Origin: Pohlia nutans
Lineage: Eukaryota; Streptophyta; Bryopsida; Bryales; Mniaceae
Direction of reading: 5' to 3'
Assembly: GCA_022496805.1 (NCBI GenBank)
Contig: CM040104.1
Coordinates: forward strand, 3,075,650-3,139,649
DNA: 64,000 nucleotides
The translations under genes were made by a program, and so were the position numbers. Shown piece after piece: positions 1-64,000 of the stretch (positions are counted from its first letter, which is position 1; each line of letters begins with the position of its first letter). The notes under the pieces were generated by a model that was not told the DNA's origin, did no database searches, and saw only the letters and a list, made by a program, of their open reading frames with translations.

Positions 1-1133
1 ACTCCAGTTGTTATCCTTGTCACAATGCAAGCATGAAAATTCACAGCGTTCTTCATGTAACTGCAACATCATTTGCTCTCAAATTATCGCTCAACCCCCT
101 GCTTATGAACCTGATAAGCCATTAGTTAATCAGCGGGCGCCTGCACACTGTGACTGTAACTTTGCTCCGCTGGTACTGCGACTCCCCCAGGCACACCACG
201 TGATCACCACTGGTAAGCACTGTAGCCGCTACAGGAACTCAAGAATGCGTATTGATAACTTGTAGTTGACACACGCAAAAGAACCGATCCACGAAGAAGC
301 ATGTGCTTTTAAGCACTACGTGATCACCACTTCGCTGCAGAAACTCAAGAATGCGTATTGATAACTCGTAGTTGACACACGCAAAGGAATCGATCCACGA
401 AGAGGCATCTGCTTTTAAGCATTGGTGTCATGTGCAGGTTGGACTTGTGTCCGGATCCATGGGTCGTTGTGGTCCTTGTGTTGTGCACAGCTACCTATGA
501 CTCATTGCTAAGCGGACCGAGTGGAGCCGCCTCTAATTGTCCCTTGGCCTTGACAGCTTCCAGTGCCTGGTCCTTGATCCATGGTCAACCCTTCCATGTG
601 ATGATTTATCCGGATCATTTTGCAGATGTACAAATTATACTGTGTAGTAAAGTATCTTATAATCGCTATCGGTCCTCTGCTGAGTCCATCTGTTTTTCGT
701 ACCTTGCGATATTTACCATTTATTTCAAAATGGTAATTTAAGTGGGATTTAGATACTAGAGGATTAATTCCTGTAGTCCTTTTTCCTTTGAAAAAACACC
801 CACAGTGTGTTGGCTTATTTTCGTATAACATATTGTATAATGTTAATATGTACGATAAAAAGAGAGAGAGAGAGAGAACCCTCCACCATCCCCTGGTGTG
901 CATTTCTCTGTTTTGAAAGTGAGACCTGGTATGTCACACTCTCTAATCAGAGTTGCATACCAGGCTCTTCTTTCAGGCAAGTATCCGGATACCATATCCT
1001 TGGACTGCCGTTACTCTTGTAATGATGCCTGTGTTGTTTTGACTTGATCGAGGGTAGGATAGGATTATCCATGAATCACACTGAAAGTGATGAAACGTCA
1101 TCAACTTCTAAGTGGATATGTTGTAGATGTATA
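1..1133. other. Left-edge intergenic DNA
   Basis: Apart from the tandem duplication at 197-421 and a short GA microsatellite near 859-876, I see nothing I can name. The open frames here are short and overlap on opposite strands, with no recognisable protein motif. Confidence 0.5.
197..421. repeat. Tandem duplication, two ~105-119-bp copies
   Basis: Bases 197-315 and 317-421 are near-identical neighbours. Both contain ACGTGATCACCACT, then CTCAAGAATGCGTATTGATA, then GTTGACACACGCAAA and GATCCACGAAGA. Copy 1 has a short extra stretch after GATCACCACT. No coding meaning is evident. Confidence 0.85.
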
Positions 1134-2176
1134 CTACATGTCGAGCAGGTGAATAGCCTGTTCAGTGTCGACGAGTGAGGCCGGGAATTGGCCGTTGGTA
1201 AGCCATGAAATAATTTTCTGTCTTAACCTTTTCTCATGAAATCCATTTGCGACCATAGTATGGATTAGAATATTTATCTCTTGCACCGCTGCTAGTGTGG
1301 TGTTTGAGATGTATAATATCGGTAACACCTGTGATATGATGATGTTATACGATTGTTTGACTGGCCGGTTGGACTGGAATTTGATGAATTGCGTGTACTC
1401 AAAGGGGAGTTCACGTCTCTTATCATACTTTTTCATGTCGAAGTACCCTGGATGTTCCTTGTCAAGATGAATCTGAAGATTCATGAAATTGGCTGCAACA
1501 CCCAATGCTGGGTTGTCTTGATCATAAGCCGTGATCTCCGGCTTAATCTCTAGAATGTGCAGTGGGTAAATCCAGTAAGGGTTACTCGATATCCTTGGTT
1601 GTGAAGGGCAAAGAAAATCCCGAGGGTTTTGTACATTGAACCAGCATAAGTCATCAATGTATCGAAAAGCATATTGAAACTTGGGCAGTAGATCTGTCCA
1701 GCCAAGCGAAGCAAGTCTCTGTATAAATTGGACTTCATATGTTAAAAGGTATATGTTGCACCAGATTGGTGAGCAAGAGAATCCCATAGGGATGCCTTTA
1801 ATTTGCCTCCATACTCTGTCTCCCAAAGTAATGAAGCAATGTGATATGAGCCATGCCTGTAATGCAACTAGACGTTCCTGTGGCATGGGGATCCAGTGAC
1901 CACTTTTAGGTTGGTTGGTATACCATTGGGCAGAAATTGGTGAGCCATCTGCAGCTATTTTGATCCATAAAGTGGTATGAGCTTTAGGATGCAATTTAGC
2001 TGCTTCGCGGTAAGCCTGGCGACTCACGAATTTCAATGCATCCAGTAAGTTGTCGTCGCCTTCCAGAGGTATTGGGGGGGAAAGTCTGCATAGTTGTCTG
2101 TGTCACAGATGGCTTGGGGAGTGATTGCTGGTACCGAATCTCTTGCTGCGGTTTGTTGCTTTGGGCATTGGCTCAT
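1134..2176 (-). pseudogene. Reverse transcriptase fragment of the GIPMG/YIDD (Penelope-like or related) type
   Basis: The continuous part (1134 to about 2104) encodes a reverse-transcriptase palm. Motif B reads GIPMGFSCSPIW, followed by an NIYLLTYE..F helix. Motif C reads FRYIDDLCWF, with the catalytic Asp pair intact. Downstream come the family-typical MNLQIHLD and YDKRRELPF stretches and a C-terminal thumb ending at a TAG. This family is widespread in animals, algae and some plants and resembles Penelope-like RTs; I cannot place it more exactly, and no GIY-YIG domain is visible. Upstream, a run of seven G (2074-2080; C on the coding strand) separates this frame from an open frame that starts at an ATG at 2176, so a one-base slip there probably breaks the protein. 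The N-terminal fingers are missing, so I read it as a truncated, decayed copy. Confidence 0.7.
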
Positions 2177-2664
2177 TACTGTCGTATGAAGATGAGTTTG
2201 GTTGTAATTAATTTACGGTTTGGGGTTTATCGTGAAATTTGACGAGTTTTGTGTGCGCCCTTCATTGCAATTGTGCACACAACATAAGTGTGTAACTTTG
2301 ACAGCAAACAGAGGTCCACGAGCTTATGTTTTCTTCATCTCTCCGTTTGATGTAGTAATTGGTTTTGTATGCCTTACCATAGTTTTGTTCTCTCCGATGG
2401 CTTGATAATTTTTTGTGCAGGTTTTGTGATAGAGATTTGATTTTCGCAACAATTTTTGCAATTATGCAGAACTGAGTTGGTTTGCATTGCGTAAACTCTA
2501 CTCCAGAAGTTTGTAGGGGAAAAAGAATAACGCAACGCACGAGCGAGGGCATGAAGGTGAGGTTGGAAAACGATTCCCGCAGCTGTACGATTTACTCGTA
2601 AGATGAGTTTCTATATATAATTGCAATTACAAACCTTATTATCAACAAGCGTGCCGTTGGGCAA

Positions 2665-2830
2665 ACACTAGATTGACGCACCAGTTGGCTGATTGCAGCC
2701 GGGGAAGTTCTGCCTCAGGCCCGAATGGTCTGGGGTTCGATTCTTCTCGACATTTCAAACCCGCAACTTGTACTGCGCTTAAATTGGAGGTGGCGCACCG
2801 TTAGACCATACTCCGTAAAGGACAGGCCAT
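2665..2830 (+). mobile_element. Possible tRNA-derived SINE
   Basis: Two RNA polymerase III promoter boxes lie in the right order. An A-box-like TGGCTGATTGC is near 2684, and a B box GGTTCGATTCT is near 2733, about 50 bases downstream as in tRNA genes. The segment does not fold into an obvious full tRNA cloverleaf. No 3' tail or target duplication was identified, so the limits are approximate. Confidence 0.45.
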
Positions 2831-2873
2831 TTTGTTGCAGAGCGTCCTGTGCTTTTTACATTCGCATTCTCTT

Positions 2874-3109
2874 TTAACCCTTAAAGGTCTAGAGAGCCCT
2901 TTCCGACCAGTATTATACATCAATATTCCATTGTTTTTGGCATGCTTCCACACCTCTTATGGTTTAAGATCAAAAGTGAAGTTAAAATTCAGGTCGACAT
3001 GATTTTAATGAGCTATTTATTGGGGTCTCAATTTGAAACTTTCTATTTACAACAAATGTCAAATATATGCCAATGTATCTACTATCCCCATTAGCCCTTT
3101 AAGGGTTAA
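2874..3109. mobile_element. TTAA-flanked MITE, family M4
   Basis: It begins TTAACCCTTAAAGGTC and ends CCCTTTAAGGGTTAA. The interior matches, in reverse complement, the element at 35471-35958 (shared ATCAAAAGTGAAGTT and GGGGTCTCAATTTG-like stretches). TTAA flanks with CCC/GGG ends are the pattern of piggyBac-type elements. No coding capacity. Confidence 0.75.
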
Positions 3110-4631
3110 ACCCTTTAGCGCCCAGGGTGGTTCTGAAGAAACCATAGTTTTTTGGGTGATGTTTTTTTTAACTTTCTCTGTTGAAATTAGGGATACCATT
3201 AATAGTATTCAATTGTATAAATGTAAGCATAGGGTGAAAGCATGGTATTTTGTACCAAAAAGTTGCGCCACTATGCTGAAATCCGGTTTTTTTTGCCAAA
3301 GGCTATAAAATTATACCAAATTATCTTTTATTTTGGTTTTTTTTTTTCATGGAGCCCTTTATTGATGTTCTATATATTTAAATCCAAAGTTTCAAAAGAA
3401 TATCTTCAAATTTTTTTACTAAAAGTAGTGTTTGAAAAAAATGTCTAAATCTGGTTTCAAACGCAAATTTGATGACGTTAAGTATTTTCAATTTGATTTT
3501 TTTTTAAATATTCTTGAAGTTCATGATGATGTTGAGAGCTCCATATAGAAGAAAATAAATAATAAAATAATTTAATGCACTTTTAGCCTATTTCTTGCAA
3601 ACTTTCTTGATTGTTACCAAATTCTTTTTCAATTTGTGCTACTTTTTCAAATTGTATATACATATATAAATTCATTTGAAGATAATTTTTTCCAAAAAAT
3701 TGTTTGACTTTGTAAAACAATACATATACTACTTTCTTGGAAAAAAAGAATTCAAAAATTTCAAATTTAATATGCATTTTTGAACCCTGCATTGTTGGAT
3801 CTTCATAGTGTAATTTAGTGGTCCACTTTACCTTGCTTTCACCCCATAGCTTAATGAAACAAGTGTCGGTTAAATCTTGGTAAGGTCGGACCGTTGGATT
3901 GGAAGATTCTAGTATGTCTTTGAACCATATAATGTACACTCAAAAATGAGATTTTGGGGGGTGTGTGACTTCAAGGTTAAATAGAATTTGGGTTAAATTT
4001 TCTAAAATGAAAGTGAAGATGTTCAGCAATGACCTATGCCAACACCTCTCCATTGCAATTTTTCATGTCAAAAACATACTTATACATATTAATTATTGTG
4101 AATTTTATAAGTGAGAGCTACTCACCAAAAACACTCACACAATGTATCCACAAGCTACCACATTGTCTGAACGAAGTATGTTTTATGTTGAAAGGTTGTT
4201 GGAGATCCATATATGAAGCTCAAATTCACAAAAATCTGAAGTGTGTTGGCTCAAGAAGAATGGATGTTGTCTTCACGGTGTAGGAGCTACAAACACTTGG
4301 AGTGCAATTAATGCAATTTGATTTTTCTTAGACACATGGCTCAAATTTGCATACTAATGACACCTAGAATGTAGTTAACTTGTCTCTAAACAAACATGTG
4401 GCAGTTTCGTGAAGTATGGAGTTCTAAATTGGGAGATATGATTTTTCAAAGTTGCACTTTTTTTTCACTAGTACTTGGAGTTCGAAAATTTGAACGTAAA
4501 CTTGTTGGTGGGTACTGTACTTGGAAGCAACACCCCTCCAACAGGTTGCTGTATATTTATGCAAGCGTTAAACAGTCATCTCCTAAACCTACAATTTCAG
4601 TCACCTCAATCACACTCAAATAATTCCAATC
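3110..4631. other. AT-rich intergenic DNA
   Basis: Low-complexity T- and A-rich sequence with only short random open frames. A segment starting AACCCTTTAGCGCCC at about 3109 may be the left end of another TTAA-type element, but I found no matching right end. Confidence 0.4.
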
Positions 4632-5274
4632 TCATTTGACCTTAAAGGAACAAGAATTCATGGTTTTAAAATGGCTAAGGTAGGATGTCCTAAAACCACC
4701 AACTTAAGAAATATGGCCTCATTTTAACAAGGTTATTTATGAGAAATATTTTTTGGTCATTTGGAAGAAGATTTCTCACGAAATGCACAAATTTTCACAA
4801 TTTAACTCCCAATATTCAAATTGATACAAATTTTTGAAGTGAAAAGAACTTCGTGACCCAAATCAGACCTCTAGGTTTCCCCATGTCCACACCATGTGGT
4901 ACTAATTTTCACTCATAATGATACCCAAAACCACCAACTATTTCTTCGCAATGCTTGGCATGCCATTGGTCTACTTGAATAGTGAAATTGGTAGTTTTGA
5001 GTCTCAACTATGGTGGCCCTAAGAAAGGTCTATATGTCATAATTGGAGGTGGTGGTTTTAGGACATCCTACCTTAATACAATCATTCATATTATGAAGAA
5101 TATAATTTAGATGGGACCAAATTTAATATCACCAAAATTAGTGAAGAACATTTGCATGTATTGATAAAAATAAAATAAATTTGAGCAAAAGAAACTTCAC
5201 ATAAGACCTACTTAAAACTGCCTAAAAAAAACATGAGACTCAATTTGGGCTTCTTGGTCCTTTAAGGGTTAAAA
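4632..5274. mobile_element. TTAA-type MITE family M1, interrupted by another MITE
   Basis: The left part reads CTTAAAGGAACAAGAATTCATGG. The right part carries the M1 hallmarks (GGGACCAAATTTAATATCACC, AGTGAAGAACATTTGCATG, GGGCTTCTTGGTCC) and ends CCTTTAAGGGTTAA. The two halves are separated by a complete M5-TA element (4676-5075). The left TTAA has decayed. Confidence 0.75.
4676..5075. mobile_element. 400-bp TA-flanked MITE, nested in an M1 element
   Basis: The terminal inverted repeats are exact: TAAGGTAGGATGTCC at the left and GGACATCCTACCTTA at the right, continuing into CTAAAACCACC / GGTGGTTTTAG. TA sits at both edges, as in mariner/Stowaway-type duplications. A second copy in the opposite orientation is at 42429-42832. 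Confidence 0.85.
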
Positions 5275-6949
<1,675 letters not shown>

Positions 6950-7215
6950 ATGCATGCTAAACCAGCTCCGACTTTTGTCGTCACTGCAATTTTGAACTAA
7001 AGTCTTAGAAATTTTTGGAGAATCACTACAACATGAAATGAGGCATAAAAATTCCACAAAGCATCCCTTTCTATTTAGTTCACATGCATGAAGCTAACTT
7101 CCTATAAAATCTACAGTAGAAAATCCACACTACAAAAAGTGCATAATAAATGAGAAAACGTGGATGAAATCTATACATCGTCCAAATAATGAACGCTTGG
7201 GCAGTTAAGGGTTAA
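6950..7215. mobile_element. Partial TTAA-type MITE, family M2
   Basis: The sequence matches in reverse complement the left part of the element at 57550-58130: shared GAATCACTACAACATGAAATG, ATGCATGAAGCTAACTTCC, AAAAAGTGCATAATAAATGA and CATCGTCCAAA. It ends at GGGTTAA (7212-7215 is TTAA). The other end is missing. Confidence 0.65.
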
Positions 7216-8371
7216 GCCCTAAACTTTTTACCCCTACTAAAGTTTCCAAATTTCTTTCCAATGCTCTTGGATGCTTTTTATTTTTAAGAGATGTTGTACA
7301 CTGTGTCAAATGGTTCACAAAGCTTGAACCCCTCCCTGCTTATTAGGCTTCTCTCTAATGTTGACTTACACCTCATATATAATTATTATATTTTTGGTAA
7401 AGCAACACTGTTAGATCACATGTAGAGTCGAGAACCTCACCTCCCTCCTGGTGACATTCTCCAAGGGGTGCCCCACGGGAGGTCCCCGATTCTACATTCT
7501 ATCCACTTGTTGCAAAAGCTCATGCAAAAATTAATGCAAAAACTCGCTCTCTGACACCCGAGCCCCTAATTAATAGAATAAATAAGCCCCTGAAAAAAAA
7601 GTGTTGACAAAATGTTGAAAAGAGTGTCAAAAAAAGAGTTGAGACAACATCACAAAAATCTTTGATTTTCAACACTTAAGTGTCAAAAACAGCGTCAAAC
7701 CTGATATATCAAAAAGAGTGTTGTTAAGAGCGTCAAACCTGATATGTTGGAAAGAATGTCGAAAACGACAACCTTTTTTGGTAGTGTATGTTACCCCTCG
7801 TGCCAAAAACGTCTGAGTGGGAGCAAAGGTCTACATGCTACAGAACAACCTTTGAGGGGAATGAAAAATGAGGAATTATGTAGGCAAACGAAAAACGGCT
7901 TTAATTTCTGATGGAGAGAACAAACTTTCAATGCAAGAGGAATAAAAAAAAATTGGACATAGTAATTGAGAGAATTGAAAATTTAAACGTACATGGTAGC
8001 AGTGGTGCTACCGGCTTTCTCTGGTGATCTCAAACTGAGCCTTCCAACATTAAAAAAAGTTAATCGTGACCGTACAGTTCAACTACATAGTAAATCCAAT
8101 CCACCAGTATAATTAACGCCAGTTAACCCAAGTTAAAAATGGGAAGTCCACTTTGGTAGCCAAGACTCAATTCTGAAATATATTTCTATCATTCAAAAAT
8201 GTAGCCTGGTATGATTCTTCTTTTCACTGCTACCTTTTGTTACCTTTCTTGGAGCTTCCAAAATCGATTTATTTCAACTCCTAAAAACATGGAAGTGGCC
8301 ATTTGGGCAATTGGGAGTTGAATTGAACCATGATGGAAAAAATTATGTTGAATTGAAGGTGATCACAATAA
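7216..8371. other. Intergenic DNA 3' of the phosphatase gene
   Basis: No gene is supported. A stretch with repeated AGAGTGTCAAAA / GAGCGTCAAACCTGATAT motifs (about 7600-7770) suggests decayed repeats. It presumably includes the 3' untranslated region of the minus-strand phosphatase gene. Confidence 0.4.
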
Positions 8372-11300
8372 TCACGACCTGTGTCTGGAATGAGAGGTAG
8401 ATTCACTTCCCCTTAAAAAGTTTTGATTAGCACAAACGTGAGGTTGGCGCACTATGTAAATTTGATCACCGACAACTTCATCATAGTGGTCTTGATTTCG
8501 GTGCCAAGTCCAGAGCAAATGCGTTTCATTCTTCACCTGAGTGTTCATTCAACACAAGCATCATTCAGTAGCTTGCTTAACACCTGATTCTGGAATGAGT
8601 TTAATTTCCGGTAATAAATACAGAATTGCTTCTTCGAGCTTCATAACATTCTTTAGTAGTGCCACGGTACCTTAGAGTGCCAAGTAAGAGTTATTTAGAG
8701 TACCAACATTAACTCCTAAACGACCAAGAAGCCCGAATTGGGCTTCATGTTCTTTATAGCAGTTTTGAGTAGCTCCTGTGTGGACTTCCTTATGTTCAAA
8801 TTTATTTGTTCTGGGACCTAAAACATGCAAATGAATGTTCTTCACTAATATAAAATTTGGTCACATTTGAATTAAATGCTTTTCACATATTTGTGATTGC
8901 TAGAATGTGTTATTCTAAAACCGTGAATCCTTGATCCTTTAGGGGTTAAAGCTGTGACACAGTCTGCCCTCCATAATATGACGATATTATTGTTTCAAGC
9001 AGTACACATGTGACAAGTCATTTCTGTGACTAATCCATGCCTGCCACGGTCTTGAAGTTAGAGCTTCCCAAACATGTCATAATAGAGAGGGACAACTCGA
9101 AGACAATGGTTCATTCATTTGGCTCAAGGAGCTCTCACTTGAGCTCAAAACAAGGTGTCAAGGATTACTTGTGATGCGAATTCAGAGGGTGCTCAACAAG
9201 GGTTCTCCAGAACTTACATTACGTTTGCAAGCACTGATTCAAACTCTTTCTAATCCCTAAATGACCAAGAAGCCTGAATTGGACCTCACGTGTAAGCAGT
9301 TTTTGAGTACTAGATCCTATGTGAACTTTCTTTTGTTCATTGAATTCATTTGTTTTGGGACCTAACACATGCAATGTTCTAAGTTACTGATTCTGGTGGT
9401 ATAAAGTTCTCAAGGAACTCACCTCCATAAGACCATGTCCGAAGCTGCTATCGCGCCAGGCGCTCCACACGGGTTGCTTGTCCCAGCAGAACTTGCCATT
9501 GGAAAAGTTGAAACCGCAGAAACCACTGAGCTGAGCGAAAGTGTGATCCGGTGTTTTCAATGGGTCGGGACATGCACCCACATCGTCTGCATGCAACAGA
9601 GCCAACTTCTCACCATTGCCACCATCGCCAACTGTGATGTACACGGGGCCACACGGGTCGTACTTGTAATTGTACATGCGATTGGTTCGTTCGTAAGCAT
9701 GCACCTGTAATTATTCAGCAGACACGAAAGATCATAATTATCAAAATTTAATTATTGCCTACTGGTAGAAACTGACACAGTTCAACTTATAAAACCTGTA
9801 AAACTTCACTGTCTAGGTAAACACACCACTATGAATGATCATGAAAGATATGGCAGTGTTCAAAGTGATCTACAGAAAAACTCACTCGTACAGTGGAAAC
9901 CCCCCACCCACCCCTTAACAGATGTATTCTAGATATACCAACTGCATTTAACCCTGCCAATTGTAACACCATTTACAAGCAGTTTCTGACATAAACCCTC
10001 TCAATTGTAACACCGTTTTCGAGCAGTTTCTAACATAAATCCTGTCAATGGTAACACCATTTAAGAGCAGCTTCTAACATAAATCTTTCCAATGGTAATG
10101 TTCACCATTTAAGAGCAGCTTCTAACATAAACCCTCACTGCCAATTGTAACACCATTTAACCCCTAAAGGACCACGAAGCCCAAATTGGACCTCATGTTT
10201 TTTTTAGCCTTTTTGAGTAGATCCTATGTAGACTTCTTTTGTTTAGTTCAATTTGCTTTTTGACCAACACATGCAATGTTATTCACTGATTCTGGTGACA
10301 TAAAATTTGGTTCAATATAAATTATATTTAACGTAGACATGCCACTAACCGTGCACATTTGACTCATTTACCGTGCACCTCAATTGTATATGATGGGAGC
10401 ATTGTACAATTGAGATGCACGATAAGTGGAACTACACGGTAAGTGGCATGTCTACGATATCACAATATGATCAATTGAAAACCGATCATTTTGGTACCAT
10501 GAGAGAGGTCCTTTAGGGGTTGAGAGTAGTTCTAACATAAACCCTGTCAAAGAGGAGTTTCTAAGAGAAACCCTGTCAAAGAGGAGTTTCTAAGAGAAAC
10601 CCTGCCAATTGTAATACCATTTACAAGCAAGTTTCTAACATAACGAAAGCCAGTTGTAACAACATTCCAGAGCAACTTCTAACACAACCCTACCAATTGT
10701 AACACCATTTAAGAGCAGTTTTTAACATAAACCATAACAATGCAGCTAAGTTTTCACTAGAGAGTGAGTGGATTTCCTACTCTAGAGTGACTTGTGCAAA
10801 GGAAGAAACTAAGGATTACTGACATGGCCATGGAACATGACGTCAACACCGAATTTGAACAGAAGATCCTCCATTGATTGTCGCATGCATTCCACTTCTC
10901 GGTAGTGGGAACGATAGCTGTTGTACCAGGGAGGGTGCGTCAATGCAATGAGCCATGGCGTCACGCTTCGATCTACCTGTGCAAGGTCTTCCCGTAGCCA
11001 CCGATATTGCTCACCTATTTTATTTTATTTCATATACGCACACACCATGCATCACATAATTCAAAACCTCGCAAACCAACAATATATATAGTAAATTGTT
11101 ATAACCATTGGTAACAACTTTCAGAACTTCATAAAGTGAATAGAAAGTCAGTAGTCATACCTTCATGCAAATTACTTGGTTTATTCTAATTATTGTCTAT
11201 TCAATTACTTCTAGTCTATCTATTCGTTTTCCATTATTTAACATTTTCATATAAATAGCACTCTCTCTCTTGCATTTTCTTGTAAGCCCATAATTAGCAC

Positions 11301-14209
11301 TTTCCATGTAATTAGTTCTTTCATATCAGTGGCTATCATTGAGAAAATCAACCATTCTCTGATTTGTGTTCTTCTTTTAGGTATCAGTTGGGCTTACTAT
11401 AATGAAAGCTACCATTCCTCAGATATTGAACGACATGAACATGTCTAACTTTCAAATTAGAAAGATCAGTTGATCTCCTTGCGCATTCAATCATCACAAT
11501 GTGACAATTTCATAAAGTAACGGCGACTTACTGGTGTTATTGTAATCAATGTAGGCTCCAAGCATGATGAAATGGATGCCGCCTGCGTTGAAGGAGTAGT
11601 ACATTTTGGAGCCCGAGTGGCTCTCTGCGTGCGGAACTGCGAACCTGGCCTTGTACGCAACAAAGCTTTCGTTGTTGATTTGGGGCTCATACTCATGGTT
11701 CCCTTCTATCACCATAAATGGGACAGTTGACGTTAAAGGCTCAATCATTCTGCTCCAACACACACAATAACATTATTCTTCTACAAGTCAGTAAATATTC
11801 CACACGACAAATAGTACTTGTAAAAGGACGTTCAGACCAAGGATTCATGGACCTTATAAAATGAAATTAAAAACATAATTCACAAGAGACCAAATTTTAT
11901 ATCACCGGAATCAGTGAAGAACATTGCATGTGTTGGTCAAAAGAGAAAGAAATTTGAACATAAGGAAGGCCACATAGAATCTAGTACTCAAAATTGCTAA
12001 AAACAAATCCAATTCGGGCTTCTTAAAAGAAGGAGAAAACTACATGAATACCTCTGCCACATGTCCCAGCGAGGTTGGTAAGTCTCGTGGATGGGTGTGA
12101 TTTTGCCAAACGTTTGACCATAATCATGGGTGCCAGTTCCGTTGGTGATGTACAAGTTTGCATAGGACAAGTCGCCGACCATGAGCACGAGATCGGGGTT
12201 ATTTTCTATCATATGGTCCACAGTGGAGGTGGAGTTGTAGGTCATGCCCAGGTCTCCAATAATGGCAACGCGTGTTGGGAAACTGGAACGTCCTGGCGCT
12301 GGCAGCGTCTTGAATGTGTGCTCACTGCTCATGGCAGACAACGTTGGGTCCCCACACCTGTAGTAGTATTTCGTCTCTGGTTCCAGTCCTGTTCCAAACG
12401 TAGACCCAGATTATTAGGGTTTACATACCCTAATTAACCCTAACGGACCAAGGATTAATGGTTTTAAAATGAAAAATTCAATTGACCACATTGTGAAAAT
12501 CATAATTCAAATGAGACCAAATTTTATATCACCGGAATCAGTGAAGAACATTGCATGTGTTGGTCAAAAGAGAAAGAAATTTGAACAAAAGGAAGTCCAC
12601 ATAGGACCGGCTCAAAATTGCTAAAAAAAAAAGAAAACATGAGGCCCAAACCTAATGAACCCCTAAAGGACCAAGGGTTCATGGTTTTAAAATGTCAAAT
12701 TCGATTGACCATATTGTGAAGAATATAGTGCAGATGGGACCAAATTTCATATCATCGGAATCAGTGAAGAACATTGCATGTGTTGGTCCAAAAAGAAAGA
12801 AATTTGAACAAAAGAAAGGCCACATAGGATTACTCGAAATTGCTAAAAAAAATAAAAAAAAATAAAAATGAGGTACAATTTGGGCTTCTTGGTCCTTGAG
12901 GGGTTCAGGGGTTCAGGAGTTAACTCAACAAGCAAATCCGGATATCATGAGAGATGATTCTACTTTTGAACTCGTCGAGTGCAAAATAGAAAAATTTCAC
13001 AACTGAACTGACAAACTTACACTGACCAAAACAACAATCATCTCATGTCACTGAGACATGAATTCATAGGACTTAGGGTTTAGGGTTTAGGATTTAGGGT
13101 TTAGGAATTTACCAGTGATGCGGACGTGATGGATGATCCCTGATGTATAATTCAACAGGCCTTCAAATGGATAGAGTTGGCTGTAGACCTCGGATGTCCC
13201 ATTTGCAGACTGTGTGTAAGTTCCAGAAGCAGTACCAAACTCTACAACACTCTTCACAAAACTCGGGTCCAGTGGCGTCACTTTGGGCCCCATCTGCCAA
13301 TCTCCTGCAACATGAATTACATTGTGTAATCAATATAATTCCAAAACAGATTTGGAGCACTTTTAGGGTTCCCAACACCCTTTTCACAATAGCCGAGAAA
13401 TCCTCACACTGGAAAAGCAAGAGCGTTGACCAACACAAAATAATGTCAATTTTCTGACCTTCTGACATACATAAATTCTCACCTGATACAAAAACTCAAA
13501 CCCAGGCAAAAAATATGAATTCTCGGTATTGAGATTCAGGAGAAAGCAAGCATCCGGACTTGCACAAGCTGGTACTCTTAAACCCTTTCCAAAACCCATT
13601 GTGGAGATGACCAGCCAATTTGAAGAGAAAGACGCATAAGCTACATTATTGTGTACACTCAATATAATAATTCTAAAACAGATTCCAACTTTTAGGGTTC
13701 CCAATACCCTTTTCACAATAGTCAAGAAATCCTCACACAGGAAAACCAAGAGCATTGACCAACACAAAACAATGTCAATTTTCGGACCTTCTGACATAAT
13801 GAATTTTCACCGCATACAAAAAATCAAACGCAAAAACATGAATTCTCGGTACTGAAATTCACCCGGACTTGCACAAGCTGGTAGTACTCTTAAACCCTTT
13901 CCAAAACCCTGACCAGACAATTTGAAGAGAAATTTGATGCAATAGTCGTCACGTACCAGAGATCCAGGACACCCACAGGGCACCTGGTGTGGATAGAACC
14001 AAAGTGATTTGTTCAGGGAAAATGGCAGGGACGCGCTTGACAACTCTGGGATCAAACATGGGCAAATCATCGCTTCCGGACCTCAAGCTGGCATCGAATT
14101 TCCTCGTGAACGGCCGGAACGGTCCGTCCAGCGTGGTGGGAATGCTCCTCTCCGCAAAGCTCACATTCCAAAGCACCACAAAGGACACCAAACCCAACGC
14201 CCACCCCAT
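8372..14209 (-). CDS. Purple acid phosphatase, PAP15/PAP23-like (probable phytase group), 7 exons
   Basis: Seven exons join in frame across GT-AG introns: 13957-14209, 13113-13304, 12052-12388, 11532-11749, 10824-11014, 9423-9704 and 8372-8536, giving about 545 residues, the usual size for large plant PAPs. The ATG at 14209 opens a hydrophobic signal peptide (MGWALGLVSFVVLWNVSFA). SIPTTLDGPF and SQLYPFEGLLNYTSGIIHHV are typical of the PAP15/PAP23 group. All five metal-binding motifs of the family are present: GDLG, GDLSYA, GNHE, THPPW and GHVHAYER. Family members are secreted Fe(III)-Zn/Mn phosphomonoesterases, and several hydrolyse phytate; that substrate is an inference here. Introns 2, 3, 5 and 6 hold MITEs, and intron 5 also holds a minisatellite. 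The last exon is found only by splicing over an 886-base intron. Confidence 0.93.
8709..8949. mobile_element. TTAA-flanked MITE, family M1, in the last phosphatase intron
   Basis: It begins TTAACTCCTAAACGACCAAG and ends TCCTTTAGGGGTTAA. The interior carries AAGCCCGAATTGGGCTTCAT, TGAGTAGCTCC and GTTCTTCACT, shared with the other M1 copies. Its orientation is opposite to the copy at 51717-51935. Confidence 0.85.
8967..9091. repeat. 125-bp dispersed repeat, copy 1 (MITE-like)
   Basis: It shares GTGACTAATCCATGCCTGCCA and TTGAAGTTAG...CATGTCATAATA with segments near 37516-37646 and 51072-51199. The ends are imperfect inverted repeats (CCCTCCATAATATGAC / GTCATAATAGAGAGGG). The copy lies in the last intron of the phosphatase gene. 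Confidence 0.75.
9250..9400. mobile_element. Partial M1 MITE in the last phosphatase intron
   Basis: It starts CTAATCCCTAAATGACCAAG and runs through AAGCCTGAATTGGACCTCA and ACTGATTCTGGTG, as other reverse-oriented M1 copies do. It then fades out before the splice donor at 9422. The second end is missing. Confidence 0.65.
9948..10156. repeat. Intronic minisatellite, left part (~45-bp unit)
   Basis: Repeated units of the form CCAATTGTAACACCATTTA + AGAGCAGCTTCTAACATAAACCCT, four to five imperfect copies. The array resumes after the M1 element at 10157-10523, so the MITE landed inside it. Confidence 0.85.
10157..10523. mobile_element. M1 MITE inserted in the intronic minisatellite
   Basis: The ends are TTAACCCCTAAAGGACCACG and GGTCCTTTAGGGGTTGA. 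The interior is M1 in reverse orientation. A 125-bp inverted-repeat element (10332-10456) is nested inside it. Confidence 0.85.
10332..10456. mobile_element. 125-bp palindromic mini-element nested in an M1 MITE
   Basis: CGTAGACATGCCACT at the left matches AGTGGCATGTCTACG at the right exactly. The symmetry continues inward (ACCGTG / CACGGT, TCAATTGTA / TACAATTGA), so the whole unit can fold into one hairpin. No second copy in this window. Confidence 0.8.
10523..10737. repeat. Intronic minisatellite, right part
   Basis: Continuation of the ~45-bp array (CCAATTGTAACACCATTTAA, GAGCAGTTTTTAACATAA). It includes a perfect local duplication of CCCTGTCAAAGAGGAGTTTC followed by TAAGAGAAA. Confidence 0.8.
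11830..12030. mobile_element. Decayed M1 MITE in phosphatase intron 3
   Basis: M1 interior motifs are present in forward order: ACCAAATTTTATATCACCGG, GAACATTGCATGTGTTGGTC, GAAAGAAATTTGAACATAAG and TTCGGGCTTCTT. Both TTAA ends are lost. The exon-3 donor at 12051 lies just beyond. Confidence 0.7.
12434..12660. mobile_element. M1 MITE, first of two adjacent copies in phosphatase intron 2
   Basis: It begins TTAACCCTAACGGACCAAGG and carries all M1 interior motifs forward (ATGGTTTTAAAATG, AGACCAAATTTTATATCACC). It ends at AACATGAGGCCCAAACCTAATGAA, where the right terminal repeat has decayed and the next copy begins at once. Confidence 0.8.
12657..12907. mobile_element. M1 MITE, second of two adjacent copies in phosphatase intron 2
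   Basis: It begins TGAACCCCTAAAGGACCAAG and ends CTTCTTGGTCCTTGAGGGGTTCA. Its termini are mutated from TTAA at both ends. Same orientation as its left neighbour. Confidence 0.85.
13074..13106. repeat. Interstitial telomere-type repeats
   Basis: Four to five tandem or near-tandem copies of TTTAGGG/TTAGGGT type in intron 2 of the phosphatase gene, immediately before the exon-2 splice donor. Similar short runs occur at 60127 and 34505. Confidence 0.75.
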
Positions 14210-15189
14210 CACTAATAACTACTCAATTAATTAACACGGGCTGCAAGTTCAATTCTGCAAGTTCTGCACGCAACGTAGTGAACGCTCCTGAAGGCGCATA
14301 CAATGCAGCTGTGGAGCTAGCTGTGGAAGAAGGTACGAGCAGATCATGGGGATATGCAAAAAGCATCTCGGTTTCATTCTTGGATCAGAGGGCGTGATTT
14401 TTGGATCTGTTGCAACGAATTGTTCCGCGTCGTCGTCGTCATTGCCGGGTCCGACAGACAGAGATTGTGATAAACCTCCATCGCGTCGCTCACTACTGTC
14501 ACTGCGCTTGGGCTGTTGGAAACGGTGCTTGGATGGCGAAGCGCCGCCATGGCTACAAGAACTACAAAGCATATTCTCGAGGTATATCTCACAGACTGTG
14601 GAATCATACTTCCTCTTCTGTCGCTCTCAAGGGGCCGGCATTTCCAGATTTTTCAGCATTTTTATTTTTATTTTTATTTTTATTTTGTTTGCCACAAATA
14701 GGGCCATTACATTATTAACCCCTACATAACATTTAGTAGCATGCATTGTCCTGCCTTGACTTTAGAGTAGATGGTGTGGAATATTCCACATCCAATAGTT
14801 CATCAGTAGCTAAGTGGAGAGACGGAGGCTCAAGGTGATGAGCAAAGTGCATGAAGGAAAGGCAGTGGACATGAAGGCTATTGAATGTTATATAAACGTC
14901 CATAACATTATAAACTGGTAGGGTACTGCACCGCCTACTACTTAGTTGACTTTTTACTGTTATAGAGTAACTTTCTTTGGAACATGGAGTGAAAGATGAC
15001 ACTTGCCATTATATGAGGGAATTTAGTAGGAGTCAAGCAAGTAAGACAAACTTAACTTTTTGAAGTGCATGCGTCCATATAATGTACGACGAACAAATTG
15101 CAACCTTTCTCTTGACTACATCATGTACTGTACAGTTTTTCATCCATCCAAATTTCTCTTAGTTCTTGTACTAGTTGATTATCATTTGT
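14210..15189. other. Upstream region of the phosphatase gene
   Basis: Presumed promoter and 5' untranslated region of the minus-strand gene. The 14340-14650 segment is GC-richer and open in several frames on both strands. None shows a domain, so I do not call a gene. A (TTTTTA)n-like run lies at about 14660-14690. Confidence 0.4.
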
Positions 15190-15605
15190 ACAATATGGAT
15201 CATCAAGATAAGATATTGTGAGTTTTCGAAAAACAACACAATTGGTTTATGTCAAGTTTCATTCTTAGCTCAAAAAATGAGGCCTTAAACATGATTTTTC
15301 CAAAATAAGTAGAATCAAATAATGGAAACCATACCATCTTGTAGTACATGTTATTCCAATTTCATTACAATATTTTTTAATTTTTTGTGTTAATTTTAAA
15401 AAATTTGATTTAATTTCAAGAGATAACCTTGCAAAACTAATTAAAAACTATTAATAATAAATATGATGAATCCAACCGTACAAATGTGATCTTCACATTG
15501 ACATTTACAACTTTGCCTTGTACATCAACTCCATTTTTGTTTTTCATCAAACATTTTATAACGAATTTTTTAAAACAATGTTGAATCGGGACGTTGAAAA
15601 GTTAG
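15190..15605. mobile_element. TTAA-type MITE, family M3, partial
   Basis: The sequence is the reverse complement of much of 57006-57553: shared TTGGTTTATGTCAAGTTTCA, CTCAAAAAATGAGGCC, CATCAAACATTTTATAACG and GTTGAATCGGGACGTT at the end. The right TTAA is mutated (GTTAG), and the left end is uncertain. Confidence 0.65.
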
Positions 15606-16784
15606 AGCCTTTTTTTTCCAAGACAAGCTTTGGAACAAAAACGTGGCCCTCATCTTCTTGACAAGTCACAGCATCCGCAAAGTAATCCCTCTACAAAAAG
15701 AATCAAAAGTAAAAAATGGATGAAAAACCATTAAATCTTTGATTCATCAACCTGCCCTTAGCCTCTCAAGCCTTTGGGGGCTAACTAATTGTAAAAATAA
15801 AGCACTCACTTAGCTTGCAACTAGTCCAATATCCTAAGAGCATCCTTATTATAACATGTATTTAAATATAGTATTTTTGATTGTGAACCTTCGGTCAACA
15901 TTTTACATTTTCTCTTTATATCAAGCCCTCTAAAGCTGACTCTCTACAACCAAAAGCATCCTCTTGCAAAAACCGTATGTTGTGCTAGTTCCATGGTCCT
16001 CTGAAATGTTGAGCCATTTGATCGATGGCGTCTAAGACCCAATGTCTTTGCGATGTCAATTTGTTGAATTTTCATTTTCAAAGCATGACTTGCTGTGGAC
16101 ACAAAAAATTAAAAAAAACTAGTGTGCTTTTGATGGAGTGTATCTCAATCAACCAATTTCCAAATCCAAAATTTCTTGTGTTTTTTCAATGTAATTCTGG
16201 ATGTGCTTCTAATGATAGTAATCTTGACTTCTAATTTTATGGGGAATAAAAAGATACAATTTCATTTGCCAGGTGGACTGAAGATGCTCCAAAATCATCC
16301 TCAAACCCTGGATTTCCGTGATAAATTCAAAATTTTAGGAAACCAAGACCATATGGCGTGAAGGACGGACCTTGAATACAATTTTTTCCACGTCATGCAT
16401 AGCAAATATTTTTGTGACAGCAACTGCCCCTAAACCTCTTTGTCACCATGCCCGTGCACGTGACTTGTAAGCGAGCTAGGAAATGTTTGTACATTTTGAC
16501 GGGTAGAAGAAATCACGAACGTCATAGGAACTTGAGAACTCCTTAGTTTATGACCATAACCGGTTGTTGACTTTTCAATGCTAATGTGGCTCCAACCCAT
16601 TGGCAACCCGTCACCATCGCCATCACAAATTGCAACTCATAACCTTCTCTCTTTCAACTTGCATCCTCCACCCTTGGATCATGAAGGATGAAGGGTTGTG
16701 ATTGAAAAGTGAACCACCATTTATGTATGATAACCTACTCGCCGCTGCCACAGCTAGTCATTATCTAATATGTTCTTTTGAACT
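15606..16784. other. Intergenic DNA without a supported gene
   Basis: AT-rich sequence with short open frames only; no domain or repeat that I can name. Confidence 0.4.
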
Positions 16785-17008
16785 AAGATCTTAGAATTTT
16801 TCGCTCTTCTCTTTTCTTCTAAATTTTTTTCTTCCTTTTCTCCAAGCATTTGTTCATTTTCTAATTTTGGTGAATCACTTCAACATGAAACGAGGCATAA
16901 AAAATTCACAAATCATCTCCTTTCCGCAAAATTCACACATGCATGAAGCTATTTTGACAAAGAATTTTGTAGTATTTTTTGGATTGCAAAAAGTCCTTTA
17001 GAGGTTAA
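16785..17008. mobile_element. Partial M2 MITE
   Basis: GTGAATCACTTCAACATGAAACG, AGGCATAAAAAATTCACAAAT and CATGCATGAAGCTA match other M2 copies in reverse orientation. It ends CCTTTAGAGGTTAA (TTAA 17005-17008). The left part is missing or diverged. Confidence 0.65.
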
Positions 17009-17691
17009 AGAATAACTCTATTGTAATAGGTTAGAAACTCTGGTGCATTAATAGTTTAAACTATTTAGTCTTTTTTTAACCCCTTAAGGACCGTGAGGAC
17101 ATATTGTGTCCTCAATGTTTTTTGATCTTGTATAGCATGCATGGATTTACTCAAATTAGGGTTTGTTGCACTAAAGATTTGAAATGAGTTGAAATAGCAA
17201 CATACTTAGTGATGACAATTGTGGAAAAATGTGAAACATCGACCAAGAATAATATCTACAAGTGTTGGGTAAAAGCAGTGACTTTTCAGTTACGGAGGTT
17301 GATTTGGCCATAAAACCGGCTCTAAAACCTATGCCTAACACCAAGAGAGAACATACCTTTAGCTATTGCATATGCTTATACAAAACTAATTGCCATCAGA
17401 AATTTAAAAATCATATGCTATTTGTAACAATTTGAACTCAAAAGCTTATGATTGTCGTAGAAGGTCCACCCAATACCAATACAACTGACTAGGGCCCGAT
17501 GTCAGAATTGGATTTCCACATCAGATTTTGAGAGGTCTACCTCACCTCGAACCTATCACAAGATGACATGTAGCATTGACCCATGAAGTGTACCCTTTTG
17601 AATGACTCTAAAGGTAATTTTAATACTGTAAGTGGCTGTCATGGTCGGCGAAAAATAATTATAAAAAGAAAGCCCAAATCTTTAGGAATTT

Positions 17692-17724
<33 letters not shown>

Positions 17725-17784
17725 CTATTTTAGATGGTGAAAAATACAATCTTAGAGTATATCCATAGAATATGACATTTGTTG
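17009..17784. other. Intergenic DNA left of the LINE
   Basis: A TTAACCCCTTAAGGACCGTG segment at 17076 looks like the left end of another TTAA-type element. Its right end was not found. Bases 17775-17784 (ACATTTGTTG) are the candidate left target duplication of the LINE. Confidence 0.45.
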
Positions 17785-18618
17785 GAAATGTAGAGACAGT
17801 ATGAGCCGTTGCTAGTGAGCTGATGGGCGGATCTAACATCTGAGATGTTGTTGTGAACTCTTTGATCGGAAGGCATGTGGGTGATTCTGAACTTTCTTTT
17901 GGCCTGTAGACAGCAGATTGTTGGTTCAAGCGTTGGTTTGTGTAGATTCAGATCTGTGAATTGAAGTGCTAACCACTTTATATCTGATTTTGAGAAGCGG
18001 GTTGTGGGAGCAAAGTAGGTGCATGCTTTGTTATGTTGGATTCAGCCCCTCTAACATTTTATATTTTGAAGGACTGCTGCACATTCATAATAACAGATCT
18101 GGATCTCTCATACATCACCGTCTCGTACAAACACTCTCGCTCAATACAACAATTAGATCTGCACACCATTCCTCTCGTTTGCACATGATCCGCCCATTGC
18201 TGACCCCTTAAGCGTATTCTAGACCTTGCAACTTGAGCCTAGATAGATCTAGCAGTTTTAGTTCGCACCCCTCCAGATCGAGTAGTTCGAGCTACACCAA
18301 GGCCCCATCTCAGCACTTACAGCAGCAATCCAAGCGCCTGCATTTAGATCGGCACCAACGCCCAGCAGTGGCCAGAGCCCTAATTTCAAAAAATCAATTC
18401 CGAGGGAGTGGAGCAACGCCTAGTGCAGCAGCTCAGCACCATACCAGCAGATCGGCACCCAGCTCAGCACTGTGCAAACAGTCCAAATCCCAGCAGCGAG
18501 ATCGGCACCAAAGCCAGCTAACCAATACCCAAGTTCACTGCGGCCCTGAGATCCAGCTGTAGCAGCTAGAACCGCCTGCTAGCAAGCAGCCTGGAGCTGC
18601 GACAGCACCCACAAACAG

Positions 18619-18736
18619 GTAAGTCTTCTTACCTAAGCTCCTTCATTTGTTATCATCATATCCTCCCCGCTATCAATACTAATACCACCCTCCTTTTTTC
18701 CAATCATATTCCTGTTTTCTTCCATGTCTACCTTAG
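18619..18736 (+). other. Intron-like segment 1 in the LINE leader
   Basis: It starts at CAAACAG|GTAAGTC and ends at a pyrimidine-rich stretch followed by CTTAG. It is 118 bases long. A second segment with the same donor context lies exactly 360 bases downstream. Confidence 0.4.
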
Positions 18737-18978
18737 GTTAACTCTTTCAAAGCTGCCCAATAGCACTGGATCCACTAGCAACATTACCTGCCGGGTTCTC
18801 CAGAGCCAAATCAGCACCATCAACCCTAATAGGGTTCAGCACAGTAGAACTCCTCAAACCTCTCCCAGCGCTCACAAAACCTGGAACAATCGCAGTCCCC
18901 ATAAGCACACTTGCTTCATCATCCCGTGCCATAACTTCTCAGCACACAACTCGAAGCCGCATCATCACCAACAAACAG

Positions 18979-19096
18979 GTAAGTGCACTCATACTTACTC
19001 TCTTCCTTGTTGCAAACCTAACCCCCCTTGGCTTAGTAAATTTTTTTACTCTGGCTACATCAACCCAGTTTTAGAGCCTCACCAGTTGCATTGCAG
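18979..19096 (+). other. Intron-like segment 2 in the LINE leader
   Basis: Donor CAAACAG|GTAAGTG, acceptor GCATTGCAG, again 118 bases. The 13-base donor context ACAAACAGGTAAG is identical to that at 18611, suggesting an old 360-bp duplication whose remainder has diverged. Confidence 0.4.
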
Positions 19097-19298
19097 CTTA
19101 GACCTTCATGATTATTTCATCTGCATTGATACTAATAGCTCGGGCAATCACCTTAACTTCCGGTGTAGCAACAGTCTTGATGTCCTTGAGCAGGAGCAGT
19201 ACAGATGCAACTTCCAACCCTTTGTAAGCTCCCGTGTAGCCTGGTGCAGCCACAGCACCAAGAATCTGTCGCACTACAGCAAGGTTAGTATCAACAAG

Positions 19299-19452
19299 GT
19301 AAGCAAACCCATGCAGCAGGACCTTTGCTACGGCCCACAGACCCCCACACGTAAACCCGTAAAACCTCTAACCCTACTCTTTTGCAACTTGCACTTACTT
19401 CCTAACCCCCTTGCTCGCATTACTAGATCCCTGCATTGTAAGCTTTTTGCAG
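19299..19452 (+). other. Intron-like segment 3 in the LINE leader
   Basis: Donor CAACAAG|GTAAGC and acceptor GCTTTTTGCAG. The acceptor lies 17 bases before the ORF1 ATG at 19470. The segment is open in the ORF1 frame, so retention would not by itself break ORF1. Confidence 0.4.
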
Positions 19453-19469
19453 AGACCTCTAAGCCAAAG

Positions 19470-22049
19470 ATGGAGACACGTTTATCAGCTTGGACCCGCC
19501 CTACAGAGGAACGGCAAGCAACTGATATGGAAGTTGATTCCCCATCCGCCAATCTGAAGAGGCTACTTGAAGCCAAAGCAGCCAGAGAAGCTAACAACGA
19601 CAATGGCAAGAAAAACAAGAATAACACCAACTTGGCAAAGAAACCCACCATTATAGAAGAAGACACCATTATGGATGCAGGTGACATTGAATCCAGGAGT
19701 CACACGGCGGAACATACCCACATCGCCGAAAACAACAAGAGAGAACGTAGTCGGAAGGAAGCTGCCGACGAGGCAGCAGAGCCGCACACTCCCAGCAGCC
19801 GCGGCAAAGACCGAGAACAGAGGAGCCCCAACAAAACGGCAAGACGCATCGACCAGCACAGTAACCACATGTATAGTGACCGTGGCAGAAGCACGCAAAA
19901 GCCAGGAAGCGCCAGTGACCGTGGTAGGAGCGTTAGCAGACAGGTAACGAGCAGCATCAGAGACCGCAACCGGAGCGTGAGCAAGAGAGGGGCGAACAAC
20001 ACCGACAATCGCAGCAGGAGCGCAAACATGCGGGGAGCAGGTAATAACGGCGACCGCAATGGAGGCGATAACAACCACAAAACGACCAACAACGGCCACC
20101 GCAAAGATGACCTAAGCAAGCAAGGGACGGCCAACACCAACGCCAAAGGAGGAGGAGAAGACTACGGCACTCCCATCGGGCAACGCAACAGGTCGACGGT
20201 CGACGCGAACATGATGAGAGAAGGAAACAACAGCAGGGGCAAACCAGCGGGAGCGCAAGGTGAAGTCACAGCAGGCGGGGACTGGAGAACAAGCCGCACC
20301 GAAGGGAAAAGCCAGGCAGAAGAAGGAGAGTCTTCAAGGAACCAGAAGGAAAGGGAGATCACGCAAGGCAACGACAACGGTAATAAAGAACTGGAAGAGC
20401 AGGGCACACATCGGCATGGCAAACAAGGGCAGAGAGGAGACAATGCATACATCAAAGACTCAGACAGCTTGGAACAGGAACCCCCAAAACAAACAGAGTC
20501 TCTAAACTCTAAGCCTAAGCGCAAAAACGTGGCTATAGGTCCACGAAGCCCAAATTTTTGGATGGGATTTAAAACTATGGAAACACTATCCCGGGAAAGA
20601 GGAGAAGATGTCCTTTTCACGGATGAGTCACTTGAGGACATGATTACTAGGGGAATGTCCGCCATAGAGGCCGAAGAAGTTTGGGATGCAACCGTGGCCT
20701 TCCCACGTATTCCCCAAATTCTATACCCCATGATGAGAGAAGATGGGATTTTAGGCCAACATTACAACCTCACTCAAATCCCATTTGAGGTACCGGTTGA
20801 TCCTATCACCGGATTGGCATTGGACTTTCATGTAGAGGTGCACTTTGAAGTGCACATGGACAACCCCATTTTGCATGACACCGCCAAGGCCTTGATTACC
20901 CAAAGGCTAGCACGCATGGACATTCCATTGGGCACAAGCATCATAGACCCAATGGCGGTACTATGCTTTAGTACTAAGAGGGGCGGTCAAAGAGGTGTGT
21001 GGAACGGAGTTGTTAAACTCCATCTCCTTCACCCCGAGAAGGATGGCATTGACATGCTCAAGGGGTTACGTCCCTTCATCCTAAACCTAGACACACTCGA
21101 CGGAGATCCCACATATGTACTAGGGAAGGTTTGCAAGAGCTTCAATAGTGTTTCCAAAAACACTAATCTCTCCATAAAAATTAAAAGTGAAAATCTTGCA
21201 AACACCACCGCAAGTGAGCTTTTCCATGATGTTTTGAGGAATAGTTTCCTCAAAACACATGACTTTGAAATTCTTGATGTACAAAAAGGCACTCTTGAGA
21301 GCCATGCCTTCATTTTGGCACCAACCCCCAAGCAAGCGGAAAAAATCAGAATTTTCCACGTGGCCGCCAACCACGAAATTATCTTGCCTCAAAAATAAAT
21401 AAATTATGCTCCACGCATTACTCCCGAGGCTAGAGCAAAGAAGGATGCTTTAACATTGACTCTCTCTCATCTACCCATCTTGAAAACGGTGGTTGACACC
21501 ACCGAGGCCATCACCAAAACTATGAAGAGCAAAAATATAGCCTCCATTTGGTTTCATAGAGAGGTTGGAACAATGCACAATGGGAGTGCAAATGTGCAAT
21601 GCACAAACCCCATTGTGTATCGTTCATTCCTCAACAAAACGCATGTGATTGATGGCCAATATGTTGAGTTTGTACCGCATAGGAGGAGTTTAGGAGGATT
21701 GGAGCCACCTACAAAGGAGCAAATTGAAGCATGGGGCTTCAATGACATCAACACGGCTTTGGTAAATACCATTACAACCCTTGTTTCTTCAACACCCTCT
21801 ATCACCAAAGAGGATGTAATTTCAATCATGGAAGAAAGCAATAAAAACATGAGAGAAGAAAACAAAAAAATGAAAGAAGAAATGGAAATGACAATGGAGA
21901 AAAAAATGAAGGAAGACCGGCTCATCAACGACGCCAAGCATGAAGAATTACAAAACAAGATGGATTTTATTCAAGACACTCTCATGTTGGCACTCAACAC
22001 CCTTCAAGAAATGAAAGAAGCAAGACCAACCCTAAAAAACGTGGAGTGA
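19470..22049 (+). pseudogene. LINE ORF1 protein, interrupted by one in-frame stop
   Basis: I start at the ATG at 19470 (METRLSAW), because the open frame further upstream has no other good start and lies in the leader. The first ~300 residues are low complexity, with repeated DRGRSxS/DRNRSVSK-like RS-rich units that suggest RNA binding. A globular region follows (from GPRSPNFWMGFKTME), unknown to me, with GVVKLHLLHPEKDGIDMLKG-like stretches. A TAA at 21396-21398, inside AAAAATAAATAAAT, stops it after 642 residues. The same frame then continues for 216 codons into a charged coiled coil (about 21820-22000, EENKKMKEEMEMTMEKKMKE). ORF1 proteins of LINEs usually coat the RNA; that role is inferred from position and composition. 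Confidence 0.75.
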
Positions 22050-23386
22050 TTGTAGACCTCATAGTAGAATACATAGTATTTACTAGATACTACAGTACTA
22101 TTCTACTACATAGTATAGTATACTTAGTAGCCTACTCGTACAATACTACTTATTTATACAAAGTATATAGTATAAAATACCCTCAAAAAAAGACCAAAAA
22201 AATACAGATACCAATATGGTATCTATACACAAAGTATATATATTCAAAAAACATACCAAAAAATTAATAAAAAGGTATATACATATACCAAATACTAAAT
22301 ACAAATACATGTCTAGATACGGTACCTTTATACAAAGCATATATCCAAATAATATACCAAAAACAAAGTATAAAACAAAAAAACATACTTATATCAAATA
22401 TAATATACAAATACATTTCAATATACAAAAAACCATTATGCCCAACCAAAACAAAAACACAAAAATACAAAAAAATATATAAACACACCAAAAAATCACA
22501 AAAACTCAAATACTAAAACCCAAAAACACACAACTAATATGACAACATACATCACAAAAAATAAGAAAAACAATAATAAAAATACAAAATACAAAAATCA
22601 CATAAAATTAAAACACCACAAAAGGCCCAAAACATACCATTATAAAAAGCACAAAAACCACAACAAAAACCCAAAAATCACAAAAACATATATACCACAA
22701 AAACCAAAAAAAAATGTAAAACAAAATTTACATTAAAACACTAAAGTATAACTACTTACGGAAACACCAATATAAATCTGAAATACATACAAAAAAATAC
22801 CCTCAATAAAAACAATATAATATATAATTACCAAAAACCTTACATAACCACACCTCAAAACAAAAATAAGCTAAACACCCCAGACAACTTAAAACATAAA
22901 AAACCCTACAAAAAGAATAGAAGAAAAAAACAACAACAACAATGGACTCGGCCTACCGGCCTCGTCCAAAAACAAAAAAAAAAAAAAACAACAACAACAA
23001 CAAGAAACACAACCCAAACACACAAATCACACAAACCAAAACATACAAATCGCACAACAATGGAAGCTGTCCAAGAAACATAGAGAATACAAAATTAGGA
23101 TGCAAATAAAAACCACCCCACACCACAATAATCATACTCAACAAACATTTAACAAAACTAAACAAAATTCATAACAAAAAAAGGTATAATAAAACCACTG
23201 TACATCATAGACTCTAACAAATACATCATATATAATGTCCCATCAAAAAAACCCCAATCCCTCAACACACACAAAAACTTAACACAACACCTATACAAAA
23301 GAAAGAATTCAACAACCTCACCACTCAATATAATACTATACCCTTTTCATCTACATCCCACACTCATACACCAACACAACAAATTA
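22050..23386 (+). other. A-rich spacer between LINE ORF1 and ORF2
   Basis: About 1.3 kb with no long open frame. It starts with short palindromic TATAGTATA/AAAGTATATAG motifs and continues as A/C-rich sequence with many AAAAACA runs. The motif AC-AAAG-ATATA recurs (22160, 22222, 22336). It may be an internal leader for ORF2 translation, but nothing proves it. Confidence 0.5.
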
Positions 23387-26300
23387 ATGCGAAAGACACC
23401 ACAAAAAACACTCAAAACAAATATACACAGATTTAATATACCTCTTAGTAACAAAAAATACAACAAAACAAACACCTCACCTTTTGAAAAAGACATAATA
23501 CAAAACAAAAACATACAATTCTACCAATTATGTCAAAAAACATATAAAAACCACCTAAAACGGGCTCGACCTAGCGACCTCGCCCAAAACCAATCCGATA
23601 AAAAAGAAAAAAAGAAAAACAGAACTATCAAAAAACACAACAAATTACTTCCAAATACCACATATAAAAAACAAATATACACAACATACAAACACATCAA
23701 CATACACATCCAAGACAAAACAAAATCATACACAAGAAAAACAAAAATAAAAATAAAATCAAAACCCAAACCTAACAACAAAAATCATACGACTTTAAAG
23801 CCAAAACATACTAAAAGTAATTATAAAACCAAAAAAGAAAATATAATCCAAAAGTCTCCGTTGAAAAGAAACTTTCTACACCAAATACTTTTATTATGCG
23901 GAGACATTGAAACCAACCCAGGGCCTATGCCCAACTTATTAAAAACACACCCACCTACACATAAAAGAAGATGCAAAACATATTTTATACCATGCACAAT
24001 TAAACTACAACCAGAATACCAACACTTAGCAAAACAATTTTCACCCATCCTAAACAGAACACACCCAAACCATATGGAAGCTAATAATGACTACCCGCAT
24101 TTAACAAACTACATCAACCAAAATCAACATCATCCATCACCACGTATACTATACGCACTCATCACCACAATTAGCCCATCAAAAGAAACATGCGACCATC
24201 TCCTAATACAAATTCCAAACCCTGACTGGATAACAAAACTATTAGAAAAAATGTCCCAACTGGAAAACCTCCCTGAAAGACACATTCTAAATATACATCC
24301 ATACATACAATTTATAAACAATAACCAAAACCTAATAAACCCACCAAATACCATCCACAAAAAAGTTTACAACTTTATTCATCAACACAATGACTCTATA
24401 ACCCTCCAAACCATGATGGATAAATTTCCTTTTCTCCCTACCAACTTATTAGAAGAAACTTTAAAAATACATGAACCATTACACGAATATACTCATCCTC
24501 CACCACTTCCATACATACCCACAATACAACCACAAGAAATACATACAACAAATTATAATACGAGATTTATTACATGGAATGCCTCATCACTAAACACGGC
24601 CCTTCCAAACTTGCATAAACTAATTACCAACACACCTGATGAACCCGCTATCATCACAATACAAGAAACCAAAATAACAGCTACAAAATCTACCAAATAC
24701 ATACAAAACTTATTTCCAAAATACAAATTAATTTTTAACAATACACATGCTTTAACAAGATGTATGCAACAAAGAATACCATACATACCCGCAAGAGGTG
24801 GTCTTCTCACACTAATACATCAAAAATACGCATATCTTGGCAATATCACAAAAATCCCAACCCCCAAAGAAATATCACCTTATCTACAAATAATAAAAAT
24901 AGATAACAAACCACTACAAACTTGGCTAATTCTTCACATGTACATGCCGTCACATATAGAGGACATACAATATATACCAATGATCCAACAAAACATAATG
25001 CAACAAATCAATACACACCCAAATACCACACATATATTATGCGGTGACTTTAATAGAGATATAGCACTTATTGAACGACAAAATGAAACAGACACAACCC
25101 CACCACAAACAGAAGACATAGAATGGAGAACATTTACTAATAATCTTCAATATTAAAATACATCCCAACAGATTGCTCATACTCCAGACAAGGGGGACAA
25201 AACTATAACCAAACCAGCCTAATAGATGGTTACTACATTAAAACACCAGATAATACTCTATATACATCAACTACAGACAATGAACACAACCTTAATTCTG
25301 ACCACTCACCAGTAACATTATGCATACCACCAAACACCTTATTAGCAAGACCCATTCCAATAAAAAATAAAACAACGAGAATTCTAAACCCCATACCACA
25401 AGAAAATATTGAAAAATTCAAAATAGAATACTTTGAAGAAAATGCGCTGCAAATAAACGAACTCATCACAACATTATCAAATGGTCAATTAACAGACGAC
25501 CAATGGCAAGAATCATGTTCAAAACTAGATCACATGATACAAAAAATATCAGACAAAATTCAAGAAACTTGTAATGCACCACCGCTCCCGACATTAACAA
25601 ATTGTACTTCCCAACAAGGAGGCTTCTTACCAAGAAAACTACAAAAAGCATGGAAAAAACACCTGTCTACCTACCATTTAATTAGAAAAACAATCTACAT
25701 AACAAAAAATACACAAAATTGGCAAACACACCCAATTATCGAAGAATTAAAATCCCATACAAATGTAACCATCCCACCACTCCCAACCCAAGAACATAAT
25801 CAACAAGAATGGATCCAATCATTAGTAGAAATTGCCAAGACGGCAAAAATACAAGCTCGTAAAATCACCACAAAATATACCCAAAGTTGTATTAAAAAAG
25901 CAATACTAAAATACAGACAACTATATGACAAAAGTCCAAAAAAATAAAATAAATAAGTTTTCAAGAATCAAGAGACACCACCATTAGATTGCATATTAGA
26001 TAGAAACAACAACATACTAACCAATCCAGAAGACATAGCAAACGAAATACACATACAACAATCAATCAGCAACAGACCTACAGTACCTACATGCTACTAC
26101 CAACCCGAACACCCATCACAACGTACTTGTGGAGTTAAACAATACCCATGGCACGACCTTGATGGATTTGTAATAGAAAAAAGAGGAAACCCACAAATCC
26201 CACTACATAAACACTTTGACAAAGAAATATACGAAATGTGTCTCAAGCATCTATCTAACAACAAAACACCAGGCCCAGACAAAATCCCCAACTTAATACT

Positions 26301-28407
26301 AAAAAATATGCCTGAAAGCTTTCACAAACTACTCTTTTTATTTTTTACTCACTACTACAAACAAAAACAAATCCCAGCCTCATGGAAAATAAGTCTAACC
26401 ATACTACTTTATAAAAAAGGAAGTCCCACACAACTACCAAATTACAGACCAATAGCACTTGCAAACACAATATACAAATTCTTCACTAGTACACTAACAT
26501 ACATATTATCAGCATACGGTGAAAAATTCCAAATCCTACACGATAGCCAAGAAGGATTCAGAGCAGAAAGAAGTACAGCAAGACAATTACAACTCCTCAT
26601 AGCAGCACTAGAAGACGCAAAATTTACAAATCAAGACATATACCTACTATATATAGACTTCAAAAACGCATTTGACTCACTAGATCACGCAAGACTCTTA
26701 GCTATAATGAAAGACCTTGGATACCCAGTAGATGCAATAATGCTAGTTAGAAACATGTACTCCCACTCAAACACCATATTTACCGGAGAACACTTTGGCA
26801 AAACAAAATCAATACCGATTCAAAGAGGAACCATACAAGGAGACACACTTAGTCCATATCTCTTCATAATTTTTCTAGAACCACTCTTGAGATGGCTACA
26901 AAGAGGGGAAAATGGATACACATTTGGTACATCAAAAATAAAAATCAGTTCTGCAGCATACGCAGACGACCTAGCAGCGATATCAAATAATACAAAATCA
27001 CTACAAACACAATTAAATAAAATTGACAAATTCTGTGAATGGGCAGGCATGGACTTGGGAGTCACAAAATGTGCTGTCACGGGTTGCCCAAATAAAACCA
27101 AAATGCAACCAAACAAATTTAAAACCCACATGACAATCCAAAAAATCAGTTACAGAGACCAAACACTACCAGTACTACATCAAAATGAACCTTATGTTTA
27201 CTTAGGAATACAGCTGGTTCCATCACTAAAATGGAAGCTCCAAACACATATTACCACAACTAAAATAATAAACCAATGTAAACAACTATCAAAATGCCCT
27301 GCAACTATCAAACAAAGAATCAGTATGGTGGACAGAGTGATCAGAGCAGGCATAGCCTACAGCTTCTTTGCAGTCCCATACTCACTACCAACCATTAAAA
27401 AACTTGACAAGAAAATTATTGCAATCCAAAAAACAATATGCGGACTACCTAAAAGTACTACAAACATAATAACACAACTTCCTCATGATTTATTTGGACT
27501 AGAAGCCTTCTCTCTAAAAAATGCCTACCTTAGATGCATTGGTGAACAACTTCGAAATGCACTTAACGACAAAAGAAGACTAGGAATAATATATAAAGGA
27601 CTAATACAACACATACTTGCTAAAGCTGGTGGTGCCGAAGACATTCCAAGAATTAAACGCCAAGATTGCACTACATCACCGACAACACGGACATTATTCC
27701 TTCTGAAAACAGCAGGTGGTTTACATTTAAAAAGCACAGATGAAAACTTCCAACTTCATATGACCGAACTAGAACAAGAATGGCGATCTACAGCCATAAC
27801 CGAACTTCCACACTTAGACCCACAACTCTCCATTAAACTATTGTATAAATTAATGGCACACAATATTTACAAAATAAAACATATCACCCTTCCCAATGGC
27901 ACAAAACTAATGTCACCAGAAGAATTTAAAATATACTATCAAAATCCAACTAAATTAGAAAAAAGTGCACTAAGCATAGCAGAACAACTCTTCTGTGAAC
28001 CAAAATGTACCCAAGATTGCCCAAATACATGCCAAATACATTTACCACCCCGCACACTAAAAGAAAAATATAAAATATATGACCATAGAATAATACCAAG
28101 AACACCAATAAACCCCGTACAATTCCCTCAACCACACCAACCACACCAACCAACCCCACCACAAAACATAAAAAACGATCCCATAAGATTCCCCATTCGC
28201 ACAATATTAAACCACAAAACAATTACAACAAAAGACAAATATAAAATATCTAAAAAATACAACACATATTTATGCCAATGGATAGACTCAAACCACATAA
28301 CATACAAAAAATGGTTAGAACAACGCGAATTATTTCCATTAAAGGCCTTATTCGTTAAATTGAGACAAAATTGTCATTTTGAGACTTCAACCCTAAAACA
28401 ATTATAG
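23387..28407 (+). pseudogene. LINE ORF2: 2A peptide, APE endonuclease, reverse transcriptase, Cys cluster; frameshifted
   Basis: It starts at ATG 23387 with a very basic ~170-residue leader, then a 2A motif (ends 23926). The APE endonuclease covers about 24556-25350: TWNASSL, the catalytic Glu in QETKI, GGLL, CGDFNRD and, after a one-base shift at ~25150, DHSP. The RT follows: TPGPDK, NYRPIALAN, motif A DFKNAFD (26657), motif B GTIQGDTLSPYLF (26828) and motif C YADD (26959). A Cys/His cluster CEPKCTQDCPNTCQIH follows near 27990. Breaks: the frame changes near 25150, where TAA ends the first segment; two in-frame stops (25945 and 25954) lie in AAAAAAATAAAATAAATAAG; then the frame is open to TAG at 28405. 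All catalytic motifs that I can see are intact, so the inactivation is recent relative to the age of the fold. Confidence 0.9.
23894..23926 (+). other. 2A ribosome-skipping peptide near the start of ORF2
   Basis: The residues LLCGDIETNPGP match the 2A consensus D(V/I)ExNPGP. At such sites the ribosome skips the last Gly-Pro bond and releases the upstream leader. An ATG follows directly (23927). 2A sequences near the N terminus of ORF2 are known from several non-LTR clades; here it would separate the basic leader from the APE-RT protein. Confidence 0.9.
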
Positions 28408-28411
28408 TCAT

Positions 28412-28465
28412 TTATCGTCGAGTCGACGATAAGATGAGACTCTAACCTTTGGGCAATCAAAGGTT
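28412..28465 (+). promoter_or_regulatory. Double hairpin directly after the ORF2 stop
   Basis: Hairpin 1 is TTATCGTCG-AGT-CGACGATAA (28412-28432), a perfect 9-bp stem that starts five bases after the ORF2 stop. Hairpin 2 is AACCTTTG-GGCAAT-CAAAGGTT (28444-28465), 8 bp, followed by T-rich sequence. GATGAGACT lies between them. A similar arrangement recurs at 28534-28576. Confidence 0.7.
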
Positions 28466-28528
28466 TTTATATATATTAATATATTAAAGTCTTAAATTAC
28501 CGAATAGTCGCAAACCTCAACAGTTATA

Positions 28529-29644
28529 ATGGTTTATCCTCGAGTCGACGATAAAAATGAGACTGCGAAAAGTCTCAATATAACGAATATGGCCTTATTA
28601 AACCTACCAACAGTAATACACTATAATCTAAACTTACTTACAAAATACTACACAGATTATAAAAACAGACACTATCAAAATATCATAAATACACAATTTA
28701 CACCCGAGCAAAATAGAGACACAAGATACATCCCACCCCCAACAATAATCCCCTACATTAAAACATCCACAATTGAATGTAACCCAAAAAGGGACATAGA
28801 CACAAAAAAGTGCACCATTCAAACACAAAATGACAAAACCCACATATACAACGATACCGGTAAGTATATCACCACCATTCCGACTACAAGAATAAAATGG
28901 TTATGGCAACAATATAACAACAACAAATATAACATCCATAGACTAATATCTGCTATACAAGCATTTGAAACAGAAGTAGTTTGGCTATACCAAAGATATG
29001 AACACAAAAACAGCAAAAAAGGTTCAATAAAAACACCATACCATTCCAACTAATATTTTAGACACACTAATAACAACATTTAATATAACACACTCATATT
29101 TTTCCTCACCAATAACATGTTCCATGAAATCCACCCAATTCTACTCAACATTCGCTAGAGACAAAATTTTTGGCTCACTAAGGACAGCCTTTCAATTCAA
29201 ATGGAAAGGATTGGATATGCACACCCAAATGACGCCGAAACAGCACAACAAGCAATACATTGGGCAAGACTAGCAGCAAAACAAGACCCTGAAACTATCA
29301 CCATCTTAGCAATCCCAGACACCAACTGGTACCAAAATCTATCACCATACAACAGACCCTTTCCGGATACGCACGCCATCATACATTATGCCGCGGACAC
29401 CATTACATATGACGAACCAACAATACCACTAGAACCCAACAAAGTCATTACAGCTGGAGCCAGAGGAACCACACACGTCCCCTCAATGAAAGAACTAGAA
29501 ACAAAATTCAACATTTGCGAAACCTCCATAAAACACACATTCAAAGCAATAAATACCATTGCCATACAATATGCCGGATCTATCCTTTTACATAAAAGAC
29601 GTATAGAGAATAATCAAACAATACCAACAGACGTAGTACATTAA
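28529..29644 (+). pseudogene. LINE ORF3: PCIF1/CAPAM-like methyltransferase core fused to a restriction-like endonuclease tail
   Basis: Segments in three frame steps read as one protein: 28529-29050, then a +1 shift, 29031-29210 in the next frame, then back, 29210-29644. In order: a helical region (WLYQRYEH), THSYFSSPITC (near 29094), FYSTFARDKIFGS (to 29177), FQFKWKG, GYAHPND (29213-29233) and ETITILAIPDTNW. These line up in order and spacing with PCIF1 motifs ECFASPLN, CSAFPDTDGYFGS, GSF-ANPPF and LSFIVFIPEW, as I know that family (cap-adjacent N6-methyladenosine methylases). The catalytic NPPF position is HPND here, so activity is doubtful. From VITAGARGTTH (about 29446) onward the sequence matches the endonuclease protein of the LINE relative at 46183-46695. 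Start choice (28529 or 28589) is unsettled. The homology needs a profile search. Confidence 0.7.
28534..28576 (+). promoter_or_regulatory. Second double hairpin before ORF3
   Basis: TTATCCTCGAGTCGACGATAA (28534-28554) is the first hairpin of 28412 again, with one G-to-C change that spoils a pair. It is followed by AATGAGACT-GCGAAA-AGTCTC (6-bp stem, 28559-28576). It overlaps the first ATG of ORF3 (28529) and precedes a second ATG at 28589. Confidence 0.7.
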
Positions 29645-30136
29645 AAGTGAAGGGGTAGTGGTGAAAACCACTGCTAGTCACTCTTTCAAACAACTAGGTC
29701 AACTTGTCTCAGGGGATAGGAAGGGCCGGTTGGTTGGTACAAACTTTTCTGCCATAATAACTTACTAGCAGCACCAAGCCATGTATATCACACCACTGCT
29801 CAACGAGCCCAATTGGTTTCAAACTCGGACCACATAAATGTGATAAAACGCCCTTCACCAACCAAGCAAAGAACTCATGGCTTGGTGATAAAACTTAACT
29901 CTAAACATACCTTTATACAAACTAGCACTCAACCATCATTACTTTACTTTTATCCTTTGTTACTGTTACTGTTACTTTGTTTTGGTTACTATAGTGTCCA
30001 TCCTCGAAAGGGGAGAGTAGTATTGTTCCAATGTCCCTTTGACCGGTGGGCATCGGGTCATTGACATTACGAACGGACACTTTATTCACGCCGGCCCTTT
30101 TTATAGGGTCGGTGTTTCTATCTATCTATCTATCTA
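29645..30136 (+). other. LINE 3' region with conserved terminal stem-loop and TCTA tail
   Basis: About 490 bases that align along their length with 47705-48195 of the second copy. Shared blocks are GTAGTGGT..A.ACCACT, TTCTGCC/TTCCTGCC, CAGCACCAAGCCATG, AAAGGGGAGAGTAGT, GACATTACGAAC and GACACTTTATTCACGCCGG. The last block opens a stem-loop CCGGCCC-TTTTTATA-GGGTCGG (about 30090-30112) just before the (TCTA)n tail. Such 3' structures serve as RT recognition sites in other LINEs; here that is inference. Confidence 0.75.
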
Positions 30137-30246
30137 ACATTTGTTGAAAAGCTATTTTCCAAAAAAATTAATTATTCGGCATGACCTGTTGACCTTCACT
30201 GCCTAGTACAGTAACTCTGACTAACTAATAAAAAGACTTTAAATTT

Positions 30247-30425
30247 CGTTTCTTCTTGTTCAATGTTTACAATTCTTCATCAATTATGGAACAACATCTT
30301 GTTTGTTTCTTCTTATTCGATGTTTTCAATTCTTCATCCATCATGGAACAACATCTTGTTCCTTTCTTCTTATTCGATGTTTACAATTCTTCATCCATCA
30401 TGGTCTCATGGAACATCTTCTTCAA
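30247..30425. repeat. Three tandem ~57-bp repeats
   Basis: Units of the form TTTCTTCTTATTCGATGTTT + ACAATTCTTCATCCATCATGG + AACAACATCTTG, three copies between the LINE tail and the stop codon of the receptor-kinase gene, in its presumed 3' untranslated region. Confidence 0.85.
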
Positions 30426-30453
30426 TTTTTCCATGATTGATGAGTCTTGGTGA

Positions 30454-33400
30454 CTACCGTGCTCGGATCTCACTAAGCTGCACGGCAATGCCGCGATCGT
30501 CCGAACGGCCATGCCGGGGATTTCCAATCATCGCATGATATTGCGAGGACGAGCTGCCACCCTCCAAATCCTCCGAGACGCTGTCCAGGCTATTATCCAC
30601 TGAATTTTTCTGGGACCTCATGCCCGGCTTGTACGCGGGCTCACACTTGCCTTCGCCCAGCACCAGCACTTCCGACTCCGTGTCCCTCTGCAGGATGGAC
30701 ACAATGGGCGCCATGGACGGCCGCCTATCTGCTGCGTTCTGGATGCATAGCAGACACATGTTGATCACGCTTTGCACATCACGTACTTCCTCGTCCGTCA
30801 AGTGCAGCGTCGGGTCGACCAGGTCCAGTAATCTGTCTTGCTCGTGCAAGTTCCAGGCCTGCATCATAGATCACGATAGTATAAATTCAACATACATCAT
30901 CCTCCATACATACATACACTGATAGTTCTTACATACATCATACCGACATCATCCTCCATACATACATACACTGATAGTTCTTACATACATCATACCGACA
31001 TCATCCTCCATACATACATACACTGATAGTTCTTACATACATCATACCGACATCATCCTCCATACATACATACACTGATAGTTCTTACATACATCATACC
31101 GACATCATCCTCCATACATACATACATACACTGATAGTTCTTACATACATCATACCGACATCATCCTCCATGCATACATGACAGTGCTAACATACATGTA
31201 TCCACCATACATACATGTATACATGTATTCTCCATCAGGGTATCCATGCATACAAGTATACACTGATAGTTCTTACATACATCCTCCATGCATACATGAT
31301 GTGCTGTAGAGCATACATGATGTGCTGTATGGATGATGTCTGTAAAAACTCACATACATCATCCTGCATGCAGCACATCATGTATGCACTAACTATTCAT
31401 GTGAGTTCTAACATCATCATAATATACAGTTGACATGGAACTCCATAACCAACCAGCTCTGGAGCGCCCACAATATCAAGTTCAAGTTTCAACCTACAAC
31501 CTTTAAATTAGAAGCCGAATCTCAAGTTTCGATCTACAATGTGTGCTACTAGATCATACATTGTGTGCTACATTTGTTGTCTCTGCCCCACAAGGGAAGA
31601 GACCATGAAAATGCTTCATTTTCAGGAGTTACACGACTCAACACTAAAAATAAATCGTACAAGTAAATTTGGGGTAAATACTAAGACAGACTATTCGATT
31701 AGCCGCTTATTAGCAATGTGGGGAGTAACTCGAGCAATGATATAGCTTGTTATACCACATATAGGAACCGTAGTAATGTCATAGCTAATCCCTTAGCGTT
31801 GCAATCAAATGCAACCATCAATGTGTGATCCTAAGTCGAGTGAATATTCAATTTTCTGTTGATCAAAGGAGGAAAAGATTTATAGACCTCAAATCTATAT
31901 TGATCCTAGCTTTTGGAGACCACACTACTAAGGATCATACATTTTGCGCTATGTCAATTAGCATCATAAGGGAGTAACTAAAGTAACATTTAGACAAAAT
32001 GTTAAGCAACATTTAGGAACCATAATGTTGTTCTAGTTACTCCCCTAATGAAACATAGCTCAATCAATGTATGATTCTAGTAGTGTTAGTGCACTTGAAT
32101 ATAAAAAAAATGGGGGTTTGAAATACACCAATGTATATAATATGACCCATTTACTCTATGGATGCTCATAATTTTATCTCTAGAGTTATGCTGCATGAAA
32201 TGTCATTCTAAGACGTAAGAAGGTATTAGCTGTGCATTAGCTTTAATTCAACCTTGGGTGTTTTTTTAATTAAAGGACTTAGTGAGATTATGAGTGGAGA
32301 AGGGGATCATACCCATTTGGAGAGATAGACTTGGTCTTCAGCGTAAGACTCATCAATGTTTCGTCGACCACTGATGATCTCCAAACACAACACTCCAAAG
32401 CTGTAGACATCCACTTTGTCACTTAGTTGTCCAAGCAATGCATACTCCGGTGCTAAGTATCCTCTGCAAAATTGATCAAATACACAACGGTTAGCGAGGT
32501 TAATTGAAAGAATCTATCAAAGTTGACGAGCATAGGCAAATTCTTGTCACTTAGTGACTAGACAGTCAATCACGCGAACATATCTTCCACAATGAAACCT
32601 TAGAAATATGTTGGAAATATTATTAATATTCCATGAATATTCTAAAATATTTTAGAAATATCCTAGTTGTTCTTGATAAGTGATGGACAAGTGCTCGATG
32701 TTCGTGATGGACATGACATCCATTTGCCCATTCATCATCTATGAAAACCTTGTCTCAAATTAGGGACTACAACATACGTTTAAATGGACAACCTAATGAA
32801 TCTTGGAGCTAATTTCAAAAGAGATGGATATGGTGCTTACTTGGTTCCTGCAACATGAACAGTCATGATGTGAGTTTGTTCATCTGGGAATAACAATGCC
32901 AAACGGAAATCCGCAATCTTGGGGTCCATATTCTTGTCTAACAAAACATTGCTAGCTTTGATATCTCGATGGATGACTCTTGGGTGTGCCAATGCATGCA
33001 AATAATGCAAACCGCGAGCAATGCCCAAACAAATCTTCAGCCGCACAACCCAACTCACCACTTGCCTTCTTGATCCTGAAAATTGCACACAATATAATTC
33101 ACTAGATTCAAATATGATTGATCTAAAACAACCGGTATGCATGTCATTACATTGGACATTGTTACATGACACTAATCGAGAAATCACCACTTGTTGAATG
33201 TGGAATTAATGGATTGTGAAGACGAGGTAGATGAATTCCAAACATACCAAGTAGAATTTGGTCGACATCGTAGTTATCAACGTACTCATAAACCAACAAC
33301 CTTGAGGTCTCACGAAGGCAACATCCTTTTAGGTTCACCAAGTTTCTGTGCTTCATTCCAGTAATAAGAACAACTTCGTTTGAGAATTCATCAAGGCCTT

Positions 33401-36400
33401 GTGCTGTCTTGATGTACAGCTGCTTCACAGCCACCACATTTCCATTTGGCAACACACCCTGCACATATTTCAAAACAGTAAGTTAATTTCAGATATTAAT
33501 ATACATTTCAATCCACAATTAACAGATGACTATGTGCTTAAATTAATGTAACCATATCACATATGCACAAAACTAGGATTCGGTAATTAATGGTGGTGTT
33601 TAGGAACTTGTAAACTGCTCCATAGCTGCCCTGGCCCAACTTCATGTCGTCGTGGAAGTCTCTTGTGGCAGCCCTAAGCTCATTGTACGAGAATATAGTG
33701 GGCTTCTCATCATACTCTTCAAATTCTGAAGCGTAAATAACAAAATATTAGTGAATACGGAAGAAATTCTTTCAACCACGACCATTTAGAACAACATTGT
33801 AAGAACAACATTTCTATAGAACATGCTAAAATGACATTTTAATGTTGTTGGAACGATGTCCATTGAAATGTTGTTTCAACGCATTAAATCAACTAGCGTG
33901 GTTAGAACAACATTCCAAATGCTGAGACTGTTTTTATGCACAAGGTTAATAGAAGAGTATGCAGGAGTTGACTCACTCTTGCTGAACTGAATTTGCAAAT
34001 ACTGTTTGTATCTTCTGTTTTTATAAAGTATAGCTCCCACAAGAACCGCCACTATCAATATCACCGCGAGCACGCTGGAAATGGCAGCAATGAGGATGAT
34101 TTTGCGGCTGTCCGTTTTTGCTGCACAACAGAATATTACATATAAATCATTAGATCTATCATGTAATCATTGGGGATTAATAAGAAACAGTATAATTGTA
34201 TCATTCACGAAAAAGAATCTGAAAAAAATTCAAGTAGCATGACATGACCTTTCAAAATACGAATGTTACAGGGTAAGAATTAGTACAGACCTGGCGTTAC
34301 GAAGCAGTTTTGGGTACAGAAGCAGAATTGTTCACAGAAGCATCTCTGGCCGTCATTTCCAGAGTCATATTTGGCACAGTACGGATTTCCATCTAGTCTG
34401 CAAATGCACCCACACCATGCTTAGAATACACAAACTGTCAAATACTGCTAACCGATAAAATCACCTTTGTAAATGAAAATTCAATTTGTCCCCTATATTA
34501 AACCCTAAAGCCCTAAACCCTAAAAACCCCTCCCCTATAACCTATCAGTACATACTGCATTATTTGGAACTCAACAGGCATGGATTACATACTTGAAGAC
34601 AGTGCTGATGTTCTGGATGATGAATGCATTATAGTTTACATGAGTGATCATATTGTTGCTCAAGCTCATCATCTGCAGTGGCTTCTCTGTTGAACGGCCT
34701 GTTCTAATTTGTAGTAAACCCTGGTTATACATCCCGATAATGTCCAGGGTTCCTGAAAGACTGTTGTTTTGCAAGTACCTGCATGCCAGACAAGGTGATC
34801 CGTTAAATTGCGTCATGTTAAATTATATTATGATTGTGCACTATCATTATCCTAAAATGTATAGTCATCAAACACATGCAAACTTTGTTTGACAAAAAGG
34901 TTTAGTCCACCAGAGTTTATGGTATGTCTGCAATAAGAGGACATTCTGTTCAGTTTTAAGTGGAAAACAAATTGATATTTAACAATCATTAAAATGCATC
35001 ATCACAGACTAACTCGCACTAGGCGCAGGCACAGGCACCCTAAACTCGAAACCTTAAAACCACTCCAGTCACTTGGGCAACTGCAAACTGTGTGTACTGA
35101 ATATGAGCACATGCACTAGTAGGAATTAGGTTAGAATTTTAAAGTAGTCATTAGTTCCTTAAATGGTTCAAAACAATCTTTTCTTTTCTAAATATTGAGT
35201 CACAAGGGATCATTTAAGTCACAAATGACCAGTTGAAAGGACCTAATTCCTACTAACGATGGTAATTGGAGTTGCTAGATTGCAAGTATTAATAATTTCC
35301 CTTGAAGTACCCCGTACCGTTTAGAACACAAACTAGATGTGTGAACACATGCACGGACTCAAGTTGACCTTAGTTTATATATTCCTTCTAAGGTAAAGTA
35401 CATGATTTGTGACATGTGACTATTTGTGCTGCTCTACGTGGTCACTGTGTATCAAATGAATGTCTTTTATTTAACCCTTAAAGGTCCCTTGGGGATAGTA
35501 GATACGTATATTTGACATTTGATATAAGTAAGAAGCTCCAAATTGGGACCCCACTAGCTCATTAGAACCATGGCAGCATGAGTTTGAACTTTACTTTTGA
35601 TTTTAAACGATTGGAGGTGTGGAACCCTCGGGGAGGTCACTTCCAAATATTATGTAACAACGTGCGAACAAAGATAGGGTCCAAATAAATCTTTGAAAGT
35701 AAATTTTATAAATGATTTACATTAATATAGGATGCTCAAATTTGATTACAAGAATAAAAATGAGAATACTTTCAAAATATTACTCATTATAGTACGAATT
35801 ATTTTTAAATTTTAGGGTTCTTTTAAATACCCTTTGTTCACATGTGATACTCAAAAGATACAAAGAGTGACCTCCCAGAGGTGGAACCATTCCAATTACA
35901 ACCAAATACTGATGTATTATACCAGTCGGAATGGGCTTTCTAGACCTTCAAGGGTTAAAATTCTGATATGTAAACTACACGGCACAAATAGGGTGACTTC
36001 CAAATAGGGTGGCTTACCTTAGAACAAATATATATAGTCTGGGGAGATTAAGAGTTTACAAGTGAAACATGATTGGGAAGCAACTTACAGTTCTTGAATA
36101 GTGCCAAGATTTTCAGGAGTCCAGGATGGAAGAGGACCCTGTAGATTATTGGCAGACAGGTCCACCGAAGTCAGCTGGGCACTCAGATTGAAGGTATCTG
36201 ATAAACGTCCTGTCCAGGTGAAATTGTTTCTGCCAAAATTCCTGTATCAAATGCACACATGCAGATCATGAGATGAGCACACCCAATTTTTACCTTTGAA
36301 TTAAAGTCCGAGACACATGACGGAGAAACTGATTATGAGATTCAATTCTTCAATAGAAAAGAATGACTAGTTCCAAAAAGAATGACTCGTGGAATGATTC

Positions 36401-39400
36401 ACTGTCGACACTTACGCAGTACGAAGAGCAGACAAATTTCTAACATCTGGTAACGGCCCCGAAAATTGATTCCCAGAGACATCCCTGCATTAAAACCAGA
36501 AAGCAATTAGCAATGTGATAATGATGTCAAAGAAACCCTGGAGTTCCTTTTTCATTTAAGAGAATGGTACTAGAAGAAAACAGAGCATGCTAGACCATGA
36601 GAATCAATCAACCAAGGAAGTTAACTTTTAAAGGACCATGAATTTGTAGTTTTAAAATGACAAATACAATTGAAAATATTGTGAAAAATATAATTGAGAT
36701 AGGACCAGATTTTATATGACAGGAATCAACGAAGATCAATTGCATGTGTTTCATCAAATTAATTAAATGAGACCTGATTTCTAGTTACTTGATTTTGTGA
36801 CACAACCACACTGTACTTCAGCAGGAAAACGAGATTGATGGAGCTTACAGATAATTCACTTTCTGCAAACGATTCAGGTTTGGCAATGCCCCTGTAAAGG
36901 CATTGTCAGATATGTCCCTGCAGGGGAGCAACAGAATTCATCACTCTTGTATTCCACTGATCATAACTAAACAAATAACGAGACATTCATTTCCAAATAA
37001 ACCTCTGGATTGATCACATGCAACCGTACTTAGTCTTCGCTTACAATATTTCTAGTTCAGTCTTATTCCAAAAAGCATTGCCTGCAATATCTCCCATTAA
37101 AAGATTATCACCAATGTTGAGAATTTGGAGGTAATCCATGGAGCTAAGCTGATCGGCTGGATATGGTCCCGTGAACTTATTGCCACTGAGATCCCTGTTG
37201 AAAAATCCATATAGAACATGAAAATTAGCATATATAGAGTAAAAATTCAAGAATGACTCATGGGACCTCCAAAATGAAAAAAATGAAAAAAAATGAAAAT
37301 TTGGTAGCACTGATTTAGAGAGAAGGGGAAACTCACATCTGCAGAAGATTCCAGAGAGTTGGCAATTCTGGAATAGCTCCACTGAAGCCATTGTTGTGAA
37401 CATCCCTACACATGTGATCACAAATAAGTAATTAGTGATATTAGATGAAAATAGTAAACTGAACCTGCCACATAATTATGATTTCCATAGACATGCACCC
37501 TGAGCCATACAATGACACTCCATAATATTATTATGACAATATTATTGTTTCAAGCAATTGATACACATGTGACAAGTCGTTTCTGTGACTAATCCATGCC
37601 TGCCACCTTGAAGTTAGGCTTCTCAAACATGTCATAATACAGAGAGAAAATTGTATTGGTACAGTGGATGCTACAAGCACAGTTCAAATTAACCATAAAG
37701 AGAGCTTGCCAAAACTATTCTAGCTCCTCGGTCTACTATATTAAACATTGATGACAACAAGGTTTTTGTAGATGACGGACGGACGAATGGATGCCATGTG
37801 ACTCATGTCTGTCAAACACGTCATATAAAGCTCTTATGCATCACTTATTGAGAATATTGGAGATCAATTCTTAAAATATTTTAGAATGTCCATGTCATAA
37901 TTATATATTCATCACGTAGCTGAGTAAAAAAGTAATAACAAACTTACAAAAAATTTAGCCACGTGTTCCCAAGTGTGCTAGGGAGTAGACCAGTGAGGTT
38001 GGGATTTCCTGTCACTTCTCTGCATGTATTAGATCATGCCGGCACAACAGTATGTCAGGAAAAGGTAATTGAATGTGTGGAATATTCATGCAGACTTTCT
38101 CTTATTCTAAAGAAGTTTGAGTATCCTTACCACCTGACTTACTGTAACAAAGTTTGAGTAACATGTACATTAGCACCAGGGCTCTTGCATGTGCTAGCTC
38201 CATGCATGTACAGTACTTATCCCGCAGTTAAAATACGCACATAATTTGCAGGGTTTGACTGAAGTCCATGTATATTTTAATATGTTTTAACATGCTGTTG
38301 TTTAAGAATTGAAGATCAGAATGTATGAGCTTTCCAATATTGCACTTTATGGTTCTTAATTTGATGGACATACTTTTGAGCATGTACCACTAATTTGAAA
38401 TTGCATATGTCTATATTGTCTTAGTTGCAAAATGTTGGGTGTATCCATATCTTAACTGCCAGGTATTGTACAACCTATTTTAGACTAAATTAGCAGAACT
38501 AGCAAGTTCGTTAGGGTTCATTTGTGACAGAAGGAAGGGGTTTGAAAGAACATACAAGGTAGTCATCCATGACAAGTTTCCGATGTCTGGTAGCAAAGTG
38601 CCTACAATGGATGCATTGGATATGGACCTGTTTGTTTGCATTTTGTTTCAGAAACATCATTCCCTGTTAGTAACTTGACAGAAACATCAAGCAAAGGCAA
38701 TTTAACACAATAAATAAGTCTTTTCTCCCTACCAGCATGGAAGATTCATTATCAATGTCTCTAGAACGGTAATTTAGAAGTTACTGAAAGAACACTCAGG
38801 GCTTGGATTCATGTAGAAGTTTAAGGAACCTGACTAGGAATCGTGCAGAAACCCTATTTTTAGTCTGGAACAATTGAAACAATTTTATTCCTAGGAGTCA
38901 TTCACACAAATAGGTAGACATACCCATTACCATCCATTAACACTTCTGGCCTGAGCATGGTGTACATTTGTGTTTTAGCTAGAATGTATGCTACTAGTAC
39001 ATGATTTGAACCATTTCTAGTCCTCAATCTTGAGATACTGCCGGTTTATCCTCTCTAACTCAAGGCATCTTCAATCCAAACCTTTATATTCACACTTTAA
39101 AGTCTATACAACTTCATCCATACTTCAGTAGTAGAAATCTTGTCTAATGTGACAGGTGACTTTCATGACTAAATGTTCAGAACAACAAATCCATAGTGAC
39201 ATTTGTTGTTCCGGACATTTAGTCACTAAAGACTTGTCACATTAAACAAGATTTCTACTAGTGACTTCAATTTCAAGAAACACAATCACACTCTCTCTAT
39301 GTGTTCAATGGACCAATCACAATTATCTTTTATTTAAAATATAGGACAAGGTTCCATCACATCTACTGTAATCAAGTACAAGAATCTACTTAAATCAAGT

Positions 39401-40640
39401 CTTAGAGTGTGGTTTGGAGGACTCCGTACACTCTCTGAATGTGGAGTGTCTACACTAACATTTTAGGAGAAGGCGTCGCTTTTCACTCAATAGGTGAGTC
39501 AAACAGCGCCACTTTGCACTCACTGCCCAGGCGTTCAACACTTGGTGAATGCAATTCGTCACGTAGGACACGTGTGTACAGTGAACTCTGACAGTGTTCT
39601 AAGTCAGAAGTGACGCCTTTTGGTAGTAGTGCTCATTTAATGTGGAGTCTTGATTTAGTTGCCAATAAAATGAAGGTAACCGAGAGATCGAGAGGGTCAT
39701 CGATCGAGCTTAACTGTCAAGAGAGAATGGAACTTACAGGCCAACAATATCGACCTGGTAGCTGTCGGAAGTTAAATTGTAGTCATGCCTCAAGCACTGC
39801 ACGCCTCGCCAATTTGGAATGATAGCGTCTCCGTAGTGGCCATAGCAAGGATACGGCTGTGACTTGTTCCAGCCATCCAGATTAGTGGTTATATCCGGGG
39901 TCGCATTCCATGCTGCGAGGACTGCCTGGAGCACGTCCACTACCATCACACAAGTACAATATCCAACTTAGTACAATTAAACATTCTTAGTCAAATCATA
40001 GTACTAAGGATTTTGTAACGTCCCATCGTCCTCTCATACCCTAGAACCTTTAACGATAAAGTCACACATCCCATGTCGTAGCTCATATCAAACTCTGAAT
40101 CCACCGAATGGTAGTATAAACACAAAAAGTGCAAGATGTTCGACAAAACTGCAAAATAGCTCTAAATGTCGAAGGCAAGAAACTGATCGAGTGGGTCTGA
40201 AACCGATCCATTAGAAGCTGCTAGTCGACGTACGTCTCAGTACTCACAGGGAACCTTGTCCAATTCACTGGGAAGTAAACATTACTGCCAAACTGCTGGT
40301 TATAGCAAGTTCTGCAAGTGGTTGTTCAATTTAGCAAGTGATTACCAGGAATTAACCTTCATTCTTGTACATTACTGCCTGGTAATATGGTCAAGGTTCC
40401 TTGTGACTAGAACTCCAGTAATTAATAACTGCAACTGTTAGGAACGCTGGGACCAAGCACTCAGGTTACAAAAATGGCCAACGACTCTTCGAAGAAACAT
40501 GCATGACAGAGGATGTGAAACGTACGGTCACTTATCCAGTAATAATCCACCTGGCAGTGTACAAAGCTGACATTGCCAACGCCCAAGAGCAGGAAGAGAA
40601 CCACAGATGAGAGGCCCAAGTGATCACCCATCCTGCCCAT
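30454..40640 (-). CDS. LRR receptor-like kinase (LRR-VIII-like), 17 exons, with DFR in place of DFG
   Basis: Exons: 40526-40640, 39738-39939, 38556-38627, 37948-38019, 37337-37405, 37045-37194, 36849-36917, 36416-36484, 36089-36241, 34593-34778, 34291-34397, 33977-34120, 33607/8-33725, 33248-33458, 32841-33075, 32313-32463, 30454-30858; about 842 residues. Domains: signal peptide; a Cys-pair LRR cap (AVLAAWNA...NWRGVQC); ~10 LRRs, many one per 69- or 72-base exon; a Cys-rich segment ([13 protein letters not shown]); a membrane helix; a kinase with [32 protein letters not shown] and DVYSFGV. The plan fits LRR-VIII kinases, surface receptors for extracellular signals; the ligand is unknown. Oddities: the activation loop reads KIADFRLA (CGT at 32903-32905 for the usual Gly), and exon 13 has no donor in the needed phase. 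It may be a pseudokinase or a decaying gene. The exon-1 end is less certain than the rest. Confidence 0.88.
30885..31170. repeat. Minisatellite in the last receptor-kinase intron (~52-bp unit, ~6 copies)
   Basis: Units of CATCATCCTCCATACATACA + TACACTGATAGTTCTTACA + TACATCATACCGA, almost identical, in the intron between exons 16 and 17. Degraded copies continue to about 31400. Confidence 0.9.
35471..35958. mobile_element. M4 TTAA-flanked MITE in a receptor-kinase intron, interrupted by a hAT-like element
   Basis: It begins TTAACCCTTAAAGGTCCC and ends GACCTTCAAGGGTTAA. The interior is the reverse complement of 2874-3109. A 254-bp element (35627-35880) with its own target duplication splits it. 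Confidence 0.85.
35627..35880. mobile_element. 254-bp hAT-like MITE with 8-bp target duplication
   Basis: The termini are CTCGGGGAGGTCACT at the left and AGTGACCTCCCAGAG at the right. The flanks are an exact 8-bp duplication GTGGAACC (35619-35626 and 35881-35888). It shares termini with the 1000-bp element at 46705-47704. Confidence 0.9.
36618..36790. mobile_element. Partial M1 MITE in a receptor-kinase intron
   Basis: GTTAACTTTTAAAGGACCATG leads into M1 interior motifs (AATTGTGAAAAATATAATT-like, GGACCAGATTTTATATGACAGG, CAATTGCATGTGTT). It then breaks off without a right end. Confidence 0.65.
37516..37646. repeat. Dispersed ~130-bp repeat, copy 2
   Basis: It matches 8967-9091 (GTGACTAATCCATGCCTGCCA, TGTCATAATA) in the same orientation. 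It lies in an intron of the receptor-kinase gene between exons 4 and 5. Confidence 0.75.
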
Positions 40641-41065
40641 TAATCAACAGTACGTACTGATCGAGGGTCTGATCAAATTCAACCCGAAGTACTCCCCTTG
40701 AGGTTCTCAAAATAGACCTGCAATTCCTTCCGTGTTCTTTGGCACAAACGAAACAAGAGTTTCATTGCAAGGAGAACCAAAGTACACAGCCGGGCTAAAA
40801 ACAGGACCAATAACCCCAGCCAGACCTTCAATTCCCACGCCAGCGACACCTCGAGCGTGCACTCATTCTCCGATCCAGGATTTTTTTCTGCAAGAAGAAT
40901 TGGTATACAGTTGCACGTGCACGTATGCCTTAAAACAGCATCCACTTGACTTCTCTGTTTCAGAGCATCGATCCTCAGTCCACTCAGATTACTGTTTCAT
41001 CCATACTTCAATTTTCAAGTGCCCGACACTCTATGCATGTGCACGCTAAATAATTAATGGACTAG

Positions 41066-41653
41066 TTAACCCCTAAACGTACCAGGGTGTCCCTGGAATT
41101 GACAATTTGAGAAAAATCATCATAAAGTACCTTTTAGAAGAATATTTTGGAATAGATATACAAATGAAAGTTCTAGATTTTGAATTTTAGATTCCATCCG
41201 TACGGTTCGATTCACTAATACTATCACCAATATTTAATTATAAAAACTGAAAGTTAAAATTTGAAATTCCTTCTAAATTTGATTACAAACAAAATATTAA
41301 TATTTTTTGAGTAAAATTTGTTGGAATTAATTTGAAATGAGATACTCTTAAACATGGTGATTTTTTGAAATTTTTGTGTTTCTTAAAATCTATAACCTCA
41401 TTTTTGCAAGGCCACTTTTGAACTACAGTCAACGCAATTTTGGCTTGGTCAACGACTTGACATACTTCTACATTTGTAATTTTAGAAAAATATGTAATGA
41501 AGTATGACTAAATCCAATTGTTAGATAGGACAACAACTTGATGAAGAATCTCCAAAAATTGGATGACTTTCATCCAAGCATTGATGAGAACGTGAGAAGG
41601 GTTTGAATCTGTTAGTCGTCCACTTTCTGGACGCTCTGACGTTTAGAGGTTAA
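41066..41653. mobile_element. M2 TTAA-flanked MITE (588 bp)
   Basis: It starts TTAACCCCTAAACGTACC and ends GACGTTTAGAGGTTAA. The interior matches the reverse complement of 55793-56368 (TTTTAGATTCCATCCGTACGG-like, AATTTGATTACAAACAA-like). Confidence 0.8.
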
Positions 41654-41980
41654 TCACAAATCATCTTGTTTATTTTTTATTTTATTTTTTGAGTCACACT
41701 AATTGCTTTGAAACCCGCGGCAAGCAGGCGAGTTGTTTTTGGCAACCCTTCATAGGAGATTTTCCATTAGGAAGATTGGTGAGTTTACGACTAGAATCGA
41801 ACTGCCAACCACTTCGGTACCGTCCAGCACCTTTGGATAATCCTTCTCCATCATCTGGTAGTTTAAGGTCATCTTAGACCAAATTATATTATTTAGAATG
41901 TAGGATGTCCAAGGTTTCATCACATGTGCTATCCGGCACAAGAATCCAAATAAACTTAGTCTTAGAAGGTGCGTTGTAGC

Positions 41981-42349
41981 TTAACCCTTAAACGTCATGA
42001 GGGCCTGGGCAGGGCAGCCCGGAAGGCATCTAAATTTTTGGAGGAAAAAAAAAACAAAAAAAATGCAAAAACGGCTCTGCGGGACACTGCTGGCCAGCAC
42101 TGTAGCACTGCTGAACTGCTGAACCTCAGCTGTCCCAACCTTAAAAACTTGTTCAATTTCAGAACTTTGATTGCTTACCAACGATTCCACAATCTCTCAA
42201 ATGAGGCGCAAATTTGCAATCTAGATCGCTTTTTCAGTAGCTTTCCAACGCACCAATCCACACTTGATTTGGTTGAGAAAATCTACTTTTTTCTTGATTA
42301 TTCTCTTTTAAATAAGCCCATCGGGCTTACCTTGACGTTTAAGGGTTAA
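41981..42349. mobile_element. 369-bp TTAA-flanked MITE with long exact ends
   Basis: TTAACCCTTAAACGTCA at the left and TGACGTTTAAGGGTTAA at the right are perfect inverted repeats. The interior (GGGCCTGGGCAGGGCAGCCC, then A-rich) is not seen elsewhere in the window. Confidence 0.85.
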
Positions 42350-42428
42350 CTTGGTATACTCTCACTAGTAGAAAAGGTGGCATTGCGGAGGGATATGCCC
42401 AGGATAGAGTTGCCCAATTCCAGGCATG

Positions 42429-42832
42429 TAAGGTTGGATGTCCTAAAACCACCACCTCTTCCAACTATGACATGTAGAGTTTTCTTGGGGCCACCACAGT
42501 TGAGACTCAAAACCACCAATTTCAATATTCAAGTAAACCAATGGCATGCCAAGCATTGCGACGAAGTAGTTGGTGGTTTTGGATATCATTATGAGTGAAA
42601 ATTAGTACCACATGGTGTCGTCATGGGGGAACCTAGAGGTTTGATTTGGGTCATGAAGTTCTTTTCACTTTGAAAATTTGTATCAATTTGAATATTGGAA
42701 ATTAAATTGCGAAAATTTGTGCATTCCGTGAGAAATCTTCTTCCAAATGACCGAAAAATATTTCTCATAAATAACCTTGTTAAAAGGAGGCCATATATTC
42801 TTAAGTTGGTGGTTTTAGGACATCCAACCTTA
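42429..42832. mobile_element. 404-bp TA-flanked MITE, second copy
   Basis: The ends are TAAGGTTGGATGTCC and GGACATCCAACCTTA. The interior is the reverse complement of 4676-5075 and about as long. TA lies at both edges. Confidence 0.85.
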
Positions 42833-43146
42833 GGTGACACTTGCCGGGCATCTTCCTTGGTAGTGCGACCTTTTCTACTAGTGTCTTTCTACTAATGTTT
42901 TTCTAGAAATGCCATTCTTACAATGTCAATCTCACCGTGTGCATGCCTCTAGTTGTGTTGAATGTGAAGTGTTTACATTTTAGCTCCATGATGTAAGAGG
43001 CTATTTTTAAAATGTCTATCATTCATTTTGCTGAGTGTTAGAACATTCAAGTTCTAAAACTTGTTATTGGGAATGATTCTCTTGACAGGTCAACTGGATA
43101 TTGTCAACGGAAGGTCTCTGGTCCAGGCTTCACAGCCCTTTGCCCC

Positions 43147-44683
43147 AGGTCGCGTTAAACCCACCCCATTGTACTTCCCGGGGTGGGTGGGAGCCCACCA
43201 GTCGGAGGCCAGTTCTTTGAAGTCTTCACCGTCGGGGTCTTCTGATCTTCCCGGTCTTCATCGTCGTCTCCATCCTCTTCATCGTCGTCTCCATTGTCCT
43301 AGTTTCATATCCCTAATCTACTTCCTTGCTCTCCTTTCTCCTGCGGCGCCACCGTTTTGAGTGTTCTGGGAATTATCTCAATGTCGTTCAATTACTTGTA
43401 GTCACTATTGATCAATTCATGCCTAGTCTTAAGAATTGATGAGTTGATCAATATATACTCATTTAACAGCTCTCTAGCTAGCCATATTGTTGAATGTTTT
43501 CTTATCAAATTTTAAGAAGGATTTTGGTGTCACAATTACAGCTGCACATACATGAGTTGCACTGATATATTGTTGAGATAGCGCACTCCCTAGCATTGTG
43601 CTCACAGAATTGCAGCTACTTTCACATGGAACCCTCACAATTTGACTCCGGGCCCAAACTTGGGTGGGGGTAAAAATGAGGGTTTTTTACCCCAGGGCAG
43701 TTTTTTTTCCCGACGCCTATCAAAAGCACTATGGTTTTACCCCGGTAAACCATGTTTTACACTGTAAAAGGTTCCAAAAAAGTAGTCAAAATTTGACCCC
43801 CGACTCCCAATCTGCATTTTTGGTCACAATGTTAAATGGGGTAAAAAATGAGACCAAACTATCCACTTTTTACCCCGGCAAAAATGTCTAGGACCCTTGT
43901 GTTCGCTAATGATTCAGGGTTGAACGCATTGTTTGATGACGGTGTGTACACGTTTAGTATCATAATACATACAATGTTTCATTTTCCTTTGCAACCGGGT
44001 TGATTGAGGGATCCATGATTCCTGAAGACCATGGCTACATTGAAGAGCTTTGGTATATATGTACTGAGGATTGCGTATGTCGACGAATCTGAGAATCCAA
44101 TGATGAAAAGAGAATTTTATAATTATGGCAAAGCTAAATAAGCGTGCACCACCTAAAATTTTGATCCAAATTAATTATTCAACAGGCTGCAAAGATCCCT
44201 TATAAAGAAGAGCTTCCGATCCAGCACGGTGAAGCTACTGAAGCATCGAAGATTGCTCCAATTGACCACTTCATTATGGCCTCATTAATTCAAAGCCTTC
44301 TACGACTATGAAGCCCATAATTATGCTAAGTGCCTCAAAACTTAGGTTGTGCTCATGGTGCAGATCGTGAGGCAGATCATGAAGCATGGAACACTTGCAT
44401 GATCAAGGAATTCCTCATGGAGATCTCAAAACCAAGAACACTCAAAACGGTGGCGCCGCAGGAGAGAGAGGAGGAGTACTACAGGAGCGAGGAAGTAGAT
44501 TAGGGATCTGAAATTAGGACAATGGAGACGACGATGAAGAGGATGGAGACGACGATGAGGACTACGACGATGAAGACCGGGAAGATCAAAAGACCCCGAC
44601 GGTGAAGACTTCGAAGAACTGGCCTTCGACTGGTGGGCTCCCACCCACCCCGGGAAGTTCGATGGGGGTGGGTTTAACGCGAC
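43147..44683. mobile_element. Mutator-like element with ~250-bp terminal inverted repeats, non-autonomous
   Basis: The left arm (about 43148-43376) and right arm (about 44432-44683) are imperfect inverted copies. Shared are GGTCGCGTTAAACCCACCCC at the outer ends, GGGGTGGGTGGGAGCCCACC, TCTTCATCGTCGTCTCCAT and CTGCGGCGCCACCGTTTTGA. The flanks carry an exact 10-bp duplication CCTTTGCCCC (43137-43146 and 44684-44693), in the 9-11 bp range typical of Mutator-type elements. The arms look like promoter or 5' leader sequence. The ~1-kb interior has no transposase frame. Confidence 0.8.
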
Positions 44684-44693
44684 CCCTTTGCCC

Positions 44694-46019
44694 CTTTGTA
44701 TTTCAACGCAGTTCGACCTTTTGATGGCCCATTCACAAAAGGCATGTCAACTTGTACATGCATATCTGACGGCCAATGGAGGTTGGACATGCCAATGTGA
44801 CCCATCATTGCACTCAAAGCTTTGGGTGAGGGAAAGTAGGATGTCCGGCATTTTCCATATTCCAAAGTACAAATTAAAACCTTTGTTGGGGTCCTTCGAA
44901 AGGGATCTGGGGGGCCTTCTACAGGGTTCATTATTTTGCTAATGACTATTCTCTAAACTTTGTGACTTTATCGTGGTGACGATAATAATAACAAAAAGGG
45001 CCGTAAAGATCAAACCAATGGGTTTAATAATTGAACCAACATCATGTGCGACTAGGAGTGAGATAAAAAAAAATTAAAATGATCTATTGCATTTATAATA
45101 CCTTATGATGCATTGGAAATGGCAAATATACAATCACCTCATAAAGGTAATTTTGTAATCTAAACATGCCACATAAGAATCATGTCAGTGTCACCACTTC
45201 ATCTTCATTTTTTATACTTAAACTAGTATAAAATTAACATTGAACAAAATGAAGTCCAAACAAATAATTTGTTTTTTGAACCAATCAAGGTGTAGGGTTA
45301 CTTGTTTTTTCAAGGTGATTGATTTACCTTATGCAATCTAAAGTGGTCCTAAATCCTTACAGGTTTTGGACTAACACTTAGTCACAATCACTAATAGAAA
45401 CTTAAGGGTCATCAGGAATTTAGGACTCCCCAGATTTTAAACGATTTCTATGCGACATCTGATATTTCGTGGGTTCGTACATATTTCGCATGGATTCTGC
45501 ACGGATTTCGCATTAATTCCACACGGATTCTGCACTGTCTTTGTTAAATAACGAAAAGATTGAATGTAGAAGCCTTGCAGATTCAATGCAAAATTAGCGC
45601 AAAATCTGTGCAAAAAATGCACGAACCCATGAAATATCAAACCTTGCACGGAAATCGTTAAAAATCAGTGAGGTCCTAAATTCCTGATGGTGATCTTTGG
45701 GCATTAAGGGATAGTATCAAAGCATGATGTTCAATGCCACTATTGGCACCAAGCTAATGCCACTAGTGGCCTTAGGCACCATGTTCTGACATTATATCTT
45801 TTTAGAAAATTCAACCTGGTGAAAATATTTACTATGTTCATAATCCAATAAAGTCAACAATTTTTATCATTAAGTTAAGAAAAACTATTTTAACATCATA
45901 TATATAAATTTTTTAATCATCTTTGATACAAGTATTAAAGTGTATCCATATGACATCGATGGATAAAAATAGTCCTCCAATTTTGATGTGCAAATTGATG
46001 AGAGCGGAGACCTAATGGG
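44694..46019. other. Intergenic DNA
   Basis: A GC-balanced open frame at 44688-44942 (plus strand) runs across the right edge of the Mutator-like element but shows no family motif. The rest is AT-rich. Bases 45411-45680 contain an inverted arrangement of AGGAATTTAGGAC...GTCCTAAATTCCT (about 270 bases), which may be a small foldback element. Confidence 0.4.
45412..45686. mobile_element. Possible foldback/MITE-like inverted repeat
   Basis: CATCAGGAATTTAGGAC near 45412 matches GTCCTAAATTCCTGATG near 45671, giving ~17-bp inverted ends. The interior has further symmetry (TTTAACGATTTC / GAAATCGTTAAA). No target duplication was identified. Confidence 0.55.
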
Positions 46020-46029
46020 GGAAACAACA

Positions 46030-46695
46030 AGTACTATTTGTTGTAATAGTCCATTTGAATGTGTCCCCCTTAAATGTAACCAACACCATATCCACGCCCT
46101 TCGAATTAAAAGACACAACAAAGCCGTTTGGGAACTTAGGTAACTAATATTATCATCACAAAAATCAAGATGCTACATCCTTATGAATGCATGCAAATAC
46201 AATAATAACCCACAAGAAAACACAGTACCCCAATGGCTCCTCCCATGCACATGTGGACCCCAAAGATGCCAATGTAATGCTAGATTTAAGCCCGACATTC
46301 TATGCATCCTTGGACTCCCATATCAAAATCCTTCACCACAACACCCAGACAATAACCTCACCATACAATTCATCGAATTCACATATTGCAACGATAGATT
46401 CCCGCAAGAGACCATTGACAATAAAACACACAAATACCAACCGCTAATAAATAATATTATCAACCAAGGATGGAATGTAAATCCACTCATTGTCATTACA
46501 GCCGGTGCCAGAGGAACAACACACACCCCCTCCATGAAACAATTAGAAATTAAACTAAAACTAACAGAAACCTCCATCAAACAAACATTCAAAAAAATTA
46601 ATGTCGTCGCCATTCAACATACTGCATTAATAATACTACATAAAAGAAAACTCGAAAACAATCAACCACTACCAATAAACTTAGACCCCCCCTAA
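46030..46695 (+). pseudogene. Zinc finger plus restriction-like (PD-(D/E)xK) endonuclease end of a LINE ORF
   Basis: One frame from 46030 to the stop at 46693, broken by TAA at 46141. It starts with a Cys/His cluster (TICCNSPFECVPLKC.QHHIH) followed by RHNKAVWEL, as in the region before the endonuclease of other LINEs. A second Cys cluster follows (CTCGPQRCQC), then KPDILCILG, FIEFTYCND, and later WNVNPLIVITAGARGTTHTP and a helical end with HKRKLENNQ. The KPD...E arrangement is that of the restriction-like endonuclease of R2/Dualen-type elements. The part from VITAGARGTTH on is closely similar to the end of ORF3 in the large LINE (29446-29644), but the part before it is not. Confidence 0.75.
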
Positions 46696-46704
46696 CAAAA
46701 ACCA

Positions 46705-47704
46705 CTCGGGGAGGTGACTATCGGAATTTTAGAAACCCACGTGACATAAAAAGTAGGGTCAATTTAATTTGTTTAGGGTAAAATTTATAATTTTGTTAGA
46801 ACTACCATAGCATTGGAAATATGTCCCCTACATGATTATATGTAAAATAGGGTGGTGGATAATTCCTTCATTTTAGTAATCAGTAGAAAAAAAGTAGGAT
46901 CATAGACATAGGATCCCTCTAAAAAAGTGTAGTAGGATCAATAGAATAATTATGGGTTTGACTACTTGGATGAAAAAATGTGTAATTTTTGTCCAAATTT
47001 GAATCAAGCTTAGCGTGTTAGTATGGAAGGAATGTCGTGGGATTTTTTTGGAGGAAAGAATGTGTTGGCGCTCCTCCACGGCTGTTGGGTTTTGCAACGG
47101 CGCTGAACATGTGGGACCTTGCTGGATGCTTAGAACTTGACAGCCTCCACTTTCACCCTCAATCGCTTCTTGCGATCGGTTTTGGTTTTGTCACAATCTT
47201 AGTCCTTGATCGTCAAGCTTACGCTTTTTCTAAGCATTTTATAGGGTTTCTTTCATGCAGATTGATATTGCAGAGTGACCACTTCCTTTGCAATGTTTTC
47301 TGCGTGTATTTGGTTTAGGGTTTGGCTTTTATGGTTTGTCCCTTCTTTGTTGGTTTTGTGATTAGGATTTCGCTCAAGTTTTGGTAGAGCAATTTCAGGG
47401 TAAGGCTTGCTTAGGGTTTGGGTAAGCATAGACAGTTAGGTGAAGCGTGGAGTTCGGTTTCGCAATGCTATAGTATTTCGTCCACTATTTGGTACTTGTA
47501 CAATTTATAAAAAAAATATTGTGCCAAAAATTAGCCTCTCTAAACAATTACAAATGAATATAGGGTGCTAAAAAATACGTCAAAGTAGCTTTTTATCTAC
47601 AAATAGGGAGGGAACAAATATTGAGAGGTGTATAAATATCTCCCTATTAAATACCCCATTATCGCACATGGTTACGAAAGGTAAGGGGGTGTGATCGCCC
47701 CGAG
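46705..47704. mobile_element. 1000-bp hAT-like element inside the LINE relative
   Basis: The ends are CTCGGGGAGGTGAC at the left and GTGATCGCCCCGAG at the right. The flanks are an exact 8-bp duplication AAAAACCA (46697-46704 and 47705-47712). It shares its termini with 35627-35880. No transposase frame. Bases 47037-47420 are GC-richer and look like a plant 5' leader and exon (TTTCATGCAG acceptor-like, TTAGGGTTT motifs), possibly captured host sequence. Confidence 0.88.
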
Positions 47705-48195
47705 AAAAACCAACAATAGTGTAGTGGTAAAGACCACTATTATGTCACAGGTTAATAGGTCGTGGCTGGTTGGGTGACTCTAAACTTTCCTGCCTATGAT
47801 ATCTCACCAGCAGTACCAAGCCATGCACATTACACCTCTGCTCATACGAATTCTCCCCCTCAGAGAATCAAACCCGGACCAGATCAGAATAAGTTAAAGC
47901 CCCTCCTCCCACCCAACCACAGGCTCATGACTTGGTGTTCAACACAAAACTACCTAAGCTATCTATCCTACCAAACACCCAAAAACCAAAGGTAAGTCTC
48001 TCAAAACCCTATCCTCTGGTTTATGTTATTTATTGGTTACTGGTCACTAGAGTGTCTATTCCCGAAAGGGGAGAGTAGTTTTGTACTATTGTCCATCTGT
48101 CTAGTGGACATTGGGTCAATGACATTACGAACAGACACTTTATTCACGCCGGCCTTGCAAAACGACCGGAGTTTATATCTATCTATCCATTTGAA

Positions 48196-49086
48196 TGATT
48201 TCCATTTTGGCGCCACGATTGACTTAAATGTTCGCCTTGGACTTTGATTATTGTGTGCCTTGAAGGGCTCATCAAACAATAATTAAAAATACGTGCATAA
48301 GGTTCTTTAGCAGTTAGTAGAGTCCACCTTTTTCAATAATATCACTAGATGCTTTAATAGTGTCTCACCACCCAACTTCTTTAGCTAAAGATGATGTACA
48401 CTAGCCAAGATTTGGGAATTTGCTATAGTCATTTGGAAATAGTAACCTGATTTTGAGGTGTTGTAGAGAAGAACTAAAGAACCTTTTGTGACAAATGCCA
48501 AATGTGTTGTGGCTTGGATAATACTCTTTCATATGATGTCTGCATTGGGATACAACTACCAAAGTTTTTTCACTAATATGTTGGTATTGCCCTTCACTAT
48601 GCTTTAGATTGACGATGTTTTAAGCCTTCATTGCGATTACTCTAAGTTTACCAAAGTACTAATTTGGTTTTTTTTTTATAAATACAACAACTCGACATTA
48701 TCACCAAGTTTTAGAGGCCTATTTTTATAATGCCAAGACATCTTTGTCATTATCTCATTGGCTAGTTATGAATGAGAGTTATAATCCATATGCCTTCTCC
48801 TCATTATAAATTTTAAAATATGTTCATTTCATATTAGGAGTGATGTTAGTGAACGTTTTAGGAATAAATTCAGGTAGACTTTTGAACTACCATAACCTTG
48901 TAGTAGTTCTGGCACAAATTAAATCAAAGTGCCATGTGTCTCTTTGTTATTGGTTGACTCATGGACAAGAAGATGTGGATGGCCGGAAAGTTGACGTGGA
49001 ACTCTAGGGTTATCGGAGCTCCTACTAAGTTATCGATTCACTTTGTAAAGATCATTTTGGACACCAAGTTGGGATATATCTTTAGA
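48196..49086. other. Intergenic DNA
   Basis: AT-rich; no supported gene or repeat. Confidence 0.4.
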
Positions 49087-49631
49087 TTAACCCCTAAAGG
49101 TCATTTCATGTTTTGTAAAAGTCAAAGCCCTACAATTTGCATGCTTGAAATATTACATTGTATGCTATATAATTTTTCATAGATAGTCATCAACATTATG
49201 GAAATATAACAAAAATTTCAACATGATTGGAAGATATTTTAAATATATTTACAAATTTTATCATACAAACAAGATAAAAATTCAAACTAAACATATCTTC
49301 AACAAATTTAATATCAAAAATTATATTTGACGTAGGTAAAATTTATGTTTATAAGTAGTTAAAAAATGAAGTGAAGAAATTAAAAGAGAAGCATGATTGG
49401 GACATCCTTAGAAAGCCTTTTGTATTTTGGACACTCAAATCTCAAATTTCTCAACAATGTTAAATCCTCAAATAAAGTCTACTCTCCAATTCCAATGATC
49501 AAAAGATGTATCATATCTTCATTTAAACGTCTAATGAAAACACCGACTCGAACCAAGCTAAAACACTTGATTTTTTGAGGCTTGGACCAAAAATCATCCA
49601 AAAAATGAATGGTTGGACATTTAGGGGTTAA
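49087..49631. mobile_element. 545-bp TTAA-flanked element
   Basis: It begins TTAACCCCTAAAGGTC and ends GGACATTTAGGGGTTAA. The interior is AT-rich and not clearly shared with the other families in this window. Confidence 0.75.
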
Positions 49632-50371
49632 CCAAAAAGTATAGGTTCAACCATTAAACGACTTGACATTTTATCCAATAATGCCCAACTTTCAAGCATT
49701 TCCTAATTCACAACCTACTATGCCTTTTGTTGAGCAAATGTGTCACAAGAAGATAGACTATTGGTTCATCGGTTAAAACTCATAATCAAAGTTTAGTCTT
49801 TTGAATCACTTGATCGACTATAAAACTAAAATTGGACGATGTAGATAAATGAATGTACAATAGACTATATCCTATAACCGATTTGGACCTATCGACCCTT
49901 ACCGATTATATAGTCCACAATTCCAGAAATTGGTTACAAAAAGATGCCAAGTCGTGGTTGCATCTTGCATGGGGTACTTTGCAAAAACATCACAAGCCTT
50001 CAACTTAATTTGTTGCATCCCGTTGTTTGCTTCTTTAGTACTTTAGTTTTCAGTCGTGCAAGCAGTTTAGGGTCCTTTAGTACTTTGGTTTTCCATTTTT
50101 CTTTAAATTTTATTTTCCATTTTCTTTTTCCTTTAAAATTATTTTTTCTTTAACTGGACATTTTCCTAAATGGAACAATGATCAAACCAAGCAAATGCCG
50201 AGCACAAAGACTACCTTACAACATAACACTCGCAAACAATTTCGAACCCAACCATTATGCCTTGCACCATTTTGCAACTCCAAGTCCCACCCACCCCCAA
50301 CCAAGTTAGTAATCGTCTTGAATTACAAACCTAAAGACCAAGACTTGTTGACATCATCACAACAAGAGAGC
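49632..50371. other. Intergenic DNA
   Basis: AT-rich, no supported gene. It may be part of a decayed transposon together with 50372-50700. Confidence 0.35.
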
Positions 50372-50700
50372 TCAATGATGAGCCCGAACTCTAACCTTTG
50401 AATCATGCCAAATCCCAATTGCTTCCTTGAAAGGAAAGCTCTCCAAGTCCCATAAACCTTGGGAGAACATGCGAACGCATGTGCCTAAATGACCCCCTAG
50501 ACGGTTGCCCACTTTGTTTTGGATAAAACCAAAAGTTGAGAAAGTGCGCTTATCTTCTGTGAATCCAAGTTCTGCAAATCCAAAGGCCACCACAATTGCG
50601 ATTTCCAACAATTTGATCCACTCACAAAAGATTGGGACAAAGAACTTGTTGTTATACCATTCTTGTTAGAGACATGCAACAAGCTAAAGGTGAAACTCAA
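50372..50700 (-). pseudogene. Fragment of a hAT/DUF659-like transposase
   Basis: On the minus strand, RTFSTFGFIQNKVGNRLG, then CVRMFSQGLWDLESFPFKEA and IGIWH, resemble the C-terminal dimerisation part of hAT-type transposases (the ERxFSxxGxIxxKxRNRL pattern). The upstream part continues in another frame with a WW pair, so the fragment is frameshifted. The rest of the protein is absent. Confidence 0.5.
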
Positions 50701-51071
50701 AGCCACAAAGAGTATTTAAAGCAAGTAGCTCAAGTGGCATCATCTAAATTGGATGTCGTATGAGTCCGAACGTATGAGTCCGAACGCCTTAAACTTGTGA
50801 TAACTGTGCTACACTAGTTGTGTTTTGGACCAATACAATGGTTATCTTGCCATCATTCAGTAATAATGAAACAACTCCACCACAATTTCACATCTTCAAT
50901 TATAAGCTACTACACAACGGTAAAAATGGATGCTGACACTTGCAAAATGGGCGATTTTTGTGAAGAAAAGCACAATTCCGCTTATGCTAATCTCGTCCTA
51001 ATATGCACAGTTAAGGGTTTGTCTGAAAGAAACACTAATCTACTCTAAACACGACTCTAAATTACAGTCTA

Positions 51072-51199
51072 CCCTCCATACAATGACAACATTATTGTTT
51101 CGAGGATACACATGGGACGAGTCATTTCTGTGACTAATCCATGCCTGCCACCTTGAAGTTAGGGCTAACTTCCCAAACATATGTCATAATAGAGAGGAA
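51072..51199. repeat. Dispersed ~130-bp repeat, copy 3
   Basis: It matches 8967-9091 and 37516-37646 (GTGACTAATCCATGCCTGCCA, TGTCATAATAGAGAGG). It ends 20 bases from the stop codon of the J-protein gene, so it probably forms part of that gene's 3' untranslated region. Confidence 0.75.
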
Positions 51200-51218
51200 C
51201 AACTGTACCGTTCCGGAA

Positions 51219-54200
51219 TCATAATGTCGGTGTCTGGTATACAGGCTCGAAAGTGAGGTCACCAACCAAGGCTTTCGTGACAAAATCTTCCACGCCCTCC
51301 AGTGTCAATGGACCCCTGTATAATGCCGACCTGCCTCTGCGAGGCTTGTAGGCCACCAAAACTGTGTCAACGCTGGAAAGGTCAACTGCCGAAAATGCTT
51401 TCATGAAGGTAGCCCGCTTGGCTGCATCCACCAGGCTGTATGACACTGGCTGTGATCCATGAGCTTTTCTAACAAACGACTTTTGCGAGATCTGCACCAA
51501 ACACATATAATTCAATTGGTTAGTCCAAACAGCACTTCTAAACGAGAGCCTCATCTTAAAAATAACAATGCCATTATGCCAATATTAAATTAATGTCAAT
51601 TTACAACGTCAACTTCATAGCTATCAATGTAATATTAAATCAACCTCAATGATGTGATGCTATTTTAATGTTGGTTCTGTAAAACTATATAAGTATGACA
51701 TCAGTCTAACATTGGCTTAACCCCTAAAGGATTCATGGTTTTAAAATACTAATTGATCATATTGTGAAAACATAAATCAGATGGGGTTAAATTTTATATC
51801 ACCAGAATCAATAACGAGCATTGTATTTGTTGGTCAAGAAATAACAAAAAATTGAACAAGAAGTCCACAAAACAAAGAGCTATGCTAAAACAAACATGAG
51901 GTCCGATTTGGGCTTCTTGGTCCTTTAGGGGTTAAGGTTGTTTGCTATGTTGAAACTAAGAGACAGTAAATGAACATGAGAATAGCATTAATCTACTGCC
52001 TCCTAATATTTGAGATGGGCTTGCCTCAATCACACAATTTTGGTCTACCGAGAATTTACAATGCCTGAAAGAAAGCCTTGTTAGAATGAACCTGTGGAAC
52101 ATGGTAAGGAAAACGAACCTCGTGGAGAATCTGCTTGGCTTTTCCCTCTCCTTTGCTGGATTTGGAGGTAGCAATGATACACAAGGATGAATCCGGTCCA
52201 CACACTTTCTTCATATTCTTTTGGGTCAAATAAGCAACAACAGGTTCAGAATCTCTTTTGGTTCTTTCTAAATCGCGGTCCTTCTTTTCGAGCTTCTCCA
52301 AAAAGGTTCTCAAAGCTCCAACAGAGTTTTTATCAAATATGATGTTCTCTAAGTGAAGCTGCTCTCCAGTAGAGAGTAGTCCCACGACCGTTGGAAATTG
52401 GCTTGCTCCAAGCTTCTTAGCGATAGGATCCTCCTCGGTATTGACGGTCTGCACGAATTCAACTTTGCAACTTAGCATCAACGATACTGATGCTCAAAGC
52501 TGCTAACAATAAAGGCCAAATGTTACCAAGACACAAAATTCCTATCAGGATATCATATTACGAATGAGATTCGATTCAGAAACAAGAGATCTGAAGCTCA
52601 AACCAAAAATGGTGCTGGCAATCGTAGCATGATTACTTCAGAGTATTCCTTGAGATCAATCCATTAAGGTAGAGAACGAAAAGCACAGAATTTTCTTACT
52701 CGGTACTCATAACAGTCAATCCGGTTCTCAAATTCTCCACATATGGCAAGCCATGCAACTGGTAAGTCCTTGGTCTTTCTGACCAAAATAGCCCACGGTC
52801 GCTCCTGATCCTTCGACATAGCTTCCATAAAGTTTTGGTGAGTGAGAGAAGTTACTAGAGGAGAGAACTGTTGGTTGTAGAAGTTTAACAAAGCTTTGGT
52901 TGTCCAATCTCCAACGTGTGCCACTGGTTTCGACTTTCCTTCCGCTTTGAAGGGATACATCAGGAGCTTGGGAAATAGTTGAACCTCTTGCTCTTTACAA
53001 AATTTACCCTGGCTTTCGCAGTCAATAGCACCGACCTGGACCAACTGTCTGTTAATAGACATAATAAGATCCAGACTCATGTTCATAAGATTATGATGAA
53101 TCAAAAATAGATAACAGATGCACAAAGCCAACAAAGCTCGGAATGCACCACAGAAAACTTATTTCATGAAGAGGCATGGCAAAGACTGGTATTAATCTCA
53201 CCTTGAGAATTCCCTTCATTTCTTCGGCAAAAGATGCCAGGACCTTCAGACGGTCATTGATTCCCGGGTAATCTGGCACAAAATATAGGACAGCCCAAGA
53301 GATTTTACTTGTCCCCAACACCTGTGTTTTGAATTTTTTAGGGGTTAAATTTTCAATCCCTTGGGGCAAATCCACAGCCTTATGGCTCTTCGCTTTAGGC
53401 TCTCCACTTCCTCCCTCTTTGGGCTCTGTGAAGGAGCTAAAAAGATTATCAAACATCCCACCCCCAAAGTTTCCAAAGTTCCCAAAACCATAGCCAGGGT
53501 TCCCTTCCTCCTCATTTCCAGTGAACTTGTTGTACATGTTTCGAGCCCAACCCGTTTGTCCTTCTCCAGATTGTTTCCTTTTAGAATTAGACTGCCTAGA
53601 CTGTCTTGATTGAGAATTGCCAAAAAACTGTGAAAATCCACCCTCTCCAGCCTGTTGGTTAGGACCGCCAAACGTGAAGGTAAATGTTCGACCACCCTGC
53701 CCACCGGCTTGTTGGAAAAAAGGACCACCGCTTTGAAACTGTTGCCCTGCATATTGTCCACCGAAATTCCCGCCTCCATATCCACCCTGGGATCCTCCGA
53801 ATCCCTGACCCTTTTCATCACCAGTCAAATCGTACTGCTTTCTCTTCTCTGCATCCGAAAGTACTTCATATGCTGCACCACAAATAAACTTACATGAGCG
53901 AATAATACAAAATGTGCAAATATATAAATGTATGATAATTGCATGCGCACTTATCACACAGCTGTCTCTACAAAACCGCATACCTGAATAATAACATTTA
54001 CAAACCAATTTCGTTATAATCTCAAACTCTAGAGCTAAAAATGAACGAGAAAACGTAAACGAAAACCCTAAACCCTAAGTCCTTGGACGACCGGATGAGT
54101 TAGAAATCATACCGTGACTAATTTCCTCGAACTTTGATTGGGCGTTCTTTGCTTTGTTTTTGTCAGGATGAAACTTCAACGATTGTCTGTTCCAAAAAAC

Positions 54201-54683
54201 ATTTATCAGAATGGTGAAAAATCTCTCAATTCGGTTTTCATACTGTAGGACGCGAAACTAAGGATAATAAAGAGAGGTTCATTCTAGACGCACTAACTAT
54301 CAACACAGGCTTAAAGAGGTCGGTGCTCACTTGTGAAATGCTTTCTTAATATCTCGTTCGCTGGCATTCTTATCAACTCCTAAAACCTGCAATCCAAAAA
54401 TCAAAATGCTTACAATCAATAAAATTTTCAACAAAAATATCTGCCCTCAATACCACACGTAGAAGAGTTGCTCTTCCAGAACAAAGCCACATCATCACTG
54501 TTTCCCAAACGAGTCAGCTACATGAGAAAAATACGAGAATTCTTTTGCATATTTGGAGACAGAAAAGAGTGTTGAATTCCAAAGAGCGAGATTACTAACC
54601 TTATAGAGATCCTTCGCATCGACCGCCACCACAATAATGAGAAGCAGAAAATAAACGAAGACACGTAAGTTCAACTGTGCCAT
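51219..54683 (-). CDS. ER J-domain protein with thioredoxin-like domains (TMS1/ERdj3A-like), 7 exons
   Basis: Exons: 54600-54683, 54331-54386, 54113-54186, 53202-53872, about 52700-53035, about 52119-52462 and 51219-51491; roughly 610 residues. The ATG at 54683 starts a signal peptide (NLRVFVYFLLLIIVVAVDA). A J domain follows directly (VLGVDKNASERDIKKAFHK, HPDK, AYEVLSDAEKRKQYDL). Then a Gly/Phe/Gln-rich linker, a thioredoxin-like domain (SWAVLYFVPDYPG, lacking CxxC), a second such domain (VNTEEDPIAKKLGASQFPTV) and a conserved C terminus (SYSLVDAAKRATF, VAYKPRRGRSALYRG). This plan is that of Arabidopsis TMS1/ERdj3A, an ER J-protein that stimulates BiP and aids protein quality control in heat and pollen growth. 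The exon 5/6 joint is not resolved: a donor at GACT|GTTATG joined to CAAAG|TTGAA keeps frame. An M1 MITE sits in the last intron. Confidence 0.9.
51717..51935. mobile_element. M1 TTAA-flanked MITE in the last J-protein intron
   Basis: It begins TTAACCCCTAAAGGATTC and ends TTGGTCCTTTAGGGGTTAA. One of the cleanest copies: TTAA is intact on both sides. Confidence 0.9.
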
Positions 54684-55792
54684 TTTCCGCAAACCCTAAT
54701 TATGGTCTCCGCCGAATTCCGAAACGAGCTACTTACACCGATCCTGATCAATCGCATGGAATCAATTTCCGAGAGAACTAACACAGAGGAGCTAATGCAG
54801 AGACGGAGAGTATAATATCATCGATGCACTAAAACTCGTGAAAAGAATTGCAAAAACTAAGTTACAGAAGCAAAAAAATTCAGAATGCGCCGAATTGCGT
54901 GCAAGGCAGAGCTCGAATTGCCATTTCTACACAAATCTGTCATTCAACACTAAGGAAATTAAACCTGAATTCACGCCGCATTGAATTGAAGGGTCGGTCT
55001 CTGCATCAGCCTAGCAAGGATTACTGGCAACGCGTCGGCACTCTGATAACAATACCCTACGTCACCAGGAGGGGAGGAGCCACTGGTGTTGTGCCATGTG
55101 GACTTGCCAGGTGGCAGGGGACGTTCATTGGTGGGAGACCTAGAGTAGAATATTCCGGAGAGTTCTGGATCCATCTTTGGTGGATTGGGGCGGCGGAGGT
55201 TTTAGACTATATTGACTTCCGTTTGGGAAGAATTCAAAGTTAGGGACGCTTTACATGAGGGTGAAGGCCATTAGAATTTATAGAATTTATAGAATCAAAT
55301 ATAGTAAATATAGTAAGGGGTGAAGAAGAAAGAAAGCTTTGAGAGGGTGAAGGAGAGCTGGGTTTTTGTTTTGGTTCAATGCAATTTTTGGAGCAGGAGC
55401 CGTGTCAGGGTTTGTCTTTAGTGCATTAGAATATAATTTTAGCCCATTAAAATGTAAATTTCAAGGAATAGCTTTGACCCCATCATGTACTAAAAGTCTT
55501 TAGGTTGATTTTGTGAATTCAACCAATGAGTTTCATGGTTTCAAGCTTGTCAGACCTTTGTGTAAAGCGACTTTAGCATAAAAACCACTTTATATATGAA
55601 GTTGAGTCCATTTTGATTAATAAGAGCATGTCCAACAGTTGTTCATTGTGCACTAAGTTCACATCCAAGATGAAGTGAAAAACTTTCCTAGCAACAACCA
55701 CCAAGCGTGCTTGGAATAGAGTGCACCAACCAAATTACATACTACTACTTTTGTTACTACATGGGACAATCATAATCATGGAGAATAAATTA
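54684..55792. other. Upstream region of the J-protein gene
   Basis: Presumed promoter and 5' leader for the minus-strand gene. An open frame at 54848-55243 on the plus strand has no recognisable domain, and I leave it uncalled. Confidence 0.4.
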
Positions 55793-56368
55793 TTAACCCT
55801 TAACTACCCAACCATGCATATTTTGCATGATGTACAGAATCAAACTTGGATTTCTCATCTATCATGCACTTTTTGCAGTAAAATGTTTTTAGTGAATTTT
55901 TTTATGGGAAGTTAGCTTTGTGCATGTGTGATCCGATTAGAAAGGGGATGATTTGTGAAACTTTATGCCTCATTTTATGTTGTACTTTTTCGCCAAAAAT
56001 TTCGAAGATTTTAGTCTAAAAGTGCTCTTGAAAAAAAAACCTCATAAAATTAAGCAATCAAAAAATCTCCAAAAATCACTACACTTAGAGTATTACATTT
56101 TAACCCATCACAACAAATTTCATCCACAAATTGTCAATATCTTATTCGTAATCAAATTACAAAATAATTTTGAATTTTATATTCTAAAATTTATAGAAAA
56201 TTACTGGTGAAAGCAATCGCAAATCTAACCATATGGATAGAATCTAAAATTCATAGTGTACAACTTTTATTCATACATCAAGTTCAAAATATCCATCTTA
56301 GTTGCATTTTTTGATTCATCTTTTCAAACTGTCCAAACTGGACAAGGGTGAGGACGTTTAGGGGTTAA
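55793..56368. mobile_element. M2 TTAA-flanked MITE (576 bp)
   Basis: It begins TTAACCCTTAACTACCC and ends GAGGACGTTTAGGGGTTAA. The interior (TCATGCACTTTTTGCAGT, AAAGGGGATGATTTGTGAA, GAGTATTACATTT) is close to 57550-58130. Confidence 0.85.
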
Positions 56369-57005
56369 ACTTAACTTCAAAAAGTATGAGCATGATCTTG
56401 TCAAAGAATAGGACAAAATGCTTGATGTAAGAACCACCCCTCACTATATTGACAATATTTGGTGTGCAAATATCAAACTCCACACTATAAGAGGTACTTT
56501 ATCATTAAGGATTAGAGTTGGTGAGTGGAAAACAGCTACTACTGGACTTGCTCTAAGAGGGCTCGAATCCATGTCTTTCATTGACCCAGACCTTGAAATA
56601 ACCCAACCCTTTTGCACCAAGACTTGAGGTCAAAACTTGCAAACCAATTTAAAAAAATTAAAAACGGCAAGGTTTAAACTGGGCTAATTTGAACTTTTTA
56701 AAAAATAGGACAATTATTTCTGGATAGAGGCAGGATGACACAAGGAACATTTTGATTTTGAAAACAAATTCTAGAAAGTATTGTGCGTTTATGGTCGACA
56801 ATTGAATTCAATTAGTGCAAGATATGCACACTCATTGTTTAATACTACATTTTTTTACTACAAAACATTGTTTTTTTAATAACTACAAGAATAAAGGACA
56901 AATGTGCCTCTTTAATGCTTTTGATTCATTATAGTTTAGGAAATGTAATAAAACAATTAGTGCATATTGCTAAGACACAGTAATCATAAAATAAAGAAAA
57001 CCCAT
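56369..57005. other. Intergenic DNA
   Basis: No supported gene; AT-rich. Confidence 0.4.
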
Positions 57006-57553
57006 TTAACCCTTTAACGTCCCAATTCAACACTATTTTCAAAGAAGCGTTATAAAATGTTTGATGGAAACCAAAAATGGAGTTGATGTACAAAGAAAAT
57101 TTGAAAATGCCAATGTGAAGGACACATCTGTACGGTTAGATGTATCATATTTTTTATTAATAATTTTAAAATAATTTTGCAAGGTTTTCTCTTGAAATTC
57201 AATTAAAAATCCCAAATTAACACAAAAAAACTGAAAAATATTGGAATGAAATTGGAATAACATGCACTATGCGATGGTATGGTTTTCATTATTTGATTCT
57301 ACTTATTTTGGAAAATCATGTTTAAGGTCTCACTTTTTGAACTAAGAATGAAACTTGACATAAACCAATTGTGTTATTTTTCCAAAAATCATGATAACCT
57401 ATTTTGAAGATCCACACCGTACAAAGAATAGTCAACTTACACAAGAACCCAAAAAAGAATTGGTAGATGAAAACTGTCCACTTTGGATGGAAATCAAACA
57501 ACTTTAATCTGTTCGTCGTCCAATATATGAACGTTGGCGCGCTACAGGGTTAA
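57006..57553. mobile_element. M3 TTAA-flanked MITE
   Basis: It begins TTAACCCTTTAACGTCCC (first base shared with a T run) and ends GCTACAGGGTTAA. The interior matches 15190-15605 in reverse. Its last TTAA is also the first TTAA of the next element. Confidence 0.8.
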
Positions 57554-58130
57554 TCCCTAACTGCCTATTGTAAGCGTCCATTTTTTGGACGATGTACAGA
57601 TTTCATCCAAAATTTCTCATCCGTCATGCACTTTTTGCACTGTGGAATTTTTACAGTAGATTCTATGGGAAGTTAGCTTCACGCATATGTGATCCGATTA
57701 GAAAGGGGATGATTTGTGAATTTTATATGCCTCATTTCATGTTGTAGTGATTCACCCAAAATTTTGAAGATTTTAGTGTAAAAGTGTTCTAAAAAACGTC
57801 AACTCATAAAATTAAGCAACCAAAAAATCTCCAAAATCACTACACTTAGAGTATTACATTTCAACCAATCACAAAAAATGTCATCCGTAGATTGTCAATA
57901 TCTTATTCGTAATTGAATTATAAAATAATTTTGAATTTCATGTTTCAAAATTTATACAAAATTATTGGTAATAGCAATCATAGATCTAACCGTATAGATA
58001 GAATCTAAAATTCATAATGTACAACTTTTATTCATATATCAAGTTCAAAATATCCCTCTAGGTTGCATTTTATAATGCATCTTTGCAAAACTGCCAAATT
58101 TAGAGAGGGCTCTAGGCATTTAGGGGTTAA
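57550..58130. mobile_element. M2 TTAA-flanked MITE, sharing a TTAA with its left neighbour
   Basis: It begins TTAATCCCTAACTGCC and ends GGCATTTAGGGGTTAA. The interior is M2 forward (TCATCCGTCATGCACTTTTT, GCCTCATTTCATGTTGTAGTG). Confidence 0.85.
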
Positions 58131-58560
58131 AGATTAGAGTCTAAAAAAATGATAAAACTCAAGTGATAGAAAATATTCAAAAGATTACAATCCACAAAGA
58201 ATAAAATCAAAGTACAATAGAATATTCTCTCATATCATCCAAAGAGTATTACAACCTCTATTTATACCCCTTTCAAAGAAATAAGTTACGTTTATGCAAA
58301 AAAATACAATTGACATTCTTTTGTGATGCATAATAAAACCATTCATTAGAATGATACGATTTTCATGCATCATACCAAACTTCACTTTCAAAAAACCACA
58401 ATCTTCATTTTTGATGAGTTTTTTTTCTTTTCTTTTTCTTTTCTTTATTGTATTATATTAATAATTAATTGGATGTCTGCACTGCTCATCAACCACATCC
58501 CACAAACCTTTTTTTGTGTTTGCGAGATCAACATTCTTGTACAAATTACATGTTGCCAAG

Positions 58561-61500
58561 TCATTCTAAGCTTAACAAAGCTCCAGTCATAAAGCGATGT
58601 GACAAAATGGCATCTACAGTCGGCCTTGATCTGTAGTCAGGATTGAGCATGGCCTGCATAAATCACCATGAAAAATAATTATGTCAATTGTTACTAAACT
58701 CAAGCTTGAAATGAGCAATGTGAATGCTCCAAGTTTCCTTTCCTTAACCCCCAAAAGGACCAAGAAGCCTAAATTGGGCCTTGTACTTTTTTTAGCAATT
58801 TTGAGTAGGTTCTATGTGAACTTCTTTTTGTTCAAATTTATTTGTTGTTTGATCAAGACATGCATGTTCTTCACTGATTCTAGTGATATGAAACTTGTTC
58901 TCGTTTGAATTATGTTTTTCACAATATGATCAATTGAATTTGTCATTTTAAATCCATGAATCCTTGGTCCTTTAGGGGTAAACTTGGTGTCTAAATGGAC
59001 GTCTGTCACTATAGCTTGGTGCCCCAAGTACCCATTTCCTATTACTCTGAGGAAAAAAACAAAAACTTAAAACATTCAAAGAATGCACATGCATCATGTT
59101 ATTTGCAAGTGAAAAGGCTCCCATCACTTAAAAGGAGAATATTTTGCATGTTGCCAAAGCTTAATATTGAGCAAAAGATATACCAAGCTAGCACTTACTG
59201 TAGCTTCCTAACAGCTTGGTAAAAAAATAATAATTAAAGGGGTGCCTAGATTTATGGGAAATTACTGACCTAGTTTGTCCAAAGAAAATAAAAAGTATTA
59301 AAAGGCCAACGGTTTAAATATTAAAATTTTATATGTTATTGCCCAATTTTAATATATTATTTTTGGTGTTGCCTAATTGCTTTTTGTACTTTAATTAATT
59401 ATTAGGCAGAAAGGTGCCAAGCTACTAGGAAGCTACGATATGTGGCGTTATTCTTGGGTTATTTTTTCTATAAACATCTCAAACAACACACCGTAGTTCT
59501 TTAGTTAACCCTTAATGGACGCAAACATCCTCACGGGCTTTTTGTTTTCCTGGGAGAATCTGGCTCATAACTTCTACTTTGTTAAACCAAATGGGGTTTT
59601 TTAAATGCCAAAACAAGCATATTTACGGGAATTATACTTCTATAGGATAGAACCAAAAGTAAATTAAAAACAGAATGATGCTTAAAATGGAGTTTAAAAG
59701 AGATTTTGGATGTAGGAATCAGGAAAGCCATGTCCATTAAGGGTTGAGAATGTTATGTGAAGCCAAACACATACCTCAAGTAGCTGCCATCCTGCGCCGT
59801 CATCAAGATCCATAAATTTCACAGCTTCCTCCCAACGGTCATCAGCTGCACAATACCTGTACATTCAGCAGCAAAGATAACAATTAAAATTTCATTCAAA
59901 AATCTATGATGAGGGTCTGAAAATGGACCATTGCAGGACCATTCATGTCTTATCAATGAGGTTGCTTGTCCATCAGGTTTTAGATGACCAACTGGGTTAT
60001 TTACACTTACTCTCGAACGGCGGGAATGTCGAGTCGAAACGTAGTCTCCAATAACCTCTGACAGTAGAAGTCACAGAGAGAATGAGTACATATACAGAGC
60101 AAAAGGATTTGAAAATCAAATTTCAACCCTAAACCCTAAACCCTACACCAATTTTGCACTTTAAACAACAAGATTGCAAAGTTGTATGATAAGGAAGTTG
60201 ATGATCGCCAATCCCCTTCAATTCACAGCAGATAAAAACTTCAAAAACTGCATGATAAGTTGATACCAAGGTACAACATAAAATTCACAACCCATATTCA
60301 TAATCATGGTTTTGAACTATGATAGTGAACTAGAAAACTTGGCAATTAACCTTTGGACTAGGAATGCTTGCTTACTTGTAATGAAGGACCATCAATGCTG
60401 CCAGCTTCGCAAAGTGGAACAAAGACCATATACGCTAATAACAGGCCTCCAGCATATCTGCAAATACTCGGGGAAATCACTTAGTGTAAATTTTGGTATA
60501 CATGAGCGAACAAAGGGTATTTAATGGGGGCTATGAAACAATTAGAATATTCTACTATTTATAGTATATTTAAGATATAATCATGGTATTTTCTAGGAAT
60601 ATTCATAAAATATTCTCAATTTGGTTTTAAAACACCCTATATTACTTCTAAAAATTTATAAATTTTATCTCAAATTAATAAAAGACACCCTATATTTAGA
60701 GTCATAACATTGTCTTCCACAAACTTTTTAAAAGAGCTGTAGATCTCCACAATTTGACAGTCTTGATCTAGTTTGGAGGACTGGATTATGTCATTTTTTG
60801 AGCAAATGTGTCACAAGATGATAGGCTATTCACTCATGGGTTAGAACTCACAACCAAAGTTGTTTCTTTTGGACCGCTAGATCAACCAAGAAATTGAAAT
60901 TGGACAATCTTGATTAAATGAGTGCACAGTAGGTTATGTCCCATAACCGGCGAGGGACGGCAGTCCCAAGGGAGGGAGAATTGCCTACATGTCATCTGCA
61001 ATGCCAAAGGCTCGTCTCGACAACGAGTCCCGGGCTCCTGCCATTGCTGCTCTGCGCCACAAGCCTTCTGAGAGTTTGGCTACTGCAGGATCAATAGCAG
61101 AATCTCGTGTTCCGGAACCCACGTTGCTCCCGCGTCTCTCCCAAAGCTCTTCTAAAGTTGGCCCTCCCAATTCAGATTGACCACTGCCAGCATAAATTCA
61201 ATGACAAATTAACTACAAGAAAAATAAATGAGTTAACTACATTGAAAGCAAGTTAAAATCTTCATTCTATTAGTGTATGACACATTGTTTTGTAGCTTTA
61301 ATGCTAATTCAAACTTCATAAAGAAGTGTACCAGTTGATGAACACCATTTACTTGCTTTGGATTTCATGTTGAATCAGAAAACATCGTGATGGTGGCCCC
61401 AAGGTACAGCATTAACAGAAACAACTCATTTAGATGATGCATTACATTAGAATGAAGAATGTAGCTACGGAAAAGTTGAGTTCATTGTGATGAAAGCAAG

Positions 61501-63156
61501 TTGTTAGATAGTGTATATAGTTTTTTGAGTTTTTGCACCTTCCATTGAGCCACGAATTTTTTTGGATTTTGCTAACTCCCAACTAATACCCTTCCAGACA
61601 TTGGGAGTACCTATCATCTAATTATTTAAGTTCCTAAACCTCTCGCCATTGGCTCACGAGAATTTTTGAATTTTCTCCATTTCACAAACCCCAACTAATA
61701 ACCCTCCAAAGATCGGGGGCATCTATTGCCACCATAAATTCGTTATGTATCATATTTGTAGATCAAAAGAACCGCGTAAGGAAAGGCCACACTCCAGCCA
61801 ACAAAGTACTGGTTTTGTGACATAATTCCGTGAAGATAAAACTTTGCTACTACCCAAGCTAAAAAATAATTTAAAAACGTTTCTGAAGCTAAAAGTAACT
61901 ATCAAATTAGAGTTCTATTGTTCAAAAATGTTGGGTATAATTTCTTCTTTCTCTTGCTAAAGTAAGAGTAAGAAAACAGGTTGGAACTTACACGTTACCT
62001 CACATCAGTAGAGAAGGCAAGGTCACGCAAGCGCGGATTGAGGTACATGACATCCCGCTCAGACGTTGTGCTGCCCATTCACAAGTTTTCAAGAGTCAGG
62101 CCCCATGATAACTATCAACAAGAGCCACATTGCCAATGTAATAAGATCACAAACCTCTTCTCCTTCAAGAGTTTCATTATTTAGCACATTAAAAATGGTA
62201 GGTATAGAAAAGAACGGAAACAAAACCAAAAATCCAAGCCTATACATTCATAGACGATGTAATTCTTATAACATGTCATAATCTAACTAGCAGTTTGCAT
62301 AACATAAAACACAAGTGCAGGAATAACTTTCACACTATATATGAAGGCACAAAAGCAAAACTTCAAGTCTATACATTCACAAACGATGCATTTACTTGCA
62401 AGGTATCATAATCTAACTAGCAGTTTGCATCACACAAAACACTATGATTTTCACACAGAAAAAAAAAAAGAAGCAAAACTCCAAGTCTATACATTCACAA
62501 GCAATGCATTTACTTGCAAGGTGTCACAATCTAACAAGCAGTTTGCATATCACAAAACAAAAGTGCAAGAATCAATGACTTTCAGGGACAAAAGTGAAAC
62601 TCCAAGTCTATACATTCGCAAACAATGTATTTACTAACAAGGTGTCATAATCTAACTAGCAATGATTTACTCAACTCTATGAATTGTTCTTTTCTACACA
62701 AGACTATAATGATACCTTTTATCATATACGTCTTCAACCACTAATCAAAATTCTAAATTCAAGCTCTTGAATCCTATATGCTTATGCTCAATGCATTTAT
62801 GCCACTCTTAGTTTAAGCATAAATTTCATAACCTTTGAATGCATTAACAAAACACAAGTGCAGGAATGAATGAGTTTCATGTAATGGCTGGAAAGTTCGG
62901 CAACTCACTTGAGAACAAGGGAGGCAGGGCCAAGGCTCTGGTGGAGGCGACCTCGAGAGTGCATGAAAGCCAGCCCTTGAAAAGCACCGCGGAGGAGCTT
63001 TGTGATGAATAAAAGACGCCTGCGGATGGGCCTGCTCTTGTCAAAACGATCCCAGAAGTCCCATTCCCCTACTGCCCGGCCCTCGCTGGTCGCCTCCGCA
63101 GCCATTTTCGCGTAATCCGCCGCGGTCACTTTTCCATCGTCTCGAAAGACCAGCCA
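58561..63156 (-). CDS. Divergent protein kinase-like gene, 5' part not found
   Basis: Seven exons join in frame: 62909-63156, 61999-62070, 60989-61183, 60376-60457, 60011-60057, 59775-59856 and 58561-58653 (stop TGA 58561-58563). Together they code ~272 residues of a plant-conserved kinase-like protein: QWLVFRDDGKVTAADYAK, LLRGAFQGLAFMHSRGRLH, LHQSLGPASLVLN, PRLRDLAFSTDVS, LSEGLWRRAAMAGA, RRAFGIADDIYAGGLL and MLNPDYRSRPTVDAILSHRF. The catalytic-loop position reads HQSLGPASL (HRDLKPxN in active kinases), and the DFG position reads DLAFS, so it is probably catalytically dead or unusual. I recall the family as poorly characterised and possibly plastid-targeted; that is not shown here. The glycine-loop half must lie upstream, in exons I could not identify or beyond the window. 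Confidence 0.8.
58744..58982. mobile_element. M1 TTAA-type MITE in reverse orientation, in the first kinase-like intron from the 3' end
   Basis: It begins TTAACCCCCAAAAGGACCAAG and ends CTTGGTCCTTTAGGGGTAAA (right TTAA mutated). It lies between the last two exons of the kinase-like gene. Confidence 0.85.
59505..59747. mobile_element. 243-bp TTAA-type MITE
   Basis: It begins TTAACCCTTAATGGACGC and ends TGTCCATTAAGGGTTGA. The interior is unlike the other families. It ends 28 bases before an exon of the kinase-like gene. Confidence 0.8.
62225..62660. repeat. Tandem ~115-130-bp repeats in a kinase-like intron (~4 copies)
   Basis: Units built of CAAGTCTATACATTCACAAAC + GATGCATTTACTTGCAAGG + TATCATAATCTAACTAGCAG + TTTGCAT recur four times with small differences, between exons 62909-63156 and 61999-62070. 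Confidence 0.85.
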
Positions 63157-64000
63157 CTGCCTTAACACAACCCCCCACACACACAACCATGGTCAACTTT
63201 TCTAGTATTAGTAAGAACTCCAGACCTCTCTCGAGGCCGGCGTGAATACCGGCGTAAATAAAGTGTCTGTTCAACCCATTCATGGTTCAATGTGCACCAA
63301 ACAAAGGACCAAAGTAGCCAAAATAACCAAGAACTTAGGGCCGCTTTACACTACGGTGGAGAAGTCCACCGATAATGAATTTTAAGGGAATTCTGAAATA
63401 TGATTGGCCGAGAGTGACACTCTTGTCCGGTGGTGGTTTACACTACAGCCAAGAGTCCTCAGGTGGAGAACTTTGTACATGGATGAAAAAATGACATGGC
63501 TGCCAACGTGGCAACACTTTTTGCAATGAGAGTTCTCCGGAGGTCAAGTTTCTTGGGCAACCTCAAAACCTTGGACAAGAAACTTGGCCTCCGGAGAACT
63601 CCAACTTGAAGGCATTTTTTTATTGTCAATTCATCTTCTCTGGCATACCATCCCTAGCCTCAAATAACCATGTCTTGGGCTGAAATTCTTGACCGACCGG
63701 TGCACTTCTCCACAGTAGTGTAAAGCGGCCCTTAGTAACTCAGTAATAAAGAAAGAATAGGCTTGGGTATTTAGGCATGGATGAGTCATTGTATAAGGTT
63801 TCTTTTTCTCTTTTCGTGGTCGCCAAGTCATGAGCTTCGCAGTTGGTTGTGAGTCAACTTTTCAACAGTAAGTTGCTTGTAAATAGCCTTGTTTGCATAG
63901 AATGTAAACACAAAAACCCGAGAATTCTACTTTCTTTAGACGATTGTTATGAAACATTTACTCTGCACTTCCAGAGGAAGTTGCATTGAAAACCGGGATG
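63157..64000. other. Presumed upstream intron or leader of the kinase-like gene
   Basis: Apart from the Tourist-like MITE, I see no exon with a clear kinase N-terminal motif. The acceptor at 63157-63160 (GGCAG) implies an upstream exon. A donor-like TGCAGA|GTAAATG on the minus strand near 63961 is a candidate, unproven. Confidence 0.4.
63338..63731. mobile_element. 394-bp Tourist-like (PIF/Harbinger-type) MITE
   Basis: The termini are GGGCCGCTTTACACTACGG at the left and AGTAGTGTAAAGCGGCCC at the right (one mismatch). TTA flanks both sides, the usual Tourist duplication. A second inverted pair lies inside (TTCTCCGGAGGTCAAGTTTC / GAAACTTGGCCTCCGGAGAA). Confidence 0.85.

Follow-up and report, generated by a model that had tools for sequence, protein, structure and literature searches.

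Background

PCIF1, or CAPAM, is a cap-specific m6Am methyltransferase, with structures from human (6irv/6irw) and zebrafish (6irx-6is0). The enzyme writes m6Am beside the mRNA cap, and the roles of both m6Am and PCIF1 are still debated. An N-terminal WW domain binds the RNA polymerase II tail, and a helical domain completes the m7G-cap pocket. The second system of relevance is the Dualen/RandI group of non-LTR retrotransposons, reportedly described from green algae by Kojima and Fujiwara in 2005 with a plan that combines APE, RLE and RNase H. Dualen also carries a cysteine protease domain.

The passages of PMC4640811 that deal with Dualen/RandI describe elements with both APE and RLE as well as RNase H, and make no mention of a PCIF1-like domain. 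Passages of PMC3747384 and PMC8226300 report the group from green algae, and the former gives (ATT)n or (CTATTT)n as the ends of RandI families. Dinoflagellate and charophyte retrotransposons with cytosine methyltransferases appear in a passage of PMC5890265; these likewise pair a retrotransposon with a nucleic-acid methyltransferase-type domain, but the cytosine methyltransferases described there are unrelated to PCIF1. Similar predicted structures are found in the PCIF1_WW proteins of giant viruses (Pithovirus, Bodo saltans virus, Tetraselmis virus 1 and Cafeteria roenbergensis virus; Foldseek 1e-10 to 1e-5), which are viral proteins and not retroelement domains. The titles, abstract openings and passages covered contained no published report of a PCIF1-type domain in a retrotransposon.

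The window, a 64,000-nucleotide stretch of the Pohlia nutans genome, contains a domain with a PCIF1-type fold, fused inside a retrotransposon polyprotein. It differs from PCIF1/CAPAM in that no WW domain was found, the part of PCIF1 before about residue 417 is unmatched, and the catalytic NPPF is replaced by HPND or HPHN. The feature belongs to a non-LTR retrotransposon (LINE) that resembles Dualen/RandI in its architecture, from which the label is taken. Like Dualen/RandI, the window's LINE family has an APE, RT, RNase H, a simple-repeat 3' tail, a C-terminus with a CCHC-like cluster and a putative RLE-like tail (by weak R2 matches), and green-algal relatives (Haematococcus lacustris and Parachlorella kessleri among the matches listed).

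Copies in the Host Genome and Polyprotein Architecture

A search of the Pohlia nutans genome (697.8 Mb, 332 contigs) with the PCIF1_WW profile (PF12237; Pfam cut-off 31.1 bits) returned 1,183 candidates. The best 150 were scored and all 150 exceeded the cut-off, with a top score of 61.2 bits. Twenty matches with long open frames were fetched at 10 kb each, together with eight shorter loci; L008 and L011 are one copy and were counted once, giving 27 distinct genome copies. The copies read are among the best PCIF1 scorers, and 20 were picked for their long open frames, which within the fetched stretches reached 2,428-2,660 aa in L009-L012.

Pfam analysis of the 2,460-aa polyprotein of the reference copy, L010, gave the order endonuclease, RT, PCIF1_WW and RNase H. 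Exo_endo_phos and Exo_endo_phos_2 together span residues 338-585, the latter at residues 457-585 (29.7 bits; cut-off 27.4). These are followed by RVT_1 at residues 954-1217 (E 1.5e-26), PCIF1_WW at 1709-1801 (E 2.4e-11, 44 bits) and RNase_H at 1991-2113 (E 2.5e-13). Four further copies scored 48.9-60.6 bits for PCIF1_WW. Pfam showed no cysteine protease in either the L010 polyprotein or the ORF1 pieces of the window.

A 2A-like D.E.NPGP motif, which we take to break the peptide chain, heads the polyprotein in five of six copies scanned (L010, L011, L022, L023 and L026; not L021). Two or three such motifs are present upstream of the endonuclease in each of L010, L022 and L026. A CCHC-like cluster is present at the C-terminus, where eight aligned tails share invariant RH, PD, E, D and K residues. 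R2 protein C-termini accounted for five of the eight PDB matches of this tail; the matches were co-linear but weak (E 0.044-1). The 3' UTR could be aligned in 20/20 long copies (L009-L028) and in a second fragment in the window. It terminates in a hairpin followed by a (CTAT)n tail, the tail being present in the window and in the five of eight copies that yielded the exact hairpin string.

Distribution among Related Elements

The family profile matched 218 proteins at E values up to 1, and the RT query matched 162; the best 120 of each were examined. The family-profile matches listed were mostly metagenome-type proteins with PCIF1_WW and, in some, RNase_H. Many of the listed RT matches exceeded 2,000 aa, and a good part combine PCIF1_WW and RNase H labels within a single chain. 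The named hosts among the listed RT matches were Haematococcus lacustris and Parachlorella kessleri, whose proteins have no PCIF1_WW label. Two eukprot entries, P0170 (which has PCIF1_WW) and P0224, have names that point to transcriptomes. Two records, P0017 and P0112, are labelled Candidatus Nitrosocosmicus and were taken for presumed contamination.

The A2 profile, built from 37 rows (5 own copies, 17 returned proteins and 15 slices of 42 made), detected the domain in 104/120 listed RT relatives (of 162), the Haematococcus proteins included; 15 of these 104 proteins had themselves supplied slices to the profile. The domain lay between RT and RNase H in 91/91 proteins with both detected, again within the best 120 of 162, and the 16 listed relatives without the domain also had no detected RNase H. 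The endonuclease preceded RT in all 28 of the 120 listed relatives in which the endonuclease query was detected. The domain is therefore a regular part of this LINE group, one that goes unmentioned in the Dualen/RandI passages cited above and that fills the long RT-RNase H stretch. As it is common to the related LINEs reached, the acquisition looks old. The first-pass annotation had the element capture the domain; a recent capture by this element is not supported by the 91/91 result.

In contrast to the window's LINE family, related proteins (within P0121-P0240) carry a Josephin label (PF02099) or, in a single case, OTU (PF02338), and PHD (PF00628) is listed in the same proteins. These labels suggest that the LINEs may collect ubiquitin- and chromatin-related domains.

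Selection on the Domain

Pairwise dN/dS values (Nei-Gojobori) were calculated only for pieces with 90% coverage and no stop. Twenty of the 27 copies were usable for the methyltransferase core; seven short loci cannot hold the endonuclease or most of the RT. For pairs with dS above 0.3, dN/dS was 0.096 for RT (17 copies), 0.110 for the C-terminus (11), 0.124 for RNase H (25), 0.127 for the endonuclease (14) and 0.136 for the methyltransferase core (20). The corresponding values were higher in the post-RT part (0.172; 15 copies), the linker after the core (0.212; 24) and the N-region (0.256; 24). When the comparison was limited to closer pairs (dS 0.03-0.3), the values were 0.197 for the core, 0.166 for the endonuclease, 0.152 for RNase H and 0.116 for RT. 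The choice of copies by PCIF1 score and open frame could lower these values somewhat. Purifying selection on the core is similar in strength to that acting on the endonuclease and RNase H, and the flanking stretches are less constrained. Purifying selection had been named as a check of the first reading, and the other copies in the genome show it for the domain.

The Catalytic Motif and the RT Tree

At the place of NPPF, 25 of the 27 genome copies have HP, with HT in L025 and HS in L018; none has NPPF. The HPND motif had been ascribed to this copy or its lineage, and it is the lineage-wide option that stands; the change is not peculiar to the copy. In the 122 near-relative rows, the same place reads HP in 96, HL or HR in nine, YP or FP in four, and a gap in 13. 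Among 105 domain rows of the listed RT relatives, we observed NPEY (16), HP (16), NPP[NG] (2), another xP (20), other residues (47) and gaps (4). N[VI]PA[DE] accounted for 41 of the 47 'other' rows, mainly from Haematococcus; the Haematococcus rows were found through the A2 profile and may be off by one column, and are not NPPF either way.

At the neighbouring motifs, the 16 NPEY rows keep SPLN (14) or SPMN (2), with [LYIF]P.[WF] at the LPxW place. In the near-relative rows SPVT (58) and SPIT (18) dominate at the SPLN place, and the tryptophan place is longer. The window's family has H-P-x-x at the NPPF place, and the SPLN and LPxW motifs are also altered. The D and the FG of D..FGS are kept in 110 and 111 of the 122 near-relative rows, respectively. 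The D, F and G of D..FG are invariant in A2, where S-P and the motif's P are nearly invariant, and the H of HP is invariant in A1.

An RT tree was made from 81 rows, thinned from 125 by removing most near-identical Haematococcus rows. The tree is unrooted and drawn by midpoint, and holds the family's own copies, other proteins and those of Haematococcus and Parachlorella. The window groups with the copies of its family (nine rows, support 100/100), which join the NPEY protein P0121 (96/80) and a further five with NPEY (97/84). The HP state requires at least eight changes over this tree. Given the NPPF of PCIF1, an ancestral N-P-x-aromatic site that changed several times is the simplest reading.

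Proposed Role of the Domain

We propose that the element is a Dualen/RandI-like LINE with one old uptake of a PCIF1-type enzyme, and that in the window's family the domain is now a non-methylating, nucleic-acid-binding module; we assign this reading a probability of roughly 0.62. The uptake would have been a single, ancient event in an ancestor of these LINEs. The domain would then have lost adenine N6 methylation in the window's family and stayed on in the retrotransposition complex as a module that binds nucleic acid. The module would most likely grip the RNA of the element, perhaps at its 5' end, beside the active sites of RT and RNase H. The first-pass annotation had raised a binding-only use of the domain; this is retained as a suspicion, with the loss of NPPF making binding appear likelier than catalysis in the window's family. 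The NPEY relatives, for their part, may be active as methyltransferases.

A broader scenario, which we find possible and rather doubtful, is that a green-lineage LINE clade carries its own cap-end adenosine methyltransferase. The NPEY lineages would methylate the 5' end of their RNA (or a cDNA/RNA hybrid) while RT and RNase H hold it; in several lineages, the window's included, the enzyme would have become an RNA-end-binding cofactor.

The strongest alternative, though an unlikely one, is that the domain remains an active adenine-N6 methyltransferase in the window's family, with histidine replacing asparagine, and marks the element's own RNA (at the cap-adjacent A) or cDNA. The PCIF1 fold, selection near that on the other enzymatic domains, the well-conserved HP pair (96/122 near rows) and the retention of D and FG would all be consistent with this, and histidine in place of asparagine might permit another chemistry. 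The NPEY relatives, in turn, look nearer to a working site. Against it, three motif places are altered together. In human PCIF1, changes of N553 and F556 (NPPF to APPA or SPPG) are the usual means of inactivation according to a passage of PMC10544176. In flies, a single F to H change in the motif accompanies the loss of m6Am, and in honey bees m6Am was not found though the motif changes only F to Y (both from passages of PMC9479742). Because of the honey bee case, the motif alone does not settle activity.

It is also unlikely, and slightly more so, that the domain is a mere structural spacer, positioning RNase H relative to RT without a nucleic-acid ligand of its own. Its constant place between the two in every protein with both detected fits a spacer, as does a catalytic motif that varies across branches of the tree, HP alone requiring the eight or more changes given above. 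The conservation nevertheless goes beyond core packing: the D, F and G of D..FG, S-P and the motif's P, all expected near a ligand, are kept in A2, and the H of HP does not vary in A1.

A set of LINEs that has kept a PCIF1-type domain in a fixed place between RT and RNase H, with a selected fold and a changing catalytic motif, separates the function of the fold from that of methylation, and natural NPEY and HP versions are available for comparison.

Relationship to PCIF1

The resemblance to PCIF1 had been proposed on motifs, and both profile search and fold comparison are favourable to it. The motifs FSSPITC, FYSTFARDKIFGS, FKWKG, GYAHPND and ETITILAIPDTNW are, as first read, encoded at about 29100-29330. 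They are spread over two reading frames, and the shifts of one base lie near 29050 and 29210. The 60-aa piece at 29040-29219 alone matched PCIF1_WW with an E value of 3.4e-7 (30.4 bits, just below the cut-off of 31.1), and the piece at 29210-29641 alone had no Pfam match. When the open pieces of the window were read through jointly, the score was 37.9 bits (E 1.7e-9). Alignment to 6irv and 6irx showed the motifs to be co-linear with PCIF1 throughout the core. The TM-scores of the predicted domain model to PCIF1 were moderate (0.50-0.56 by the model). The match to the human protein begins at residue 417, with model residues before 73 unaligned. No WW domain was present among the Pfam matches up to E 1 in the 2,460-aa L010 polyprotein. 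Because the predicted model has no match to the part of human PCIF1 before about residue 417, cap recognition is unsupported.

From the profile matches and the predicted fold, the polyprotein domain is assigned to the PCIF1/CAPAM methyltransferase family. A chance likeness, or a convergent resemblance between Rossmann folds, is very improbable. It would draw on the profile of the closest copies, which alone reaches PCIF1 in the PDB at only 0.0062, and on a structure model from 21 close copies that was worthless (pLDDT 36.6). Both profile and structure comparison nevertheless single out PCIF1 over other methyltransferases by wide margins, and the motifs keep their order along the core.

The Copy in the Window

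The features of the LINE are on the plus strand. The ORF1-like region lies at 20456-21953, within stop-to-stop frames at 18570-22049 and with an in-frame stop at 21396-21398. Its DNA is 71-75% similar to the sequence that precedes the polyprotein in L023, L026 and L011; no such match was found in L010, L021 or L022, and no Pfam family scored above its cut-off. The stretch at 22001-24000 has a strong strand skew (GC skew -0.57, AT skew +0.49, GC 28%), with a C/A-rich coding strand.

The polyprotein is headed by the 2A-like motif DIETNPGP at 23903-23926, read by pattern. The AP-type endonuclease (APE) domain, together with the polyprotein part that comes after it, occupies 24560-25947, with frame breaks near 25150 and 25947. 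RT and the post-RT part follow as an open frame at 25957-28341. The DNA at 23825-28343 aligns to L010 at 90%.

A 255-bp element interrupts the polyprotein at 28342-28596. Its arms, 28342-28366 and 28572-28596, are 25-nt terminal inverted repeats (TIRs) that are 92% alike, with ATTA on either side. The insertion is missing from L010, L011, L021, L022, L023 and L026, in which the alignment ends at 28338-28343 and picks up again at 28599-28600 from the same position in the copy. By these sequence features, it is a small inserted TIR element. Inner palindromes (TTATCGTCGAGTCGACGATAA) are also present within it. The apparent gap between ORF2 and ORF3 arises because this insertion splits the polyprotein, and the first 68 bases of the interval originally annotated (28529-28596) are part of the insertion. 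A separate third ORF, recently captured by this one element, can be set aside: the window frame at 28508-29053 does begin after a stop, but the gap is an insertion, intact copies read through it in the long open frames of L009-L012, and the domain sits inside an endonuclease-RT-RNase H polyprotein common to related LINEs.

The N-terminal stretch and the PCIF1-like methyltransferase-fold domain are at 28597-29443 (about L010 residues 1593-1876), with the core from about 28965. The region carries the two one-base shifts, and a deletion truncates its end. HPND, at 29222-29233, was placed opposite the catalytic NPPF by the alignment to PCIF1 (6irv, 6irx). The junction of the deletion, 1,554 bp and in frame, is at 29443/29444, between imperfect direct repeats; the deleted stretch is 1,551-1,555 bp in 9/9 copies measured. 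With it went the last portion of the PCIF1-like domain, all of RNase H and most of the C-terminus, and the frame was kept. The junction was fully covered by the window alone in the best 40 of 1,257 candidate genome matches scored. An amplified deletion variant was rejected, as the other 39 of these 40 matches align from base 20 at 93%, like undeleted copies. A spliced-intron origin of the gap was also rejected, as its ends are not GT-AG.

The last approximately 66 residues of the polyprotein (the end of the R2-like C-terminus) are encoded at 29444-29641, with near-identical ends in L010, L012, L014, L015, L016 and others. The 3' UTR, aligned to genome copies, is at 29645-30136, with the hairpin from 30089 and the (CTAT)n tail. 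The window copy is 85-94% identical in DNA to six other copies over long aligned pieces, and it is dead.

The same LINE family has left a second fragment, also decayed, on the plus strand at 46144-46692, representing part of the polyprotein C-terminus, with 3' UTR pieces at 47782-47849 and 48010-48187; the fragment has no Pfam match of its own. A tandem array of about 52-bp units occupies 30881-31196, just downstream of the LINE. On the minus strand, a 322-aa frame at 1134-2102 contains the strings GIPMGFSCSP and YRYIDD and has a weak RVT_1 match (E 0.0082, below the cut-off); it may encode a reverse transcriptase, Penelope-like or of another kind. A host gene of DnaJ/thioredoxin type, for which ten homologues were found, has exons on the minus strand at 52664-54074.
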